A stretch of DNA of 64,000 nt from Streptomyces griseochromogenes (lineage in GTDB: Bacteria; Actinomycetota; Actinomycetes; Streptomycetales; Streptomycetaceae): NCBI RefSeq assembly GCF_001542625.1, contig NZ_CP016279.1:6014001-6078000 (forward strand). The letters run 5' to 3'. The notes below the pieces were generated by a model. It was not told where the DNA came from and made no database searches. It saw nothing but the letters and a program-made list of their open reading frames with translations. Numbering within the stretch: position 1 is the first letter of the stretch; the number at the start of each line of letters is the position of its first letter. Positions 1-64,000 of this stretch are shown piece after piece. The position numbers and the translations under genes were made by a program.

Positions 1-73
1 TGATCCTGCGGCCCGCCACCGCGGCCCGCGGCACCTTGTCGGTCTTGTGGGGTTTCTCCACGGCCAGGGCCAT
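1..73 (-). CDS. Quaternary-amine ABC transporter permease, N-terminus only (partial)
   Basis: Only the first 24 codons lie in the window. The ATG at 71-73 overlaps the stop of the ATPase gene (TGATG arrangement), so the two are translationally coupled. The visible start ([10 protein letters not shown]...) is hydrophilic, as expected for the cytoplasmic lead-in of a permease. The product is not identifiable from 24 residues. It is inferred from the partner, because ProV-type ATPases are normally followed directly by their ProW-type permease. Confidence 0.6.
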   Translation of the reverse strand, partial: MALAVEKPHKTDKVPRAAVAGRRI

Positions 74-1164
74 CACGCGCCGCCTTCCTGGCCGGCCACC
101 ACCGCGAGGATCTCCTCGTCGCCGACGATGCCGAGCAGTTGGCCGTTCTCGACGACCTTGACCGGCTTCTCGGCGGCCAGCACCGCCCGGGTGGCCTCGC
201 GCACGACGACGTCCGGGCCGAGTTCGGGGCCGTCGAGGGCGTCGTCGGGCCCGGCCGGGCGCATGATCCAGCGCAGGGTCAGTACGTCGCCGCGCGGCAC
301 GTCCTTGACGAAGTCCCGTACGTAGTCGTCCGCGGGGGCCCCGACGAGCTCGTCGCCGGTGCCGCACTGGACCATCCTGCCGTCGCGCATGATGAGGATG
401 CGATCGCCGAGCTTGAGGGCCTCGGAGAGATCGTGGGTGATGAACACCATGGTCTTGCCGACCTCGTGGTGCAGCCGTATGACCTCGTTCTGCATGTCGC
501 GGCGGATCAGCGGGTCGAGCGCGGAGAACGGCTCGTCGAAGAAGAGGACGTCCGGGTCGCCGGCGAGGGCCCGGGCGAGGCCGACGCGCTGCTGCATGCC
601 GCCGGAGAGCTGGTCGGGGTAGGACTTCTCGTAGCCGGCGAGGCCGACCAGTTCGACGACCTCCAGGGCCCGCTTGGTGCGCTCGGCCTTGCCCATGCCG
701 CGGATCTCCAGGCCGAACGCCACGTTGTCGACGACCCTGCGGTGCGGCAGCAGACCGAAGTGCTGGAAGACCATGGAGAACTTGCTGCGCCGCAGTTCGC
801 GCAACCGCCTGGGGTCGGCGCCGCGGATGTCCTCGCCCTCGAAGACGATCTCACCGGCGGTGGGTTCGATCAGCCGCGTGAGACATCGCACCAGGGTGGA
901 CTTGCCGGAGCCGGACAGGCCCATGACGACGAACACCTCGCCGGGCGACACCTCGAAGTCGACGTCGCGGACGGCGGCAGTGCATCCGGCACGGTCCATG
1001 AGCTCGCGGCGGGTCAGCCCGCGCAGTTCCTCGGAGCCCGGCACCTGGTCGGCCTTCGGCCCGAACACCTTCCACAGCCGGCGCACGGAGATGACCGGGG
1101 TGCGGTCCTGAGGATCCTGGGACGTGTCGCGCCGCTGCGACACCTCGGTCTGTGCTGGGGTCAC
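73..1164 (-). CDS. proV: Glycine betaine/proline ABC transporter ATP-binding protein (ProV/OpuAA type)
   Basis: This 363-residue cytoplasmic ATPase energises uptake of quaternary amines such as glycine betaine or choline. Walker [10 protein letters not shown] is at about 82-90, the signature [14 protein letters not shown] at 186-199 and Walker B VLFFDEP at 206-212. The long N-terminal lead before the ABC core is typical of the ProV/OpuAA family, and the last ~70 residues resemble a CBS-type regulatory domain. It lies 21 bp downstream of the betaine aldehyde dehydrogenase on the same strand and overlaps the permease start, so the three probably form one transcript. The context of betaine catabolic genes suggests import for use as nutrient as much as for osmoprotection. 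The exact substrate is inferred. Confidence 0.93.
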
Positions 1165-1185
1165 GATCGACCTCTTTTCGGCGTT

Positions 1186-2655
1186 TCAGCCGCGGAACCA
1201 GTGCTGCGGCCGGGGTTGGATGTTCTGCCAGACGTGCTTGGGCTCTCGGTATTCGTCCAGACCTGTCGGTCCCAGCTCCCGGCCCACGCCCGAGTGCCCG
1301 AACCCGCCCCACTCCGCCTGGGGCACGTAGGGGTGGTAGTCGTTGATCCACACCGTGCCGTGGCGCAGCCGGCGGGCGACCCGCTGGGCCCTGCCCGCGT
1401 CCTGGGTCCAGACGGCTCCGGCGAGTCCGTACTCCGTGTCGTTGGCGATGCGGACGGCGTCGTCCTCGTCGTGGAAGCGCTCGACGGTGAGCACGGGGCC
1501 GAAGGACTCCTCGTGCACCACGCGCATGTCCTGGCGGCACTCGTCGAGGACCGTCGGCGGGTAGTAGTAACCGTTCGCCAGCGCGGGGTCGTCGGGGCGC
1601 TCGCCGCCGCAGCGCAGTACGGCGCCCTCGGCGAGACCCCCGGCGACGTATGCCTCGACCTTCTCCCGGTGCTGCGCGGAGATGAGCGCTCCGGTCTCGG
1701 CCTCGGGGTCGAAGGGCCCGCCGAGGCGGATGAGCCGGGCCCGCCGTACCACCTCGTCGACGAAGGCTTCATGGATCGAGTCCTCGACGATCAGCCGGGC
1801 ACCGGCCGAACAGACCTGTCCGGAGTGCAGGAAGACGGCGGTGAGCGCGAAGTCCACGGCGGTCTCGAAGTCGGCGTCGGCGAAGACGACGTTCGGGTTC
1901 TTGCCGCCGAGCTCCAGCGCGACCTTCTTCACCGTCGCCGCGGCGGTGGCCATGATGCGCCGGCCGGTCTCCAGACCTCCGGTGAAGGACACCATGTCGA
2001 CGCCCGGGTCCTCGGACAGGGGCGCGCCGACCTCCGCTCCGGCGCCCAGGACGAGGTTGGCGGCGCCGGCCGGAACTCCCGCCTCCGCAAGGGCCCGCAT
2101 CAGCAGGATCGAGGTGGAGGGGGTGAGTTCGCTGGGCTTGAGGACGACGGTGTTGCCCGCGAGCAGGGCCGGGGCGACCTTCCAGGAGGCCTGGAGCAGG
2201 GGGTAGTTCCAGGGGGTGATCAGTCCGCAGACGCCGACGGGCTCGTACGTGACCCGGCTGAGGGCGTCGTCGCGGCCGGTGTCGACCACCCGGCCTGCGC
2301 TCGTGCCGGCGATGCCGCCGTAATAGCGGAAGCAGGAGACGACGTCGGCGATGTCGTACTCGCTCTCGACGAGCCGCTTGCCGGTGTCCAGCGACTCGGC
2401 GCGGGCGACGTCCTTGGCGTCGCGTTCCAAGATGTCGGCGGTGCGCAGGAGCAGTGCGCCGCGCTCGCGCTCGGGGGTGCGCGGCCAGGGGCCTTCGTCG
2501 AAGGCGCGCCGGGCCGCGGCGATCGCGGCGTGCGTGTCGGCGCGGGTCCCCTCGGACACCGTCGCCACGAGCGTGCCGTCGGCCGGACAGCGGATCTCCC
2601 GGTGGCCGCCGGCCGTCGGGGGCCGCCATTCTCCATCCACATACAGATCTGCCAC
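1186..2655 (-). CDS. betB: Aldehyde dehydrogenase, probably betaine aldehyde dehydrogenase
   Basis: An NAD(P)-dependent aldehyde dehydrogenase of 489 residues, the usual length for the family. It would oxidise betaine aldehyde to glycine betaine, the step after choline dehydrogenase. Visible motifs are the cofactor/active-site ELGGKNP block, the catalytic Cys in SGQVCSAG, and EESFGPV near the C-terminus. The frame stays open upstream to 2718, but the GTG at 2653-2655 is preferred: GAAGGG lies about 8 nt before it and the protein then begins VADLYVDGEW as in homologues. An imperfect copy of the IclR-type palindrome lies just upstream. Substrate choice is inferred from the neighbourhood; other aldehydes are possible. 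Confidence 0.88.
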   Translation of the reverse strand: MADLYVDGEWRPPTAGGHREIRCPADGTLVATVSEGTRADTHAAIAAARRAFDEGPWPRTPERERGALLLRTADILERDAKDVARAESLDTGKRLVESEYDIADVVSCFRYYGGIAGTSAGRVVDTGRDDALSRVTYEPVGVCGLITPWNYPLLQASWKVAPALLAGNTVVLKPSELTPSTSILLMRALAEAGVPAGAANLVLGAGAEVGAPLSEDPGVDMVSFTGGLETGRRIMATAAATVKKVALELGGKNPNVVFADADFETAVDFALTAVFLHSGQVCSAGARLIVEDSIHEAFVDEVVRRARLIRLGGPFDPEAETGALISAQHREKVEAYVAGGLAEGAVLRCGGERPDDPALANGYYYPPTVLDECRQDMRVVHEESFGPVLTVERFHDEDDAVRIANDTEYGLAGAVWTQDAGRAQRVARRLRHGTVWINDYHPYVPQAEWGGFGHSGVGRELGPTGLDEYREPKHVWQNIQPRPQHWFRG

Positions 2656-2681
2656 GCGCCGAGCCCTTCGAATGGAATTCG

Positions 2682-2696
2682 TTGCGCATTGTGCAT
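2682..2696. promoter_or_regulatory. Imperfect IclR-type operator upstream of the aldehyde dehydrogenase
   Basis: TTGCG-CATTG-TGCAT matches one arm of the TTGCG-N5-CGCAA palindrome found at 6398 and 10084 and about half of the other. The 9-mer GTTGCGCAT at 2681-2689 recurs at 2827-2835 ahead of purU, together with ATACGCAC at 2853-2860. The intergenic stretch 2656-2876 therefore probably carries divergent promoters under the same regulator. Confidence 0.45.
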
Positions 2697-2876
2697 TGGA
2701 TTGCTTGTGGTGGAACACCCTGGCCGAATGGGCGGACGTACGTCAAGGGGGCGGCGGATCCCGATTCGGACACCTGCACAACAGCCCTTCCACCCCTTGA
2801 CCGCGACCCGCTCCGGAGCCAACCATGTTGCGCATCGCTCACCAAGTTGTGCCATACGCACCAAGGGAGGCCCTGT

Positions 2877-3749
2877 ATGTCCCCCAGCCCCCGTCCTGGC
2901 CGTGAGTACGTCCTCACCCTCTCCTGTCCGGACACGGCCGGACTGGTCCACGCCGTGAGCGGCTTCCTCGTCAGGAACTCCGGCAACATCTTCGAGAGCC
3001 AGCAGTTCGACGACCGGCAGCAGGGCCGCTTCTTCATGCGGGTTCACTTCGACGTTTCGGACCCGGACGTCGACCGGGAAATCCTGCGTCACCGATTCGG
3101 CCCCGTCGCCGAGGCCCATGGGATCTCCTGGACCCTCCGGGATGCCGCGACCCCGACCCGGACGCTGATCATGGTGTCCAGGTTCGGCCACTGCCTCAAC
3201 GACCTGCTCTTCCGCTGCCGCACCGGCGCCCTCAACATCGAGATCCCGGCCATCGTCTCCAACCACCGGGACTTCGAGTCACTGGCGGGGACCTACGGCA
3301 TCCCCTTCCACCACATCCCGGTGACGAAGGAGACCAAGCCCGAGGCCGAGGAGCGGCTGCTGGGCCTGGTCCGGGAACTGGACGTCGACCTCGTGGTCCT
3401 GGCCCGCTACATGCAGGTCCTTTCCGACGACCTGTGCAAGGAGCTGGAGGGCCACGCCATCAACATCCACCACTCGTTCCTGCCCAGCTTCAAGGGAGCA
3501 CGGCCCTATCAGCAGGCCTACGAGCGCGGGGTGAAGCTGGTCGGCGCGACGGCCCACTATGTGACGCCGGACCTGGACGAGGGACAGATCATCGAGCAGG
3601 ACGTGGTGCGGGTCGACCACTCCCTCGATCCCGACGATCTCGTCACGGTGGGCCGCGACGTGGAGGCACAGGTACTGGCCCACGCGGTGAAGTGGCACAC
3701 GGAGAGCCGGGTCATGGTGGACGGCAACCGCACGGTGGTCTTCCGCTGA
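2877..3749 (+). CDS. purU: Formyltetrahydrofolate deformylase PurU
   Basis: This 290-residue enzyme hydrolyses 10-formyl-THF to formate and THF. An N-terminal ACT-like domain (about 8-85; LTLSCPDTAGLVHAV) is followed by a formyltransferase-fold catalytic domain with the INIHHSFLPSFKGARPY motif and the active-site Asp in DLDEGQIIEQD. The start is set by GGGAGG six bases upstream of ATG 2877. It is divergent from the betaine aldehyde dehydrogenase. Within this block its likely job is to free THF and dispose of one-carbon units released by stepwise demethylation of betaine, rather than purine synthesis. Identity is secure; the pathway role is inferred from context. Confidence 0.94.
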   Translation: MSPSPRPGREYVLTLSCPDTAGLVHAVSGFLVRNSGNIFESQQFDDRQQGRFFMRVHFDVSDPDVDREILRHRFGPVAEAHGISWTLRDAATPTRTLIMVSRFGHCLNDLLFRCRTGALNIEIPAIVSNHRDFESLAGTYGIPFHHIPVTKETKPEAEERLLGLVRELDVDLVVLARYMQVLSDDLCKELEGHAINIHHSFLPSFKGARPYQQAYERGVKLVGATAHYVTPDLDEGQIIEQDVVRVDHSLDPDDLVTVGRDVEAQVLAHAVKWHTESRVMVDGNRTVVFR

Positions 3750-3765
3750 GCGGCCCGCACCGAGT

Positions 3766-3801
3766 CGGGCGGTGCCGGATGCACGGATCCGGCACCGCCC
3801 G
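3766..3801. terminator. Bidirectional hairpin terminator between convergent genes
   Basis: Perfect 15-bp arms (CGGGCGGTGCCGGAT at 3766-3780 and its complement at 3787-3801) with a 6-nt loop lie 17 bp after the purU stop and 20 bp before the end of the convergent methylene-THF reductase gene. There is no U tract, as is usual in Streptomyces. Confidence 0.75.
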
Positions 3802-3821
3802 GCGTTCGTGTACCCGCGCAC

Positions 3822-4655
3822 TCAGCGGAGGCGGTCGAGCAGTGCCCGGCGCCATCTCTCGGTCTCCGCGATCTGGTTGAACGTGAAGACGTGCAGTCCC
3901 GCCACCCCCGCGGACGGCGCCGTGAACGCCTCCGCGCCGCGCTCGAGGAGCCGCTCGGGCTCGTATCCCCCGGGCCTGGCGAACCGCCAGAACCAGGACG
4001 CGTGCCTGGCCAGGAAGCGCGTGGACTCCCCCACGCCGATCTTCGTGGCCATGGACAGCAGCTTCGCCCGTTGCACGGGACCGGCGACGCCCACGTGCAC
4101 GGGCAGTGCGACCTCCCGGCGTCGTATCCGGGTGATCCAGTCGCCGAGCAGGCGCGGATCGAAGCAGAGGTTGCTGACGATGTACGTGGCGTGCGCCCGC
4201 TTGTCCCACATCGCCTGGATGGTGATGTCGTCGTGGATGAGCGGATGGCTCTCCGGATAGCCGGTGATCCCCAGGTGCTCGAAGGGTCTGCCCAGCTCGC
4301 CGAGCCTGCGCAGGACCGGCAGCGCCCCGTCGTACGTCCCGGCCGGCGCATCGGCGTCGCCGGCCGGGACGAAGACGTCGTCGACGCCTGCCGCGCGCAG
4401 TCGTTCGACGACCTCCTTCAGGTGCGTGTCGTCCCGCAGCAGCCGTGCGGGCAGGTGCGGGACGACCCGGTAGCCGTGCGCCGCGAGCCGCTCGGTCAGG
4501 CCGAGCGTCGGCTCCAGGCCCTTGACCGGCGAGGCCGTGACCGTGACCACGATGTCGCGCGGGACATGGGCGAGGACCTTCTCCTCGGTCGCCCTCGCCG
4601 GCAGCACCTCGTAGCGGACGCGGCCGAGCAGCCCTCTCAGGGCCTCGGCGGCCAA
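3822..4655 (-). CDS. Methylenetetrahydrofolate reductase family protein
   Basis: A 277-residue TIM-barrel protein of the MTHFR family. Family-typical stretches are VTVTASPVKG near the N-terminus, a central FVPAGDADAP (family GD-rich loop), HLGITGYPESHP, and the C-terminal GLHVFTFNQ. The start is a TTG at 4653-4655, three bases after the stop of the choline dehydrogenase, so the two are co-transcribed. In a betaine-demethylation block it could use methylene-THF formed from released formaldehyde. The sequence is divergent from housekeeping MetF, so a specialised folate role is likely and its physiological direction cannot be read from sequence. Confidence 0.8.
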   Translation of the reverse strand: MAAEALRGLLGRVRYEVLPARATEEKVLAHVPRDIVVTVTASPVKGLEPTLGLTERLAAHGYRVVPHLPARLLRDDTHLKEVVERLRAAGVDDVFVPAGDADAPAGTYDGALPVLRRLGELGRPFEHLGITGYPESHPLIHDDITIQAMWDKRAHATYIVSNLCFDPRLLGDWITRIRRREVALPVHVGVAGPVQRAKLLSMATKIGVGESTRFLARHASWFWRFARPGGYEPERLLERGAEAFTAPSAGVAGLHVFTFNQIAETERWRRALLDRLR

Positions 4656-4658
4656 GGC

Positions 4659-6329
4659 CTACCCGACCCGCTTCTGGGCGTCGCGGTACCGGTAGTACAC
4701 GGCCTTCGACGGCGCGAGCGGCTCCTTGCCGAGGATCAGGTCGGCCGCCTTCTCGGCGATCATCATCACCGGTGCGTAGATGTTCCCGTTGGTGACGTAG
4801 GGCATCACCGAGGCGTCGACCACGCGCAGCCCGTCGAGACCGTGCACCCGCATGCTCAGCGGGTCGACGACGGACATCTCGTCGGTGCCCATCTTGCAGG
4901 TGCACGAGGGGTGCAGCGCGGTCTCGCCCTCCTTGGCGACCCAGGCGAGGATCTCCTCGTCGGTCTCCACCGAGGGTCCGGGCGAGATCTCACCGCCGTT
5001 GTACGGGGCGAGCGCGGGCTGGCCGAGCAGTCTGCGGGCGACGCGGATCGCCTCCGCCCACTCCCGGCGGTCCTGCTCGGTGGAGAGGTAGTTGAAGCGC
5101 AGCGCCGGGTGCTCGCGCGGGTCCTTGCTCCTGATCTTCACGGAGCCGAGCGCGTCGGAGTACATGGGCCCGACGTGCACCTGGTAGCCGTGGCCGCCGG
5201 CCGGCGAGGAGCCGTCGTAGCGGACCGCGACCGGCAGGAAGTGGAACATCAGATTGGGGTAGTCCACGTCCTCGTTGCTGCGGGCGAAGCCGCCCGCCTC
5301 GAAGTGGTTGGTGGCCGCGGGCCCCTTCCGGAACAGCCACTGCAGCCCGATGAAGGGGGCGCGCCACTTCGCCATGTACGGCTGCACGGAGACGGGCTGC
5401 TTGCAGGCGTACTGGACGTACACCTCCAGGTGGTCCTGCAGGTTCTCGCCGACGCCGGGCAGGTCGTGGACGACGTCGATACCGAGAGCGGCCAGTTCGG
5501 TGGCGTTGCCGACGCCGGAGAGCTGCAGCAGCTGCGGGGAGTTGATCGCGCCGCCGCAGAGGATGACCTCGTCGGCGTGGACCTGCTGGGGCGCTCCCTT
5601 GCCGCGCCGGTACTCGACGCCGACGGCCCGCTTGCCCTCGAAGAGCACGCGGGTGACGTGGGCACGCGTCGTGACCGTGAGGTTCGGCCGCTTCATCGCG
5701 GGCTTGAGGTACGCCTTGGAGGCCGACAGCCGGCGCCCGCGGTGGACGTTGCGGTCGAACTTGGCGAAGCCTTCCTGCCGGTAGCCGTTCACGTCGTCGG
5801 TGGGGGCGTAGCCCGCCTCCTCGGTGGCCTTGAGGAAGGCGGTGAACAGCGGGTTCGTCGCCGGGCCGCGTTCGAGCACGAGGGGGCCGTCGTGGCCTCG
5901 GAACTCGTCGTCGGGATCGGCCGCGAGACAGTTCTCCATCCGCCGGAAGTAGGGCAGACAGTGCGCGTAGTCCCAGGTCTCCATGCCGGGGTCCGCGGCC
6001 CAGCGCTCGTAGTCCATGGGGTTGCCGCGCTGGAAGATCATGCCGTTGATGCTGCTGGATCCGCCGAGCACCTTGCCGCGGGCGTGGTAGATGCGCCGGC
6101 CGCCCATGTGGGGTTCGGGCTCGGACTCGTACTTCCAGTCGTAGAAGCGGCTGCCGATGGGGTAGGTCAGCGCCGCGGGCATGTGGATGAACACGTCCCA
6201 CGGGTAGTCGGACCGGCCCGCCTCCAGAACCAGCACCCGGTTGCCGGGGTCGGCCGAGAGCCGATGGGCCAGTGCGCTGCCGGCCGACCCACCACCGACG
6301 ATGACGAAGTCGTAGTGCAGAAGAGCCAT
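4659..6329 (-). CDS. betA: Choline dehydrogenase (GMC oxidoreductase)
   Basis: A 556-residue FAD enzyme, the normal BetA length, oxidising choline to betaine aldehyde. The N-terminal dinucleotide motif [13 protein letters not shown] is at about 11-23. The GMC signature [16 protein letters not shown] is near 82-97 and the second signature [14 protein letters not shown] is central. The C-terminal part has HPSCTCKMG and [20 protein letters not shown] 6327-6329 follows GACGAGG by 4-5 nt. The gene is divergent from the IclR regulator, with a perfect TTGCG-N5-CGCAA palindrome between them, and is followed by the MTHFR-like gene after 3 bp. Other alcohol substrates are possible, but the betB, transporter and Rieske neighbours favour choline. 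Confidence 0.9.
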
Positions 6330-6381
6330 GGTGCCTCGTCTCGCTCGCGCCGTCGATACGCGAGGCATGCTAGTACGGGTA

Positions 6382-6414
6382 TCGCTATACGCACTAGGTT
6401 GCGAACAACGCAAC
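6382..6414. promoter_or_regulatory. Operator region of the betA / iclR divergent promoter
   Basis: A perfect palindrome GTTGCG-AACAA-CGCAAC occupies 6398-6414. The 13-mer TCGCTATACGCAC lies beside it at 6382-6394. Both elements recur in front of the Rieske ferredoxin gene (10065-10098). Read on the minus strand, TTGCGT in the palindrome and TATAGC in the box are spaced 18 bp, so a bound regulator would cover the betA -35 element. IclR proteins commonly bind such short GC-flanked palindromes; assignment to the adjacent IclR is inference. Confidence 0.7.
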
Positions 6415-6444
6415 TTGCACAAGCCTTCGGTTCCCGCGGGTTGC

Positions 6445-6482
6445 TTGCAGGGATGTTGTTTACTGCGCGTATAGTTTCGTTA
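6445..6482 (+). promoter_or_regulatory. Promoter giving a leaderless iclR transcript
   Basis: TTGCAG at 6445-6450 and TATAGT at 6470-6475 are separated by 19 bp. The -10 hexamer ends six bases before ATG 6482, so transcription should begin at or next to the A of the start codon. No ribosome-binding site can be seen upstream of the ATG, which agrees with leaderless translation, common in Streptomyces. Confidence 0.6.
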
Positions 6483-7279
6483 TGAGCAACTTGAGCCCGA
6501 ATGCCGAAACGAACGGTTCACAGGCCGGCGGGGTGCAGTCCGTCGACCGGGCCATCAGCGTCCTCGAGATCCTGGCCCAGCGCGGCGAGGCGGGCGTCAG
6601 CGAGGTGGCCGGCGAGATCGACGTGCACAAGTCGACCGCGTTCCGCCTGCTCGGCGCCCTGGAGGCACGCGGCCTGGTGGAACAGTCGGGCGAGCGCGGC
6701 AAGTACCGGCTCGGCTTCGGCATCGTACGCCTGGCGGGCGCGGTCACGGGCCGGATCGACATCACCCAGCAGGGGCGTCCGATCTGCGAGCGCCTGGCCG
6801 AGGTGATCGGCGAGACCGTCAACATCGCCGTCATGCAGGAGCAGTACGCGGTCAACCTCTTCCAGGTCCGCGGTCCGAGTGCCGTCGGCGCGCACAACTG
6901 GGTCGGCCAGCTGACCCCGCTGCACGCCACGTCGAGCGGCAAGATCCTGCTGGCCCACCTGCCCGCCAAGGAGCGTGCCGCGCTGCTGTCGGATGCCGGG
7001 CTGAAGAAGGTGACCCCGCACACGATCAGTGCCAAGGCGAAGCTCGAGAAGAACCTCGCCGAGGCCCGTGAGCGGGGTTACGCCTGGACACTGGAGGAGC
7101 TGGAGATCGGGCTGCACGCCATGGCCGCGCCGATCCGCGACCGGGACGGTGAGGTGATCGCGTCGATCAGCGCGTCCGGGCCTTCGTACCGGTTCACCGA
7201 GGAGCGGATGCACGAGCTCGCTCCGGTGCTCCTCGAGGGTGCGGAGGAGATCAGTCACCGTATGGGGTTCCTCGGCTGA
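6482..7279 (+). CDS. IclR-family regulator of the choline/betaine block
   Basis: This 265-residue repressor or activator has an N-terminal winged HTH (about 17-78, QSVDRAISVLEILAQRGE ... VHKSTAFRLLGALEARGL) and a C-terminal IclR effector domain (about 90-262, with LTPLHATSSGKILLAHLP and ELEIGLHAMAAPIRD). It is divergent from betA and convergent with the Rieske oxygenase, so it sits in the middle of the pathway it most likely controls. Repeated TTGCG-N5-CGCAA sites in the block are candidate operators. The effector is unknown; choline, betaine or a downstream methylamine are natural guesses. The transcript looks leaderless. Confidence 0.9.
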   Translation: MSNLSPNAETNGSQAGGVQSVDRAISVLEILAQRGEAGVSEVAGEIDVHKSTAFRLLGALEARGLVEQSGERGKYRLGFGIVRLAGAVTGRIDITQQGRPICERLAEVIGETVNIAVMQEQYAVNLFQVRGPSAVGAHNWVGQLTPLHATSSGKILLAHLPAKERAALLSDAGLKKVTPHTISAKAKLEKNLAEARERGYAWTLEELEIGLHAMAAPIRDRDGEVIASISASGPSYRFTEERMHELAPVLLEGAEEISHRMGFLG

Positions 7280-7312
7280 GGCGCGGGCGACGGACTCCCG
7301 GCCCCGCCGGGA

Positions 7313-8446
7313 CTACTCCGGCCGCCGGGTGCCGAGGCGCCCGAGCACCCAGTCGTGGAAGGCGCCGATGTGGTGCTCGCTGGGCACGAGCACACCCCCC
7401 TTGGCGTACAGCCGGGAGCTCATCCCGGGCTGAGTGCGCTCGCAGGCGTCGAAGTCCTGGCGGTTGACCCGGTCGAAGAGCTCCACGGACCGGCTGACGT
7501 CCTTGCCGCTCTCCACCACACCGGGGAGGTAGAGCCAGTCGCACTCGACGACCGTGCGGTCGACGGCCACCGGGTACATGCGGTGGAAGATCACATGGTC
7601 GGGCACGAGGTTGATGAAGACCTGCGGCTTGACGGTGATCGCGTAGTAGCGGCGGTCCTGGTTCTCGGACACGCCGGGGATGCGCTCGAGTCCCTCGGAA
7701 CCGTCGACGGTGAAGCCGTGGATCTCCTCGCCGAACTCGGCGCCGTGGCCCACGTAGTACTGGGCGGCGTAGCCGTCGGCGAACTCCGGGAGCACCTCGG
7801 TCAGTTCGGGGTGGATCGTGGCGCAGTGGTAGCACTCCATGAAGTTCTCGATGATGAGCTTCCAGTTCGCCCTGACGTCGTAGACGATCCGCCTGCCCAC
7901 CGCGAGATGGTCGATGCCGTAGTGCTCGATCGACTCCACGTCACCGAGGCGGGCGATCACCTCGCCGATGACCTCCTCCTCGAAGGAGGGCGGGTTCTCC
8001 GCCAGACAGACCCAGACGTAGCCGAGCCATTCGCGCACGGCCACGTTCACCAGCCCGTACTCGGTACGGCCGACGTCGGGCATCTTGGTGAGGTTGGGCG
8101 CCGCGACGAGCTTGCCGCTCAGGTCGTACGTCCAGGCGTGGTACGGGCACTGGAAGGCGCGCTTGACCTCACCGCTCTCCTCGGTGCGGAGCTTGGCGCC
8201 GCGGTGCCGGCACACGTTGAAGTACGCACGGACGGCGTCGTCTCGCCCGCGGGTGACGAGGATGCTCTCGCGGCCCACGTCGACGGTGCGGAAGGCGCCG
8301 GGCTTCGGCAGGTCGGAGGCGCGAGCCACGCAGAACCACATCGTCTCGAAGATGTGCTCCTGCTCCTGGGCGAAGATGCCCGGGTCCGTGTAGGAGGAGC
8401 CCGGGAGGGTGGCGATCAGGCTGTCCGGCAGGTTGGTCGAGGTCAC
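7313..8446 (-). CDS. Rieske non-heme iron oxygenase, glycine betaine demethylase-like alpha subunit
   Basis: A 377-residue ring-hydroxylase-type oxygenase. The Rieske [2Fe-2S] ligands are in CRHRGAKL and CPYHAW. The mononuclear iron site is ENFMECYHCATIHPEL, with its two His and a later carboxylate. Proteins of this type (GbcA/stachydrine/carnitine oxygenase group) remove an N-methyl group from quaternary amines, releasing formaldehyde. GTG 8444-8446 follows GAGGAG by 6 nt. The reductase and ferredoxin lie directly upstream on the same strand, supplying electrons. Choline and betaine genes nearby make betaine to dimethylglycine the likely reaction. A different N-methylated substrate cannot be excluded. 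Confidence 0.86.
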   Translation of the reverse strand: MTSTNLPDSLIATLPGSSYTDPGIFAQEQEHIFETMWFCVARASDLPKPGAFRTVDVGRESILVTRGRDDAVRAYFNVCRHRGAKLRTEESGEVKRAFQCPYHAWTYDLSGKLVAAPNLTKMPDVGRTEYGLVNVAVREWLGYVWVCLAENPPSFEEEVIGEVIARLGDVESIEHYGIDHLAVGRRIVYDVRANWKLIIENFMECYHCATIHPELTEVLPEFADGYAAQYYVGHGAEFGEEIHGFTVDGSEGLERIPGVSENQDRRYYAITVKPQVFINLVPDHVIFHRMYPVAVDRTVVECDWLYLPGVVESGKDVSRSVELFDRVNRQDFDACERTQPGMSSRLYAKGGVLVPSEHHIGAFHDWVLGRLGTRRPE

Positions 8447-8535
8447 GCTGCACTCCTCGGAAACGTCGTGGATCGGTCATTCACCCGCCGGGAAGAGCGA
8501 CTTCGGACGGCGTTGGGTATGGAGCGTCGGTGCTG

Positions 8536-9696
8536 TCAGGGAGCGGCGGCGAGCTGCTTGCGCCAGCGGGTGAACAGCCGGGGCTGGTTCATCCCGAGTA
8601 CGGCGACCGGCCGACCGGCGCGCCGGTAGACGGCCAGGAAGCAGCGGTCGTCGGTGGTGCCCTCCTCGACCGTCACACTGTCGGCACCGGTGGCATGGCC
8701 GGCGAACTGGATCTTCACTCCGTACTGGTCGGACCAGAAGTACGGCGGCCGGGGCACGCCCGGCTCCGTCGCGCCGTGGGCGAGCAGAGCGGCGACGGCG
8801 GCATCGGGCCGTTCCATCGCGCCGGTCCAGTGCTCGACACGGCGGTGCGCACCGGCGCGTGGGTCGTACCAGTTGGCGCAGTCCCCGACGGCGATCACAC
8901 CGGCCACACCGGTGCGTCCGTCGGCGCCGCACTTCACGCCGTTGTCGAGTTCGATGCCGGACCCCCGCAGCCAGTCGACGCAGGGACGCGCGCCGACACC
9001 GACGACGACCGTGTCGGCGGGAACGCCGCGGCCGTTCTCCAGCAGCACGGCGTCGACCCGGTGCTCCCCGCTCAGCCCCTTGACCCCGACTCCGCACAGG
9101 AGCCGTACGCCGTGGTCCGCGTGGAGTGCGGAGACGATGCCGCCCATGGTCTCGCCGAGCGGCCCCGCCAGGGGTGTCGGCGCCGCCTCGACGACGGTGA
9201 CGTCGAGTCCCAGGGCGTACGCGGTGGAGGCGACCTCGGCTCCGATGAACCCACCGCCGATCACCACCAGCCGACCGCCCCGGGCGAGGTCGTCACGCAG
9301 GGCCCGGGCGTCGTCCAGGGTGCGCAGCACGTGCACGCCGGCCAGGCCGTCGGTGCCGGGCAGCGTGCGCGCGGCCGCACCGGTCGCGATCACCACGCCG
9401 TCGGCGCGTATGTCCCGGCCGTCGGCGAGCCGGATCGCCCGCTCGGCGCGGTCGAGCCCGGTGGCACGGGTGCCGAGCACCCACTCCGCCCGCAGGTCCT
9501 CGTCGTCCCGTTCCAGTGCCAGGTCCGCTTCGCCGATGGCACCGGCCAGGAACTCCTTGGACAGCGGCGGTCTGTCGTACGGGCGGTGCGGCTCGTCGCC
9601 GATGACGACCAGCCGCCCGTCGTACCCCTGTTTGCGCAGCGAGCGCGCGGCCGACAGGCCGGCGAGCGAGGCGCCGACCACGGCCACGGTCCTCAC
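8536..9696 (-). CDS. FAD-dependent ferredoxin reductase for the Rieske oxygenase
   Basis: This 386-residue NAD(P)H:ferredoxin reductase belongs to the rubredoxin/putidaredoxin reductase type. Two Rossmann motifs are visible: VAVVGASLAGLSAARSLR for FAD at the N-terminus and VVIGGGFIGAEVAS for NAD(P)H near 145. The FAD-binding GVIAVGDCANW and a C-terminal dimerisation domain with the usual PYFWSDQYG follow. The GTG start at 9694-9696 overlaps the ferredoxin stop (GTGA), showing coupled translation, and the frame continuing upstream is therefore not used. It should pass electrons from NAD(P)H to the adjacent Rieske ferredoxin. The partner assignment rests on operon position. Confidence 0.9.
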   Translation of the reverse strand: MRTVAVVGASLAGLSAARSLRKQGYDGRLVVIGDEPHRPYDRPPLSKEFLAGAIGEADLALERDDEDLRAEWVLGTRATGLDRAERAIRLADGRDIRADGVVIATGAAARTLPGTDGLAGVHVLRTLDDARALRDDLARGGRLVVIGGGFIGAEVASTAYALGLDVTVVEAAPTPLAGPLGETMGGIVSALHADHGVRLLCGVGVKGLSGEHRVDAVLLENGRGVPADTVVVGVGARPCVDWLRGSGIELDNGVKCGADGRTGVAGVIAVGDCANWYDPRAGAHRRVEHWTGAMERPDAAVAALLAHGATEPGVPRPPYFWSDQYGVKIQFAGHATGADSVTVEEGTTDDRCFLAVYRRAGRPVAVLGMNQPRLFTRWRKQLAAAP

Positions 9697-10055
9697 GCGG
9701 GGCCTCCGGCCAGGCGGGCGGCGATACAGGGCGGAAGGTTGGGAGCCTCCGTCGAGATCCGCACATGGATCATGCCGTCCTCGACGACGACCTCGTGGGT
9801 ACGGACCGGGAGCTTGGCCGGAGGAGCGTCGACGGCGCCGGTCCTGAGGTCGAACTTCGAGGCGTGCAGCGGGCATTCCACCTCACAGCCCTCCAGCCAG
9901 CCATCGGCGAGCGAGGCGTCCTGGTGGGTGCAGGTGTCGTCGATGGCGAAGAGCTCGCCGTCATCGGTGTGGAACACCGAGACCGGTGGGTCGATGTCGA
10001 GCCGGTGGGCCTCGCCTCGCGGCAGATCCGCGAGTCGGCACGCGGGAATCATCAT
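9693..10055 (-). CDS. Rieske [2Fe-2S] ferredoxin
   Basis: A 120-residue soluble Rieske ferredoxin. The cluster ligands are seen as CTHQDASLADG and CPLHASKFDL, the C-x-H ... C-x2-H pattern. It begins MMIPACRL behind GAGGTG. It is the first gene of a coupled run with the reductase and, after 90 bp, the oxygenase, so it should carry electrons to the oxygenase. Its promoter holds the second perfect TTGCG-N5-CGCAA palindrome and the 13-bp box shared with betA. Confidence 0.9.
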   Translation of the reverse strand: MMIPACRLADLPRGEAHRLDIDPPVSVFHTDDGELFAIDDTCTHQDASLADGWLEGCEVECPLHASKFDLRTGAVDAPPAKLPVRTHEVVVEDGMIHVRISTEAPNLPPCIAARLAGGPA

Positions 10056-10064
10056 GACACCTCG

Positions 10065-10098
10065 GTGCGTATAGCGAAACGGATTGCGATTAGCGCAA
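10065..10098. promoter_or_regulatory. Operator region of the Rieske ferredoxin-reductase operon
   Basis: The palindrome TTGCG-ATTAG-CGCAA is at 10084-10098 and the 13-mer GTGCGTATAGCGA at 10065-10077, the exact complement of the box at 6382-6394. On the minus strand TTGCGC and CTATAC are spaced 18 bp and look like -35/-10 elements covered by the operator. Confidence 0.65.
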
Positions 10099-10240
10099 CG
10101 TCAGTCTGGGGGCCGCCCGGAACCGTTGTCAAGGCGTCCACGGGCCGGGAAGAGCCGGTTGCGACGACTGCTTTCCGCGCAGGTCAAAGCGCCCCCGGAC
10201 GATGAGCGTGAGCAGGCGGAACGGATGCTGTGCGGGGCGG

Positions 10241-10873
10241 TCAGAAGCCGCGGTCGATCCACGCCTGAAGGTGCGGCGCCTCGGCGCCGATGGTGGTGGT
10301 CTCCCCGTGACCGGTGTGCACCACGGTGGCCTCGGGCAGCGTGAGCAGCCGTTCCCGGATCGAGTCGATGATGGTGGGGAAGTGGCTGTACGACCTTCCT
10401 GTCGCGCCCGGACCGCCCGCGAACAGGGTGTCACCGCTGAAGAGCGCGGTGAGGTCCGGGGCGTGCAGGCAGACGGCTCCGGGCGCGTGGCCGGGGGTGT
10501 GCAACACGGTCAGCCGGGTGTCCGCGACGGTGAGGGTCTGCCCGTCGGCCAGTTCGCCGTCGGGCGTCCGGTCGGGATGGGTCTGCTTCCACAGCGGCAG
10601 ATCGTCGGGATGCAGCAGGATCGGTGCGCCGGTGCGGGCGGCGAGGTCGGGTGCGGCGTCGATGTGGTCGTTGTGCGCGTGGGTGCACACGATCGCGCGC
10701 AGGGCGCGTCCGCCGAGGGCCCGGACGATGGCGTCGGCGTCATGGGCCGCGTCCACGACGACCGCCTCGCTGTCGTCGCCCACGATCCAGACGTTGTTGT
10801 CGACCTCCCAGGTGCCGCCGTCCAGCGAGAACGTCCCCGAGGTGACGAGACGTTCGATGCGCGCGCCGGCCAT
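10241..10873 (-). CDS. MBL-fold hydrolase coupled to mycothiol-dependent formaldehyde dehydrogenase
   Basis: A 210-residue metallo-beta-lactamase-fold hydrolase of the glyoxalase-II type. The metal-binding motif THAHNDHIDAA is near 64-74, with later HTPGHAPG, FSGDTLF and a C-terminal HTGHGETT supplying further ligands. ATG 10871-10873 overlaps the stop of the formaldehyde dehydrogenase gene, so the pair is co-translated. In many actinobacteria this pairing handles S-formylmycothiol, and hydrolysis of the thioester to formate and mycothiol is the likely reaction. The metal centre is clear; the thioester substrate is inferred from the partner. Confidence 0.88.
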   Translation of the reverse strand: MAGARIERLVTSGTFSLDGGTWEVDNNVWIVGDDSEAVVVDAAHDADAIVRALGGRALRAIVCTHAHNDHIDAAPDLAARTGAPILLHPDDLPLWKQTHPDRTPDGELADGQTLTVADTRLTVLHTPGHAPGAVCLHAPDLTALFSGDTLFAGGPGATGRSYSHFPTIIDSIRERLLTLPEATVVHTGHGETTTIGAEAPHLQAWIDRGF

Positions 10874-11958
10874 CAGAGGACCACCACCGAGCGCAGGACG
10901 TCGCCGTGGTGCATCCGCTCGAAGGCCTTCTCGACGTCGTCCAGGGCGATGGTCTCCGTGACGAAGGCGTCCAGGTCCAGGCGGCCCTGGAGATACAGGT
11001 CGATGAGCATGGGGAAGTCGCGGGAGGGCAGGCAGTCGCCGTACCAGGACGACTTCAGCGATCCGCCCCGGCCGAAGACGTCGAGGAGGGGCAGTTCCAG
11101 CTTCATCTCGGGGGTGGGCACCCCTACGAGCACGACGGTGCCGGCCAGGTCGCGGGCGTAGAAGGCCTGCCGGTACGTCTCCGGCCGGCCGACCGCCTCG
11201 ATGACGACGTCGGCGCCGAAGCCGCCGGTCAGCTCCCGGACCGCGTCGACGGGATCGGTCTCCTTGGAGTTGACCGTGTGGGTCGCGCCCAGCTTCCTGG
11301 CCGTGGCCAGTTTGCGGTCGTCGATGTCCACCGCGATGATCCTGGCCGCGCCCGCAAGGCGAGCCCCGGCGATCGCCGCGTCCCCGACTCCGCCGCAGCC
11401 GATGACCGCCACGCTGTCCCCGCGCCCCACTTGGCCGGTGTTGATCGCCGCGCCGATGCCCGCCATCACCCCGCAGCCCAGCAGCCCGGCGGCGGCAGCC
11501 GACGCGGCCCGGTCCACCTTGGTGCACTGCCCGGCCGCCACCAGCGTCTTCTCGGCGAAGGCGCCGATGCCCAGAGCGGGCGAGAGTTCCGTGCCGTCGG
11601 TCAGGGTCATCTTCTGCTTCGCGTTGTGGGTGGCGAAGCAGTACCAGGGCCGGCCACGCAGGCACGCTCGGCAGTTTCCGCACACGGCGCGCCAGTTGAG
11701 GACGACGAAGTCTCCGGGTGCCACCTCCGTGACACCCTCACCGACCGACTCCACCACACCCGCCGCCTCATGCCCGAGCAGGAAGGGGAAGTCGTCGCTG
11801 ATGCCGCCCTCGCGGTAGTGCAGATCGGTGTGGCAGACGCCGCAGGCCTCGACCTTGACCAGCGCCTCACCCGGACCGGGGTCGGGCACGACGATCGTCT
11901 CCAGACTGACGGGGGCGCCCTTGCTCCGTGCGACGACGGCACGAACCTGGTGAGTCAT
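10873..11958 (-). CDS. S-(hydroxymethyl)mycothiol dehydrogenase
   Basis: A zinc-dependent medium-chain dehydrogenase of 361 residues that oxidises the formaldehyde-mycothiol adduct. Catalytic zinc ligands are in [14 protein letters not shown] and GHEAAG. The structural zinc loop is [15 protein letters not shown] and the NAD fold motif is [14 protein letters not shown] 11956-11958 is chosen because GAGGA precedes it by six bases; a GTG two codons earlier is possible. This closes the local pathway, because the Rieske demethylase releases formaldehyde and this enzyme with the downstream hydrolase converts it to formate. Mycothiol dependence follows from family resemblance and from the actinobacterial host. 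Confidence 0.9.
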
Positions 11959-12391
11959 GGTCACTCCTCGGCTGGCTCAGAGTCGAGATGTTGCTCATTA
12001 CGGCACACATCTCACGTGTCGCAACACAGCATCGTGGAGCACCCGGGCGGCGGTCAAGGATCCGTATGCGCCTGTGCGCGAAATCCGAGGGTGCGCAGAC
12101 GAAGGGCGCACACCCGATCCCCGAGGCCGAGGGGCTGGGCCTTCGAACGCGTCCCGATGAGCGCCCCGAGCCGGGCTTGGCCAGATCGCGACAGCCGTGG
12201 GATGCGAGGTGCGCGGAAACACCGGAAACCCGAGGTCGCGCCGTACGAAACGGTACTCGGGCCACCGGTTCGAGCTCGGGCACGACCGCCTCGCCGCGCG
12301 GCACAGCCGGGGTCGCCGTCGGCACGGGTCGCCGGCCGGTTCGGACCGCTTGGATCGGATGGAGGCGGGCGAGCGCCCGTTGCCCTGACCT
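11959..12391. other. Intergenic region, no recognisable gene
   Basis: Neither strand gives a protein that resembles a family. An inverted repeat GTGTCGCAACAC at 12016-12027 contains a TTGCG half-site and lies about 58 bp before the formaldehyde dehydrogenase start, so it may be part of that promoter. The remainder is unexplained. Confidence 0.5.
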
Positions 12392-12970
12392 CTACTCCGC
12401 CGCCACGATGCGCTCCACCGCGGCCGTCACCAACTGCGCGCGCTCTGCCTCCGTGAACACGTCCGGCAAAGTGAGCTGCTCGACGATCAGCCAGTTCAGA
12501 GCCAGTATGAGCAGCTTGACGGCCATGGCATCGCCGGGGAGACCGGACGCCTCGTGGTAGGCGACGTTCGCGTCGATGTCGGCCCGGACCCGCTCGGTGA
12601 GGATCTTGCGCAGTCCGGGGCGGCGGGTGCTCTCGAGGCGGAGTTCGAGCAGTGCCAGATAGCCGGTGCGGAAGGAGGCGACGCGGCCGACGAGTTCACG
12701 CATCAGCTCGGCGTAGGTTTCCCGGTCGCGGCCGGCTGTCCGCTGGCGGGCGATGGTGTCCTTGTCGGGCTGCAGCCGCTCATAGACGCGCGCACCGGCC
12801 TGAGTGAGCAAATCGTCGCGATTGGCGAAGTAGTTGGACGCGGTGCCGACGGGTACGGCGGCCTCGGTGTCCACTGCCCGGAACGTCAGGCCCCGTGCAC
12901 CCTCCCTGGCCAGCACCTCGATAGCGGCGTCCACGAGGGCGGCGCGCCGCTCGTCGTTCCGTCTCGCCAC
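12392..12970 (-). CDS. TetR-family regulator
   Basis: A 192-residue one-component repressor. The N-terminal HTH covers about 1-50 (RRAALVDAAIEVLAREG ... VPVGTASNYFANRDDLL). The all-helical ligand domain includes the TetR C-terminal stretch RTGYLALLELRLESTRRPGL. The frame opens at GTG 12979, but GTG 12970 is preferred because GGAG precedes it by 8 nt. No operator was identified. The gene is on the same strand as the TetR at 13013 and downstream of it. The target and ligand are unknown. Confidence 0.85.
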   Translation of the reverse strand: MARRNDERRAALVDAAIEVLAREGARGLTFRAVDTEAAVPVGTASNYFANRDDLLTQAGARVYERLQPDKDTIARQRTAGRDRETYAELMRELVGRVASFRTGYLALLELRLESTRRPGLRKILTERVRADIDANVAYHEASGLPGDAMAVKLLILALNWLIVEQLTLPDVFTEAERAQLVTAAVERIVAAE

Positions 12971-13012
12971 TGACACCACTCCATGCGCAGCACTACACCC
13001 GGACCACTTCAG

Positions 13013-13624
13013 TCAGAGTACTGGATGGGAGCCTTCGGAGATGCGGGGGGAAGCGACCTCACCGCCCATGGTCACAGCCTTGAGCTCGTTCAGCGATTCC
13101 CTCATCAGCTGCGACATCTCGCGTTCCTCGGACGCCGCGATCCAGCGCTCGAAGCCGATCTTGAAGACGGCGACCCCCGCCTCCGCGGCGAGGCTCGCGG
13201 CCGGCTCCGCGACGCCGCGCCGACGCAGGGTCTCGGCGAGCGCGGCCGACAGCGTGGCGAGCTTGATCAGCTCGCGCTCCCGGAGTTCCGCGTTCGCCGT
13301 GATCACAGCATGTCGTTGGCGCGCGTACTCGCGCCGGTCGACGAACACCTCCGAGACCGCGTCAAGTCCCGCCGCCAGCGCATCGACCGGCGCCACGGAC
13401 TCCGCAGCACCCGCGACGGCCCGCACGAACAGCTCCTGCAGGTCACCGGAGCCGGCGAACAGCACCTCGCGCTTGTCGGCGTAGTGCCGGAAGAAGGTCC
13501 GCTCCGTGAGCCCGGCCCGTTTGGCGATCTCCGCCACGGTGGTCTGCTCGTACCCGCGCTCGCTGTACAGCTCCAACGCCGCTGTCGCCAGGCGTCCGCG
13601 CGCGTCCGGCTCCCATCTACCCAT
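13013..13624 (-). CDS. TetR-family regulator of the divergent epimerase-like gene
   Basis: A 203-residue TetR protein with the HTH at about 8-57 (ARGRLATAALELYSERG, RAGLTERTFFRHYADKREVLF), helical ligand domain after. It is divergent from the NAD-dependent epimerase at 13709, with two adjacent pseudo-palindromes between the start codons. The TetR would therefore repress both itself and the epimerase, and release them when its ligand binds. No strong ribosome-binding site precedes the ATG. The ligand cannot be predicted. Confidence 0.88.
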   Translation of the reverse strand: MGRWEPDARGRLATAALELYSERGYEQTTVAEIAKRAGLTERTFFRHYADKREVLFAGSGDLQELFVRAVAGAAESVAPVDALAAGLDAVSEVFVDRREYARQRHAVITANAELRERELIKLATLSAALAETLRRRGVAEPAASLAAEAGVAVFKIGFERWIAASEEREMSQLMRESLNELKAVTMGGEVASPRISEGSHPVL

Positions 13625-13638
13625 GCGCAGATCTTACG

Positions 13639-13690
13639 TGATGACAGTCTCTGACATCAGGTGTACTGTCGATGTCAGTAACTGACATCA
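13639..13690. promoter_or_regulatory. Tandem TetR operators
   Basis: Two matching pseudo-palindromes: TGATGACAG-TCT-CTGACATCA at 13639-13659 and GATGTCAG-TAA-CTGACATCA at 13671-13690. Their centres are about 31 bp apart, roughly three helical turns, which places two repressor dimers on the same DNA face. They fill the 84-bp gap between the divergent starts. Confidence 0.75.
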
Positions 13691-13708
13691 GTAGATCGGG
13701 GCACTCCC

Positions 13709-14632
13709 ATGCGCATCTTCGTGACCGGCGCGTCCGGCTGGATCGGCTCAGCAGTCGTTCCCGAACTCATCGACGCGGGGCACCAGGTCCTCGGGCTCGC
13801 CCGCTCCGACGCCTCGGCCGCCGCACTCTCCCAGGCCGGGGCCGAGGCCGTCCGGGGCACCATCGACGACCTCGACGTCCTGAGGAACGCGGCCGCCGCG
13901 TCCGACGGGGTGATCCACCTCGCCTTCAAACACGACATCGCCTTCTCGGGCGACTTCCGGGGCGCCGCCGAGGCCGATCGCCGAGCGGTCGACGCCTTCG
14001 GCGACGCCCTCGCCGACTCCGGCCGTCCCTTCGTCCTCGCCTCCGGTCTGGCCGGGATCGCACCCGGGCGTGTGGCGAGTGAGCGGGACATGCCCGCGCT
14101 CGACGGCTCGCCGATCTCGACCCGGGCGGCCACCGCACAGGCGGTCCTCGCACTCGCGTCGCGCGGCGTGCGCTCGTCCGTGGTGCGGCTCTCCCCCACC
14201 TGCCACGGCGAGGGCGACAACGGTTTCATGGCAACCCTGGTCGCCCTGGCCCGCGCCAAGGGTGTCTCCGGCTACATCGGCGACGGGGCCAATCGCTGGC
14301 CGGCCGTCCACCGGTTCGACGCCGCACGGCTGTTCCGGCTGGCGGTCGAGAAGGCTCCCGCCGGATCGGTGCTGCACGGGGTCGCGGAAGAGGGTGTGGC
14401 GATCCGCGACGTCGCCGAGGTGATCGGCCGTCACCTCGACGTGCCGGTGACCTCCGTGCTCCCGGGGGCCGCGGCCGAACACTTCACGTGGCTGAGCGCC
14501 TTCCTCGGTCACGACGTCCCGGCGTCCAGCGCCCTCACCCGCGAACTGCTGGGCTGGAAACCGACCCACCCCGGCCTTCTCCCCGACCTCGAGAAGGGGC
14601 ACTACTTCCGCCTCCCGGCCACCACGGACTGA
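13709..14632 (+). CDS. NAD-dependent epimerase/dehydratase family (extended SDR) protein
   Basis: This 307-residue protein has an N-terminal Rossmann motif [17 protein letters not shown], an NAD-binding acidic stretch near GTIDDLD and later [14 protein letters not shown], as in NAD(P)-dependent nucleotide-sugar-epimerase-like reductases. The catalytic Tyr-Lys pair usual for the family is not obvious ([12 protein letters not shown] is where it would be sought), so it may belong to the group with a changed active site. It is controlled by the divergent TetR, which suggests induction by a xenobiotic or signal. The substrate is unknown. Confidence 0.8.
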
Positions 14633-14794
14633 CCCGGTCCGGGGCGCCGCCTGCGCGGTGAACGTACGGCGGCACCGCTGTTCCGCCACCGGTACCGGGT
14701 TCCGCGCGGGGGCCCGGCACCGGCGCAGGCACGGATCGTCCGCGTCGTCGGCGGGAAGCCCCCGGTACGGAACGGCCCCTTGCACGGACCGGCG

Positions 14795-14811
14795 CCGGGC
14801 AGAGTGCCCGG
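14795..14811. terminator. Short hairpin between convergent genes
   Basis: CCGGGCA-GAG-TGCCCGG, 7-bp arms with a 3-nt loop, lies between the epimerase stop and the end of the convergent lactate monooxygenase gene. The remaining sequence of the gap (14633-14820) shows nothing else convincing. Confidence 0.4.
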
Positions 14812-14820
14812 GCGTGGGTG

Positions 14821-15981
14821 TCAGGTGAGACGGCGGAGGGCGTCGGGGGTGACGTCGGCGAGGGTGGGATAGCCGTCGACGGCCATGAGCAGGTCGGCCT
14901 CGGCCAGCAGGGACCGCAGCACATGGACGACACCGTCAGTGCCGGCCAGAGTCAGGCCGTAGACATAGGGGCGGCCGATGCCGACCGCGGTGGCACCCAG
15001 GGCAAGGGCCTTGATGATGTCCGGTCCGGTGCGGACCCCGGAGTCGAACAGGACGGGCAGGCCGTCGGCGGCCTCGACCACTTCCGGCAGGGCGTCGAGC
15101 GCGGGCAGGCCGCCGTTGGCCTGCCGGCCGCCGTGGTTGGAGCAGTAGATGCCGTCCACGCCGCCGTCCTTGGCGCGACGGGCGTCATCAGGGTGGCAGA
15201 TGCCCTTGAAGATCAGCGGCAGGTTGGTGATCGACCGCAGCCAGGGAAGGTCGTCCCAGGTCAGGGGGTTGCCGAAGATCTTCGCCCAGTGCATGACCGC
15301 CGCGGCCGGGTCGTCCTCGGGAGCCTTGGCGAGCCGGGAGCGGAAGACCGGGTCGCTGGTGTAGTTGGTCAGGCAGTGGCCGCGCAGCTGGGGGAAGTTG
15401 CCGGCCGTCAGGTCGCGGGGCCGCCAGCCGGTGATCCAGGTGTCGAGGGTGACCACGATGCCCTTGAAGCCCGCCGCCTCGGCCCGGTGGACCAGGCTCT
15501 CGGCCACCTCCCGGTCGGTGGGGGTGTAGAGCTGGAAGAAGCCGGGGGTGTCGCCGAACTCGGCGGCGACCTGCTCCATCGGATCGACGGTCAAGGTGGA
15601 GGCGATCATCGGCACGCCCGTGCGGGCGGCGGCGCGGGCGGCGGCGAGGTCACCGTGGCCGTCCTGGGCACAGAGACCGAGCACGCCGACCGGGGCCATG
15701 AACACCGGCGTGGGCAGGCGCATCCCGAACAGATCGACGGACAGGTCGCGTCGGGTGGGGCTGACCATCATGCGAGGCACGAGGCCCCACTGCTCGAAGG
15801 CGCTGACGTTGGCCCGCTGGGTGTACTCGTTGCCCGCACCGCCGACCACGTAGGAGCGCACCGCCGTCGGCATCGCCGCCTCGGCCGACAGCCGCAGATC
15901 GTCGGACGTCATGGGCAGGCTCGGCAGCACCCCACGCAGTCCGTCGAGGTAGATCTCGTCCTGATAGTCGGCGAAAGCCAT
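14821..15981 (-). CDS. Lactate 2-monooxygenase-like FMN-dependent alpha-hydroxy-acid oxidase
   Basis: A 386-residue TIM-barrel flavoenzyme of the FMN-dependent alpha-hydroxy-acid dehydrogenase family. The catalytic His/Arg motif [22 protein letters not shown] is intact, and the FMN-phosphate segment [19 protein letters not shown] follows. Close resemblance to lactate 2-monooxygenase (decarboxylating lactate to acetate) is shown by the extended loop [22 protein letters not shown] 15979-15981 with GGAGGG seven bases upstream is preferred over a start further out. The AsnC-type regulator is divergent, 109 bp away. Related 2-hydroxy acids are possible substrates. Confidence 0.85.
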
Positions 15982-16090
15982 GATGCAGCCCTCCTGTACG
16001 CCCGCCGGGTGCGGCCGCTCGAAGTCCACAATGGGATGGTGGCGCAGGAAAGCCGCCGAAGGCAGGATTCTGGCTCACAAGGCGGGAACT

Positions 16091-17128
16091 ATGCAGGATG
16101 ATGCACCATCGCTGCTGGGAGAGGATGAACTCGCGCTGATCAGCGCCCTGCAGCTGAGGCCGCGGGCCTCATGGACCGAGCTCGGGCGCGCCCTGGGCGT
16201 CGACCCGGTCACGGTCGCTCGCCGCTTCGGCCGTCTGTCCGAGCAGGGCGCCGCCTGGGTGGGGTTCTCACCCGGCCCGCGCCTGTTCGAGCAGATCTGC
16301 GTGGCCTTCGTGGTGATCGACTGCGCGCCGGGAGCGACCGCCCAGGTCGCCCAGGTACTGAGCGCCCACCCCCACATGGTGACGATCGAGCGCGCGGCGA
16401 CCAGCCACGACATCCTCGCCACCGTCGCCGCCCGCGACCTGCCGGCCCTTTCCCGCTACACCCTCGACCTGCTCCCGCACGTTTCCGGAATCGCCGCTGT
16501 GCAGGCCAGGATCGTCACCCACATGTTCACCGAGGGCGGCCGCTGGCGCGTCGCCGCTCTGGCTCCCGGCCAACGCGCCCAGCTGACCGACCCGTCCCCG
16601 GCCCGAGCCCCAGTCGTTGCCCGAGGCGAGATCACCCCGTTCGACCGCGCCCTCGTCGCCCGGCTCGCCCAGGACGGCCGCGCTTCCTACCAGAGCCTGG
16701 CCAACGACCTCGGCGTCAGCCTCTCCACGGCCAAGCGTCGCCTCGAACTGCTCAGCCGCCGCGGCCTCCTGCGGTTCCGCTGCGACTTCGCCCGCCCCCT
16801 CGGCGGCTGGCCCGTCGCGGTCACCCTCTGGGCCAAAGTCCCACCCGCCGAGCTCCCCGAGATCGGCCAGGCACTCGTGCGCCTGCCGGAGACCCGCAAC
16901 TGCGCGGCCGTCAGCGGACCCCACAACCTCATTCTCCAGGCCAGCCTGCATTCCGTCAGCGACGTCCTGCGCCTGGAGATCCAGCTCACCACCGCTCACC
17001 CGAACCTCGACATCGTCGACCGCGTCGTCACCCTTCGCCAGGACAAGCTGCTCGGGCATCTCCTCGACGCCCATGGCCGCTCCGTCGGCGCCGTCCCGCC
17101 CGACCTCTGGGCGGAGCCGACGATGTGA
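16091..17128 (+). CDS. Lrp/AsnC regulator with two tandem AsnC modules
   Basis: A 345-residue protein, about twice the normal AsnC length. Module one has an HTH (about 10-55, SWTELGRALGVDPVTVARRFGRL) and an effector (RAM) domain. Module two begins near 178 with FDRALVARLAQDGRASYQSLANDLGVSLSTAKRRLELL and its own effector domain. It is divergent from the lactate monooxygenase and probably senses a hydroxy- or amino acid. ATG 16091 is used; an upstream open frame into the divergent gene is not supported by a ribosome-binding site. Double AsnC proteins occur widely in Streptomyces. Confidence 0.88.
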   Translation: MQDDAPSLLGEDELALISALQLRPRASWTELGRALGVDPVTVARRFGRLSEQGAAWVGFSPGPRLFEQICVAFVVIDCAPGATAQVAQVLSAHPHMVTIERAATSHDILATVAARDLPALSRYTLDLLPHVSGIAAVQARIVTHMFTEGGRWRVAALAPGQRAQLTDPSPARAPVVARGEITPFDRALVARLAQDGRASYQSLANDLGVSLSTAKRRLELLSRRGLLRFRCDFARPLGGWPVAVTLWAKVPPAELPEIGQALVRLPETRNCAAVSGPHNLILQASLHSVSDVLRLEIQLTTAHPNLDIVDRVVTLRQDKLLGHLLDAHGRSVGAVPPDLWAEPTM

Positions 17129-17729
17129 CGCACCGAGACCAAGAGGTGCAAGGCCGACGCCGGTTCCTGAGCGGAGCCGGGCGTGCGGCGCACTGCACGG
17201 TGCTCGCGTGCGTGGGCCCCGGCGGTCGGTGTCCGGCGAAGTCGAAGTGCGCGTCCGTCACACTGAGCACCGCACCTGTACCGGAGCAGCCGTACCGCGC
17301 AAACGGCAGTCCCGGTCACGAACGACGTGCTGGGGCACCGGAATTCGGGGCTGCCACCGCGCACGGGCAGCACCCACGGCGCCGCCGACAGCTCGGACGA
17401 CGCCCCCTCTCGCGTCCGCGGAGCGGGAACATGCTCCGGCCGCGGGCACCCTCGTATCCGTGCGGTTCGTGGTGGAGGCTGCCGTTGGGCCAGTCGCTCC
17501 ACACGAGCGCGAACACCGCGGCGGACTCACCCGGACCGCGCCATGCGAGGTTCCCAGCCCAGCGGCGAGGACGGATCCCTCCGTGTGGCAGTCGAAGCGC
17601 TTGGCCGCTTTCCACGTTCATCGGCGCCTCGAGTCGCGGCACACCGGTTCGAGGCGCACGATGACTGCAGGGGGACTCTGCCCCGTGCGGCGGGGATCAG
17701 TGCGCGGGGCCTGGCCGAGGAGGTCAGCC
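17129..17729. other. 600-bp gap without a recognisable gene
   Basis: Several frames are open, but none gives a protein I recognise and all have shadow-like composition rich in Arg, Pro and Ser. A minus-strand stretch around 17470-17560 reads smoothly (WRGPGESAAVFALVWSD...) and might be a fossil, but no family was recognised. The last ~30 bases hold the ribosome-binding site GAGGAGGT of the next gene. Confidence 0.4.
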
Positions 17730-18605
17730 ATGGCTCAGGCCGAACTCCATCCGGGCGGCGTCGAATCGGAGAACCATCCGTGGAAGATCCGCCTCGTCGA
17801 ACACCCGAAGCGATTTGAATCGGCGCAGTTCACCGCCGCCAAGAAGACGGCACACGAAATCCTTCGCAAGATGAACGACGCCGACCTGCCCTACGGGCCA
17901 CGGCCTGTCGATGCGGGGCCCGAGCACGCCGAGCACTGGGAGATGCACCATGGCGGCAGCCTGTGGGTCATGGGCTCTCACGGCTGGCTGATGTACCGCG
18001 CCCGGGTGGGCATCGAGTGGAGCATGCAGTTCTGCGCCGACCCCGACAAGGTCGAACGGCTCCGGCAGGAGGCCGCCGAGTTGGTCGACGCCTTCCCCCG
18101 CACTCTGCCCGCGCTGGCGGAACTGGGTTACGACCGCGCCGAGGAACTGCTGCGCACGCCGATCAAGGACGCCGACGGGGTCGAGGCCTGGACCGACTCC
18201 CTGTTCAACGCGTGCGTGCCGCTGAGCCGCGAGAACCACCAGGGGATCCTTCCCAAGGTGCCCGGTGAACACCACTACCCCTGGCCGGTGAAGGGTGCGG
18301 ACTTCGTGCGCTACGACGACTTCCAGCTGTGGGTGACGCTGCCCGACGGCACCCATGGCGCCGTGGCTCCGGTGGACCGCCGCGGCTCCGGCGACGGACA
18401 CGTCCGCCTGGCCTTCGCCCCCGAGGGCAGCGCCGCCGCGGCGACGCTCGCGGAGGCGCAGGACCGTGGACTGATGGCCGTTCTGCCGGCGAACAGCCCG
18501 GTCGCGCTGCAGGCCTACTCCCGGCAGATCTCCCCCGACCGGCGCACCGCCTCCGGTCCTCTGTCGGCCGAGGCGTCACGGCACGGCCGCCATCGCTCCG
18601 GCTAG
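17730..18605 (+). CDS. Uncharacterised Streptomyces protein (possibly DUF6424)
   Basis: A 291-residue soluble protein of unknown function. GAGGAGG lies 6 nt upstream of ATG 17730. The body is rich in aromatic residues (HWEMHHGGSLWVMGSHGWLMYRARVGIEWSMQF), and the C-terminal ~35 residues are low-complexity and probably disordered. No catalytic motif is evident. It is followed after 15 bp by the DUF2235 gene on the same strand and probably shares its transcript. The DUF6424 label is from memory of similar actinobacterial proteins and is unverified. Confidence 0.75.
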   Translation: MAQAELHPGGVESENHPWKIRLVEHPKRFESAQFTAAKKTAHEILRKMNDADLPYGPRPVDAGPEHAEHWEMHHGGSLWVMGSHGWLMYRARVGIEWSMQFCADPDKVERLRQEAAELVDAFPRTLPALAELGYDRAEELLRTPIKDADGVEAWTDSLFNACVPLSRENHQGILPKVPGEHHYPWPVKGADFVRYDDFQLWVTLPDGTHGAVAPVDRRGSGDGHVRLAFAPEGSAAAATLAEAQDRGLMAVLPANSPVALQAYSRQISPDRRTASGPLSAEASRHGRHRSG

Positions 18606-18620
18606 CGAAGGAGCGCGGGC

Positions 18621-19745
18621 ATGCCTCGTGCGATCGTCGTCTGCCTCGACGGGACGGGCAACCAGGTGGGCGCGAGTCACCCCACCAATGTGGTCAGGCT
18701 GATGGAGATGCTGGACGCGGACGATCCGGCCCGGCAGCTGGTCTACTACGACCCCGGCGTCGGGACCATGTCGTCGGCCACCGCCCACGGCCCGGTGGGC
18801 CACCGGTTCTCCCGCCTGTGCGGCCTCGCCTTCGGCAGTGGGATGCGGACCAACCTCGCCGAGGCGTACACGTACCTCATGGGGCACTGGCAGCCGGGTG
18901 ACCAGGTGTATGTGTTCGGATTCAGCCGCGGCGCCTACACCGCCCGGGCGCTCGTCGGCATGCTGAACAAGCCCGGTCTCATGCGCCCGGGCTCGGAGAA
19001 CCTGGTGCCGTACGCCGTGGCGAAGTACGCCTTCAACCACGACATCGACGAGAGCGAGCGGGAGGTCGCCCGGTTCTCGCACACGTTCTGCCGGCGCACC
19101 GAGAACGAACCGCTGTGGGAGGACGTCAAGCGGAACGATCCACGGCAGGTCTCGCACCACGCCCTGCCGGTGACCTACCTCGGCGTCTGGGACACGGTGA
19201 AGGCGGCCGGTCTGCTGCGCCTGGGCAATCTGCGGTGGCCGTACACCCACGAGTTGCCGAACGCGGCCCGCATCCGGCACGCCGTGTCACTCGACGAGAC
19301 CCGCCGCCCTTACCACGAGTTCCTGGTGAAGCCCCGTCCCGCGCCGCGTCAGGGCACCGCGGAGGAGGTCTGGTTCGCCGGGGTGCACTCCGACGTCGGC
19401 GGCACCTTCGCCCATGCCGAGGGCGCGCCCCTGCTCTCCGCGATCCCACTGAAGTGGATCATCGACGGTGTCACCGAGGACCTGGTGTTCCGCCCCCAGG
19501 CCTACGGCACCACCTGCGCGATCACCGAGGAATTCGCCGGCGCCCCGGTCCACGACAACGGCTCCCTGTGGATCCTCGCGGGCCGGCGCTCCCGTCCCCT
19601 GCCGAACGACGCCGTGCTGCACGCCAGCGTCAGGCTGCGGCGGGAGCGGGATCCCCGGTACCGTCCGGATCTGCCCGGTCCGCAGGAGCCGGGCCGCTGG
19701 GCGGACCCCGACTGGACCAAGCCGGTCCCGCCGCCGGGCGGTTGA
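18621..19745 (+). CDS. DUF2235 alpha/beta-hydrolase-like protein
   Basis: This 374-residue protein starts with the family hallmark IVVCLDGTGNQVG and contains the nucleophile elbow GFSRGAYTARALVG (GxSxG) near 109-122, with Asp and His candidates in WFAGVHSDVGG. DUF2235 proteins are predicted serine hydrolases. Some members are phospholipase effectors of type VI secretion systems; others are housekeeping proteins of unknown role. No signal peptide or membrane segment is seen. It is co-directional and close to the gene at 17730. The substrate cannot be inferred. Confidence 0.85.
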   Translation: MPRAIVVCLDGTGNQVGASHPTNVVRLMEMLDADDPARQLVYYDPGVGTMSSATAHGPVGHRFSRLCGLAFGSGMRTNLAEAYTYLMGHWQPGDQVYVFGFSRGAYTARALVGMLNKPGLMRPGSENLVPYAVAKYAFNHDIDESEREVARFSHTFCRRTENEPLWEDVKRNDPRQVSHHALPVTYLGVWDTVKAAGLLRLGNLRWPYTHELPNAARIRHAVSLDETRRPYHEFLVKPRPAPRQGTAEEVWFAGVHSDVGGTFAHAEGAPLLSAIPLKWIIDGVTEDLVFRPQAYGTTCAITEEFAGAPVHDNGSLWILAGRRSRPLPNDAVLHASVRLRRERDPRYRPDLPGPQEPGRWADPDWTKPVPPPGG

Positions 19746-19926
19746 GAGCCGTCAATAGCACAACTCCAGTGGCACGTCTTCTTGAACAGGCTTAGCGTAG
19801 AAATTGACTCCTCGCTCACACCCCACCCTGATGGGCTGTGAGTTCACCGTCGCCCGACCGTGGGTGATCAATCCCGGATTCGGTTCGCCGCGGCGTCATG
19901 GGACTGAAGGAAGGAAGCGAGCCACC

Positions 19927-20646
19927 ATGGTCGCTCTGTCCAACGTCCGGTTCGGCAAGACCAACGAGGACGTACGCACCGTACAAAGAGCCCTGATCGC
20001 ACGGGGCCACCAGATCCCGGACGGAGCCACCGGCACCTTCGGCGAACAGACCAGAGCCGCCTACCGCGCCGAGCAGCTCGCCCAGGGGTTCACCGGAGCG
20101 GACGCCGACGGCATCCCGGGCTGCCGCTCACTCAGCGCCCTCGGCCGCCACGCCGGCTTCGCCGTCGACTGCACGGACGCCGCGCCTCCGGTGCGTGCGG
20201 GCAGGCTCACCCTCGGTCAGGTCACGTACCACGACCCCAACGACGCGTTCGGGGAGGCCGCGATGCGGCGGTACGCCGACACGGCATGCCACCTGACCGG
20301 CATGGACCCGGAGTTCGGCGTCCCGGCACTGGTCACGATCTCCAGGCGGGAGTCCGCCTACAACAACCCCAGGTTCCGGGTGAACGACACGGATTCCAAC
20401 GCGCGGGGCCCCCTTGCCGCCGACGGGCACCGGCAGAACTGTTCCCGCGGCGCCACCCAGTGCATTCCCACCACATTCGCCGCGTTCCACCAGGCGGGCA
20501 CGGCGACGACGCCCTACGACGTGGTCGCCGACATGTGCGCGACGGTCAACTACGTGCGCGACAGATACCACGTCAACCAGTCGGGCTCGAACTTCACCGC
20601 CCGCGTGCAGCAGGCAGACCCGAACCGGCCTCCGCACGGTTACTAG
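19927..20646 (+). CDS. Peptidoglycan-binding / lytic transglycosylase-like protein without signal peptide
   Basis: A 239-residue protein. An N-terminal peptidoglycan-binding domain (about 4-58, TNEDVRTVQRALIARGHQIPDGATGTFGEQTRAAY) is followed by an SLT-type lysozyme fold. The family-1 motif RRESAYNNP carries the catalytic Glu and GATQCIPTTFAAFH is the conserved G-x-x-Q-x-x-P block. The ribosome-binding site AAGGAAGG precedes ATG 19927. There is no secretion signal, which is odd for a cell-wall enzyme. This resembles phage tail or injected effector enzymes. Export by a holin-like, contractile or lysis route is possible but not shown. Confidence 0.82.
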   Translation: MVALSNVRFGKTNEDVRTVQRALIARGHQIPDGATGTFGEQTRAAYRAEQLAQGFTGADADGIPGCRSLSALGRHAGFAVDCTDAAPPVRAGRLTLGQVTYHDPNDAFGEAAMRRYADTACHLTGMDPEFGVPALVTISRRESAYNNPRFRVNDTDSNARGPLAADGHRQNCSRGATQCIPTTFAAFHQAGTATTPYDVVADMCATVNYVRDRYHVNQSGSNFTARVQQADPNRPPHGY

Positions 20647-20717
20647 GAACGCCGTTCCGGCCGCTGCGACGGCGTCGGCCGCACACCGCCAGGGGTTCGG
20701 GCCCGAGGAGCCGAGTC

Positions 20718-21431
20718 ATGACGCAGCACAACCCTTTCCCTGTCCCGGAGGAACCGGGACTGTTGGTGCCGGTCGGGGTCGCGGGCTGGCAGAACGGATA
20801 CGACGCCGGTATCAGCTCGCCGCCCGGCGTACCCCGTACACCGCTCGTCCGCAGCCTGGAATACGCGCAGGCCTGGGCGCAGGGCGCTGTCGCGGGCAAC
20901 GCCGACGGGCGGACCGAGGGGTGGCGGTGGGCGTACTTCAAGGGAGCCGTCCGGCCCGAGCCCAAGGACGCGGCGAACGGTCACTACGGCCCCCAGAACA
21001 GCGGCGAACCGGGGCGGACGGGCAGCGGAGCCTTCGCCCGGAGCTGGCCGGCAGTCGGTGAACTGCCCCTTCAGGTGATGCTGGCGCAGTTCGCCGAGGG
21101 GGACAGCGACGAGAACGGTCTCACCGGCAGGATCCTCGCCCGGGCCTGCGCCGACAAGGGCATCCCGCGCCTGTACCTGGCGGTCGGACTGAATTCCTCC
21201 GGACCCGTGCGGGAAGCAACCGGCGATCCGTTGAACGACGCCGGTTACTGGCACGGCACCGTGTGCGAGTCGCTGGAGGAGGCCGCGTCGGAGGCGTCCG
21301 CGCAGATGCCGCCGTCCCGTATACCGCACTTCGTGGCGCTGGTGCGGTACGCGCCGGCGGCCGAGCACCACTTCTTCGACCTCCTGCCGGCGGCCGACGG
21401 ATTCCCGCCGCACCGCGGCGGGAGCGGCTAG
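20718..21431 (+). CDS. Uncharacterised protein
   Basis: A 237-residue soluble protein behind GAGGAG, 72 bp after the transglycosylase gene. It starts MTQHNPFPVPEEP and has a GWQNGYDAG / AQGAVAGNADGRTEGW stretch of small and aromatic residues, then a helical middle and a C-terminal half with regular strand-like segments (RLYLAVGLNSSGP, HFVALVRYAPAAEHHFFDLLPA). I do not recognise the family. Its last bases overlap the stop of a small convergent gene. Confidence 0.7.
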   Translation: MTQHNPFPVPEEPGLLVPVGVAGWQNGYDAGISSPPGVPRTPLVRSLEYAQAWAQGAVAGNADGRTEGWRWAYFKGAVRPEPKDAANGHYGPQNSGEPGRTGSGAFARSWPAVGELPLQVMLAQFAEGDSDENGLTGRILARACADKGIPRLYLAVGLNSSGPVREATGDPLNDAGYWHGTVCESLEEAASEASAQMPPSRIPHFVALVRYAPAAEHHFFDLLPAADGFPPHRGGSG

Positions 21432-21628
21432 AACAGGGCGTCCTGATCAGGTTCCTGACGGAGCAGTGGGGCGACGTCCTCGCCCCTCCATTTCCGCTCC
21501 AGGTGCTTGCGCCAGCCCTGAGGCGGGGGCCACGGTATGCCCCATTCGGCAAGCTGCTTCTTCGTCCAACCGCCGCCGGAGGACTGCGCGGCGGTCACTT
21601 CGTCGGGTGAGGGTACGTAGTCGGCCAT
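21428..21628 (-). CDS. Small uncharacterised protein
   Basis: A 66-residue acidic/basic mixed protein starting MADYVPSPDEV, with the segment GGGWTKKQLAEWGIPWPPPQGW. Its composition (Trp and Lys rich, low Arg) is unlike a random shadow frame. Its 3' end overlaps the convergent gene by 4 bp. The ribosome-binding site is weak (AGCAGGG, 13 nt upstream). The function is unknown. Confidence 0.55.
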   Translation of the reverse strand: MADYVPSPDEVTAAQSSGGGWTKKQLAEWGIPWPPPQGWRKHLERKWRGEDVAPLLRQEPDQDALF

Positions 21629-21657
21629 CTGATGATCATGCCCTGCTCGACGCTCCG

Positions 21658-23460
21658 TCATACGTGGACTTCCGACGCGTGCGGGCGTGAGGCGTGTCCA
21701 GGGCTCAGACGGGCGGCGAGGAGTGCGATGTCGTCCTCGCACATGCCGTTGGTCAACTGGGTCAGCAGCGTGTCGAGCAGGTCCTCCAGCGAGCCGTCGG
21801 CAGACAGTCCCAGCGTGGTGAGGGCGCGCACGGAGTCGTCTATGTCCACGCCCCTTTGTTCCACGAGTCCGTCGGTGTAGAGCAGGAGGACGGAGCCGGG
21901 CTCGAATGCGAACGTTGTCATCTCGTAGTCGCCGAGTTCGGTTCCGATGGGCGGTCCGGCCGGCAGGCTCATCAGGCCGGTGCTGCCGTTCGGGCGGATG
22001 ACGAGCGGCGGCAGGTGCCCGGCCGTGGCCGCGGCGCAGGTGCCCGCCTGCGGATCCATCAGCACGAGCAGGCACGTGGCGACACGGTCGAGGCCGATGC
22101 GTGCGGCCCTGCGGTCGGCTTCGCCGAGCATGGCGTCCACCGGCATGCCGGAGGCGGCGACGGTGCGCAGGACGGAGCGGTACTGGCTCATGGCGACCGC
22201 GGCCTGGAAGCCGTGTCCCATCACGTCGCCCATGACCAGCAGGGTGCGGCAGTCCGGGAGTGCGATGGAGTCGTACCAGTCTCCGCCGACGAGGACACTG
22301 CGGCCGGAGGGCAGATAGCGGGTCGCCACCTCGACCGACGGGTGCGGGCTGTCCGGCTCCGACAGCAGGGCGCGCTGGAGTTCCAGCGTCATGGTGTGCT
22401 CGCGGCTGTAGCGGTGGGCGCTGTCGATGGAGACGGAGGCACGTGCGGCCACACCTTGTGCGGTGAGGATGTCGTCCTCGCTGAACGGCGGTGACGCTCC
22501 GATCCGCATCATGAGGGCGATGCCGACGCAGCGGCTGGCCGTGGGCAGTGGAACGATCAGCACCGAGTGGACACCGGCCGCCCGGAAGAGCCGCATGTGC
22601 TCGGGTTCGACGACGGCCTTGTGCAGCAGTTCGTCGGACGCCAGGTTGGCGAGCCAGGGCCGTCCGCTGTCGATGCAGCGCCGGGGCGCCGAACCGCGCG
22701 GGAGGTCGACGTACGGATCCGGTCCGAGTTCACGCAGGTGTCGTTGCAGTTCGGGCTGTGCCGACAGCTTCATCTTGCGCAGCCGGATCATGCCCGGCGG
22801 CGGCGGGGGCACACCGAAGAACTCCTCCTCGACGATGCCCACTCCGACCACGTCCGCCAGGGCAGGCGCGAGGAAGTCGGCGAGTTCGGCGCAGGTGGCC
22901 TGGAGGTCGAGGGTGGTGCCGACCCGGGTGGCCGCGGCATCCAGGAGGGCCAGTCGCTGGTGGGCGTTCTCGAGGTCGTCCAGGTACTGGCGCAGGTTGC
23001 TGACCTCGACGGATATTCCGCACACCCCGACGACGTGGCCCTGCACCTCGAGCCGGTGGAAGACCGCGCGCCAGAGTCTTCGTCCCACGGGTGAGGGGAC
23101 GCGCGTGGTTCCGTTCAGGGTCACTTCCCGGGGCTGCCCGTCCGCGAGCACCTCGATCAGCACGTCGTCGGGGGTCTGCACGTCCGGCAGCACCTCGCCC
23201 AGCTTTCTGCCGAGAAAGGTGGCGGCGGGTACGCCGGTGACCCGGCACCAGGCGGGGTTGACGTAGAGATGGCGCAGATGACGGTCGAGGATGACCACGG
23301 GAGCGGACGTGCCTTCGATGATGCCCTGGAGGAATCCGCACTCACAGGACATCTGCGTGCCGTCCACCGACGGTATGAGAGGTTCGTTCCCCATGGTTCG
23401 CGGCGCCGGGGACTGCACCTGGGGAAAGAGCCACGACGGCGGGAGTCGTTCAGGATTCAC
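21658..23460 (-). CDS. PAS-GAF-SpoIIE (PP2C-type) serine phosphatase
   Basis: A 600-residue cytoplasmic sensor phosphatase. A PAS domain (about 45-150, APVVILDRHLRHLYVNPAWCRVTG) is followed by a GAF domain (about 165-345) and a SpoIIE/RsbU phosphatase domain (about 370-590). The phosphatase domain has the metal-binding GGDWYD, MGDVMGHG, TAGHLPP and LLLYTDGLVE motifs. In Streptomyces such proteins dephosphorylate anti-anti-sigma factors and so tune alternative sigma factor activity. No anti-sigma partner is adjacent, so it probably acts in trans. The signal sensed is unknown. Confidence 0.92.
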   Translation of the reverse strand: MNPERLPPSWLFPQVQSPAPRTMGNEPLIPSVDGTQMSCECGFLQGIIEGTSAPVVILDRHLRHLYVNPAWCRVTGVPAATFLGRKLGEVLPDVQTPDDVLIEVLADGQPREVTLNGTTRVPSPVGRRLWRAVFHRLEVQGHVVGVCGISVEVSNLRQYLDDLENAHQRLALLDAAATRVGTTLDLQATCAELADFLAPALADVVGVGIVEEEFFGVPPPPPGMIRLRKMKLSAQPELQRHLRELGPDPYVDLPRGSAPRRCIDSGRPWLANLASDELLHKAVVEPEHMRLFRAAGVHSVLIVPLPTASRCVGIALMMRIGASPPFSEDDILTAQGVAARASVSIDSAHRYSREHTMTLELQRALLSEPDSPHPSVEVATRYLPSGRSVLVGGDWYDSIALPDCRTLLVMGDVMGHGFQAAVAMSQYRSVLRTVAASGMPVDAMLGEADRRAARIGLDRVATCLLVLMDPQAGTCAAATAGHLPPLVIRPNGSTGLMSLPAGPPIGTELGDYEMTTFAFEPGSVLLLYTDGLVEQRGVDIDDSVRALTTLGLSADGSLEDLLDTLLTQLTNGMCEDDIALLAARLSPGHASRPHASEVHV

Positions 23461-23699
23461 CGTCTTCTCCTGCTGTACGGGCAGAGTCGTTCCCTTCCCC
23501 CATCGTGCGGGGAGCGGGGGTGTGCCGCATCTTGGTCGGCGGACGCGGGACGCGCCCGCCGCTGCCCGAGATCCACCCGGACCGTGACCAGCTCCGTCAC
23601 CATGATCCGCACCACCATCGCGTTGAGCGCGCGCAAGGGTGCCGGCGGCCGAGGCGGCGCTGCCGGGCGTAAGGGTCGTCGCCCGGCAGGACGTGGGCG
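23461..23699. other. Intergenic region before the TetR remnant
   Basis: About 240 bp with no convincing gene. An HTH that would complete the TetR remnant downstream was sought in all three plus-strand frames and not found. A frame-closing TAA lies at 23670. Confidence 0.4.
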
Positions 23700-24070
23700 G
23701 TGCCGATGCTGGTCTTCGCGTTCCGGCAGGTCGTGGAGCGGACGCGGGCCCGGGTCGCCGGCCTCGACGCGCGCACCGGCCCGCGTGAGGCGCTGTCCGC
23801 CGCCCTGCGTGAACTGCTGCCGCTCGACGAGGACCGGCTCGCGGAATGCCGCGTGTACGTCGCCTTCGCCGCGCGCGCCGCCACCTCGCCCGAGCTCGCG
23901 GCCGTACGACGGGAGACGCCGGCGGCGATCCGTGCCGAACTACGGCAGACGCTGAGCGTGCTGCCCGCGCCCCCGCGCGGGCCCCGGCCCGACCCCGAGG
24001 TCGAGGCCCGGCTGCTCCTGGCCGTCGTCGACGGCCTCCTGTTCGACGCGGTCAGCGCTCCGGGGACTCT
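23700..24070 (+). pseudogene. TetR-family regulator lacking its DNA-binding domain
   Basis: The frame GTG-CCG-ATG starting at 23700 reads MLVFAFRQVVERTRARVAGL and then a normal BetI/TetR C-terminal ligand domain (TGPREALSAALRELLPLDEDR, ECRVYVAFAARAATSPELAAV, LLLAVVDGLLFDAVSAP). This matches the region immediately after the HTH of intact TetR proteins (usually ...TKDEMLVFAF). The HTH is absent and a stop lies in frame at 23670. The C-terminal end also runs out of family resemblance near 24060 and then enters the convergent gene. It is most simply a deletion remnant; a functional ligand-only protein is less likely. Confidence 0.75.
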
Positions 24071-24097
24071 GTCCCGAGCCGGTACGGGGCGGCGGCT

Positions 24098-24463
24098 TCA
24101 GATCCGGTCCGTCAGGTCGTCGGCGTACACCTGGGACAGTGGCTGCGGGCCGACGTACTGCTGGCAGTTGCACTGCCCGGCCTCGTAGCGCACCGGCTTC
24201 CTGTTCTCGTCCCAGGCCGTCGGGACCTCTACGCGTTCATGGCAGTGGCCCTGCTTGTCGTGCTTGGCCAGGTGGTGTGTGCACCCGCACACGGGTTCCG
24301 GTGCCAGGTGCGCCGCGTCGACGGCGAGCCGTTCCTCCTTCGCCGCGTCCATCAGTTGCAGCTTCCGCTCGTGCCGGTTCCGCAAAGCGGTACGGACGTT
24401 GTCCGCGATCCAGGCGAAGCCCCCCGTCCAGAAGAGGACCATCACCAACCAGAACCACTTCAT
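24098..24463 (-). CDS. Small membrane-anchored Cys/His-rich protein
   Basis: A 121-residue protein with one N-terminal membrane helix (MKWFWLVMVLFWTGGFAWIA) and a basic helix RTALRNRHERKL. The soluble tail has a cluster of metal-type ligands: CGCTHHLAKHDKQGHCHE, then GQCNCQQYVGP. The spacing suggests a zinc-binding fold facing the cytoplasm if the N-terminus is out. Similar proteins are widespread in Streptomyces without assigned function. It is convergent with the TetR remnant. Confidence 0.8.
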   Translation of the reverse strand: MKWFWLVMVLFWTGGFAWIADNVRTALRNRHERKLQLMDAAKEERLAVDAAHLAPEPVCGCTHHLAKHDKQGHCHERVEVPTAWDENRKPVRYEAGQCNCQQYVGPQPLSQVYADDLTDRI

Positions 24464-24619
24464 CGGTCATCCTTCCCCCGGCGGCCGTCCTTGCTGCGGC
24501 CGCAGCGCTCTCGGTGCCCGTCAAGGGTGCACCGGGTCGTCAAGATCAGGATAGACACGGGCCGGGCCGAGCTGGTGACACAGGCCGAGGCCGCTGCGAC
24601 TCCGTGCGAACAGTGCCGG

Positions 24620-26725
24620 CTACCGGTCCACACTGCCCAGCCACAGCACGTCACGCGCCCGGGTCATGGCGACGAAGAGCCGGCTGCGGGACAGTTCGTC
24701 GCGCTCGCGTCCGGTTTCGGAGGCCTCCGTGTCGGGCGCCCGGGAGCTGTCCGTCAGGGTCGCGTCGTACTCGGGAAGGTAGACCCGCTTGAACTCCAGC
24801 CCCTTGGCCCGGTGGTAACTGCCGAGTTTGACGGCGTCGACGGGGCGGCCGTCGTAGTGCTCCAGCAGGCATACGGAGATGCCCGCCCGTTCGAGGAGCC
24901 GCTGGTAGCGGCCGATGGCGCGCATGGAGGGGCACAGCACCGCGCTGTCGGCTCGGGCCGCGGGAGGCAGGCCGTGCAGCGCCTCCAGGAGGGCCTGGTC
25001 GTGCTCGGCCGGCGTCGGCCTCGCGACCCGGATCACCTGGCCGTCGTGGTACGTGAGGTCCACTTCCCTGCGGCCCGGCGTGCGCAGCCCGTCGATGTCC
25101 TCGAAGGAGTCCTCGGCCACGACGGCGAGCGCCGTGTCGAGGATCTCCTTGCTGTTGCGGTAGTTGGTCCGCAGTACCTGTCCACGATCACCGCGGATGT
25201 CGATGCCGGCCTCGGACAGCCGGAATCCGCCTGGGTAGACGGCTTGTTGGCCGTCACCGACCAGGAGCAGCCCGTTCGGGGCATCGCCGACGAGGGCGTG
25301 CAGGAGGCGCACTCCGACCAGGGTCAGGTCCTGGACCTCGTCCACGATCACGGCCGCGTAGCGGTGTTGTCCCGTACGGCGCCGCGCCTCGGCCAGCGCC
25401 AGGGAGAGGACATCGTTGAAGTCGTGTACGCCGCGCTCGGCGCGGAGGGCCTCGTACGCCTCGTACAGCGCCCAGACGGCCTGCCGATGCACACGGCGCA
25501 GGCTCGCACGCCGGCGTCGGCGGATCACCGTGGCGTACTCCTCGAAGGACGTGATGCCCCGGCCCTTGATGACGTGGTCGATCTCCTCCTTCCAGTACCC
25601 CGGGGCCGGATCGATCTCGGTCAGGCGGCTGTCGCGGCCGACGTGTTTCCAGGCGAGGCTGAAGGCGGTCTCGGCCTTGTCTCCGTGCAGCCGGACCGGG
25701 ACGCCGCGGTCCTGCAGGAACTCCTGGGCCCAGGAGTGCAGACTGCGGAAGTCGACCCTGTCGGCCACGGCGGGAGACATGGTCTTCAGGAACGTGGCCT
25801 GCACCCGCGGGAGGTTGTTGGCGAACGTGACGTACAGGAGCCGGCCGGTGGTGCGTTGGGCGAGGTGGGCCGCGCGGTGCAGGCCCACGACGGTCTTGCC
25901 GGTGCCGGCAGGACCGCTGATCCGTGCGGGGCCGGCCCAGTTGCGGCGCACCAGAGCCACCTGGTCGGGGCCGAGGAAGGTCATCCACTGTTCGATCGGG
26001 GCCCGCAGCGTTTCGTCCAGTGCCGCCTCGCGCAGCCCGTCGAGGTCGAACAGGCCGTCGGACAGGTCTTCCTGAGGCTGAGCCGGTGACGGGGGCAGTG
26101 GCTGCGGCTGCGGCTGCGGCTGCGGCTGCGGCACAGCGGATCCCTCGTACTCGGGGAAGACCCGCTCCAAGAGGTCGGCGATGGCGCGTACGGACGCGGC
26201 GGGCAGCCGCAAGCGCTCCGAGAGCAGGGCCGGACCCACCTCGTGCTCCCCCAGCAGCCGGATCCTGCCCAGTGCGGCATCGACGCGGTGACCTGCGAAG
26301 ACCATGAGAGGCTGGACCGCGACCGGGGACATCCCCAAGGACGCGACCGCCGACTCGGCCGCTTTCGTGACGGCCAGCAGTTTGGCCGCGTGCTCGTCGC
26401 GAGCCTCGCCGCCCGCGCGGAGCCTTCCCTGCGAAATCTCCGGCGCGGAGCGCCAGTTCTTGACATCGAGGACGAACACCCCGCCGGGACCGACCAACAG
26501 CATGTCCACATTGGCCGCCCGTGTTCCGGGCCATCTGCGATCCACGAGTAACCGCCACCCACGCGCGGTCAGGACCAACAGCTGTGCCGCGACTCTGCGT
26601 TCGCCCTCATCGGCGGCTTCCCATCGGCGTGCCTGCTGCCGGGCCGCCTGCCACTGCTCCCTCAGCAGCCGCTCCTGCCGCCGCGCCTCCTGCGCCCGCC
26701 GCGACGCCGATCCACCCACCGCCAT
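24620..26725 (-). CDS. NERD-nuclease domain fused to UvrD/Rep-like SF1 helicase
   Basis: A 701-residue DNA-processing enzyme. The N-terminal NERD domain (about 40-160) shows the nuclease-type NVDMLLVGPGGVFVLDVKNW with candidate catalytic Asp74, Asp87 and Lys89. A Pro-Gln linker at 199-213 joins it to a superfamily 1 helicase with Walker A GPAGTGKT at 271-278, the DEVQD Walker B box and C-terminal YHRAKGLEFKRVYLPEYDA and FVAMTRARDVLWLG motifs. Such fusions are proposed to act in DNA repair or defence against foreign DNA. No defence partner is adjacent. GGGGGGAG precedes ATG 26725. Confidence 0.9.
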   Translation of the reverse strand: MAVGGSASRRAQEARRQERLLREQWQAARQQARRWEAADEGERRVAAQLLVLTARGWRLLVDRRWPGTRAANVDMLLVGPGGVFVLDVKNWRSAPEISQGRLRAGGEARDEHAAKLLAVTKAAESAVASLGMSPVAVQPLMVFAGHRVDAALGRIRLLGEHEVGPALLSERLRLPAASVRAIADLLERVFPEYEGSAVPQPQPQPQPQPLPPSPAQPQEDLSDGLFDLDGLREAALDETLRAPIEQWMTFLGPDQVALVRRNWAGPARISGPAGTGKTVVGLHRAAHLAQRTTGRLLYVTFANNLPRVQATFLKTMSPAVADRVDFRSLHSWAQEFLQDRGVPVRLHGDKAETAFSLAWKHVGRDSRLTEIDPAPGYWKEEIDHVIKGRGITSFEEYATVIRRRRRASLRRVHRQAVWALYEAYEALRAERGVHDFNDVLSLALAEARRRTGQHRYAAVIVDEVQDLTLVGVRLLHALVGDAPNGLLLVGDGQQAVYPGGFRLSEAGIDIRGDRGQVLRTNYRNSKEILDTALAVVAEDSFEDIDGLRTPGRREVDLTYHDGQVIRVARPTPAEHDQALLEALHGLPPAARADSAVLCPSMRAIGRYQRLLERAGISVCLLEHYDGRPVDAVKLGSYHRAKGLEFKRVYLPEYDATLTDSSRAPDTEASETGRERDELSRSRLFVAMTRARDVLWLGSVDR
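26101..26130. repeat. Five perfect GCTGCG hexamers
   Basis: An in-frame hexanucleotide microsatellite inside the NERD-helicase gene. It encodes the alternating Pro-Gln linker between nuclease and helicase domains. Copy-number changes would keep frame and only change linker length. Confidence 0.9.
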
Positions 26726-26930
26726 GCCACTCCCCCCTCGTACGCAGAGTAGTGATCATAAGGCGATCGGTGAGGGGCGGGGCAGGGCGCAGGACGGACA
26801 AGGTCCGTCCGCATCGGACGACTTCGGCCATCTGCCGGGGCCGGCGGACACGCGGCACGGCAGCGTGCCGGTGGCTGCCTCGCCCACGGCCCTGGGCCGA
26901 GCTCGGGAGCCCGCGTCGTCCCGATGACGG

Positions 26931-27704
26931 TCAGCCTTGGCGAGGGTTCGGCTTCAGCACGGCGAACACCGCCTCGCTCGGGTCTTCCAGCCAGGCGATG
27001 CGGCCGACGTCGGGCACGTCCGCGGCCGGCATGCGCACGGTCCCGCCGTTGTCCCGTACCGCCTCGACCACGGCATCGGCGTCCGCCACCGCGAAGTACG
27101 GCACCCAGCGCGCCTCTTCGCGCTCCCCCTGCAGCTGGGCCACGCCACCGAAGGAACCCTGCTGCTGGTCTCCGTACGCGATGCTGAGGACCCGGTACGT
27201 CATGCCGGGCGCCTGCATGTCCCGCGAGCGCCAGTCGAACAGCCCCTGGTAGAAGCGGATCGCGGCCTCCGGGTCGGCCGCGTGCAGCTCCACCCACACC
27301 AGCGTGTCGTCCTCGGATGCCTTCTGCAGCCCCATCGCGGAGTGCAGGACGGCGAACTGGGCGCCTTGGGGGTCGGTGAACTGGGCCAGCCGTCCCTCGC
27401 CCACACTCATGGGCTCGACACGCACGCTGCCACCGCCGGCGACCACCTGACGGGCGGTGGCCTCGATGTCGTCACTGCGGAAGTACGTCGTCCAGGCCGG
27501 ACTGGCGCCCGCCTCGGTCAGCGGCCCGAGCGCGGCGACGATCTTCGCGTCCTTCTGGAAGAAGCCGTACCCGCCGGCCTGCGGCCCCGCGGACACGACC
27601 CGCCAGCCGAAGACGGCGCCGTAGAAGGCGGCGGCCGCCTCCGTGTCCGGGCTGCCGAGGTCGATCCACATGGGTGAGCCGGTGCGGAAGTCGGTGCCGA
27701 GCAT
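26931..27704 (-). CDS. Two-domain VOC (glyoxalase/bleomycin-resistance) family protein
   Basis: A 257-residue protein made of two similar VOC modules: SPMWIDLGSPDTEAAAAFYGAVFGW at about 10-34 and TLVWVELHAADPEAAIRFYQGLFDW at about 133-157. Each ends with a metal-ligand-like strand (RLAQFTDPQGAQFAVL, RIAWLEDPSEAVFAVL). This is the layout of the CFP32-like glyoxalase group. The substrate is unknown; detoxification of an electrophile is a common role. It is transcribed alone, with short gaps on both sides. Confidence 0.88.
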   Translation of the reverse strand: MLGTDFRTGSPMWIDLGSPDTEAAAAFYGAVFGWRVVSAGPQAGGYGFFQKDAKIVAALGPLTEAGASPAWTTYFRSDDIEATARQVVAGGGSVRVEPMSVGEGRLAQFTDPQGAQFAVLHSAMGLQKASEDDTLVWVELHAADPEAAIRFYQGLFDWRSRDMQAPGMTYRVLSIAYGDQQQGSFGGVAQLQGEREEARWVPYFAVADADAVVEAVRDNGGTVRMPAADVPDVGRIAWLEDPSEAVFAVLKPNPRQG

Positions 27705-27889
27705 GGGAGTCCTCCTGCGAATCCGGTACGGGGACCGCCACTATGCCGACCCTCCGGACAGGGCTCGGCACACCGCCACGCCCGTGCCGGGGGGTTCACC
27801 CGAGGTGGGGAACGACGTTCCGCAGGCTGCCACAACCGGCACGCCGGAGTCTCGTGGGTCTCCGGCTCGGTGCCCGCGTTCGGCGGCCG

Positions 27890-28801
27890 TCAGTCGACGG
27901 AGGCCATGAAACTCAGCATCCGGCGATTGATCTCGTCCGCGTGGTCGATCCCGGGTCCGTGGCCGGTGTTGGAGACGATCTCGGCGCGGGCACCCGGTAT
28001 CAGGCGTGGGACGCGCTCGACCTGCCGCCGCGGGTGCACGAGGAGGCTTCGCTTGCCGAGCACCAGATAGAGCGGGGTGCGGATGGTGGACAGTTCCTCC
28101 TCGGACAAGGGCAACGGGGCGGGGCGACGGATGCGGTAGGCGCGCACCCCCACCCTGATCATGGTGCGCAGCTCCGGCATGATGAGGACCGGTTGTTCGA
28201 GCCACGCTGCCAGTCGTGGGCGCAGCGCCTTCGGCGCGAAGGTCGCGAAGAGGCTGACGAAGATCCAGACGAAGAAGCGCAGGCCCACTTTCTCCAGGCC
28301 GCCGGGGTCGAGGAGCGTGACCGAGGCGAGGCGTTCGGACCTGCGGTGTGCCTGATTCAGGCCGAGCCATCCGCCGTAGGAGGCGCCGACCAGGTGGACG
28401 CGGTCGAGCCCGAGGCCGGCCAGTGTCTCGTCCAGACACTGTGCGGCGCGTTCGGGCTGGTGGATGGCCTCGCGCTGAATACTGCGTCCGGGGTCACCGG
28501 GGGTGTCTATCGCGTAGACCGGGCGGTCGGCGCTCAGGGCAGGGGTGTTGGGGTACCACATGGCGGAGCAGGAGCCCGCTCCGTGGACGAGGACGACGGG
28601 GGTTCTCGAGCGGGCCGCCGGGTTCGCGGGGCCGTACCGGTAGACGTGCGTGGTGCCGAAGGAGGTCTCCACGTCCGTTTCCGTGAGAGCGGTCGCTCCC
28701 AGGGCGTAGACGGCGTCGCAGGCGGCGAAGTAGCGGTCACGCCAGGCATCGCTCACGTATCGGCCGACATCGGCCTGGGGGCGCGTCAGGGTCTGGGACA
28801 C
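27890..28801 (-). CDS. Alpha/beta hydrolase under TetR control
   Basis: A 303-residue serine hydrolase. The oxyanion segment VVLVHGAGSCSAMW is followed by the nucleophile elbow LVGASYGGWLG, the acid region LVLGKRSLL and the catalytic His in NTGHGPGIDHAD. A membrane-leaning stretch FFVWIFVSLFATFAPKAL lies in the cap. The GTG at 28801 is preferred because GGAGG precedes it by 5 nt. It is divergent from the TetR at 28920 with paired operator-like repeats between, so it is probably induced by the ligand that TetR senses, perhaps an ester or lipid substrate. Confidence 0.87.
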   Translation of the reverse strand: MSQTLTRPQADVGRYVSDAWRDRYFAACDAVYALGATALTETDVETSFGTTHVYRYGPANPAARSRTPVVLVHGAGSCSAMWYPNTPALSADRPVYAIDTPGDPGRSIQREAIHQPERAAQCLDETLAGLGLDRVHLVGASYGGWLGLNQAHRRSERLASVTLLDPGGLEKVGLRFFVWIFVSLFATFAPKALRPRLAAWLEQPVLIMPELRTMIRVGVRAYRIRRPAPLPLSEEELSTIRTPLYLVLGKRSLLVHPRRQVERVPRLIPGARAEIVSNTGHGPGIDHADEINRRMLSFMASVD

Positions 28802-28828
28802 GGTCACCTCCGGGTGCGGATCCTTTGT

Positions 28829-28864
28829 GGTACGAACGTATCACGATGTTGGTACGGCTGTATC
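28829..28864. promoter_or_regulatory. Twin operator between hydrolase and TetR genes
   Basis: GGTACGAACGTATC at 28829-28842 and GGTACGGCTGTATC at 28851-28864. Each is an inverted repeat (GGTAC-N4-GTATC, one mismatch), and the two are repeated in the same orientation exactly 22 bp apart, two helical turns. They sit in the short gap between the divergent genes. Confidence 0.75.
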
Positions 28865-28919
28865 ATCAAGGGGCCGGGGCGGACCCGACCGGCGGAGACA
28901 GCGAGCGGAGGAACGGTCG

Positions 28920-29564
28920 ATGCCCAAGCGCGTGGACCATGCGGAGCGCCGTACCGAGATCGCCGAGGCTCTCCTTCGGGTTGCGGCGCGACGCGGACTG
29001 CACGCCGTCGGAATGCGCGATGTGGCCGCCGAGGCCGGCGTGTCACTGCGACTGGTGCAGTACTACTTCGAAACCAAGGAGAAGCTGCTGCTCCACGGGC
29101 TGCAGCAGCTGGCGCGGAGATTCGAGGAACGGGCCGCCGCCCGGGTCCGGGCCGCCGGGCAGGCTCCGGGACCCCGCGCGACGATCGAGGCCGTACTGAC
29201 GGCGGCGTTGCCGACGGACGAGGAGAGCCGTACGTTCCACCTCGTCTACACCTCGTACGCGGTGCTGTCCGTCACCGACCCGGCGCTCGCCGCCCAGCCC
29301 TTCATCAAGAACCCCGACGCCGCCGAGAGCGCCCTCGTCGAACTCCTCCGGCAGGCCGAGGAGGGCGACCTCATCCGGCCTGATGTGGATGTGGAGTTGG
29401 AGGCCGTCAGCCTGCTGGCCATGTCCGCCGGACTGGGCACCAGCGTCCTGGTCGGGCAGCGCAGCGCGAAGTCGGCCGCCATGATCCTGGACCACCACCT
29501 CGACCGGATCTTCCGGGGCGATCACCTCCCGGACCGATCGGCGGACGCCACCGAACGCCGGTGA
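28920..29564 (+). CDS. TetR-family regulator of the alpha/beta hydrolase
   Basis: A 214-residue TetR/BetI-like repressor. The HTH covers about 8-55 (RRTEIAEALLRVAARRG, VAAEAGVSLRLVQYYFETKEKLL). The C-terminal BetI-type domain has RTFHLVYTSYAVLSVTDPALA and ends in a long helix ILDHHLDRIF. GGAGG precedes ATG 28920 by 8 nt. The intact architecture is the best local comparison for the headless TetR remnant at 23700, which starts exactly where this protein passes out of its HTH. Confidence 0.9.
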   Translation: MPKRVDHAERRTEIAEALLRVAARRGLHAVGMRDVAAEAGVSLRLVQYYFETKEKLLLHGLQQLARRFEERAAARVRAAGQAPGPRATIEAVLTAALPTDEESRTFHLVYTSYAVLSVTDPALAAQPFIKNPDAAESALVELLRQAEEGDLIRPDVDVELEAVSLLAMSAGLGTSVLVGQRSAKSAAMILDHHLDRIFRGDHLPDRSADATERR

Positions 29565-29648
29565 AGGCACCGGGTCGCACCGGCCGTCGAGGGCAGGGCG
29601 TGCGATCACAGCGACAGACACCACGGACGACCTCCGAGCGTCCGCGCG

Positions 29649-30026
29649 TCAGCTCCGGTGGTTTCGGTCGTACGTCTCCCGCGCCTCGCCGATCGCCGGA
29701 GCCACCTCCTCAGCCCAGCGCCGTATCTCCCGCACGACCGGGCACATGGTCCCGCCGAGTTCGGTGAGTTCGTACTCCACGCGGACCGGCACCTCGGGGT
29801 AGAGCCGCCGGGCGACTAGCCCGTCCCGCTCGAGGTCGCGAAGGGCCCGGGCCAGCACCTGGGCGCTCACTCCCAGCTGGTGCCTCAAGTCGTTGAAGCG
29901 GGTGGGGCCGTCTTCGAGAGCGTGCGCGATGAGCACCGTCCAACGGCCGGCCAGCCGCTCCATCGCCTCTCGCGCCGGAGTACCCGCGCCGTAGATCTCG
30001 GCTTCACGCCGCGGCGTTCCGCTCAT
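29649..30026 (-). CDS. HxlR-family regulator
   Basis: A 125-residue winged-helix regulator with the HxlR core REAMERLAGRWTVLIAHALEDGPTRFNDLRHQLGVSAQVLARALRDLERDGLV. A frame extends upstream to a GTG at 30107, but ATG 30026 is chosen because GAGGTG precedes it by 5 nt and the longer form would put its start codon inside the palindrome. It lacks the N-terminal Cys common in redox-sensing HxlR proteins; a single Cys lies in the C-terminal part (GGTMCPVV). It is divergent from an exported MBL hydrolase and probably controls it. Confidence 0.87.
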   Translation of the reverse strand: MSGTPRREAEIYGAGTPAREAMERLAGRWTVLIAHALEDGPTRFNDLRHQLGVSAQVLARALRDLERDGLVARRLYPEVPVRVEYELTELGGTMCPVVREIRRWAEEVAPAIGEARETYDRNHRS

Positions 30027-30102
30027 TTCCGCACCTCGCCCGGACTCGGCATCTTCTTCCCTTCCAACCCGCGATTCATAACGGTCATTCAATTCCCACC
30101 TG

Positions 30103-30167
30103 GTCACTCAAGAGTGACTTGATGACATGAAAGTTAGCCATCCGAATAACTTGATGAAACTTCAAGT
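30103..30167. promoter_or_regulatory. Palindromes between hxlR-type and MBL genes
   Basis: A perfect 16-bp palindrome GTCACTCAAGAGTGAC is at 30103-30118. A second inverted repeat ACTTGA-N7-TCAAGT spans 30149-30167, and ACTTGATGA occurs twice (30118-30126 and 30149-30157). These are the best operator candidates for the HxlR protein. Confidence 0.7.
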
Positions 30168-30227
30168 AACTCGTAGCGTTGATCTCGGCCGGCCATTGAT
30201 CCCCCTAGTCGGAAAAAGAGGACAGTC

Positions 30228-31304
30228 ATGCTCGATCGTCGTTCCGTAATCCGTGGCGGCAGTGCCGCAGCCGTCGTCGGCGCGGGAGCTCTCGCTTTCA
30301 GTCCCGGCGGCGCCAGGGCCGCCGAACCCGTCGACACGGAGAACCGGTCGCCGAAGAGCGCCGGGGCGACTTCCGGTGCCGTCACCGAGGCCCCCGGCTT
30401 CCTGCCCCTGCCCTCGGATGCGAAGCCGCTGCCCGACAACGGAAAGGGCTATCGGCTGCAGCGCGCCGGCAAGAACGGCTACGTCGTCATCACCGGTTTC
30501 GTGCAGTCCGTCTTCGTGGTGACCCGCGACGGCGTCGTACTCGTCGACGCACCGCCCGCTTCCCGCGCCATACTCAAGGAGGCCATCGCCTCCGTGACCG
30601 ACAAGCCGGTGACTCACTTCATCTACAGCCATTCCCATCTGGATCATGTGGGCGCGGTGACCGAATTCCCGGACGCGATCCGTATCGCGCACGCCGACTG
30701 CGCCACCATTCTCGCACTGCACAAGGACCCGGCACGGCCGATGCCCCAGAAGGTCCTCCACGGAAAGCACAATGTTCTGCACATCGGAGGCGAGGAGATC
30801 CATGTGATCTACCCGGGCGCGAACCATGAGTCCGGGAACATCCTCACCCACTTCCCCGGCCAGCGGCTCGTGGCCATGACCGACGTCGTCATGCCGGGCT
30901 GGGCCCCCTATCGCGGCTGGGGCAACGCGGACTACCTGCCCGGGATTCTCCTCGCCCACGACGCCATTCTCGACCTCGACTTCGACACCTACGTCGGCGG
31001 TCATGTCTACCGCACCGGAACACGAGCCGACGTGAAGCGGTCCCGGGCATTCTTCGTCGACTTCTGGAACACCACGAAGAAGAACATGGGAGCGATCTCC
31101 TTCACCGAGGCCGCCTCCGAGGTCGAGTCCGCGAACGTCTGGGCCGCGCAGAAGGTCTGGATCGACCGCGTCGCGAAGGCCACGCAGGCCGAACTCGTCG
31201 AGCGCTGGGGTTCTCGTATCGCCGCGGTCGACACGTTCAGCGCCGACACCGCGGGTTCCGTGGTGGTGTCCATTTCCACCGACGCCACCATCAACTTCCC
31301 GTAG
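30228..31304 (+). CDS. Tat-exported MBL-fold hydrolase
   Basis: A 358-residue metallo-hydrolase. The first ~34 residues are a twin-arginine signal (DRRSVIRGGSAAAVVGAGALAFSPGGARA), so the folded, metal-loaded enzyme is exported. The metal site is SHSHLDHVG near 139-147 with later HESGNILTHFP and GGHVYRTG contributing. GAGG precedes ATG 30228. It resembles alkyl/aryl-sulfatase-like or cyclase-type MBL proteins from soil bacteria, but the substrate is uncertain. A strong terminator follows the gene. Confidence 0.87.
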   Translation: MLDRRSVIRGGSAAAVVGAGALAFSPGGARAAEPVDTENRSPKSAGATSGAVTEAPGFLPLPSDAKPLPDNGKGYRLQRAGKNGYVVITGFVQSVFVVTRDGVVLVDAPPASRAILKEAIASVTDKPVTHFIYSHSHLDHVGAVTEFPDAIRIAHADCATILALHKDPARPMPQKVLHGKHNVLHIGGEEIHVIYPGANHESGNILTHFPGQRLVAMTDVVMPGWAPYRGWGNADYLPGILLAHDAILDLDFDTYVGGHVYRTGTRADVKRSRAFFVDFWNTTKKNMGAISFTEAASEVESANVWAAQKVWIDRVAKATQAELVERWGSRIAAVDTFSADTAGSVVVSISTDATINFP

Positions 31305-31332
31305 ACCGCGTGATCTGACGGCCGGTCCGGTT

Positions 31333-31376
31333 CGCTGAGGCCGGGGGCGCGCGGCACAGCGCCCCCGGCCTCAGCG
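31333..31376 (+). terminator. Strong hairpin terminator after the MBL gene
   Basis: 18-bp arms (CGCTGAGGCCGGGGGCGC at 31333-31350 and complement at 31359-31376) enclose an 8-nt loop. It begins 29 bp after the stop at 31304. It also separates this gene from the convergent dead aldehyde dehydrogenase. Confidence 0.85.
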
Positions 31377-31429
31377 GTTGCCGTTCACCTTCGCCCGACG
31401 CATCGACCGGCCCGATGGACGCTCGGATC

Positions 31430-32620
31430 GGCCGCAGCCGGAGTCCTTCACACCGCCCCAGATCTTCGATGATGACTCCGGCGGTCAGCCCGTAAGGGGT
31501 GTCGTTCGGTGACACCGGTGAGCACCACCGGGCGGATCAAGGTGTCCGGCCCCTCGGGCCTGCCGGTGCCCGCCGCGAGGGTCGCGCCCTTGGCGACCGC
31601 GTCCTCGACGAGCGCCGCGATGCGCTGTGCGGCCCGGGAGTTGACGACGGGGCCGACGGCGACGGCGGGGTCGGTCGGGTCGCCGCGGTTCAGCCCGGCC
31701 GCCCGCGCGGCGGGCTTCGCGGTGAACTCCTCGGCGAGCAAGCGGTGGACGATGACACGGCCGAGGCACATACGGATCTGGCCGGAGTTCACGAAGGACC
31801 CGAGGACGGCCGCGTCCACGGCGTAGTCGAGGTCCGCGTCCTGGAGGACCAGCAGGGTGTTCTCGCCGCCGAGTTCCAGGCGCGCGGGCTTGAGGTGCCG
31901 GGCGGCGTGGACCGCGATGGCACGGCCCACCTCGATGGAACCGGTGAAGTCGACCATGTGTACCCGCTCGTCCGCGACCAGTGCCGAGACCACTTCGGCG
32001 GCGTCCGCACGGTCGTTGGTGACGGCGTTGAGCACCCCTGCGGGCACGCCGGCCTCCCGCAGCACGTCGGCGATGAGCAGGCCGCACGCGACCGGGGCGT
32101 CTTCGCTGGGCTTCATCACCACGGTGTCGCCCAGGGCGAGCGGCAGCGCGATCGCGCGTGCGCCCAGGACGAGCGGGGCGTTCCACGGCGAGATGGCGGC
32201 GATGACGACCTTGGGGACGCGCGCCTGGGTGGAGATCACTCCATCGGCGTCGGTGGCGAGCACCTGTCCGGCCGACTGGCTGACGGCGGCGGCCGCCTCC
32301 AGAAGGATGTCGGCGCCGAGGCGGGCGTTGAACGCCGCCCAGGGCGCGGTGGCGCCGACTTCTCCCGCCATGATCCGCACGATGTCGTCGGTGCGGTCGG
32401 CCATCGGCCGAGCCGCCCTGAGGAAGATCTGACGGCGCATGGCGGACTTGGTGGCCGCCCATTGCCCGGAGGCCGCGCCTGCGGCGTCCACCGCGCGCCG
32501 TACGTCCTCGGCGGTGTCGGCGGCGACCTCTGTGTGGACGCCGCCGATCCAGGGGTTGGTGTCGGGGGTGGTGGACAAGAGCCGGTCCCTCGCCTTTTCA
32601 CTGAGTGAACTTTCATTCAT
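31430..32620 (-). pseudogene. Decayed aldehyde dehydrogenase
   Basis: From ATG 32620 the frame gives an ALDH of the vanillin/benzaldehyde dehydrogenase type (WNAPLVLGARAIALPLALGDTVVMKPSE, HMVDFTGSIEVGRAI, LELGGENTLLVLQDADLD). It has three lesions. The catalytic Cys motif, normally SGQICMS, reads SGQIRMCLG, so the Cys is replaced by Arg. About 30 codons including the ESFGP motif are missing after VVLTGVT near 31500. The frame then shifts, and NDTPYGLTAGVIIEDLGR appears in another frame before homology ends near 31430. The C-terminal quarter is lost. It is divergent from the double IclR gene, whose original target it probably was. Confidence 0.85.
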
Positions 32621-32732
32621 TAAACGTGAAATCTGAGTCTGAGGTGTCTGCGCGGCGCTGTCAACGCTCGGTAGCGTTCTCTCGTCAGGGATCGGAACGA
32701 AGAGAACGAAGAGCACGGGAGCAGAGTCGGCG

Positions 32733-34412
32733 ATGGCAGGACGCGCGAGGGCGACGACCGGTGGCGCCACGGAGGCAGGGCCCGGCGCGGAGGCGGAGGG
32801 CCCGCTGGCGCGGGGCCTCGCGGTGCTGAGAGCCGTCGCGGAGGCCGACGGACCGGTGCGCCTGGCCGACCTCGCCCGATCGACGGGCCTGGCGCGCTCC
32901 GCCGTGGACCGGCTGGCCGCGACACTGGCGCACCTGGGGCATCTGCGGCTGACGGACCGCGATCTCCGGGCCGCCCCCCTGCTGATGGAGTTCGGCAACG
33001 CCTACCTGCGCGCCACGAACCTGCCCGACAGCGTCCAGCCCCCTCTGGACGGCCTGGCCCGCGCCCTCGACGAATCCGTGTCCCTGATCACGGAGGACGG
33101 CTGCGACATGCGCATCGTCGCTCGCGCGATCCCCCCGGAGCGAGTGATTCCGCTGGGGTTCAGGGTCGGCGATCTGCTGCCCGCGGACCGCTGCGCGGCC
33201 GGAGCCGTCCTGGCCGGCGCCTGGGACAGCGAACAGCGGCTGGCCTGGCGGGCGCAGCGCGCCGCCGACCCACTCGACACCGGCTATCCGGCTCTGCCGG
33301 CGCGCTTCGCGCGGCTCGGGAAGGAGGCGGAGGCGGGCTTCGCCGCCTGGATCTCCGACGCGGCCGAGCGGGGCTGGGCGCTGGACGATCAGATCGCGGC
33401 TCCGGGTCTGGTCGCCCTGTCGGTTCCCGTTCCCGGTCAGAAGGACGGGCCCCGGTATGCGGTGAGCGTGCTCGCACACACCAGTCGCTTCACCGCCGAG
33501 GCCCTGCGCGCACACGCCCTCACCCATCTCACCCGGGCGGCACGGGACATGGGCGACGCCCTCGGCGCCGACCGGCCTGCGGCCGGCCGGCTCGCCCCGT
33601 CCCCTTACACCGACGCCAAGCCGGAACTGGGGCCCTCGTTCCTTCAGGCGCTGGCTCGCGGCCTCACCGTGCTCACCGCCCTCGGAGGCGCCCGCGGCGG
33701 CCTCACGCTCAACGAGGCCGCTCAGGTGACCGGTCTGTCGTACCCGAGCACACGCCGCAATCTGCTCACCTTGCTTCAGCTGGGTTACGCCGAGCAGCGC
33801 GGACGACGCTTCCTGCCCGCTCCGCGCACTCTCGGCCTCGGCTACGCGCGCCTGTCAGGCCTCGGCCTGGCCGACATCGCACAGCCCCATCTGGCCGAAC
33901 TCGCCGCTCGCGTGCACGAGTCCGCCTCCGTCGCCGTTCTCGACGGAGCGGAGGTGCGTTACCTGGCCCGCTCCGCCACCCAGCAGGTCACGAGCGTCAG
34001 CGTCCAACCGGGAGCCCGGCTGCCCGCCTACGCCACCTCCATGGGGCGCGCCCTGCTGGCCGATCTGTCGCACCCGGACCAGGAGCGACTCCTCGCCGCA
34101 CTGCCGCCGCGCCCGCTGACCTCCTTCACCCGCACCTCGCCCGCGGATCTGACGAAGGCCATCGAGGGGGCAGGGCAGGACGGGTACGCCGTCGTGGAGC
34201 AGGAGCTGGAGGTGGGGCTTCGTTCCATGGCGGTCCCGCTGCGCGACGCGCGCGGCAACGCCGTCGCCGCGGTCAATCTGGCCCTGCACGCGGGGACGGA
34301 AACTCCCGAGCAGTCACGCGAGCGGCTGCTGCCCCACCTGTTCTCCACCGCCCGCGCCATCGAGGCCGACATGGCCGCGGTCTTCGCGTTCGCGCCGGTA
34401 CGCAGCGACTGA
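32733..34412 (+). CDS. Double-length regulator: two IclR proteins fused in tandem
   Basis: A 559-residue protein with two complete IclR units. Unit one has a winged HTH at about 25-85 (RGLAVLRAVAEADGPVRLADLARSTGLARSAVDRLAATL) and an effector domain to about 275. Unit two starts near 300 (ARGLTVLTALGGARGGLTLNEAAQVTGLSYPSTRRNLLTLLQLGY) with a second effector domain. The two are diverged, and only the second keeps the canonical LPAYATSMGRALLADL and ELEVGLRSMAVPLRD motifs. One polypeptide could act as an internal dimer with two ligand sites. Its divergent neighbour is the dead aldehyde dehydrogenase, so its present target is unclear. Confidence 0.88.
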   Translation: MAGRARATTGGATEAGPGAEAEGPLARGLAVLRAVAEADGPVRLADLARSTGLARSAVDRLAATLAHLGHLRLTDRDLRAAPLLMEFGNAYLRATNLPDSVQPPLDGLARALDESVSLITEDGCDMRIVARAIPPERVIPLGFRVGDLLPADRCAAGAVLAGAWDSEQRLAWRAQRAADPLDTGYPALPARFARLGKEAEAGFAAWISDAAERGWALDDQIAAPGLVALSVPVPGQKDGPRYAVSVLAHTSRFTAEALRAHALTHLTRAARDMGDALGADRPAAGRLAPSPYTDAKPELGPSFLQALARGLTVLTALGGARGGLTLNEAAQVTGLSYPSTRRNLLTLLQLGYAEQRGRRFLPAPRTLGLGYARLSGLGLADIAQPHLAELAARVHESASVAVLDGAEVRYLARSATQQVTSVSVQPGARLPAYATSMGRALLADLSHPDQERLLAALPPRPLTSFTRTSPADLTKAIEGAGQDGYAVVEQELEVGLRSMAVPLRDARGNAVAAVNLALHAGTETPEQSRERLLPHLFSTARAIEADMAAVFAFAPVRSD

Positions 34413-34453
34413 GGTGCGATGCACGGCACGACGGCGGCCGCGGAGCCACGTCG

Positions 34454-34975
34454 TCACTCGGCCGCCTCCGCGGGACTGTAGATGAGTCCCAGGTGTGCTC
34501 CGTAGACCCAGTGCCAGAGGAACACGCCTGTCATGTACTTCCAGCCGAATCCCCAACTGAGGAACCCCGGGTGCAGGCCGCGGGCGGGTGCGAAGACGAA
34601 CGGCGTCATGAAGCTGATGCCGACGCACGCCAGAAGAGTGCCGAACAACAGGCCCTTGGCAAGGTTGCCGCGCACCGTGTTCCCCCACCGCAGGGCGGGG
34701 TGCAGTGCGCAGGCGAAGAGCACGGCGAACACCACACCGTCGACGTAGTGCGACAGCCCTCCCACAAGAAACTTCTGCAGGGGGGTGCCGAAGGGGATGA
34801 AGACCCAGCCCTGCGAGGTGTTCCAGTCGAGCCTCATCATCCCGACCCCACCGAGCCAGAATCCGAAGACGGTCGCGAGATGGGTTGCCACCAGACCGGC
34901 GAGCACGGCGGCCGCGACTCTGTGATGCGTGGCCCAGGTCCGCCACCAGGAAGACTGCTCCGCTGAAAAGGACAT
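34454..34975 (-). CDS. Integral membrane protein, four predicted helices
   Basis: A 173-residue membrane protein with hydrophobic segments at about 20-42 (AAAVLAGLVATHLATVFGFWL), 78-95, 106-122 and 145-160. A small aromatic-rich loop (WNTSQGWVFIPFGTPLQKF) precedes helix 2. GGAG lies 5 nt before ATG 34975. No transport or enzymatic motif was recognised. It is divergent from the LysR gene; the 266-bp gap contains the GAGAAC palindrome. Confidence 0.72.
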   Translation of the reverse strand: MSFSAEQSSWWRTWATHHRVAAAVLAGLVATHLATVFGFWLGGVGMMRLDWNTSQGWVFIPFGTPLQKFLVGGLSHYVDGVVFAVLFACALHPALRWGNTVRGNLAKGLLFGTLLACVGISFMTPFVFAPARGLHPGFLSWGFGWKYMTGVFLWHWVYGAHLGLIYSPAEAAE

Positions 34976-35208
34976 GGAGACTCCGTTGGATGAGGTGTAT
35001 CAGGTGTGTCCGATACGCACGACCGGAGACTGACCGAGTGAACGCTCGGCGCATGCACCAACCGAACCAGTCCACTCAGTGAAATTCTCTTCGGTATGCG
35101 AACGGCAGTCTGTAGTCACCTTGTTGACGTGTCAAGCCTCGTCGAGTCAACCGGACCCACTTGTCGGCGCACCCCGTCACAGACATGGCGGCGATGCTGC
35201 TACCTTAG

Positions 35209-35224
35209 GAGAACGTTGGTTCTC
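35209..35224. promoter_or_regulatory. Palindrome upstream of the LysR gene
   Basis: GAGAAC-GTTG-GTTCTC, a perfect 6-bp inverted repeat with a 4-bp spacer, 17 bp before the LysR start codon. The same pattern occurs at 36708 ahead of the TetR gene that follows the LysR gene. Confidence 0.65.
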
Positions 35225-35241
35225 ACTGAAGGGTTCCGGCC

Positions 35242-36108
35242 ATGAGACATGGAGCAGATCTCGGCATGCTCCGCACCTTCCTGTGCGTCTACCGATGCGG
35301 CGGCGTCGCCAGAGCCGCAGGCCTGCTCGGACTGTCGCAGCCCGCCGTCTCGCGTCATCTCAAGGCGCTGGAAGGCATCATGGGACGGCCCCTCTTCGAC
35401 CGGCTGGGGCGCGGAGTGGCGCCGACCCAGGCCGGAGACCTCCTCGCCGCCCAGATCGCCACCCACCTGGACGCCCTGGAAGACGCGGTCGACGCGCTCC
35501 CTCCCACCAGCGCCAACGCCCCCGTGCTGCTGGGGGCGCCGAGCGACCTGCTCGCGGTCCATGTCCTGCCCAAGCTGACCCCGCTGCTGACGAGCGGTGT
35601 CGATGTGCACTGCCGCATCGGCTTGTCACCGGAGCTCGCGCAGGTGGTGCTGCACGACGAGTTGGACATCGCCGTCGTGACCAGGATCGAGCGGGCCCCG
35701 ACGAGACAGCTTCACCTCAGGCATCTGTGCGACGAGGAGTTCGTACTGGTGGGCCCGGCCGGAGAGGCGCCGTATACGCCGGAGAACGACAGCCGACGTT
35801 TCATCGGGTACTCCCCCGCCATGCCCATGGCCCGGCGCTACTTCCGCATGTGCTGGGGCATGCAGCCACCGACACCCGGGTTGACGGTAGCCGACCTTCG
35901 GACCGTGGTGTCCGCCGTCGCCGCCGGCGCCGGACTGAGCGTCGTCCCCCGCTATCTCGCGCAGGATGCCTTGGACGCCGGCGCACTGAGTGTGCTGCAC
36001 ACACCGGACACGCCGGTGAGCAACTCGATATACCTGGCCACGCGACGGGGCCGGGAACACCTGCCGCAGATCAACGCGGCCTTCGAGTTGCTCTGCCAGA
36101 CGGCCTGA
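35242..36108 (+). CDS. LysR-family regulator
   Basis: A 288-residue LysR protein with the HTH at about 8-65 (LGMLRTFLCVYRCGGVARAAGLLGLSQPAVSRHLKALEGIMGRPLFDR) and a substrate-binding domain after it (LLGAPSDLLAVHVLPKLTPLL, VVSAVAAGAGLSVVPRYLA). It ends 8 bp before the end of the convergent TetR gene. The close GAGAAC palindrome suggests control by itself or, more likely, by the adjacent TetR. The membrane protein at 34975 is the obvious divergent target. Confidence 0.88.
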   Translation: MRHGADLGMLRTFLCVYRCGGVARAAGLLGLSQPAVSRHLKALEGIMGRPLFDRLGRGVAPTQAGDLLAAQIATHLDALEDAVDALPPTSANAPVLLGAPSDLLAVHVLPKLTPLLTSGVDVHCRIGLSPELAQVVLHDELDIAVVTRIERAPTRQLHLRHLCDEEFVLVGPAGEAPYTPENDSRRFIGYSPAMPMARRYFRMCWGMQPPTPGLTVADLRTVVSAVAAGAGLSVVPRYLAQDALDAGALSVLHTPDTPVSNSIYLATRRGREHLPQINAAFELLCQTA

Positions 36109-36115
36109 GTGACAC

Positions 36116-36703
36116 TCAACCCACCCGCGCCGACTGCAGCAGAACCGCCGCGGCCGCTCTGCCCCGTGCGGCCGACTGAGGGTCACCCGAGATGGCGGCG
36201 GTGGTCATGGCCCCTTCGGCGAGCAGGACGACATGATCGGCCACCTCCGAAGGAGCGCCCGCCCGCCGCACCAGATCGACCACGAAGTGCCGGAACCGCT
36301 CCTTGTGATGGCGCGCCGCTTCGGTGACTTCCGGGGAGGTGGCTCCCAGTTCACCGAACGAGTTGATGAAGGCGCAGCCACGGAAATCCGGTTGCTCGAA
36401 CCAGATGTGCAGCCAGTCGAAGACCGCGAGCACACGTTCACGCGCCGACGCGTCCGCCGCCTCGACGTACTCCTCGAGTTCGCCCCGCCATCGGGCGTCC
36501 CGCCGCCGCAGATACTCCTCGACAAGGACGCCCTTCGAGGGGAACTGCTGGTAGAGGCGCCGGAGCGTGACCCCGGCGGCCGTACGCACAGCGTCCATCC
36601 CGACCGTCTGAATGCCCTGGCTGTAAAAGAGCTGTTCGGCCGCGTCGAGGATCCGGGTCCGGATCGGGTCATCGTGCATCGTTGGGGCGCCCTTGCCGTC
36701 CAT
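36116..36703 (-). CDS. TetR-family regulator
   Basis: A 195-residue repressor with the HTH at about 8-55 (RTRILDAAEQLFYSQGIQTVGMDAVRTAAGVTLRRLYQQFPSKGVLV) and a ligand domain with GCAFINSFGELGATSPEV, typical of the TetR group that controls oxidoreductases. Three starts are possible: GTG 36727, ATG 36703 and ATG 36679. ATG 36703 is used because the first lies upstream of the palindrome and the third has poorer ribosome-site spacing. The operator-like GAGAAC-N4-GTTCT repeat overlaps its 5' end, so it is probably autoregulated. Confidence 0.84.
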   Translation of the reverse strand: MDGKGAPTMHDDPIRTRILDAAEQLFYSQGIQTVGMDAVRTAAGVTLRRLYQQFPSKGVLVEEYLRRRDARWRGELEEYVEAADASARERVLAVFDWLHIWFEQPDFRGCAFINSFGELGATSPEVTEAARHHKERFRHFVVDLVRRAGAPSEVADHVVLLAEGAMTTAAISGDPQSAARGRAAAAVLLQSARVG

Positions 36704-36707
36704 GTGC

Positions 36708-36722
36708 GAGAACTTTCGTTCT
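36708..36722. promoter_or_regulatory. Autoregulatory palindrome at the TetR start
   Basis: GAGAAC-TTTC-GTTCT, matching the LysR promoter palindrome at 35209 in both arms and spacer length. It lies directly upstream of the preferred TetR start. Confidence 0.65.
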
Positions 36723-36913
36723 GTCACCTTACTCGGCGGGTTGAGTCACTTTCCAGAGCGTGAGGGACCGACCTCGGACACAGCCGGTTCACGGGATGCC
36801 GACAGTCCGAACATACCTGCCATTGGCGATGGGGTGCATGAGCGGGGTATTCACCATTGTTGTGAGTACTATTCGGTAAAGCAACGGCACACAACCTCAG
36901 GGAGAGAGTGACT

Positions 36914-37525
36914 GTGGCCGAGAATCATGATGAGACAACCAGCCTCAGACCGTTGTACGCCGCCCGGCTGGCAGAGGATCTGAAGCGCAACGCCGAGGAA
37001 CAGGAGCGGCTCAGCAGCGAGGTGGCCGCGATCCAGGAGAAGCTGGAGACGCTGCGCCAGGACCAGGCCCTCTTGGCGACCATGCAGGAGGCGCTCGTCG
37101 GCGCGCAGGACATGGGTGACACAGCGGCCGCGCCCACCGCCAAGGCCTCTCTTCCACACCAGGCCACGCCTGTTCCGCAGGCCGGCAAGCAGAAGACGAA
37201 CCGCGCCAGGAAGACGACGTCGGCGAAGAAGACGGCACCCGCCGCACGCACCGCCGATGCGCCCAAGGGCGCGGGCAGTCCGACGCTGCGCGATCTCGTG
37301 GTCAGTCACCTGGGCGGGGAGAGTGAGCCGCGTTCGGCCCTCGAAGTCACCGACGCCCTGATCGGCGCCCACCCCGACCGCGGGATCAAACTCACGGTGG
37401 TGCGCAGCACCCTGGAGGCCATGGTCGCCAAGGGGCACGTCCGTCGCAGCAAGCAGGGCAAGTCCGTCTTCTACTCGGCGGATCCGGCCGTGGCCGAGGC
37501 CGGGCAGGAACCCGTGACCGCCTGA
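36914..37525 (+). CDS. Coiled-coil / basic linker / winged-helix protein A (nucleoid-associated-like)
   Basis: A 203-residue soluble protein of unrecognised family. Residues about 10-62 form a heptad-rich coiled coil (LAEDLKRNAEEQERLSSEVAAIQEKLETLRQDQALLATMQEAL). About 75-125 is a Lys/Ala/Thr-rich linker like histone H1 tails (KQKTNRARKTTSAKKTAPAAR). About 127-192 reads as a winged helix (PTLRDLVVSHLGGESEPRSALEVTDALIGAHPD, EAMVAKGHVRRSKQGKSVFYS). This suggests dimerisation plus DNA binding. GTG 36914 is chosen since GGAGAG sits 7 nt upstream; GTG 36908 is too close. A paralogue lies 4 kb away. Confidence 0.82.
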   Translation: MAENHDETTSLRPLYAARLAEDLKRNAEEQERLSSEVAAIQEKLETLRQDQALLATMQEALVGAQDMGDTAAAPTAKASLPHQATPVPQAGKQKTNRARKTTSAKKTAPAARTADAPKGAGSPTLRDLVVSHLGGESEPRSALEVTDALIGAHPDRGIKLTVVRSTLEAMVAKGHVRRSKQGKSVFYSADPAVAEAGQEPVTA

Positions 37526-37538
37526 CCGGCTGTCACGT

Positions 37539-37590
37539 CGATGGGCGGTGTCGGGCAGGTCCTGCAGGACCTGCCCGACACCGCCCATCG
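37539..37590. terminator. 52-bp perfect palindrome, probable bidirectional terminator
   Basis: Both 26-nt halves are exact complements with no spacer; the centre is CCTGCAGG. It starts 14 bp after the stop of protein A and lies 130 bp before the GMC gene. As RNA it would fold into a very stable hairpin. As DNA it could extrude as a cruciform or bind a dimeric protein. Confidence 0.8.
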
Positions 37591-37719
37591 GCATTCCCCG
37601 GTCACCCTGAACTCGACGACACGTTGCATTTACTGATGGTTGACGATCACTCGCATCATGGCTCGCCCGGTGACTGATCGGTTTGGCTGGGACAACGTCG
37701 CCGTCGAAAGGGATGTCCC

Positions 37720-39156
37720 ATGCGCACTGTCATCGTGGGAGCCGGGTCCGCCGGTCTCGTCTGTGCCTGGAAGCTCAGCGCGGACCCAAGTCATGAAGTC
37801 GTCCTGGTGGACGCGGGTACGGACCCCGGCCCGAATGTGCCGGACGAACTGCGCACGGAGATTCTCCTGCCGGCGCACTACTACTGGCAGTACACCGACG
37901 AGGACACCGGCGCCTTCCTGCCGCGAGGCAAGGTGTTCGGCGGCAGTTCCGCGGTGAACGCGGCAGCGGCGGTCCGCGGTCAGCCTTGGTGCTACGACGC
38001 CTGGGACTCGGCACTGTGGTCGTACGACGCCTGCCTGCCCGCCTTCCGTGCTCTCGAAGCCGACCAGCAGTTCGGTCAGGAGGACCACCACGGGGCCGAG
38101 GGACCCATAGCGATCACCCGGTACGAGCAGAGCGCGTTCGACCTCGTCTTCCAGGACGTCTGCCGGCGCCACGGCTATCACCCGGTGGCCGATCACAACG
38201 CCCCCGGAGCCCTCGGCTTCGGCCCCTTTCCCACCAACCGCGTCGACGGTGTGCGGTTGAGCACCCTCGTGAGCGTGCTGCCCCTCATCCGTTCCCGCGC
38301 CAACGTGGTCCTGCGGCCGGCCAGTGAGGTGCTGCGGGTGCTGGTCAGCGGGGGCGCGGCGCACGGTGTGGTGCTGCTGGACGCGCAGGGGCAGCATGTC
38401 GTCGAGGCCGACCGCGTCATCCTGTCGGCCGGGACGTTCGGCACACCGGAGATCCTCTTCCACTCGGGCATCGGCCCGGCCGACGACCTGCGGAACGCGG
38501 ACCTGCCGGTCCTCGTCCACGCGCCGCAGCTGGGCACGAACCTGTCCGATCACGTCCTGTTCCAGCTGAACGTGGACGTCACCGACGCCTCCCAACTGCC
38601 CATGCCGGGTGGTCAGGGCACCTTGCTCACCTACGAACTGCCCGGCGACCGTCATCCGCAGGCTCAGATATTCGCCTACCACGCCGCCTTCTTCGACCCC
38701 ACCGCGGGCCCGCACGCGGCCGCGGTGACCGCCTCGCTGGTCACCCCCGAGAGCCGGGGCCACCTCGCGTTGGGCCGAGGACGAGCCCGAGTCCGCCTCC
38801 GTCATCTGTCGGCGCCCCTGGACCGGTCACGGGCAGCCGACATCGTCACGACGGCCGCCGGCATCGTGGACGACCTGGCCGCACAAGGACGGGTCAAGCT
38901 GCCCGACGCACCCTGGTGGCGCAGCGAGGACCTGCCGCAGGCTTGCCGCGCCCAGGCCCTGTCGTACCACCACCCGGTGGGCACCTGCCGGTTGGGCCGG
39001 GACGATGCCAGTGTCGTCGACGAGCGTCTACGAGTCCGGGGCGTGGACCGGCTGATGGTGGCCGACGCCTCCGTCATGCCGACCATTCCGCGGGCCCACA
39101 CCAATCTGGCCACGATGATGATCGGTTACCGGGCGGCAGACTTCGCCGCCGAGTGA
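37720..39156 (+). CDS. GMC-family FAD oxidoreductase
   Basis: A 478-residue flavoprotein, shorter than choline dehydrogenase. The N-terminal FAD motif is VIVGAGSAGLVCAWKL, the GMC signature is PRGKVFGGSSAVNAAA and the C-terminal active-site region is SYHHPVGTCRLG and IPRAHTNLATMMIGYRAA. AAGGG precedes ATG 37720 by 7 nt. It could oxidise an alcohol with oxygen or another carrier. The length is also compatible with the mycofactocin-associated MftG group, but no mycofactocin genes are in the window. It is flanked by the two coiled-coil paralogues. Confidence 0.87.
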   Translation: MRTVIVGAGSAGLVCAWKLSADPSHEVVLVDAGTDPGPNVPDELRTEILLPAHYYWQYTDEDTGAFLPRGKVFGGSSAVNAAAAVRGQPWCYDAWDSALWSYDACLPAFRALEADQQFGQEDHHGAEGPIAITRYEQSAFDLVFQDVCRRHGYHPVADHNAPGALGFGPFPTNRVDGVRLSTLVSVLPLIRSRANVVLRPASEVLRVLVSGGAAHGVVLLDAQGQHVVEADRVILSAGTFGTPEILFHSGIGPADDLRNADLPVLVHAPQLGTNLSDHVLFQLNVDVTDASQLPMPGGQGTLLTYELPGDRHPQAQIFAYHAAFFDPTAGPHAAAVTASLVTPESRGHLALGRGRARVRLRHLSAPLDRSRAADIVTTAAGIVDDLAAQGRVKLPDAPWWRSEDLPQACRAQALSYHHPVGTCRLGRDDASVVDERLRVRGVDRLMVADASVMPTIPRAHTNLATMMIGYRAADFAAE

Positions 39157-39325
39157 CTCCCGTGTGTGAAGGTGCCCGGGACAAGTCACCGTCCCGGACA
39201 ACTCCACGTGCTTGTAGGGCGGTTGGGCGAGCCGGGTCAGGGCCCCGCGGGCGGCTCGCCGAGGAGTCGGCGGACGGCCGCCTCGTCGTAGCCCGGCTCG
39301 GTCAGGACATGATGGCTGTGCCGGC

Positions 39326-39605
39326 TCAGCACAGCACTGCCTTGCGCAGGGGCCACTTGCTCGCCAGGAAGGCGCCGAAGGGCTGGACGAGTACCTGCAC
39401 CACGAGGGCGAGTGAGATGACACTGAGGAACTTGGTCCGGCTGAAGTCAACGCTCGATGTGGCCCAGGTCAGGGCGAACGTCGTCTTGACGTAGGTGATC
39501 GCCACGCCGGCCGCGCCCGCCAGGGCGCCCAGCACGGTGAGCAGCGGGTAGCGGGAGATCGCCTGCGCGGACGTGAGGGCGAGTGCCAGGTCCGCGTGAG
39601 ATTCC
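39326..39605 (-). pseudogene. Fragment of an MHS-type MFS transporter
   Basis: About 90 codons match the middle of metabolite:H+ symporters (ESHADLALALTSAQAISRYPLLTVL, then the helices VAITYVKTTFALTWATSSVDFSRTKFLSVISLALVVQVLVQPFGAFLASK). Homology starts after the cytoplasmic loop and stops just where the DRVGRRP motif should follow. No other part of the transporter is present nearby. It is a deletion remnant. Confidence 0.72.
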
Positions 39606-39682
39606 CTCACTGTGCACGTTGTGTCGGGCCGGCGTCCAAGACCAGAATGCGGGGCGCGTTGAGACCGTCTGCGTCTCAATCG

Positions 39683-39792
39683 ACTCAACGCGTGAGTGCC
39701 TCCCGCTCAGCCCGCGAGTGACATCGGCTCAATGCGCGAGTGGGACCCACTCAACCCGCGAGCGGGGTCCACTCAACCCGCGAGCGATCACG
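39683..39792. repeat. Five 22-bp tandem repeats with internal dyads
   Basis: Units start at 39683, 39705, 39727, 39749 and 39771, each on the pattern (A/G)CTCA-N3-GCGAG followed by ten variable bases; unit one has CGTGAGT. The first carries a perfect dyad ACTCA-ACGCG-TGAGT and the others CTCA...GAG arms. The 22-bp period is two helical turns, so bound dimers would stack on one face. The array lies between the MFS fragment and the LysR fragment. Confidence 0.85.
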
Positions 39793-39798
39793 AGAGCG

Positions 39799-40490
39799 CT
39801 ACCGGTCGGACTCGGCCGACGTCGGCAGCACCCGCTCGGCGACGCGCAGCATCGCGTCCAGGGCCGCCGACCGGTTGCCGGTGCGCCAAGCCAGTGCGAT
39901 GGGCAGCACCGGAACGTCCGGTCCCGCCAGTGGGCGAAAGCACACCTGATCGAGGCGAATGGCGTCGGCCGAGGCGACCACGATGTCCACACCCACCCCC
40001 GCGCCGACCAGCGCCGGCAGGGTGTACACGTCCGGTGCTTCCTGGACGATGCGGGGCACGAACCCCGCATCGTGGCAGGCCTGCGCCATGGCCTCCCGTA
40101 CGGCCGAGCCCCGTGAGGCGGGGAAGGTCACGAACGGCTCCCTTGCCCGTTCGGTCAGGGGAATGTCGGTGCGCGCCGCCGGGGGATGGCTGTCCGGCAG
40201 TGCCACCAGCAGCGGTTCCCTGCGCACCACCCGGGCGGTGATGCCCCGGCGGACGGGCAGCGACACGAAGCCCAGGTCGAGGGTGTCACCGGCGATCTGC
40301 CCCAACGCCTCCCCCGCGTGGGTCTTCCCCCGCAGAACGAGTTCGATGCCGGGGCGTTCGGTTGCCACGGCGCGGCTGAGCACCGGCAGACAGCTGTAAC
40401 TGCCGGCTCCCGCGGACCCGATCGCCACCCGGCCGACCGCGCCCGATGCCAGGACGCGATCCGCGGCACCGCGGTCGGCCACCGGCGCCT
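39799..40490 (-). pseudogene. LysR regulator lacking its HTH domain
   Basis: The ~230 codons up to the TAG at 39799-39801 encode only the linker end and effector domain of a LysR protein (AADRVLASGAVGRVAIGSAGAGSYSCLPVLSRAV, LDLGFVSLPVRRGITARVV, LVGAGVGVDIVVASADAIRL). The N-terminal HTH and dimerisation helix are missing; at about 40490 the sequence passes into a fragment of an alcohol dehydrogenase gene on the other strand. It is an illegitimate junction between two broken genes. Confidence 0.8.
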
Positions 40491-40498
40491 TCCTGGAG

Positions 40499-40640
40499 AT
40501 GAGCACGTTCCCCGCGGAGGAGGGCATCGAGCCGGCCCTCGACACCGTGTACGGCTTCGGGGGCGCTCACAGTGTCCACGAGCACCTCGCGCGCGGCGCC
40601 TTCGGCAAGATCGCCATCCGGGTCGCCGGCCGACTCACGG
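40499..40640 (+). pseudogene. C-terminal tail of a zinc-type / quinone oxidoreductase
   Basis: About 45 codons match the end of medium-chain dehydrogenases (FPAEEGIEPALDTVYGFGGAHSVHEHLARGAFGKIAIRVAG, the usual ...A-HEHL--G--FGKI-I-V ending). No upstream part exists: the sequence abuts the truncated LysR remnant. The frame runs on to 40804 with unrelated codons. Confidence 0.65.
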
Positions 40641-40934
40641 ACGACTGCCCACTGACACCGGCGGGCGGGGCACGCGGCCCGCGGCTCGTCCGTCGGCAAC
40701 CTCGATCGGCCAACAGGGGGCTGCTCCCGACAGAGTCCGAGCTACAGGAAATATTTCAGCCACACTGCAGAGACCATTGCGCACGTCTTCCGTACTATCG
40801 CTAAGACACCACTGTGCGGCAGTAACCGCTGGTGTTCACAAGGCACCAGGCTCAACACCGCATGCCTTGGATTTCGCATACGCCACGAACCGGCCGCCCG
40901 CCGGACGTGGCCTTCGGGAAGGGGTGCACCCAGC

Positions 40935-41522
40935 ATGTCCGAAACCACCACAGCGACCACCGAGTTGACTTCGCAGTACAGCGCACAGGTGACCGGCGAC
41001 CTCGAGCGCAACCTCAAAGAGCAGGAACGCCTCAGCGATGAGATCCAGGCACTGCAGCAGCAGTTGGCCTCCCTTCAGCAGGACCACACCGTCCTGCTGA
41101 ACATCCAGCAAGCCCTCGGTCTCCCGACGGTACCCGCTCCCCGTGAGAAGGCCGCGGCCAAGCCGGTCGCGGGCAAGCAGGCGAGGAAGAAGACTGCCGC
41201 CGCCGCTCCTGGGCGCAAGGGAGCCGGCAAGAAGAGTTCGGCCGCGGCGACTTCGCCGTCGGCGCTGCCCACGCTCGTCGACCTCGTCCGTGAGCATCTT
41301 GCGGGTCAGAGCGAACCCCGGTCCGCCGCCGAAGTCACCACCGCGCTGGCGGAGCGACACCCCGAGCGCACCGTCAGGACAACCGTCGTGCGCACCACGC
41401 TGGAAGGGCTCGTGGCCAAGAACCAGGCCCAGCGCACCAAACAGGGCACATCCGTCTTCTACACCACCTCCGACACTGCCTCGCCGGCCACACCCGCCGA
41501 GCAGAGCCCCGAGTCCGACTGA
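40935..41522 (+). CDS. Coiled-coil / basic linker / winged-helix protein B (paralogue of A)
   Basis: A 195-residue paralogue of the protein at 36914. The coiled coil (LERNLKEQERLSDEIQALQQQLASLQQDHTVLLNIQQAL) is about 24-64. The Lys/Ala linker (ARKKTAAAAPGRKGAGKKSSAAA) is about 82-110. The winged helix (PTLVDLVREHLAGQSEPRSAAEVTTALAERHPERTVRTTVVRTTLEGLVAKNQAQRTKQGTSVFYT) is about 113-180. Conserved across both are LERN/LKRN-EQERLS, QSEPRSA-EVT-AL, TVVR-TLE-(M/L)VAK and KQGKSVFY/KQGTSVFY. Upstream regions share GTACTAT. The function is unknown; a DNA-architectural or regulatory role is inferred. Confidence 0.82.
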   Translation: MSETTTATTELTSQYSAQVTGDLERNLKEQERLSDEIQALQQQLASLQQDHTVLLNIQQALGLPTVPAPREKAAAKPVAGKQARKKTAAAAPGRKGAGKKSSAAATSPSALPTLVDLVREHLAGQSEPRSAAEVTTALAERHPERTVRTTVVRTTLEGLVAKNQAQRTKQGTSVFYTTSDTASPATPAEQSPESD

Positions 41523-41546
41523 GCGGCGATCCGCCAGGCGCCCGAG

Positions 41547-41642
41547 TCAGTGCCCGTCATCCGTCGTTCCGGCGGCTCGCACGTCGCCGCCGGGGTGGTA
41601 GTACGACGCCGGGGCGAACAGGGCGACGGGGGTTGTCGTCAC
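41547..41642 (-). CDS. Possible 31-residue ORF coupled to the MFS exporter
   Basis: A GTG at 41640-41642 overlaps the stop of the MFS gene (GTGA) and opens 31 codons (start VTTTPVALFAPASYYHPGGD) ending at 41547. It could be a small protein or the stump of a lost downstream gene. No homologue is known to me and it may not be expressed. Confidence 0.3.
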   Translation of the reverse strand: MTTTPVALFAPASYYHPGGDVRAAGTTDDGH

Positions 41643-43087
41643 GAGTGTGTTCCTTCCAGTCGGTTGTCCGCGGTGTCGCCGGGGTGGAGGCCGGGTGTGG
41701 CGGCCCGGCTCCGGGGCAGTATGCCGATGGCGACGGCCGCCGCGAACACGAAGAGGACGGCTGTGACGGTCAGGCCGAGGGCGTAGCCGTCGTTGAGTGC
41801 GGCGGGGTCGGTGGCCGTGCCGGTGCGGTGTGCGGCGAGCGTGGCCAGAGCGGCCAGGCCCACACAACCGCCCAGTTGGCGTGAGCTGTTGAAGAGTCCC
41901 GATGCCATGCCGGCCTCGCGGGAGGCGACGCCGGTGGTCGCGGCCGCGGCGATCGGGGCCAGCACGAGTCCGGCACCGACGCTGGTGACGAGGGACGGGC
42001 CGAGCACGTCCGTGAGGAATCCGCCGCGGGGACCGATGAAGGAGAACCAGGCCAGACCCACCGCGGCCAGCAGGGCTCCGGGCACCAGTGAGGCGCGGGG
42101 GCCGCGGGTGGCAGTGATGCGGGTCGCGACGGCCGTGCCGGCGACCAGCCCCACGGAGAAGGGCAGGAATCCGGCACCGGTCGCCGCCGCACTCATGCCC
42201 AGGACCTGTTGCATGTACAGGGACACGAAATAGAACGCCGTGAACTGGCCGGCCGCTGCCAGGAACACGAGCAGGTTCGCGCCGGCGACCCATCGGCTGC
42301 GCAGCAGGCTCAACCGCAACAGCGGTGACGACGTGCGCGATTCGGCGTAGGCGAAGGCGGCGAGCAGGGCGACCGCGGCGCCGAGGCTCCCCCATGTCGC
42401 GGGCGACCCCCAACCGACCGCGTCGGTGCGGACGACACCGAGCACCAGGAGCCCGATGCCGCCGGTGCCGAGGACGGCACCCAACGCATCGAGCCTCTCG
42501 CCCCGGCGGGGTCGTGCCACGGCGGGCGGTGTGGCGGAGACCAGCGCGAGGGCCACCGCCACGATGGGCACGTTGATCAGCATGACCCAGCGCCAGCCCG
42601 CGTACTCGGTCAGCAGCCCGCCCGCCAGCACGCCCAGCGCACCACCCGCGGCGTTCACCGCGCTCCACACCCCGAGTGCGCGGACGCGCCGGGGGCCTTC
42701 GGGGAAGGTGGTGGTGATCATCGCCAGCGCGGCAGGGGTGGCCGCGGCGGCGCCGAGGCCCTGCCCGGCACGGGCGGCGATCAGTTGCCAGGGTTCCTGG
42801 GCCAGTCCTCCCGCGAGCGAGCAGAGCCCGAAGACGGCCATGCCCAGCACGAACAGCCGGCGCCGGCCGTACAGGTCGCAGGTCCGGCCGCCCAGCAGCA
42901 GGAACCCGCCGAAGGTGAGCGCGTAGATGTGCACGACCCACGACAGGTCGAGCGGGGCGAATCCCAGGGCGGTGCGGATCGCGGGCAGTGCGATGGTGAC
43001 CACCGCCATGTCCAGCGCGGCGACGAACTGGGCGACGGCCGCGGCCGCCAGCACCACTCCAGGGCGCCCTTCTAAGTTTCTATACAT
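41639..43087 (-). CDS. DHA2-type MFS drug exporter (EmrB/QacA family)
   Basis: A 482-residue exporter with 14 predicted helices. Family motifs are LDMAVVTIALPAI in helix 1, LLGGRTCDLYGRRRLFVLG in loop 2-3, and GQGLGAAAATPAALAMI and WRWVMLINVPIVAVALAL in helices 4-6. The listed ATG 43087 lies inside the divergent palindrome, so either the transcript is leaderless or the real start is a GTG near 43055, which has GAAGGG upstream. It is regulated by the divergent TetR at 43145. It probably extrudes a drug or an endogenous product. Confidence 0.9.
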   Translation of the reverse strand: MYRNLEGRPGVVLAAAAVAQFVAALDMAVVTIALPAIRTALGFAPLDLSWVVHIYALTFGGFLLLGGRTCDLYGRRRLFVLGMAVFGLCSLAGGLAQEPWQLIAARAGQGLGAAAATPAALAMITTTFPEGPRRVRALGVWSAVNAAGGALGVLAGGLLTEYAGWRWVMLINVPIVAVALALVSATPPAVARPRRGERLDALGAVLGTGGIGLLVLGVVRTDAVGWGSPATWGSLGAAVALLAAFAYAESRTSSPLLRLSLLRSRWVAGANLLVFLAAAGQFTAFYFVSLYMQQVLGMSAAATGAGFLPFSVGLVAGTAVATRITATRGPRASLVPGALLAAVGLAWFSFIGPRGGFLTDVLGPSLVTSVGAGLVLAPIAAAATTGVASREAGMASGLFNSSRQLGGCVGLAALATLAAHRTGTATDPAALNDGYALGLTVTAVLFVFAAAVAIGILPRSRAATPGLHPGDTADNRLEGTHS

Positions 43088-43096
43088 GTAAGAAAA
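43077..43096. promoter_or_regulatory. Palindrome between MFS and TetR genes
   Basis: TTTCTATACATGTAAGAAAA: the core TACATGTA is a perfect 8-bp palindrome flanked by TTTCT and AGAAA arms, offset by one base. It lies about 50 bp ahead of the TetR start and covers the 5' end of the exporter gene, an obvious TetR operator. Confidence 0.75.
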
Positions 43097-43144
43097 CTAG
43101 CGCGAAGTGATCGCTCCTGTCGACACCTGGGGGATGATGGCGCC

Positions 43145-43813
43145 ATGTCGCAACCGTCCGCACCGCGCAAGACTCCCGGCCGGCCTGCCCGTATCTCACG
43201 CCAGGACATCATCGAGACGGGCCGCCGGATCGTGACCGAGGAGGGCGTGGACCGGCTGACCATGCGGCGGCTGGCCAAGGACATCGGCAGCACGCCGATG
43301 GCGCTCTACCACCACGTCCGTGACAAGGAAGAACTACTCGTCCTCCTGCTGGACGACTACGCGGCGCGGACGATGCGCCGCCCCGAACTGCCCGCCGACC
43401 CCCGCGAGCGGGTCGTCGTCGCGGCCGCGGCGATCCATGGGGCGCTCGCCGACTGCCCGTGGATCGTGGAGGTGCTGACCGCCGACGACCTCATGTCGAC
43501 GTCCGCGCTGTGGTTCGTCGAGCAGATCGTCGACGGCCTGGTGGAGTGCGGGCTCACCCCGGAGCAGGCTGTGCACGGGTACCGTGCGATCTGGTACTAC
43601 ACCGCGGGCGAGATCGTGATCCGGACGGCAGCTGCCCGACGGCGCGCGGCCGATGAGCGCCCGACCTACCGGGAGCAGGTCTTCGGCGAACTCGACCCGG
43701 ACGAGTATCCCCGGCTGGCGCAGGTGGCGGACCGGTGGGCACCGCTGACCTCGCAGGACACCTTCCTGGTCCAGCTCCGTGCTCTGGTGGACGGCCTCCT
43801 GATCCCCCGTTGA
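43145..43813 (+). CDS. TetR-family regulator of the MFS exporter
   Basis: A 222-residue TetR with a disordered lead of 16 residues (SAPRKTPGRPARI), the HTH at about 17-65 (RQDIIETGRRIVTEEGVDRLTMRRLAKDIGSTPMALYHHVRDKEELL) and the TetR-class-C-type ligand domain common to repressors of drug exporters (GLTPEQAVHGYRAIWYYTAGEIVI). It is divergent from the DHA2 exporter, with the palindrome between, the standard repressor/exporter arrangement. Confidence 0.9.
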   Translation: MSQPSAPRKTPGRPARISRQDIIETGRRIVTEEGVDRLTMRRLAKDIGSTPMALYHHVRDKEELLVLLLDDYAARTMRRPELPADPRERVVVAAAAIHGALADCPWIVEVLTADDLMSTSALWFVEQIVDGLVECGLTPEQAVHGYRAIWYYTAGEIVIRTAAARRRAADERPTYREQVFGELDPDEYPRLAQVADRWAPLTSQDTFLVQLRALVDGLLIPR

Positions 43814-43936
43814 CCCGCGCATACAGCCGGCGCGGCCGTTTCCGGCATGCCTTCGGCGGCGCGGTGTCGTCATGGGGCCCGGCGCGGAAGGCCGGTTCGT
43901 GGCCGGGTCGGACGAGAGTCTCCCCGGCCGTCGCTC

Positions 43937-44545
43937 TCACCCCAGAGGGTCCGGCTCGGCCGGCTGGCCGACGGCGCCTCGGGTGAGCAGCAGGAGGGCG
44001 TCGACCAGGTCGTCCGCGGGGCTGCCCGTCGCCAGACGCCGTAGTTGCAGACCCATCACCAGGGCGACGGTCGTGGCCGCCAGGCGTTCCGCGTCCGGGA
44101 CGCCGAGAGCGGTGAGGATCCGGGCGGCGAGCCGGTCGTAGGCCCTGAACGCCTCCGCCGCCGACTCGCGCAGTCGCTCGTCGCGCCCGGCATGGATGTA
44201 CAGCTCGAAGGGCGCGAGATGGGCGCTGTCGAGTGCCGTCCCGCACGCGACCTGGCCGGCCAGGGACGCCGCGCCCTCGACGTCGATGCCCTCGGTCTGG
44301 CACTGGTCGGCCAGCTCGGTGAAGTACCGTGCCTCTTCGCGTACGAAGTGCAGCAGGCTCTCCCGCAACAGGTCGTGCTGGGTGGCGAAGTGGTACGTGA
44401 CCGAACCCAGTGAGACTCCGGCCTCCTTGGCGATCCTCCGGTTGGTGACCGCCGCGACGCCGTCCTCACCGATGATCCGCAGAACGGCTGTGATGATGCG
44501 CTGGCGGGTCGAGGCGGAGGAGGCGGCGTTCAACATACGGCTCAT
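43937..44545 (-). CDS. TetR-family regulator
   Basis: A 202-residue TetR. The HTH is at about 12-60 (TRQRIITAVLRIIGEDGVAAVTNRRIAKEAGVSLGSVTYHFATQHDLL), followed by a helical ligand domain (FELYIHAGRDERLRESAAEAFRAYDRLAARIL). It is convergent with the TetR at 43145 and lies 42 bp downstream of the membrane protein gene at 44588-45028, which it may control. The ligand is unknown. Confidence 0.87.
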   Translation of the reverse strand: MSRMLNAASSASTRQRIITAVLRIIGEDGVAAVTNRRIAKEAGVSLGSVTYHFATQHDLLRESLLHFVREEARYFTELADQCQTEGIDVEGAASLAGQVACGTALDSAHLAPFELYIHAGRDERLRESAAEAFRAYDRLAARILTALGVPDAERLAATTVALVMGLQLRRLATGSPADDLVDALLLLTRGAVGQPAEPDPLG

Positions 44546-44587
44546 TGTTCCAGCTGGACCCCGGTCCTCGTCGGGCGGGTAACGATC

Positions 44588-45028
44588 TCAGGAGCCCTTC
44601 GGGAACGCGGCGCGCAGCGCGGATCCGTTGCCGATGACGGCGGCCGCGGCGAGGGGCAGGGCACACGCGGCCTGGATCCCGGCGAACCACGCCGGGCAGA
44701 TGCCGGGGACCATGTCGACGGCGACGATCACGATCGGCATGAGGCTCGACAGCACCCGCACGCGCAGATACGCCCAACGCGCCCCTTTGGAGGCGACGAC
44801 GGTCAGCCAGTAGATCACCGCGGCGCTCGCGAGCAACCCGAACGACCGGCCCCACATGAACGAGGTCACCGTGCGGTCGGTGACCGCGAGGAAGGCGAGT
44901 GCCATGAACACGCCCGTGCTCAGCGCGCCGTAGACCGCGACGAGCCGCTTCACCGTGCCGAGCGCGTGCTGGGTGCGCGGATGGTCGGGGTGACTCGCGC
45001 CCGCGGTGATGTGGTAGGCGGTTCCCAT
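44588..45028 (-). CDS. Small integral membrane protein
   Basis: A 146-residue protein with four predicted helices (AVYGALSTGVFMALAFLAV, FGLLASAAVIYWLTVV, VLSSLMPIVIVAVDMVP, WFAGIQAACALPLAAAAVI). Residues 1-30 are hydrophilic and His-rich (YHITAGASHPDHPRTQH). ATG 45028 has GGAGGA 8 nt upstream, so the longer frame to 45103 is not used. No family was recognised. It sits between a methyltransferase gene and a TetR gene on the same strand. Confidence 0.75.
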   Translation of the reverse strand: MGTAYHITAGASHPDHPRTQHALGTVKRLVAVYGALSTGVFMALAFLAVTDRTVTSFMWGRSFGLLASAAVIYWLTVVASKGARWAYLRVRVLSSLMPIVIVAVDMVPGICPAWFAGIQAACALPLAAAAVIGNGSALRAAFPKGS

Positions 45029-45139
45029 GTCCGTCTTCCTCCATGTCGTCCTGGTCTCGACGCTACGGATCGCGCGAGTGCCGGGATATGGGCCTGGACG
45101 CACGAGCGGGTGGGGTCAGGCCCACCGCCGACGCACGGC

Positions 45140-45904
45140 TCAGCGGATCGCGACCACCACATGACTGTCGCCGTACTGCCAGACGGGACCCGCGTGTCGG
45201 AAGCCCGCCTCCCGCAGCAGTCGTACGTGCGCGGACAAGGGGAGGCCGGCGGCGCCTTCGGCGCCGGTCACCGGCTGACGGGCGTGGCGTTCGGCGAGGA
45301 GGTCGGCCAGTTCGGGGTCCTCGGCGACGGCCGTCCACCAGGAGACCCAGTCCTCGTGGGCGTAGGCCCGCTGCCGCTCCGCCCGGCGGCGGCCGGCACA
45401 CCGGGCGATGGCGGCGAGTGCGGCGTCGTCCTGCGGGAGGTGGTCGCCGTTGACGAGGATGCCGCCGGGGCGCAGGAGTGCCGCGAGTTCCCGATAGGCA
45501 CGGCTCAGGACGTCCGGGCCGAGGTAGTGCAGTGCCGTCGTGGACACGGCCGCGTCCAGGGGGCGGTCGAGACCCAGGGCCTCGGTCCAGCCGGGTGCAC
45601 CGATCACCGCGTCGACGTAGCGGGCCGCGTCCGCGTGGTGGGTGCGGGCCAGCTCCAGCAGCAGCGGGTCCCGGTCCACGGCCACGATGTCCGCGTCCGG
45701 CAGCCGCCGGGCCAGCCGGGCCGCCAGCGACCCGGGGCCGCAGCCGAGGTCCGCGATCAGGGGGCGGTGCGCGCCCGCGGCGATGATGTGCTCGACGACG
45801 TCGGCGATGACCGTGAAACGCTCCTCCCGGTCGACGGCATACCGTTGTTGCTGACGTTCCCAGCGTTCCACCCATCGCTCGGCCGTCGCCAGGCTCAGCC
45901 CCAT
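45140..45904 (-). CDS. Class I SAM-dependent methyltransferase
   Basis: A 254-residue methyltransferase. Motif I LIADLGCGPGSLAARLA is at about 49-65, motif II IVAVDRDPLLLELA follows and AALLRPGGILVNGDHL is the post-motif III region. It begins 98 bp after the PLP operon ends, on the same strand, behind a CRE-like palindrome. It could methylate the product of that operon. The N-terminal ~45 residues form a long helix (ATAERWVERWERQQQRY) that may cap the active site. Substrate unknown. Confidence 0.85.
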   Translation of the reverse strand: MGLSLATAERWVERWERQQQRYAVDREERFTVIADVVEHIIAAGAHRPLIADLGCGPGSLAARLARRLPDADIVAVDRDPLLLELARTHHADAARYVDAVIGAPGWTEALGLDRPLDAAVSTTALHYLGPDVLSRAYRELAALLRPGGILVNGDHLPQDDAALAAIARCAGRRRAERQRAYAHEDWVSWWTAVAEDPELADLLAERHARQPVTGAEGAAGLPLSAHVRLLREAGFRHAGPVWQYGDSHVVVAIR

Positions 45905-45965
45905 CCGGTCGTCCCACCTTGCCGTCTCGCACCTGAACTCGCTTGTCCGGCGCCGACCTTACAGG

Positions 45966-45980
45966 TGGAAACGGTTTCCA
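45966..45980. promoter_or_regulatory. CRE-like palindrome upstream of the methyltransferase
   Basis: TGGAAAC-G-GTTTCCA, a perfect 7+1+7 palindrome 62 bp before the methyltransferase start. It resembles the TGnAAnCGnTnnCA sites bound by LacI/GalR-family regulators. No LacI gene is in the window. Confidence 0.65.
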
Positions 45981-46001
45981 TTACGCGCCTGGTCGGCCGT
46001 G

Positions 46002-47207
46002 TCACCCCAAGGTGGTGAGGACGGATAACAGACGGTCGATCTCCTCGGTGCTGTTGTATACGTGCAGGCTCACCCGCACCGAGTCGCTCTTCTCCCCCGC
46101 GCCGCCCTGGCAGTGGCTGTCGGACCGGACCATGAAGCCGTGGCTGAAGAGGATGAAACCCAGATCGCCGGAGTCGATGTCGCGGTGCCGGAAGGTGACG
46201 ATGCCCTGGCGCCGTTGAACGGGCGAGTCGGCGGCCAGACTCGTCCGGCAGCCGAGGACCTCGTAGGCGTCGAGGTGGCGCAGCGCCTCGGTGAGCCGGG
46301 CCGCCAGGGCCACCGTCCACCGCTCGATCCGTTCGGTCCCGGCACCGTCCAGCCAGTCCAGCGCCGCGACCAGCGAGGCGATACCGACGGTGTTGGGTGT
46401 GCCCGACCAGCCGCCCGGGGCGAATTCCGGTCCGCGCGCCTGGCGCGCCCAGACGGCTCCCGAACCGGGCAGGGCCATGGCCTTGTGTCCCGAGAAGACG
46501 ACGAAGTCGGCGTCCAGACGTGACAGCTCCACCGGCAGATGGCCGACGCTCTGGGCGGCGTCCAGGCAGATCACGGCGTCCGGCCCGACCGCCCGGCGGA
46601 TGCGGTGGATGTTCATGTCGCCGCCGTAGACGTGGTGGACGTGGGTGACGGCGACGCATCTGGTGCGGGGACCGGCGATGTCCGCCAACGCGGTGTGGTC
46701 GTAGTCTCCCGAGGCCTGCTGGTAGGGCATGGGCAGGAGCTTGACGTGGACGCCTTGACGGGCCAGTTGCCGTCGGGCCTCCTCCCAGGGCGAGATGTTG
46801 GCCTGGTGGTCGGCGACGGGTACGACGATCTCGTCACCGTCGGCGAGGAACCGGGGAAGCCAGTCCCGGCCGACGGTGCGCAGTCCCTCGGTGGCGCCGC
46901 TGGTGAAGTGCACGCTCGACCGCTCGGGGGCCGGGTCGCCCAGGAACCGCTTGACCCGGTCGCGGGCCTGCTCGACCAGGGTCGTGGTCCGGTTGGCCCA
47001 GGTGTAGGTGCCGCGCCCGGCGTTGGCGTTGGTCGTGGTGAGGTAGGTCTGGACGGCGTCGAGTACGGCGCGTGGCTTCTGGGCGGTGGCCGCGCTGTCG
47101 AGGTAGACCAGGTCGGGGTGCCCGGTGACGATCGGGAACTGGGCGCGCAGGGCCTGCTGCCAGGCCCTCAGCTCCTCGGTCGCGGCGGCATGGTCGGGTA
47201 CGGCCAC
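46002..47207 (-). CDS. Class V aminotransferase / cysteine desulfurase-like enzyme
   Basis: A 401-residue PLP enzyme of the SufS/CsdA type. VYLDSAATAQKPRAVLDAV is at about 34-52. The PLP-stacking His is in PVADHQANISPWEEARR, the cofactor Asp is in CLDAAQSVGH, the Schiff-base Lys is in FVVFSGHKAMALPGSGAVW, and RVSLHVYNSTEEIDRLL is C-terminal. A Cys sits in the C-terminal loop SDSHCQGG, where desulfurases carry the persulfide-forming Cys. It begins 5 nt after the rhodanese-fusion gene. It might load sulfur from cysteine onto the rhodanese, or act as an ordinary aminotransferase or lyase. No suf/isc partners are present, so bulk iron-sulfur assembly is unlikely. Confidence 0.82.
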   Translation of the reverse strand: MAVPDHAAATEELRAWQQALRAQFPIVTGHPDLVYLDSAATAQKPRAVLDAVQTYLTTTNANAGRGTYTWANRTTTLVEQARDRVKRFLGDPAPERSSVHFTSGATEGLRTVGRDWLPRFLADGDEIVVPVADHQANISPWEEARRQLARQGVHVKLLPMPYQQASGDYDHTALADIAGPRTRCVAVTHVHHVYGGDMNIHRIRRAVGPDAVICLDAAQSVGHLPVELSRLDADFVVFSGHKAMALPGSGAVWARQARGPEFAPGGWSGTPNTVGIASLVAALDWLDGAGTERIERWTVALAARLTEALRHLDAYEVLGCRTSLAADSPVQRRQGIVTFRHRDIDSGDLGFILFSHGFMVRSDSHCQGGAGEKSDSVRVSLHVYNSTEEIDRLLSVLTTLG

Positions 47208-47212
47208 GGCGT

Positions 47213-48532
47213 TCAGTCCCGTACCAGCGGGGCGCCGGCGTCGCGCCAGGCGATGATGCCGCCGCTCAGGCTGCGGACGTCCGGGTGTCCCATCCGGGTC
47301 AGCAGCGCGGCGTAGCGGGCGGACTGCTCACCGACCGGGCAGGCGAGCAGCACCGGGCGACTGCGGCTGAAGGGCAGGCCGCCATGGAGCAGTTCCTCGA
47401 ACAGCGCGTCGACGACGTTGACCGAACCGTCGATGTGCAGGGCGGCGTAGGCGGAGGGGCTGCGCAGATCGACGACGAGAGGCCGGCCGGTGGCGATCCA
47501 CGTCCGGGCCTCGGCGACGCCGATGGACGGGGCGGCGCGTATCTCGGCCTCGGGCAGGTCGGCCGGTGAATTCCTGCGCCGGGGCCGGCCGAACAGGTCG
47601 GGGCGCCGTCGGCGGACGTAGCTCAGGTAACTCTCGACGCGGTCGCACACGATGAACACGGCTGACTGATGCTCCGTCAATTCATGCTCGATGTCGCGCA
47701 ATTGGCGGACGGTGCCGAAGTAGGCGGCGCCTCCCGTGGGGCCGGCCAGGATGCCGCAGCGGCGGTTCAGGGTCAGCATGCCCTCGATGGCGTCATCGGC
47801 GCTCACCGACTCGATCGTGTCGTAGGTGCCGGGGTCGAACAGCCCGACCTCGTGGGCTTCGTCGATGGTACGGATGCCGGGGATGAAGTCGGACTTGGCC
47901 GCGACCAGCCCGACGACCCGTACCGCGGGGTCGTGTTCGCGCAGCACCCGGGCGACGCCGGTCGAGGAACCGGCGGTGCCCACGCAGGCGATGAACCAGT
48001 CCGGTGCCCGGCCGTCCAGGTCCTTGACGATCTCCGGTCCGGTGCCGGTGAGATGGGCCTCGGTGTTGCGCGGGTTGAAGTACTGGTCGGTGTGCAGGTA
48101 GGCACTGCCGGGTTCGGACAGTGCCCGGTGGAAGAGGGTGAGCGGGTCTTCGGTGGCCGTGGGGTCGAGGCATTCGCTCTGGCCGGGGAGCTCCTCGATC
48201 TCCGCGCCGAGGAGCAGCAGGAGGTCCTTGATCTCCGGGATGCGCATCCGGTTGGTGACGCTCTTGAAGCCGAGTCCGTGCATCCCCGCGAGCACGGCCA
48301 GGGCCTTGGCGGTGTTGCCGCTGGACAGCTCCACGACCTGCCGGCCGCTGTCGTCGGCGCCGGTGAGGTGCGGGCGCGCCATGTGCCAGGCGGCCCGGTC
48401 CTTGACCGATCCGAACGGGTTGAGCAGCTCCAGCTTGGCGTACAGGTCGATGTGCCGCAGACCGTGCACGGCCGGGTCGATGCGCACCAGCGGCGTGTTT
48501 CCGATGGCGTCGGTGATGCTGTCGTACCTCAC
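47213..48532 (-). CDS. Cysteine synthase-like PLP enzyme fused to a rhodanese domain
   Basis: A 439-residue fusion. Residues about 1-310 are a type II PLP enzyme of the cysteine synthase / SbnA group (DAIGNTPLVRID, catalytic Lys in NPFGSVKDRAAWH, SSGNTAKALAVLAG, phosphate loop GTAGSSTGVARVL, GILAGPTGGAAYFG). Residues about 340-439 are a rhodanese domain (VVDLRSPSAYAALHIDGSVNV, active-site loop CPVGEQS with the Cys intact). The GTG start overlaps the stop of the decarboxylase-like gene (GTGA). Possible products are a beta-substituted alanine or a sulfur-containing amino acid. The same PLP subfamily makes diaminopropionate in siderophore pathways. Substrates are inferred, not shown. Confidence 0.85.
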   Translation of the reverse strand: MRYDSITDAIGNTPLVRIDPAVHGLRHIDLYAKLELLNPFGSVKDRAAWHMARPHLTGADDSGRQVVELSSGNTAKALAVLAGMHGLGFKSVTNRMRIPEIKDLLLLLGAEIEELPGQSECLDPTATEDPLTLFHRALSEPGSAYLHTDQYFNPRNTEAHLTGTGPEIVKDLDGRAPDWFIACVGTAGSSTGVARVLREHDPAVRVVGLVAAKSDFIPGIRTIDEAHEVGLFDPGTYDTIESVSADDAIEGMLTLNRRCGILAGPTGGAAYFGTVRQLRDIEHELTEHQSAVFIVCDRVESYLSYVRRRRPDLFGRPRRRNSPADLPEAEIRAAPSIGVAEARTWIATGRPLVVDLRSPSAYAALHIDGSVNVVDALFEELLHGGLPFSRSRPVLLACPVGEQSARYAALLTRMGHPDVRSLSGGIIAWRDAGAPLVRD

Positions 48533-49998
48533 TGCGCTCCCCCCACGGAAGTGGTCGGCCAGTACTGATCGTCCAGGCACCACCGCCACGAACCGTCGTC
48601 CTGCCAGGCGGCGATCTTGCGGCCCACGGGCCGGCGCTGGGCGCGGGTGGCGTGGAAGTCCATGCAGTAACCGGCGGTGTTCGCGAAGGCCATCAGGTCG
48701 CCGGGCTCGGGGCGGCGGGGCAGGAAGACCGTCCGCCGTGTGATGAGGTCCGTCTCCAGGCAGAGGCTGCCGAAGAGATGGACGGCGACCGGGTGTGCGG
48801 GGCCGGTGCGGGCCGCGTCCCGCGGGAGGACGACAGGATCCACGAGCACGCCGTGTTCCTCCAGGGCGATGTCGTCGGCCTTCGCCTCCAGTCGTACGAG
48901 GAGTTCCCCGCCGCTCCGCTGGGTGCGCACCTCCAGCACGGTGGCGAGGGTCAGTCCGCACTGGTCCACCAGCGCCCGCCCGGGTTCGGTGTGCAGGTCG
49001 TAGAGGTGGTCCAGCAACAGCGCGGCCAGCGGCCGGCCGTCGAAGGACGTGGCCGGACGCGCGAGCAGTTCGTCGAGGTAGCGCGCCGCGGCGACGGGCC
49101 GGTGGGCCGGGTAGAGCCCGAGCGTCCCGCGCAGCGTGCCGGCCTCGCCGCGCAGCCCGTAGCCGTACCCGCCCCAGGTCAGGGGCGGTCGGGTGCCCAG
49201 GACGGCGGCGGTGAGTTCGGTCGTGTAACGCTCCCACTGCTCGCGCTCGGCGACATAACCGACGCCGAATCCGCCACCGGCGTCCACGGCCGACGGCCGC
49301 AGTCCCCTGCTTCGGCACTCCTCCAGCACCCGCAGACAGCCTTCGAGGGCCGCCGCCTTCTCGTCGAGGCTGATGGTGTCCAGGTGACAGGCCACACCGG
49401 TGAGGTCGACGGCGTCATGGTGGCGCTCGACGGCCTCCAGGAGCGGGTCCAACTCCCGTACGGGTGAGCCGAAGCGGCTGCGCCTGCTCAGCACCCGCAC
49501 ACCGGCGGTCTCGAATCCCGACAGCCGCAACAGGACGCGGCATCGGGGCAGCGCGTGCCGGCGCACCAGAGTGGCCAGCTGTTCCAACTCGTCCCGGCTG
49601 TCGGTGCTGACGGCGACCGACGTACGAGCGGCCAGCCAGAGGAACTCCCGGTTCTTCGGGCCGGTGGCGGTGATGCGGTCGGGGGTGAAACCGGCGCCGA
49701 GAGCGTGCTGCAGCTCCTCCAGCGAGGCGACGTCCACGCCGGCGTCCGTGGCGGCCAGCCGCCTCAGCAGGGCGCTGGACCGATTGGCCTTGTGGGCGAA
49801 GAAGATCTGGCCGGAAAGGTGGTGGTCGCGGTACACCGACCGGAACCGCCGCACGTTCTCGGCGATCTGGTCGGGCACGACGACGTGCAGCGGCGAGCCG
49901 AGGGCGTCCGTGAGCGTGTGCAGCAGCCCGGGGGCCTCCAGCAGGGACCGCAGCCGCGGTTCCAGCCGCGGTTCGAGGTACAGGGGCTGCCCGCCCAT
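48529..49998 (-). CDS. Y4yA-type PLP-dependent decarboxylase-fold protein
   Basis: A 489-residue fold-type III PLP protein related to diaminopimelate/ornithine decarboxylases. The cofactor Lys is in IFFAHKANRSSALLRRL, the glycine-rich phosphate loop is in AVDAGGGFGVGY, and the C-terminal pair GSLCLETDLI and FANTAGYCMDFHAT is characteristic. The ATG at 49996-49998 has GGAGGGG 7 nt upstream; the longer frame to 50157 is not used. It is the first gene of the operon and overlaps the next. Y4yA proteins are often paired with cysteine synthase-like genes. SbnH of staphyloferrin B is a functional comparison. Substrate unknown. Confidence 0.85.
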   Translation of the reverse strand: MGGQPLYLEPRLEPRLRSLLEAPGLLHTLTDALGSPLHVVVPDQIAENVRRFRSVYRDHHLSGQIFFAHKANRSSALLRRLAATDAGVDVASLEELQHALGAGFTPDRITATGPKNREFLWLAARTSVAVSTDSRDELEQLATLVRRHALPRCRVLLRLSGFETAGVRVLSRRSRFGSPVRELDPLLEAVERHHDAVDLTGVACHLDTISLDEKAAALEGCLRVLEECRSRGLRPSAVDAGGGFGVGYVAEREQWERYTTELTAAVLGTRPPLTWGGYGYGLRGEAGTLRGTLGLYPAHRPVAAARYLDELLARPATSFDGRPLAALLLDHLYDLHTEPGRALVDQCGLTLATVLEVRTQRSGGELLVRLEAKADDIALEEHGVLVDPVVLPRDAARTGPAHPVAVHLFGSLCLETDLITRRTVFLPRRPEPGDLMAFANTAGYCMDFHATRAQRRPVGRKIAAWQDDGSWRWCLDDQYWPTTSVGGAQ

Positions 49999-50181
49999 GC
50001 CCGGTCCCCTCCCCCGTGCACCAGGCCCGGCATCCCGGGCACAGCCGACCGCTCCCCGCAGTGCGCCGTACAGCACCCTTCCCCTCCCGGGTCGGTTTAC
50101 GCCCTGTACCTCCCATGGTGGGCGGTACGTCGACTGTTTTCGGCACATCCGGCGCACGGACCTTGACTTCCGTCCGCCGGC

Positions 50182-51234
50182 TCATGCCCGGTCGCCGCCT
50201 CCCGCTCCGGCGTTCGGGTACGGGGGCGCGACGGGTGCGCCCGGCGTGGGCCGGCCCGGCCAGGTCGGCGACACGGGAGCGCCCGTGAGTGGTGCGTACG
50301 AGGTGGCGACGGCGGGTGGCACGGGCGGGAGCGGCGCCGGGGCCTGACGGACCGGCGGACGGCGGCGCGTCCACCACACGACGGCCGCCGCGTACAGCAG
50401 GATGCTCACGACGTCGATCGCGACGACCTGCCAGGGGGCGTCCGCCGCCGTCTCGTCGCTCTTGAGCCCGTCGACGACGGCGGCCGCGAAGCCGAAGGAA
50501 AGCAGGTTGTTGACCGCGTGCAGCCCGATGGCCGCCTCCAGACCGCCCGTGCGCCAGGTCAGCCAGCCCGCCGTCACCCCGAACACCACCAGATCGGCGA
50601 AACCCCACACCGTTCCCCAGCCGTGTGCGGCGGCGAACAGGACGGCCTGGGGCAGGATCGCCCACCAGGGCGAGCGCGCCAAGGCGCCGACGGCCTGCGT
50701 CAGCCAGCCCCGGAACATGTACTCCTCGGCGGCCGTCTGCAGGGGAACCAGCACGACGAGCATGGCCAGCGCGGGCCCGAAGACCGTCCATCCCGCCCAC
50801 CGGGACTCCTGGCCGCCGTCCGTGGGCAGCAGCAGCATGCCGACCGTCGACAGGGCGACGATCGGCAGGGCCGTCAGCACGCACAGCGCCAGCAGGCGCC
50901 ATCTGAGCCGGCCGGTCACGGAGGAGACCGTGCCCGCCGGGCGCTGCCCGATCCAGCGCACGGCCAGCAGCACGACGGGTATCCCCACGGCGAGAAGGAG
51001 CAGGTCCACGGCGGTGCCCGAAACAGGTCCGAACTCCACCGATCCGTCGGGGCCCTTGGGGTATCCCTTCCGGGAACCCCACGCGTCGAAGACGAGGTAG
51101 AGAGTGGTCACGGCGATCGTGTAGACCAAGGCCACGACCAGGGTCCCCACCCAGGGGCGCCACCACCGGTGGTGCACCGACAGCCGGGCGAGTCGATGGT
51201 AAGGCAGGGGTTCGGGCAACGGTGAAGTCGTCAT
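50182..51234 (-). CDS. CPBP intramembrane metalloprotease
   Basis: A 350-residue membrane protein with about eight helices. The family motifs are present: EEYMFRGWLTQAVG (EExxxR), FAAAHGWGT and the later GLHAVNNLLSF (HxxxN). The last ~55 residues are a Pro-rich cytoplasmic or external tail. CPBP proteases process prenylated-type or bacteriocin-related substrates in some bacteria, but no substrate is suggested here. It is divergent from the histidine kinase at 51373. Confidence 0.9.
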   Translation of the reverse strand: MTTSPLPEPLPYHRLARLSVHHRWWRPWVGTLVVALVYTIAVTTLYLVFDAWGSRKGYPKGPDGSVEFGPVSGTAVDLLLLAVGIPVVLLAVRWIGQRPAGTVSSVTGRLRWRLLALCVLTALPIVALSTVGMLLLPTDGGQESRWAGWTVFGPALAMLVVLVPLQTAAEEYMFRGWLTQAVGALARSPWWAILPQAVLFAAAHGWGTVWGFADLVVFGVTAGWLTWRTGGLEAAIGLHAVNNLLSFGFAAAVVDGLKSDETAADAPWQVVAIDVVSILLYAAAVVWWTRRRPPVRQAPAPLPPVPPAVATSYAPLTGAPVSPTWPGRPTPGAPVAPPYPNAGAGGGDRA

Positions 51235-51372
51235 GACACCACCCTTTCCTGCCGCACCCGGCCCTGCCGTCGCCCTGCGGCACGAACGGCGCCTCTATCG
51301 CTGGGTAGGGACGGGCCTCGGTCTCAGGGCCGGTGCCCGCCGTCCTGGCGGCCCTCTAGGCTCGTCGCCGAG

Positions 51373-53715
51373 ATGGAGACGATACGCAACTGGCTTCTGC
51401 CCCTCGTCCTGGCAGCCGGACAGAGCGCCCTGATGTGGACCGCGCTGGGCCCGGACGAGAAACCCGGCCTGCCGGGCCTGATCGCCGTCGCGTGTGCCCT
51501 GTCCCTGGAGACGGCCGCGCTGAGCCGGCGTCGGCAGGCACCCGTGCGGGCGCTGGCCGGGACGCTGTGTGCCTACCTCCTGGGCACGGTCGCTTGGCAG
51601 GACGGCTACATCGGCCCCGGCTCGCTGGTCGCCGTGTACTCGGTCGCCGTCCGCTGCCCCGTGCCGGTGACGGTCCGGGCCGTCGCCGCAGCCGTGGGCG
51701 TCGAGTGGGTGCTGTCCGCCGTACTCGAGGGCTTTCGCGCCTCGCTCCTGACGATGGCGCTCGCCCTGAGCGCGTACGTCCTGTGCGCGGGGCTCGGCGA
51801 GGCGCGGCGCCAGTGGCTCGGCGGGCGGCTGACCGCGGCCCGCCGGCTGGCCGGAGCGGAGCACGCCCGCCGGACGGCGGGCGACCAGGAGCGCCGGCGC
51901 CTCGCCCGCGAGCTGCACGACGTGAGCGCCCATCACCTCACCTCGGTCGTCGTCACCGTCGATGCCGCACGCAGACTCAAGGGCAGCAGGCCGGAGCTGG
52001 CCGCCGAGGCACTGTCGTTCGCGGCACGCACCGGCGCGGAGACCATGGAGTCGCTGCAGCGACTCGTCGGTCTCCTACGGGACACCGACCGTCCGGGCCT
52101 TGGCACCACGAGTGCCGATATCGAGGAACTGGTCGCGGGATTCGGCCGACTGGGCCGGCCCGTCGCGGCCCACATGCCCGACGACCTGACCGGCCCGACG
52201 GCGGAGGCGATCCACGGAATCGTCCGCGAGGCTCTGACCAACGCCCTGCGGCACGCCCCGGGCGCCGCCGCCCGTGTGCTCGTCCGCCGGGCGGACGGCC
52301 TGCTGGAACTGACGGTGGAGAACGCGCCGCCGCGCGCCGGAGCGGCACACGACGCCGGCGGTCTCGGCGGGGGACGCGGCGTGGCGGGGATGCGGGAACG
52401 GGCCGCGGCGGCCGGAGGCGAGCTGACCGCGGGCCCCGGCCCCGACGGCGGATGGCTGGTCCGCGCGACACTGCCCGACACCGTCGGGCCCCGGCATCCG
52501 TCCGGGCCGGTGTGGCGGCGCGACGTCCTGCGGGAGCAGCGGCTCGCCGATCCCGCCCTCGCGCTCACCGCGATGGTCCTGCCGGTGGTCACCGCCCTCA
52601 CGGCCACGGAGGACTGGTCGGAACGGACCCGGCGCGCCTCGGTCCCCGAGCTGATCGTCGTGACGGTGCTGCTGGTCCTGCACGCGCTGCCGCTGCTGTG
52701 GCGCAGACGTGCCCCCTTGGCGTCCTTGGCGGCTGTGCTGGCCACGGCCTGGCTGTGGCCCGTGGCCGTCGCCGTGGCGCCTCTGTCACCACGGGTGTCG
52801 CAGTTTCTCGTCGGGGGCACGCTCGTGGAGATGCTCGCGGTGTACGCGCTCGCCGCCTACGGGCGGGGGGCCTCCACCACCTGGCCGGCGGTGATCGCGG
52901 CGACCTTCGGGACGGCTTCGGTGGTCACGGCCACGGCGGCTGTCGACGGCTCGCTGGCGGGTGACCCGGTCGACGGGCTCGTCGTGGTGATGGTGGTCCT
53001 CCTGGGCATCCTGCTGGCTCCCCTCTTCGCCTCCCTGAGCGGCGCGGGACTCGTCGTACGCCGCCGGCGCCTGCGCATTCTGGCGAACGACGACTTCGCG
53101 CTCGCCAGTTCGATGTGGCACGCGCAGCGGGCCGCCGAGGCCGAACGTCACCGGCTGGCGCTGAGGTTGCGCGAGGCCGTACTGCACCACACGGCGTCGC
53201 TCGTCGACCTCGCCGGGCGGGGACGGCTCGACGACGTGGCCACCGCGGCCCGGGCGGCCCTCGCCGCCATGCGGGACATGCTGCACGGCCTCTGCGACGG
53301 TGAGGATCCCGGCGGCAGGCTCGCTCCGTCGCCGACCGCCGGGGACCTCGACGCGCTGTGCCGCGCGCAGCGCGCCGCCGGCCGCGATGTGCGGGTGCGC
53401 GGGCTGCCCGAAGCCGCGCGGGACCTTCCGCCGTCCGTGGACGTCTCGGCGTACCGGATCGTCGAGGCGGCGCTCGGCGCGGGAGACCACGGCCCGGCGC
53501 GCGTGACCCTGCGGCGGCGGCGCGGCACCGTGCACATCACGATGACGGGCGTACCGCTCGCCGTCGCCGGCCCGGTCGCAGAGCGACTGCGTGTGCAGGT
53601 CACCGCGGGGCAGGGACGCATTGTGTTCGAGCCGAGCGGTAATGTACGGGTGTCGTTGCCGGCCGGACCCGCTCCGGCCCCCGTCCAGGAGGTGTCCCCG
53701 TCGCCATACGCGTGA
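51373..53715 (+). CDS. NarL/DesK-type sensor kinase with a second, degenerate kinase module
   Basis: A 780-residue membrane kinase. Module one has membrane helices within about 1-140, phospho-acceptor His182 in RRLARELHDVSAHHL, and an ATPase domain with N290 (VREALTNALRH) and the glycine box GLGGGRGVAGMRERA. Module two has its own helices (about 395-560) and a dimerisation helix in which the His is Arg600 (RLALRLREAVLHH). Its ATPase part is reduced, without the N and glycine boxes. It is therefore a one-protein kinase/pseudokinase. The response regulator gene overlaps its end by 4 bp. The second half probably senses or scaffolds. Confidence 0.9.
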   Translation: METIRNWLLPLVLAAGQSALMWTALGPDEKPGLPGLIAVACALSLETAALSRRRQAPVRALAGTLCAYLLGTVAWQDGYIGPGSLVAVYSVAVRCPVPVTVRAVAAAVGVEWVLSAVLEGFRASLLTMALALSAYVLCAGLGEARRQWLGGRLTAARRLAGAEHARRTAGDQERRRLARELHDVSAHHLTSVVVTVDAARRLKGSRPELAAEALSFAARTGAETMESLQRLVGLLRDTDRPGLGTTSADIEELVAGFGRLGRPVAAHMPDDLTGPTAEAIHGIVREALTNALRHAPGAAARVLVRRADGLLELTVENAPPRAGAAHDAGGLGGGRGVAGMRERAAAAGGELTAGPGPDGGWLVRATLPDTVGPRHPSGPVWRRDVLREQRLADPALALTAMVLPVVTALTATEDWSERTRRASVPELIVVTVLLVLHALPLLWRRRAPLASLAAVLATAWLWPVAVAVAPLSPRVSQFLVGGTLVEMLAVYALAAYGRGASTTWPAVIAATFGTASVVTATAAVDGSLAGDPVDGLVVVMVVLLGILLAPLFASLSGAGLVVRRRRLRILANDDFALASSMWHAQRAAEAERHRLALRLREAVLHHTASLVDLAGRGRLDDVATAARAALAAMRDMLHGLCDGEDPGGRLAPSPTAGDLDALCRAQRAAGRDVRVRGLPEAARDLPPSVDVSAYRIVEAALGAGDHGPARVTLRRRRGTVHITMTGVPLAVAGPVAERLRVQVTAGQGRIVFEPSGNVRVSLPAGPAPAPVQEVSPSPYA

Positions 53716-54371
53716 TCGTCGTCGACGACCAGGCCGTGGTCCGGGCGGGCTTCGCCGCGATCGTGGACGCCGAACCCGACCTGACCGTCGTGGCCGAGGC
53801 GGGTGACGGAGCGACGGCGGTGTCGCTCGCCTGCGCCGAGGAGCCCGACCTCGTCCTGATGGACATCCGGATGCCGGGCATGGACGGACTCACCGCGACC
53901 CGCCTGATCACCGCGCCGGCGAACGGGCCCCGGGTGCTGGTGCTGACCACCTTCGACCTCGACGAGTACGTGTACGAGGCCCTGCGCGCCGGAGCGTCCG
54001 GGTTTCTGCTGAAGGACGCCCAGCCCGAAGAACTGCTCTCCGCGATCCGGGTCGTCGCGGCCGGCGAGGGCATCCTGGCTCCCGCCGTGACCCGGCGCCT
54101 CATCGACGCCTTCGCGCAGGGCGTCCCGCAGCCGGCCTCGGACGCCGGGGGCCTCGGCCAGCTCACGCCGAGAGAGCGGGAAGTGCTGCTGAAGATCGCT
54201 TCCGGCCTCACCAATGCCGAGATCGGAGCCGAACTCGGCGTGACCACGGGCACCGTGAAGACCCACGTGAACGCCCTGCTGTCCAAACTCGGGCTGCGCG
54301 ACCGGGTCCAGGCGACCATCCTCGCCTACGAGAGCGGACTCGTCCGGCCCAGCGGGATCCGGCGGAGCTGA
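53712..54371 (+). CDS. NarL/LuxR-type response regulator
   Basis: A 219-residue regulator. The receiver covers 1-118, with the acidic pair in VVDDQAVVRAG, the phospho-acceptor Asp in PDLVLMDIRMPGMDG, and LLTTFD and KDAQPEE. The LuxR HTH is at about 150-212 (LTPREREVLLKIASGLTNAEIGAELGVTTGTVKTHVNALLSKLGLRDR). GTG 53712 overlaps the kinase stop (GTGA). The ribosome-binding site GGAGG is 17 nt away, and an upstream in-frame start is not standard, so re-initiation from the kinase is likely. Target genes are unknown; the MMPL gene is the nearest large target downstream. Confidence 0.92.
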   Translation: MIVVDDQAVVRAGFAAIVDAEPDLTVVAEAGDGATAVSLACAEEPDLVLMDIRMPGMDGLTATRLITAPANGPRVLVLTTFDLDEYVYEALRAGASGFLLKDAQPEELLSAIRVVAAGEGILAPAVTRRLIDAFAQGVPQPASDAGGLGQLTPREREVLLKIASGLTNAEIGAELGVTTGTVKTHVNALLSKLGLRDRVQATILAYESGLVRPSGIRRS

Positions 54372-54500
54372 CGGCTCGCCACCGATACAGGCATCCGCTT
54401 CAGCCGGCCCCGCCCAGGACGCGGGGCAGCCCGAGGGCGGCCGTGCGGACGGCGACTGTCGCGCCCTGCGGGCCCGTTCCCCGAGTCCGCACTCGGCGTC

Positions 54501-54840
54501 GGACGGTGGCGCCAACGACACCGCGCCGAAGCTCCGCGGCTCCCTTGGCGTCGCTGTCCCGGGTCCCCTGCTGGGCACCGCGTACGAGGGACAGGCCGGG
54601 CGACCTGGTCGGTGGTCACCTCCCGGCCGCCGCGCCGGACGCCGCCGATGAGTCGGTGGGCGCCGGCCTCGGGGTCGCGGACCAGGTCGCGAAGTCCCCT
54701 ACCGGCGGCTCTCAGCAGGCCCAGCCCTGCTGAACGCGGCGATCGGGTCCTTCGCGCACACCAGCCTCGTCGGAGGCATCATCATGGCCGCCGGCACCCT
54801 GATCGACCTTGCCGTACCGCCCCGGCGGCAAGTCCGCCGG
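54501..54840 (+). pseudogene. Frameshifted C-terminal remnant of an EmrB/QacA-type MFS exporter
   Basis: Three blocks in different frames match the end of DHA2 exporters: ANDTAPKLRGSLGVAVPGPLLGTAYEG (about 54510-54592), then HLPAAAPDAADESVGAGLGVADQVA (about 54615-54695), and LLNAAIGSFAHTSLVGGIIMAAGTLIDLAVPPRR (about 54727-54835). These are the usual last three segments of such exporters (GGALGVA, loop, final helix). At least two frame changes are needed and nothing upstream remains. The stretch 54372-54500 holds nothing recognisable. Confidence 0.75.
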
Positions 54841-54915
54841 AAAGCACCGCCGACAGAATGCGGAAGGCGTCGGGCAGGAACGCGCGAAAGCCGCCCGGCT
54901 CCGCGCAGTTCCGCG

Positions 54916-54987
54916 GCGGACAACCACCGCGGCCCGAAAGCGGACAACCACCCCGGCCGGAAAGCGGACAATCACCCCGGTCCGAAT
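54916..54987. repeat. Three 24-bp tandem repeats
   Basis: Units at 54916, 54940 and 54964, each GCGGACAA(C/T)CACC(C/G)CGG followed by a variable 7-base tail. They lie downstream of the MFS remnant in otherwise empty sequence. The period is a multiple of three, so each plus-strand frame stays open across the array, but no gene is evident. Confidence 0.8.
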
Positions 54988-55064
54988 TCGATGGGCGCCT
55001 CACTGTTCAACCGCTGCTGACGGAACCGGCACCCGCACCGAACACCCCGGTGCGCCCGGACACC

Positions 55065-55352
55065 CTAGAGCGGCCAATGGTCCGGTGCGGGACTCGACGC
55101 CACGACACCGTCCAGCACCCGGTCCCGAAGCTGGACGACAAGCCCTTCGATCGCTTTGACCAAGGCCACCACGACATGCTCCGGTTCCCCGGAAGCGACC
55201 GCCACCTCGGCATCCTCCAGGAGCCGGAGTGCGTCGGTGGCCAGTTCCGCCCGGAAGACACGCTCCTCTTCACTGGGACCGGTCAGGAACTCGGGACCGA
55301 GGGCGGTGGCCAAGCCCTCCAACTGGGTACGAGAGCAGACAAGTTGCTCCAT
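55065..55352 (-). CDS. Small helical protein of unknown function
   Basis: A 95-residue predicted all-alpha acidic protein (MEQLVCSRTQLEGLATALGP, EERVFRAELATDALRLLEDAEVAVASGEPEHVVVALVKAIEGLVVQLRDRVLDGVV). ATG 55352 has GAAG 5 nt upstream; a GTG at 55397 would lengthen it but would include the palindrome. Composition is unlike shadow frames. Nothing else is known; the region above it carries nested inverted repeats. Confidence 0.55.
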   Translation of the reverse strand: MEQLVCSRTQLEGLATALGPEFLTGPSEEERVFRAELATDALRLLEDAEVAVASGEPEHVVVALVKAIEGLVVQLRDRVLDGVVASSPAPDHWPL

Positions 55353-55358
55353 TACCGC

Positions 55359-55393
55359 TTCAAGTCGTTCTGATAGCACGTATCTTGAACGAC
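55359..55393. promoter_or_regulatory. Nested inverted repeats at the start of the small helical protein gene
   Basis: Outer arms GTCGTTC (55364-55370) and GAACGAC (55387-55393), flanked by TTCAAG and CTTGAA, enclose an inner GATA-GCACG-TATC (55372-55384). The two dyads share a centre to within half a base. Likely protein-binding site. Confidence 0.55.
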
Positions 55394-55762
55394 CCACCCC
55401 CTGCCAAGGTCACAGATCATAAAAGTGCGCATGGCAACCTTCCCCCGGGGTAGGGAAATCGGGCCCGCATGCGGCAGCTTGTGGTCGGAAATCAGCCATC
55501 GAAGACAGGGCGGGTCCGGCGACGCCACACCCCGACCCGCCATTCCACATAAGGAGTTCACCTCTCCAGCGGGAGTCTTAACCGAAGGTCAACGGTGTCT
55601 CACATCAGTGAGCGCCGGATGTGATCCCGTGCCGCGATTCACTATGATCGGATCCCAAGACAATCATTCGACCGGCCCCTTGGTGAATGCCGGTCGGGGT
55701 CGCCGATGCCAGGGTCCGCTCCCCGGGCGGCGGTGATCTTCCCACCCAGGAGGACCCCCCGC
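55394..55762. other. Intergenic / leader region of the MMPL gene
   Basis: No coding region could be supported. A GAAGGTCAACGG stretch near 55582 and AT-richer patches (CACTATGATCGG near 55639) are candidate promoter parts. The ribosome-binding site AGGAGG is at 55748-55753. Confidence 0.4.
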
Positions 55763-57955
55763 ATGTTCCGACGTATCGGGAACACTGTCGTCCGTCATCC
55801 CATCTGGACGATAGTGGCGTGGTTAATCGCGGCGGTTGCCATCGTCGCGACTGCGCCGAGCCTTCCCTCGAGCACTGATGAGAGCAGCTTCCTACCCAAG
55901 AGCTACGAATCCATCAAAGCGTCGACTGTCCAGGACAAGGCGTTCCCCAGCGCCTTCACTCCCTCGGCGATCGCGCTGTACCAGCGCACCGACGGCGGCA
56001 AGCTGACCGCCGCCGACGCGAAGGACATCGCCCGGATCACCACCGAACTGGGCAATAAGCACATCGACCAGGTACAAAAGGTCATCCCCGGCCCGCCGTC
56101 CAAGGACGGCAAGTACGGCATGACCCTGGTCCAGATGAACGACAAGACCGCCGGCCAGCCCAAACAGGCGGACGCCGCCAAGTCGCTCCGCGAGGACGCC
56201 AAGAAGTTGACCGGCGGCACGCACCTCGAGGTCAAGCTCGGCGGCCCTGCCGCGCAGTCCCTCGATCAACAGGATTCGTCCAAGCGCGGCGATGCGGTGA
56301 TCGGCATCGGCACCTTCGCCATCATCCTGATCACTCTGCTGATCATCTTCCGGGCGCCGATCCTGGCCGTACTCCCCCTCGTACTGATCGGTGTGGTCTC
56401 CGCCATCGCCAACGGGCTGATCGCGTATGCCACCAAACTGTTCGATCTCCAGGCCAACAGCTCGATTTCGTCAATTCTCATCGTCGTGCTCTTCGGCGTG
56501 GGAACGGACTACTTCCTCTTCCTGATGTTCCGCTACCGCGAACGTCTGCGGGCCGGCGACGAGCCCAAGATGGCCATGATCAACGCGGTCGGCCGGGTCG
56601 GTGAGGCCATCGCCTCGGCCGCCGGAGCGGTCATCATCGCCTTCCTCGCGCTGACGCTGTCCACACTCGGCTTCCTCCGGCAGATGGGCCCGGCCCTCGC
56701 CATCGCGGTCGGCGCCACCCTGGTCGCGGGCCTGACCCTGATCCCGGCCGTGGTGTCGCTCATCGGACCGAAGGTCTTCTGGCCGTCCAAGTCCTGGAAG
56801 CACGAGCCGAACAACGCCCGTTTCGCCGCCCTCGGCCGTGGTGTGCAGCGCCGCCCGGCGCTGACCGCGGCGGTGTCCGGCCTCATCCTGGTCGTGCTGT
56901 CACTCGGTACGTTCGGCTACAACGCCACGTTCGACCTGGCGTCGGGCTCCATGCCGAAGACCAAGGAGTCCATGGTCGTCCAGGACGAGATGAAGGACGC
57001 GTACTCGGCGGGTGCCGCCGCGCCGACCGATGTCTACCTGTCCAGCACCGACGGCAAGCCGCTGGACAAGACCACCTTCGACGCGTACGCGAAGAAGCTC
57101 GGTGCCGTGGACGGCGTCGCGAGTGCTCGTATCACCCAGTTGAACAAGCCGGGCACCACCGCCGACTTCACCGTCACGCTCAAGTACGAGGCGTCGACGG
57201 ACAAGGCGATCGATGCCGTGGGTGACATTCGCGAGGTCGCGCACTCCAACGCCCCCTCCGGCACCGAAGCCGTCGTCGGCGGCCTCTCCTCGATCTACAA
57301 GGACATCGACTCCGCGGTCAACCACGACTACCGGACGGTCTTCCCCGTAGCCGCTGTCCTCATCATGATCATCCTGGGGCTGCTGCTGCGCAGCATCGTC
57401 GCCCCCTGGTACCTGATGGCCTCGGTGGGCCTCGGCTTCGGCGCCACCCTCGGCTCCACCGTGTGGATCTTCCAGAAGGGGGTGGGACACTCCGGCCTGA
57501 TGTTCCTGCTCCCGGTGATCATGTATCTCTTCGTGGTCGCCATCGGAACCGACTACAACATCCTCATGATCGCCCGGCTTCGCGAGGAGGCCCGCGAGGG
57601 CCGCAGCCCGCGTGAGGCAGCAGGCATGGCACTGCGGCAGACCGGGCCGACCGTGGCCGCGGCGGGCTTCATCCTGGCGGCCACCTTCGCCACGATGATG
57701 CTGGCGGGCCAGGCGCTGCTCACGGAGATGGGCTTCGCCGTCTCCTTCGGTATCGCCATCGCCGCGTTCGTCATGGCGATGTTCTTCACCCCGAGCCTCA
57801 CCGCGCTGATCGGCCATGCGGCATGGTGGCCGGGGCACGGGGACCAGGCGGTGGAACCGGCATCCGGCGCGGCCGCCGGGTCCATCGGCTACCAGCCCGT
57901 CGCCGACGAGGGCCACGACAGGGTTGCGCACGACCCCTCGGGCCGTCGCGGCTGA
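55763..57955 (+). CDS. MMPL-family RND-type transporter
   Basis: A 730-residue membrane protein with the MMPL layout: N-terminal helix (PIWTIVAWLIAAVAIVATAP), an extracellular domain of ~150 residues, five helices, a second extracellular domain and a final helix bundle. Family residues include VVLFGVGTDYFLFLMFRYRERLRAG and VVAIGTDYNILMIARLREEAREG. AGGAGG precedes ATG 55763 by 9 nt. Members export lipids, lipoglycans or antibiotics. No lipid-biosynthesis genes are adjacent, so the cargo is unknown. A clear hairpin follows. Confidence 0.92.
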   Translation: MFRRIGNTVVRHPIWTIVAWLIAAVAIVATAPSLPSSTDESSFLPKSYESIKASTVQDKAFPSAFTPSAIALYQRTDGGKLTAADAKDIARITTELGNKHIDQVQKVIPGPPSKDGKYGMTLVQMNDKTAGQPKQADAAKSLREDAKKLTGGTHLEVKLGGPAAQSLDQQDSSKRGDAVIGIGTFAIILITLLIIFRAPILAVLPLVLIGVVSAIANGLIAYATKLFDLQANSSISSILIVVLFGVGTDYFLFLMFRYRERLRAGDEPKMAMINAVGRVGEAIASAAGAVIIAFLALTLSTLGFLRQMGPALAIAVGATLVAGLTLIPAVVSLIGPKVFWPSKSWKHEPNNARFAALGRGVQRRPALTAAVSGLILVVLSLGTFGYNATFDLASGSMPKTKESMVVQDEMKDAYSAGAAAPTDVYLSSTDGKPLDKTTFDAYAKKLGAVDGVASARITQLNKPGTTADFTVTLKYEASTDKAIDAVGDIREVAHSNAPSGTEAVVGGLSSIYKDIDSAVNHDYRTVFPVAAVLIMIILGLLLRSIVAPWYLMASVGLGFGATLGSTVWIFQKGVGHSGLMFLLPVIMYLFVVAIGTDYNILMIARLREEAREGRSPREAAGMALRQTGPTVAAAGFILAATFATMMLAGQALLTEMGFAVSFGIAIAAFVMAMFFTPSLTALIGHAAWWPGHGDQAVEPASGAAAGSIGYQPVADEGHDRVAHDPSGRRG

Positions 57956-58000
57956 GTTCGCCCTCGATCGGATCCCGCCCACATCGGGAACGATCCGAGT

Positions 58001-58032
58001 ATGACCGCCGTCTCCCAGGAGGCGGCGGTCAT
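58001..58032 (+). terminator. Hairpin terminator after the MMPL gene
   Basis: 10-bp arms ATGACCGCCG and CGGCGGTCAT around a 12-nt loop, 45 bp after the MMPL stop. Confidence 0.7.
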
Positions 58033-58121
58033 GTCGTATCCGCCCTCCGCGGTCGCACCGGGCCACGCCGGGAACGCGTACCACCTCCGACGCCGACGGC
58101 CCGCCGCGGCCGCGCAGAACG

Positions 58122-58240
58122 TCAGTTGGGTCGGGCCTCGATCCGGTCGAGCCACTCCCCCGGCAGGCCCCGCTGCAGGTCGGTCAGAGCCGTGGTCCAC
58201 GGGAGGACGGCACGCAGGGCGACGGCGGCGGCGACCGGTC
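58122..58240 (-). pseudogene. Possible unknown gene tail
   Basis: The minus frame ending at 58122 reads LRAVLPWTTALTDLQRGLPGEWLDRIEARPN before its stop, a smooth, protein-like C-terminus that does not continue upstream into anything sensible. I cannot name the family. It may be the stump of a deleted gene, or chance. Confidence 0.3.
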
Positions 58241-58244
58241 CTTC

Positions 58245-58690
58245 ACCGCACTGCGGAACGGCCCTTACGCGTCCGCCACGGGGACGCTGCTCGGTGCCGC
58301 CCTGAAGACGGCGAACCGGCCGCACCACAGGACGGCCCGGTCTCCTGGACGGCCCATGCCGACCTGGCCGCGGCGGCCGCGATCGCGCTTCACCGAGGGA
58401 GGCCGCTCCGACGGACCGACGCCCCCCCTCACCGCCGCACGGGCCCCCGACCCGGCCGGCATCGCGCGGATCGCCGGCGAGCTGACCGGGCGCCGGATCA
58501 GGCGCGTCGTCGTGAGCGACGATCACCACCGGGAAGACCTGGCCTCCCACGGTGTGCCCGAGGCCCGAGCCGACCTGCTCCTCGGGATGCTCGCCGCCTC
58601 CCGTCGAGGCGAGGTCGCTCCGCCGGACCCCACGCTCGCCGACCTCATCGACCAGCCACCGACTGCCGCGCGGGACGTCCTCAGGACGAC
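58245..58690 (+). pseudogene. Frameshifted NmrA-like NAD(P)H oxidoreductase
   Basis: Blocks of an NmrA-type protein occur in three frames: NGPYASATGTLLGAALKT (about 58258-58312), EPAAPQDGPVSWTAHADLAAAAAIAL (about 58315-58391), and GRSDGPTPPLTAARAPDPAGIARIAGELTGRRIRRVVVSDDHHREDLASHGVPEARADLLLGMLAASRRGEV (to about 58620) followed by DPTLADLIDQPPTAARDVL. At least two indels break the frame. The N-terminal Rossmann half is missing. It directly precedes the GlxA-like regulator that presumably controlled it. Confidence 0.78.
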
Positions 58691-58747
58691 GCCGGCTCGG
58701 GCGCTGACCCGCACCCGTACCGCGCACCACCACGTACCCTGCTCCCC

Positions 58748-59704
58748 GTGTCCGCCTCCCGTCTGCGTCGCGTCGCCGTCCTGGTGCTCGAAGGTGCGAA
58801 GCCGCTCGATGTCGGCATTCCCGCACAGGTGTTCACGACCCGCGCGAGCATGCCGTACGAAGTGCGGGTGTGCGGTGCGGCCCCCGGGCTCGTGACCGGT
58901 GGCGACGGCCTGTCGTACCACGTCGCCCACGGCCTCGACGCGCTCGTGTGGGCTGACATCGTCTTCGTGCCCGGCTACCGGTTTCCCGACCGCGAGGACC
59001 CACCGGTGGCCGTCGTCGACGCGCTGCGCGCCGCCCACGCCCGCGGCGCTCGGCTCGCCGCCATCTCGACGGGCGCCTTCGCCCTCGCCGCCACGGGCCT
59101 GCTCGACGGCAGGCGCGCCACTACGCACTGGCATTACGCACGGGCACTGGCGGCGAAGCATCCGCTCGTCCAGGTCGACGAGAACGTCCTGTTCGTCGAC
59201 GAGGGCAGCGTGCTGACCTCGGCCGGCGCCGCCTCGGGCATCGATCTGTGCCTGCACATCCTGCGCGGCGACCTCGGCGTGGCCGCCTCCAACCACGCGG
59301 CCCGCCGCCTGGTCGCGGCCCCCTACCGCAGCGGGGGCCAGGCGCAGTACGTGCCGCGCAGTGTGCCCGAGCCGCTGGGTGAGCGGTTCGCCGCCACCCG
59401 CGAGTGGGCGCTGCACCGGCTCGGCGAGCCCCTCACCCTGGAGGCGCTCGCCCGGCACGCGGCGGTGTCCCCGCGCACCTTCTCGCGGCGCTTCGGCGAG
59501 GACACCGGGTACACGCCGATGCAGTGGGTCATGCGCGCCCGCATCGACATGGCGCGTGAGCTGCTCGAACGTTCGGAGCGGAGCGTGGAGCAGATCGCCG
59601 CCGAGGTCGGTCTGGGCACCGGCGCGAATCTGCGGCTGCACTTCCAGCGCATCCTCGGCACGACGCCGAGCGAATACCGGCGCACCTTCACCCGGGGCGA
59701 GTAG
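58748..59704 (+). CDS. GlxA-family regulator (DJ-1/PfpI-like domain plus AraC HTH)
   Basis: A 318-residue regulator. The N-terminal DJ-1/PfpI-like domain (about 1-195, RRVAVLVLEGAKPLDVGIPAQVF) has the usual GARLAAISTGAFALAATGLLDGRRATTHW, with Ser-Thr instead of the nucleophile Cys. The C-terminal AraC double HTH (about 215-315) contains LTLEALARHAAVSPRTFSRRFGEDTGYTPMQWVMRARIDMARELLE. GTG 58748 begins the domain directly. Family members sense amides or nicotinamide-like compounds. The preceding dead NmrA gene is the apparent former target. Confidence 0.88.
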   Translation: MSASRLRRVAVLVLEGAKPLDVGIPAQVFTTRASMPYEVRVCGAAPGLVTGGDGLSYHVAHGLDALVWADIVFVPGYRFPDREDPPVAVVDALRAAHARGARLAAISTGAFALAATGLLDGRRATTHWHYARALAAKHPLVQVDENVLFVDEGSVLTSAGAASGIDLCLHILRGDLGVAASNHAARRLVAAPYRSGGQAQYVPRSVPEPLGERFAATREWALHRLGEPLTLEALARHAAVSPRTFSRRFGEDTGYTPMQWVMRARIDMARELLERSERSVEQIAAEVGLGTGANLRLHFQRILGTTPSEYRRTFTRGE

Positions 59705-59808
59705 CCGCCCGTGCGTGTGGCGCGATCCTTTTGAACCGTGGCGATCTCGCCTCTGTCCTGGCCGGGGACGGCCCGCGAACCTGGTGGCGAACCGAAGGGA
59801 CGGAACAC

Positions 59809-60807
59809 ATGACTCGCATCGCCATCAACGGATTCGGCCGCATCGGACGCAATGTGCTGCGCGCACTGCTCGAACGCGACAGCGCCCTGGAGGTCGTGGC
59901 CGTCAACGACCTCACGGAGCCCGCCACTCTCGCGCGCCTGCTCGCCTACGACACGACGGCCGGGCGGCTCGGCCGGCCGGTGACCGTCGACGGGAACGCC
60001 CTCGTCGTCGACGGCCGTCGCATCACGGTGCTCGCCGAGCGCGAACCGGCGCGGCTGCCGTGGGCCGAACTCGGGGTGGACATCGTGCTGGAGGCGACCG
60101 GCCGCTTCACATCGGCCGGGGCCGCCCGCGCCCACCTCGACGCGGGCGCCCAGAAGGTGCTCGTCAGCGCACCGTCGGACGGCGCCGACGTCACCCTCGC
60201 CTTCGGGGTGAACACCGACGCGTACGACCCGGCCCTGCACACGATCGTCTCGAACGCCTCCTGCACGACCAACGCGCTTGCGCCGCTGGCGGCGGTGCTC
60301 GACGAACTCGCCGGCATCGAGCACGGTTTCATGACGACGGTGCACGCCTACACGCAGGAGCAGAACTTGCAGGACGGCCCGCACCGCGACGCCCGCCGGG
60401 CTCGCGCGGCCGCCGTCAACATCGTCCCGACCACGACAGGGGCCGCCAAGGCCATCGGTCTCGTGCTGCCGAACCTCGACGGCAAGCTGTCGGGGGACTC
60501 GATCCGGGTGCCGGTTCCGGTGGGCTCGATCGTCGAACTCAACACGACCGTCAGCCGTGACGTGACGCGCGAGGACGTGCTGGCCGCGTACCGCGCCGCG
60601 GCCCAGGGGCCGCTCGCCGGCATCCTCGAATACTCGGACGACCCGCTCGTGTCGTCCGACATCACGGGCAACCCCGCCTCGTCCGTCTTCGACTCCGCCC
60701 TCACCCGGGTCGACGGCCGCCACATCAAGGTGGTCGCCTGGTACGACAACGAGTGGGGCTTCTCCCACCGCGTGATCGACACCCTCGAACTGCTCTCCGC
60801 CCACTGA
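59809..60807 (+). CDS. gap: Glyceraldehyde-3-phosphate dehydrogenase (type I)
   Basis: A 332-residue NAD-dependent GAPDH. The Rossmann start is TRIAINGFGRIGRNVLRALLE. The catalytic Cys is in SNASCTTNALAPLAAVLDE, followed by HAYTQEQNLQDGPHRDARRARAAAVNIVPTTTGAAKA and VVAWYDNEWGFSHR. It acts in glycolysis and gluconeogenesis in the cytosol. ATG 59809-59811 begins the canonical N-terminus. Streptomyces often carries more than one gap gene, and this copy, outside an operon with pgk and tpi, is probably an accessory isozyme. Confidence 0.93.
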   Translation: MTRIAINGFGRIGRNVLRALLERDSALEVVAVNDLTEPATLARLLAYDTTAGRLGRPVTVDGNALVVDGRRITVLAEREPARLPWAELGVDIVLEATGRFTSAGAARAHLDAGAQKVLVSAPSDGADVTLAFGVNTDAYDPALHTIVSNASCTTNALAPLAAVLDELAGIEHGFMTTVHAYTQEQNLQDGPHRDARRARAAAVNIVPTTTGAAKAIGLVLPNLDGKLSGDSIRVPVPVGSIVELNTTVSRDVTREDVLAAYRAAAQGPLAGILEYSDDPLVSSDITGNPASSVFDSALTRVDGRHIKVVAWYDNEWGFSHRVIDTLELLSAH

Positions 60808-60876
60808 CATCGCAGGCATGCGTCCTCCTCGTTCTCCCCTTTCGATGTCACGGACGGCGGGGACGACTCGTCTCTG

Positions 60877-61038
60877 ATGTCGGAGAAGCCGGTCTTCCGC
60901 GGTGCCGAGAACGTGGCGCGGATGCTCGCCGCGATCCGCTCGGTGAGCAACCCCGACAAGCTCGCGCATGTGGGTCCCGTGGCGGACGCCTGGGCGATCC
61001 TGCGCGAGACGCAACAGGCTCGCCGGGGCGCGGAGTGA
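60877..61038 (+). CDS. Short ORF of 53 residues, possibly a gene remnant
   Basis: The frame starts MSEKPVFRGAENVARML and ends WAILRETQQARRGAE. It lies in the same frame as the GAPDH gene, 70 bp after its stop. Composition is protein-like (helical, few Arg/Pro runs), but no family is recognised and no ribosome-binding site is seen. It may be the end of a lost gene. Confidence 0.35.
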   Translation: MSEKPVFRGAENVARMLAAIRSVSNPDKLAHVGPVADAWAILRETQQARRGAE

Positions 61039-61080
61039 CCGCAAAAGCCGTGTCCGGTGCGGAAGTCCAGCAGGGGCCGC

Positions 61081-61734
61081 TCACCCGAGGATGAGCGGAA
61101 GGCGGGTGGCGAAATCGCCCAGTGCGGCCTTCTCCGCGTCGGTCGGTGTGCGACGTCCGGTGCCGATCAACAGCGCGTCCTCGTCGGAGAACGAGGCGGG
61201 AAACGGGTGCCCGGCGATCTTCTCCAACGACGCGCGGGCCGCCGCGAGGGTCTCCGCGGGCGGCCCGGCGGCCGACGGCAGATGTGCGATCAGATCGAGG
61301 TGGTGCAGGGTCCATTCGAGCAGGTACGCGCAGAGGTAGTCGCCGGCGGTCAGCACCTCGTCGCGGGTGCTGACGCGGGCGGCGGGATCGGCGAGTTCGG
61401 CGGCACGGCCGGCGGCGGAGCCGACGTCGTCGAGATGGAACCTGAGCAGCCACGGCTCGCCGTACGCGGCGGCCAGCCGAGGGATCAGCGCGTCGAGCGG
61501 GTCGTCGCCGGTCGGGGGTCCGACGAGCTGCCAGTAGGTGACCGCGTCGACGGTCGGTTCGGTTTCGGCGGGCGTGACCAGGGTGATCAGGACGTCCTGG
61601 GCGTCGATGACCAGGTGGCACACCAGGTCCCGCACGAGCCAGCCGGTACAGCCGGACGGCCGCTCGAAGTCCTCGTCGGCGAGATCGGCGACCGCCGTGC
61701 GCAACGCCGTCCAGGAGCGTGAGAAGAGATCCAC
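61081..61734 (-). CDS. Mycothiol-dependent maleylpyruvate isomerase-type (DinB-like) protein
   Basis: A 217-residue four-helix protein of the DinB_2 / mycothiol-dependent maleylpyruvate isomerase superfamily. The metal-ligand region CTGWLVRDLVCHLVIDAQD is near 30-48 and the later CAYLLEWTLHHLDLIAHL supplies the other His ligands. GTG 61734 is the start. Members use mycothiol as cofactor for isomerisation or S-transfer. Substrate unknown. It is transcribed alone. Confidence 0.83.
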   Translation of the reverse strand: MDLFSRSWTALRTAVADLADEDFERPSGCTGWLVRDLVCHLVIDAQDVLITLVTPAETEPTVDAVTYWQLVGPPTGDDPLDALIPRLAAAYGEPWLLRFHLDDVGSAAGRAAELADPAARVSTRDEVLTAGDYLCAYLLEWTLHHLDLIAHLPSAAGPPAETLAAARASLEKIAGHPFPASFSDEDALLIGTGRRTPTDAEKAALGDFATRLPLILG

Positions 61735-61769
61735 CGCGGCACGCTAACGCCGGACGGGAACGGCGGACA

Positions 61770-61880
61770 AGCGTGTTCGGGTGGTCGAAGTGCTGGACGG
61801 GTACGTGCGTGCCCGCCGCGTACAGGCCGGCGCCGTCGGCGGTGAAGGCCAGGGAGACGATCCCGTCACCGCCCCGACGA
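61770..61880 (-). pseudogene. WD40-repeat remnant
   Basis: About 35 codons on the minus strand read GDGIVSLAFTADGAGLYAAGTHVPVQHFDHPNTLVRR, a typical last blade of a Streptomyces WD40 protein. Nothing before or after continues the repeat. The rest of 61735-62043 shows no gene. Confidence 0.55.
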
Positions 61881-62043
61881 GGAGGACTCGGTGCGGGGCG
61901 GACCGACCGTGTATTTCTCCGAGAGCGGTGACCATACCCGCACCGGCGCCCGGATCGACGAGGCGCGCCTGTACCCGAACACGGTTCCACTGAGCCGTCG
62001 GGCCCTGGACGGGGGTGCCGGTGCGGGAGCCGTCGGCGTGGAC

Positions 62044-63675
62044 TCAGAGCTTGGCGCCGAAGTCCTGGGTCCACCACGGGCCGCCCGAGCCTTTGTGGAC
62101 GCCGACCCCGATGTCCTTGAACGAGCAGTTGAGAATGTTGGCGCGGTGGCCGGGGCTGTTCATCCAGGAGTCCATCACGGACTGCGGGGTCTGCTGGCCC
62201 ATCGCGATGTTCTCCCCGTACGTGGACCAGTGATAGCCGGCGGCGGTGATGCGCTGACCCGGGTCGGCGCCGTCCGGGTTGGTGTGGTCGAAGAAGTTCC
62301 GGGCGGCCATGTCGTCGGAGTGGCCCTGCGCGGCCTTGTCCAGCTGGGCGTTCTCGGTCAGCGGGCCACAGCCGGCGGCCGCACGCTCCTTGTTCACCAG
62401 CGCCACCACCTGCGCCACGGTGCCCGCGGGGGCCGGCTGCGGCTGCGGTGCGGCGGACGCGGTCCGCGTCGGCCGGGGGGATCGTACGGGAGCGGACGCG
62501 GTCTTCTTCGCGGGGTGCGGGGTCTTCTTGGCACTCTTGGTCTTCGACGGCGACGGCGACGGCTTCGCGGAGGCGGACGGCGATGTCGCCACGGCACTGG
62601 GTGCGGAGAGGTCCACGACCGGATCGCCGGCGCTCTGTGTGGTGGTCGTGCCCTCCGTCCCGGCTCCGCCGTCCGTTCCGAAGTACCACAGGCCGCCGCC
62701 CGCGACGCAGGCCGCCACCACGGCGCCGCCGACGGCCCGGCGCCGGATGCGCTTGCGCCGCCGGGCTTCGCCCCGGGAGCCCGCCCGGCCGCGCGGAGCC
62801 GCGTGTCCGCCGGCCTGAGCCGCTTCCGCGTGGTCCGCGGACGCGTCAGGCAGGGACGCCGAACCGGCCAGGGCCATCCCGCCCGAGCCGGGCCCCATCT
62901 TCGCCAGCAGCGCCGCCGACACCGGGATCAGCGCCAGTCCGGCCAGCAGTCCCTCCGCGGGCATCAGCCCGCTCCAGAGGCCTGAACAGCGCACGCAGTC
63001 GCGGGCGTGCCGGGCTATTCGCTTGCGCCACAGCGCCGAGGGCCGGCCGTCCCAGGAGGCCAGCACGCCCCGCAGTTCCTCGCACGGCGGCTGCGCGTCG
63101 AGCGCCCGTACCACCACGCGAGCCGCCTCCAGCTGCGCCTTCATCCGCTGCACGCGGACCGCGGTGTGCTGGGGCGACAGCTCCAGGGCCGCAGCGACCT
63201 CACCCCGGGTCAGCTCGCCGGCGCACTCCAGCCACCACAGCGAGAGCAGTCCTCGGTCGTCCGGCTCCAGCCAGCGCGTCGCACTTGCCGTCTCCCTGCG
63301 CTGGCCGGACAGTTGCAGCCGCACCATGGTCAGGTCCACGAAGTCCGCGCCCGGATCCGCGAGTTCCTCGGCTTCCTCCACGGCGGCCGCCGTGAGCTGC
63401 CGGTCCTGCCAGTGCGCCCGGACCTGGTTCATCGCTATCGCCACGAGCCAGGAGCGGAAGCTCTCGGGGGTGCGCAGACCGTCCAGCGCGTCCAGGGCGC
63501 GCAGCATGGTGTCCTGCACCACGTCGTCGACGTCGACCGAGCCGTTCAACGCACGCCCCACGATGTTGTAGACGAGCGGGAGGTACGCACTGACCAGCGC
63601 GTCCTGGGCCCCGGGGTCACCCGCTCGGGCAGCGTTCACCAGTGCCACCGAATCCACCGCGTGCTGTGTGCTCAT
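62044..63675 (-). CDS. ECF sigma factor fused to zinc anti-sigma motif, membrane helix and extracellular CAP domain
   Basis: A 543-residue protein. Sigma region 2 is about 25-95 (DVDDVVQDTMLRALDALDGLRTPESFRSWLVAIAMNQVRAHW) and region 4 about 135-190. Then comes an anti-sigma zinc motif H223-x3-C227-x2-C230 with C198. Hydrophobic segments follow at about 242-260 and 312-332, with a Ser/Thr/Pro/Lys-rich stalk at 340-415. A CAP/SCP domain (about 417-543, VNKERAAAGCGPL, DHTNPDG, YGENIAMGQQT, MNSPGHRANILN) ends it. ATG 63675 has AGGGAAG upstream. It would tether a sigma factor to the membrane with a sensing domain outside. Release by proteolysis is inferred. Confidence 0.88.
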   Translation of the reverse strand: MSTQHAVDSVALVNAARAGDPGAQDALVSAYLPLVYNIVGRALNGSVDVDDVVQDTMLRALDALDGLRTPESFRSWLVAIAMNQVRAHWQDRQLTAAAVEEAEELADPGADFVDLTMVRLQLSGQRRETASATRWLEPDDRGLLSLWWLECAGELTRGEVAAALELSPQHTAVRVQRMKAQLEAARVVVRALDAQPPCEELRGVLASWDGRPSALWRKRIARHARDCVRCSGLWSGLMPAEGLLAGLALIPVSAALLAKMGPGSGGMALAGSASLPDASADHAEAAQAGGHAAPRGRAGSRGEARRRKRIRRRAVGGAVVAACVAGGGLWYFGTDGGAGTEGTTTTQSAGDPVVDLSAPSAVATSPSASAKPSPSPSKTKSAKKTPHPAKKTASAPVRSPRPTRTASAAPQPQPAPAGTVAQVVALVNKERAAAGCGPLTENAQLDKAAQGHSDDMAARNFFDHTNPDGADPGQRITAAGYHWSTYGENIAMGQQTPQSVMDSWMNSPGHRANILNCSFKDIGVGVHKGSGGPWWTQDFGAKL

Positions 63676-63744
63676 CAAAAGCTTCCCTGTCCTCGATGCC
63701 GAACGTTTCTGTCCGATACCTGGGAGACCGCTGGGCGGGCCCCG

Positions 63745-63757
63745 GATAACGGTTATT
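63745..63757. promoter_or_regulatory. Near-palindrome upstream of the sigma factor gene
   Basis: GATAAC-G-GTTATT, a 6+1+6 dyad with one mismatch, 70 bp before the sigma factor start and in an unusually AT-rich patch. It could be an operator or part of the promoter of this gene. Confidence 0.4.
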
Positions 63758-63868
63758 CGGACACTCGTTCCACGTGAGGTTCCTCGCACCGGCCCTGGGA
63801 CCGCAATGGGGGAGATCACAACCGGGGGCGGGAACGGGAAGCCGGCACCGATCCGGCGGTGCCGCGGT

Positions 63869-64000
63869 TCAGGCCCGGGCCCCGCCGTCGACGCGCAGGA
63901 CCGTACCGGTCACGTAGGAGGCGCGGTCGCTCAGGAGCCAGGCGGCGGCCTGGGCGATCTCGTCGGGGGCGGCGGTCCGGCCGAGCGGGATGCTCGCTGT
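63869..64000 (-). CDS. Short-chain dehydrogenase/reductase, C-terminal end (partial)
   Basis: The last 43 codons are in the window, ending at the stop 63869-63871. They read [41 protein letters not shown], the standard SDR ending (GR-x-PDEIA, A-WLLSD-ASYVTG, V-GG). The upstream part, with the cofactor and Ser-Tyr-Lys motifs, lies beyond the right edge, so substrate cannot be suggested. Confidence 0.85.

Follow-up and report, generated by a model that had tools for sequence, protein, structure and literature searches.

A co-inherited trio of PLP-enzyme genes with zinc-linked surroundings in Streptomyces: a candidate route to a small metal-binding metabolite

In Streptomyces griseochromogenes, the genes for a Y4yA-type decarboxylase, a CysM-like enzyme fused to a rhodanese, and a SufS-like class V enzyme are supported as a real co-inherited unit of three PLP genes, located in a window of 64,000 nucleotides (the whole stretch of DNA analysed) and followed by a methyltransferase gene with a Zur-box-like site. 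We give an even chance to the reading that this is a zinc-starvation (Zur-linked) operon whose product, formed with neither NRPS nor NIS synthetases, is a small metabolite that binds metal and most probably contains sulfur. Few zincophores are known, and pathways for them are fewer still. The Streptomyces trio and its route to a metal-binding product are probably undescribed, and no title or abstract opening in the literature found names the trio as a unit. If the reading is true, a compact four-gene unit in many Streptomyces would make a zinc ligand with sulfur handed on by a carrier, a pathway that NRPS/NIS-based genome mining would miss and that would offer a clean test of zinc acquisition or rationing in zinc-starved actinomycetes. 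Even with an intracellular product, a PLP/sulfur pathway would be added to the actinobacterial zinc response.

The three genes lie head to tail in the order Y4yA-like, CysM-rhodanese, class V, and the methyltransferase gene follows on the same strand after 97 bp (Table 1). The GTG start of the fusion gene overlaps the TGA of the Y4yA-like gene by 4 bp, and 5 bp separate the fusion from the class V gene. A first-pass annotation of this DNA had placed the trio here with the GTGA overlap, the 5-bp gap and the methyltransferase next, all of which the coordinates confirm; gene starts in the scripted analyses were set mechanically. Other window neighbours (MFS, two TetR, an Rce1-like protease and a two-component pair) were rejected as members of the unit because they are absent from the 45 largest neighbour families, except for the family of the response regulator, which was found in 4 stretches.

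Table 1. Features of the locus, in window positions
Feature	Position	Strand	Remarks
Y4yA-type fold III PLP decarboxylase gene	48529..49998	-	489 aa
CysM-like fold II beta-replacement domain + rhodanese fusion gene	47213..48532	-	439 aa
Rhodanese domain of fusion (residues 340-431, CPVGEQS loop)	47240..47515	-	Cys398 codon 47339-47341
SufS-like class V PLP enzyme gene	46002..47207	-	401 aa; Cys366 codon 46110-46112
Zur-box-like site TGGAAACGGTTTCCA	45966..45980	.	76 bp 5' of methyltransferase start
Class I SAM-dependent methyltransferase gene	45140..45904	-	254 aa; own Zur-box-like site

A neighbourhood search for the trio in other actinobacteria, proposed in the first-pass annotation, found the three genes adjacent in 80/80 named loci, the loci examined being the best 80 of 578 confirmed relatives; the methyltransferase adjoins the trio in 74/80 of them, both counts being drawn from related genomes whose loci are not independent. 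In one locus (L051) the methyltransferase and its Zur-like site lie 8.5 kb away from the trio. At high stringency, the decarboxylase, the fusion (full-length matches) and the class V protein have identical sets of matching genomes, 14 of the 61, and the trio was found in 14 of the 37 same-genus genomes sampled. Distance matrices of the trio proteins correlate with r 0.88-0.91 over 75 loci, as raw values with no species-tree control. The trio is also present, unannotated, on one plasmid record.

Residues relevant to catalysis and sulfur transfer are kept in all three proteins. The Y4yA-like protein matches Pfam Orn_Arg_deC_N (105 bits) and retains K70, H205, C413 and Y444 when near and distant relatives are compared; with no curated model among its profile matches, it is putatively labelled Y4yA by about 30% identity, over about 90% of the length, to annotated plasmid relatives. 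The fusion protein matches PALP (176 bits) and Rhodanese (58 bits, gathering score 22.2), and Cys398 in its rhodanese loop is invariant in 84/84 near and 3/3 distant sequences, which agrees with the first-pass description of a cysteine-synthase-like enzyme fused to an intact rhodanese. K44 and G72-N73 of the CysM-like domain, which we take to be the PLP lysine and the SGNT substrate loop, are invariant in the same sequences, and this domain scores under the curated cut-offs (cysKM, 169 vs 344 bits; CysM, 166 vs 413). An AlphaFold prediction for the fusion protein (pLDDT 48.9, pTM 0.35) was left out of the argument. The class V protein matches Aminotran_5 (251 bits) and reaches 259 bits against a curated SufS cut-off of 475. 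In an alignment with SufS 5j8q, its Cys366 pairs with the Cys of 'HHCAQP', presumably the SufS persulfide Cys, and is invariant in 82/82 near and 3/3 distant sequences, in agreement with the first-pass description of a desulfurase-like enzyme with a loop Cys. H134, K242, R361 and R378 are equally invariant (82/82 near, 3/3 distant); we assume Lys242 to be the PLP lysine, H134 the histidine, R361 and R378 the two arginines, and C366 the mobile-loop Cys. Sequences with <85% query coverage were excluded from the conservation counts. The class V proteins of this clade are without an insertion of ~20 residues that is present in SufS and in Nocardia-type relatives.

Zinc control of the methyltransferase (Pfam Methyltransf_25, 59 bits) via a Zur-like site is well supported at the sequence level, and Zur would be predicted to bind at such sites. 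The operator reference was the 7-1-7 form tGaNNatSatNNtCa near a promoter; the site matrix was hand-weighted from the published consensus, the score in a first cross-locus comparison was ad hoc, and expected counts came from random Streptomyces stretches. A site of at least 10 bits lies in the 150 bp ahead of the methyltransferase in 74/76 cases against 1.5 expected, the cases being the 74 adjacent loci and L051, all among the best 80 of 578 confirmed relatives, and the window; L087 and L096 are the exceptions. At a cut-off of at least 8 bits, 75/76 methyltransferases of this set have a site, counting a doubtful one at -147 in L087. The window site fits every capital base of TGaNAANNNTTNtCA, with the small a/t positions unmatched. 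The site pattern occurs at 5 places in the window's genome (10.76 Mb), compared with 0 for a reversed-pattern control. It was written after the sites had been viewed and the window match is by construction, so its weight lies in its rarity and in one place just upstream of znuA, in a znuA-znuC-znuB-Fur-family operon; at the remaining three (L116-L118) the neighbouring genes could not be tied to zinc. Among three CobW-family regions scored for Zur-like sites, only L113 has a good one just before the gene. The 45966 palindrome was held unlikely to be a hairpin or terminator because the sites of other clades depart from a perfect palindrome and keep the Zur core. Both the zinc link and the 45966-45980 site had been missed in the earlier annotation.

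The chemistry that we infer, in every step, substrate and product as well as in export, would run as follows. The SufS-like enzyme would desulfurate L-cysteine, carry the sulfur on Cys366 as a persulfide and pass it to Cys398 of the fused rhodanese; the CysM-like domain would convert a serine-type substrate in activated form, such as O-phosphoserine, to a PLP-bound aminoacrylate, whose beta carbon would receive either the sulfur itself or a nucleophile formed with it; and decarboxylation by the Y4yA enzyme would give a 2-substituted ethylamine (aminothiol type), which the separately Zur-linked methyltransferase may tailor. The relay acceptor would have to differ from cysteine because a sulfur supply for cysteine itself would be futile. 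Only tentatively do we propose the most specific version, a new class of zincophore pathway in which a desulfurase-loaded rhodanese fusion puts sulfur straight onto aminoacrylate and decarboxylation yields an aminothiol-type zinc ligand independently of NRPS and NIS. Sulfur transfer from IscS to ThiI and from IscS to RhdA is reported (PMC8614886). Such SufS/IscS-to-rhodanese relays combine a desulfurase with a rhodanese acceptor, as is proposed for the trio, in which both Cys are kept; what sets the trio apart from the ThiI and RhdA relays is the fusion of its rhodanese to a beta-replacement enzyme, together with the zinc link of its genes. Coelibactin of S. coelicolor is a Zur-controlled putative Streptomyces zincophore, as is proposed for the trio product, but it is an NRPS product, whereas the trio operon genes include no NRPS.

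An amine chemistry of the EDDS/staphyloferrin type, which we consider unlikely, would use the same genes differently: the CysM-like enzyme would join an amino acid nitrogen to aminoacrylate and the Y4yA enzyme would decarboxylate the adduct to an ethylenediamine-type aminopolycarboxylate zincophore, leaving the rhodanese and class V enzyme in a side job (deamination, regulation or repair). Its precedents are SbnA/SbnB/SbnH of S. aureus, likewise with a fold II cysteine-synthase-superfamily enzyme and a fold III PLP decarboxylase (SbnA acting on O-phosphoserine and glutamate, and SbnH being the PLP decarboxylase; PMC12414870), and [S,S]-EDDS of Amycolatopsis japonicum, which PMC6103462 and PMC4993170 present as a Zur-controlled zincophore of neither NRPS nor NIS type; compared by description only, it is also Zur-linked, NRPS/NIS-independent and from an actinomycete. 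It is favoured, too, by rhizobial, agrobacterial and M. avium plasmids, where Y4yA relatives accompany a cysteine-synthase-family gene, the pair shared with the trio, together with ornithine cyclodeaminase and a MATE exporter; these relatives are ~30% identical, and their annotated features, from incomplete annotation, include neither rhodanese nor class V enzyme. Iron ABC genes accompany Y4yA in the two rhizobial records; these plasmid settings were also counted in favour of the sulfur-containing metabolite. A Sulfitobacter Y4yA has surroundings without these genes. A further point in favour is a dapdiamide-synthase-like ATP-grasp gene next after the trio in Streptoalloteichus. Against it, neither the rhodanese Cys nor the desulfurase Cys varies even in sequences with 37-49% identity, which is hard to square with a side job; the SbnA model TIGR03945 gives the fusion 137 bits against a cut-off of 350, lower than the CysM models; and the window has no SbnB-type gene, a cyclodeaminase-like match being found in only 1/81 stretches (L050; best 80 of 578 confirmed relatives plus the window). 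Given the SbnA score and a window that has neither an SbnB-type nor an NIS gene, the suggested diaminopropionate building block, as SbnA and SbnB would make it, was abandoned; the trio operon is not staphyloferrin B, from which it also differs by its rhodanese fusion, its SufS-like enzyme and a link to zinc instead of iron. Plasmid-type MATE exporters matched 0/81 of the same stretches. The proposed check for co-occurring NRPS or NIS genes was negative for NIS (0/81, best 80 of 578 plus the window, with the genome's own NIS as queries), while its NRPS part covers L090 only, where one gene was seen; in a genome profile search, PF04183 (8 places) and PF02423 (4 places) fell entirely outside the window.

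In 29/80 loci (best 80 of 578 confirmed relatives), the trio has zinc-regulon genes no more than about 10 kb away, compared with 1/60 random regions, at author-chosen bit cut-offs; the 60 regions, from six operon-bearing genomes, also served as controls for the distance-matrix and site-count tests. Together with the Zur-like sites, these neighbourhoods strengthen the metallophore idea of the first-pass annotation. They include zinc-sparing or zinc-allocation genes (a 101-aa S14, a His-rich protein and a GTPase nearest to ZigA), and inspection by eye of the 45 largest neighbour families revealed no constant exporter or importer, two observations that would suit an intracellular zinc-sparing/thiol response in which persulfide, cysteine-like or aminothiol molecules buffer or ration cell zinc with no secreted chelator. 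We regard this as rather improbable, since the presence of a decarboxylase and a methyltransferase points to a dedicated end product and ZnuABC-type importers are nearby too.

Strong Zur-like sites also precede the trio itself in part of the loci. Within 350 bp upstream of Y4yA, sites of at least 12 bits were found in 12/79 loci (among the best 80 of 578 confirmed relatives) against 1.4 expected, and of at least 16 bits in 7/79 against 0/20,000 control samples; at 8 bits or more the excess is weak (17/79 vs 8.2 expected), and it was kept in our weighing because the stronger cut-offs hold it. That Zur controls only the methyltransferase, the trio being an unrelated pathway at a shared place, is very improbable: most loci have no strong site before Y4yA, the window's trio promoter has no clear one (best 2.1 bits) and in L051 the site stays with the methyltransferase, but the excess just given, two strong sites each before Y4yA in L030 and L032, and the Micromonospora locus L100, where a trio without this methyltransferase lies between two ZnuABC-type sets, all argue against it. 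The window site is positioned downstream of the trio, ahead of the methyltransferase. Nocardia-type relatives (L140-L142) have no good Zur-like sites near the genes and instead carry a heavy-metal-associated-domain protein, annotated as heavy-metal-associated or copper chaperone.

The Y4yA-type decarboxylase (P0001), the CysM-rhodanese fusion (P0002) and the SufS-like class V PLP enzyme (P0003) form a real unit. A full-length relative of the fusion was detected in 14 of 61 genomes, and relatives of the other two were found at high stringency in the same 14; the downstream methyltransferase had a strong match in 12 of these, with its start visible at all 14 loci. Among the best 80 of 578 relatives, the trio was adjacent in every locus, extending beyond the window the coupling proposed by the first-pass annotation, and the methyltransferase adjoined it in 74. 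Contig ends cut off L046 and L091 before the methyltransferase position, the gene lies 8.5 kb from the trio in L051, and the operon-type methyltransferase is absent from L069 (Nocardiopsis), L098 (Streptoalloteichus) and L100 (Micromonospora), the last having a different methyltransferase at that position. In L034 (S. glaucescens), a genome without a strong match, the methyltransferase match spans residues 1-59 only and the gene looks truncated or broken. Across the class, the fusion (E<=1e-60) occurred in 19 of 394 genomes (14 of them Streptomyces) and 4 of 137 genera. Two of these 19, G351 (L146) and G343 (L147), have the CysM-rhodanese gene as two reading frames, with the break in the C-terminal portion of the CysM fold, which may reflect a frameshift, a sequencing error or a real split.

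Features of the operon in the window and of selected related loci
Feature	Location	Strand	Size	Basis or remark
Four co-directional genes	49998 to 45140	minus		reading frames in window
Gene 1, fold III PLP protein with decarboxylase signatures		minus	489 aa	Orn_Arg_deC_N
Gene 2, CysM-like protein with C-terminal rhodanese		minus	439 aa	PALP + Rhodanese; start inside gene 1 stop codon (GTGA)
Gene 3, class V PLP protein		minus	401 aa	Aminotran_5; start 5 bp past gene 2
Gene 4, methyltransferase		minus	254 aa	Methyltransf_25; 97 bp past gene 3
Zur-like site TGGAAACGGTTTCCA	45966-45980			76 bp before methyltransferase
Extra protein with C-terminal HMA domain	L142 5022-6311		~430 aa	between class V and Y4yA genes; Pfam, L142 only
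ATP-grasp ligase	L098 12542-13783 (Streptoalloteichus)			directly after trio; PRK07206 344 bits, above its cut-off
TOMM-type set	L053 13650-18725; start of L072, L085, L088, L090, L094; L213-L217			genes near trio
AhpD-like gene	L069 2898-3347 (Nocardiopsis); L144 7648-8097 (related genome)			Pfam on L069 only
NRPS gene	L090 18520-21335			carrier, condensation, AMP-binding
Zur-like site, 26.6 bits	L090 18422			98 bp upstream of NRPS gene
Partial methyltransferase match	L034 12652-12828			
GNAT acetyltransferase (example)	L060 134-685			

The overlap of the first two genes, the short second gap and the methyltransferase that follows are all present as first annotated. None of the four proteins reached an NCBIfam cut-off among the matches listed (at most 25 per protein), and the closest solved structures by sequence search were diaminopimelate decarboxylases, O-acetylserine sulfhydrylase B, SufS and SAM-dependent methyltransferases. 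In the fusion, K44, G72, N73, K76, R221, C398, G401 and S404 are conserved in 84/84 near and 3/3 distant sequences, as are H134, D216, Q219, H241, K242, R361, C366 and R378 of the class V enzyme (82/82 and 3/3) and K70, H205, C413, E415 and Y444 of the Y4yA protein (81/81 and 3/3). Class V H365 is variable (57 H, 24 L, 1 Q), Y4yA E338 is retained in 78 of 81, and R341 becomes K in the three distant sequences; an insertion of SufS and the Nocardia-type relatives is missing from the aligned Streptomyces class V enzymes. The intact rhodanese cysteine and class V loop cysteine recognized earlier are thus both invariant, and the invariance of C398 and C366 in these alignments indicates strong constraint on both sulfur-handling residues, which would fit a desulfurase-to-rhodanese relay but is no proof of it. 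Sulfur transfer from IscS to ThiI and to RhdA has been reported (PMC8614886, in excerpt).

Deduced from protein families, the chemistry would begin with the class V desulfurase supplying sulfur to the fused rhodanese; the carried sulfur would pass to an aminoacrylate, taking the place of nitrogen in the beta-replacement, and decarboxylation would then yield an aminothiol-type ligand with a donor set suiting zinc. This sulfur-for-nitrogen replacement is the simplest reading, and the sulfur route is put at about even chances. The nearest understood pair is SbnA and SbnH of staphyloferrin B, where SbnA uses O-phosphoserine and glutamate and SbnH is a PLP decarboxylase (excerpt of PMC12414870). 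Plasmid-borne Y4yA relatives in M. avium, Rhizobium and Agrobacterium adjoin a cysteine-synthase-family gene, an ornithine cyclodeaminase and a MATE exporter, the two rhizobial clusters also lying near iron ABC genes, and by gene content they look like a metallophore module. The operon has a desulfurase and a rhodanese and lacks the cyclodeaminase, which was matched in only one (L050) of 81 stretches, the window included. An EDDS-like amine route was also weighed; [S,S]-EDDS is reportedly Zur-controlled, with a pathway type distinct from NRPS and NIS (excerpts of PMC4993170 and PMC6103462). We class the unit as a beta-replacement/decarboxylation module of the metallophore type that has its own fused sulfur carrier and is coupled to a zinc switch. 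No description of it was found in the literature searched, which is weak evidence of novelty because most subscription papers lay outside the search.

PMC5472717 gives the palindrome tGaNNatSatNNtCa (15 bp, 7-1-7) as the target of S. coelicolor Zur and taaTGaNAANNNTTNtCANta as the 21-bp actinobacterial form; sites were scored with our own weighting of that consensus text. In 74 of 76 cases (all but L087 and L096), the 150 bp preceding the methyltransferase contained a site scoring 10 bits or more, against 1.5 expected from random stretches of control regions. The pattern TGRNAAYSRTTNYCA occurs at five places in the whole 10.76-Mb genome, including the window site, and its reverse at none; another of the five immediately precedes the znuA gene of a znuA-znuC-znuB-Fur-family operon, with a second site of 20.8 bits alongside. 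Mere proximity of the trio to a Zur-linked methyltransferase was weighed as well. The matrix scan gave no clear site in the window's trio promoter and no notable one near the genes of the Nocardia-type loci, both counting against a zinc link. Within 350 bp upstream of Y4yA, sites of at least 8, 12 and 16 bits were found in 17, 12 and 7 of 79 cases, versus 8.2 and 1.4 expected and 0 of 20,000 control samples, respectively, and L030 and L032 have two sites each before the trio.

Clustering of neighbouring genes revealed adjoining zinc families. Besides a CobW-type GTPase (nearest model ZigA, 519 bits, below the cut-off of 600) they comprise a Fur-family regulator, transporter genes of the ZnuA/B/C type, a 101-aa S14 and a protein rich in His. 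Of three CobW-family regions, one had a 13.1-bit site directly upstream. In a search with six queries (ZnuA, ZnuB, the Fur-family regulator and the CobW-type protein of the window genome, plus two taken from elsewhere among the loci), 29 of 80 loci had one or more zinc-regulon genes within ~10 kb, versus 1 of 60 random 19.9-kb regions from six operon-bearing Streptomyces genomes (Fisher 1e-7, not a true probability because the loci are related). A link between the locus and zinc is very probable, and that the operon makes a zinc-related small molecule is somewhat favoured; an intracellular thiol or zinc-sparing response was weighed beside this product.

Outside the typical Streptomyces form, a distant clade of three genomes has a fusion 47-49% identical, Y4yA about 37% and class V 39%; one of them, G081, also carries a 71% copy. 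Their extra protein, which matches Nocardia, lies within the cluster and is evidently related across these three Nocardia-type loci (L140-L142). Relatives of the L142 HMA protein contain CxHC, and database entries from Nocardia agree in labelling them as heavy-metal-associated or as a copper chaperone. The L098 ligase is related to dapdiamide A synthase (DdaF 192 bits, below the cut-off of 840). Taken with the HMA protein, this ligase suggests that the trio product may be used further and that metal is still the common theme, possibly copper in the Nocardia-type loci. In L069 and L144, an AhpD-like carboxymuconolactone decarboxylase-family gene, preceded by an 11.2-bit Zur-like site, replaces the methyltransferase.

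A TOMM-type RiPP set, comprising an E1-like protein (weak match), YcaO, SagB-like, CydD-like ABC and a hydrolase (CocE-like by eye), adjoins the trio in 6 of 80 loci versus 0 of 60 controls. A conserved ORF of 37-41 aa ending ...HDSASHSNALVENPFE... follows a Zur-like site of 16.9-18.1 bits in 5/5 searchable genomes, suggesting that the set may encode a zinc-controlled His/Ser RiPP; no paper joining YcaO, zinc, Zur and Streptomyces was found in the literature searched. The NRPS gene of L090, with its strong upstream Zur-like site, likely belongs to a separate zincophore cluster. In addition, 19 of 80 loci versus 0 of 60 controls have a member of one GNAT acetyltransferase family next to the operon.
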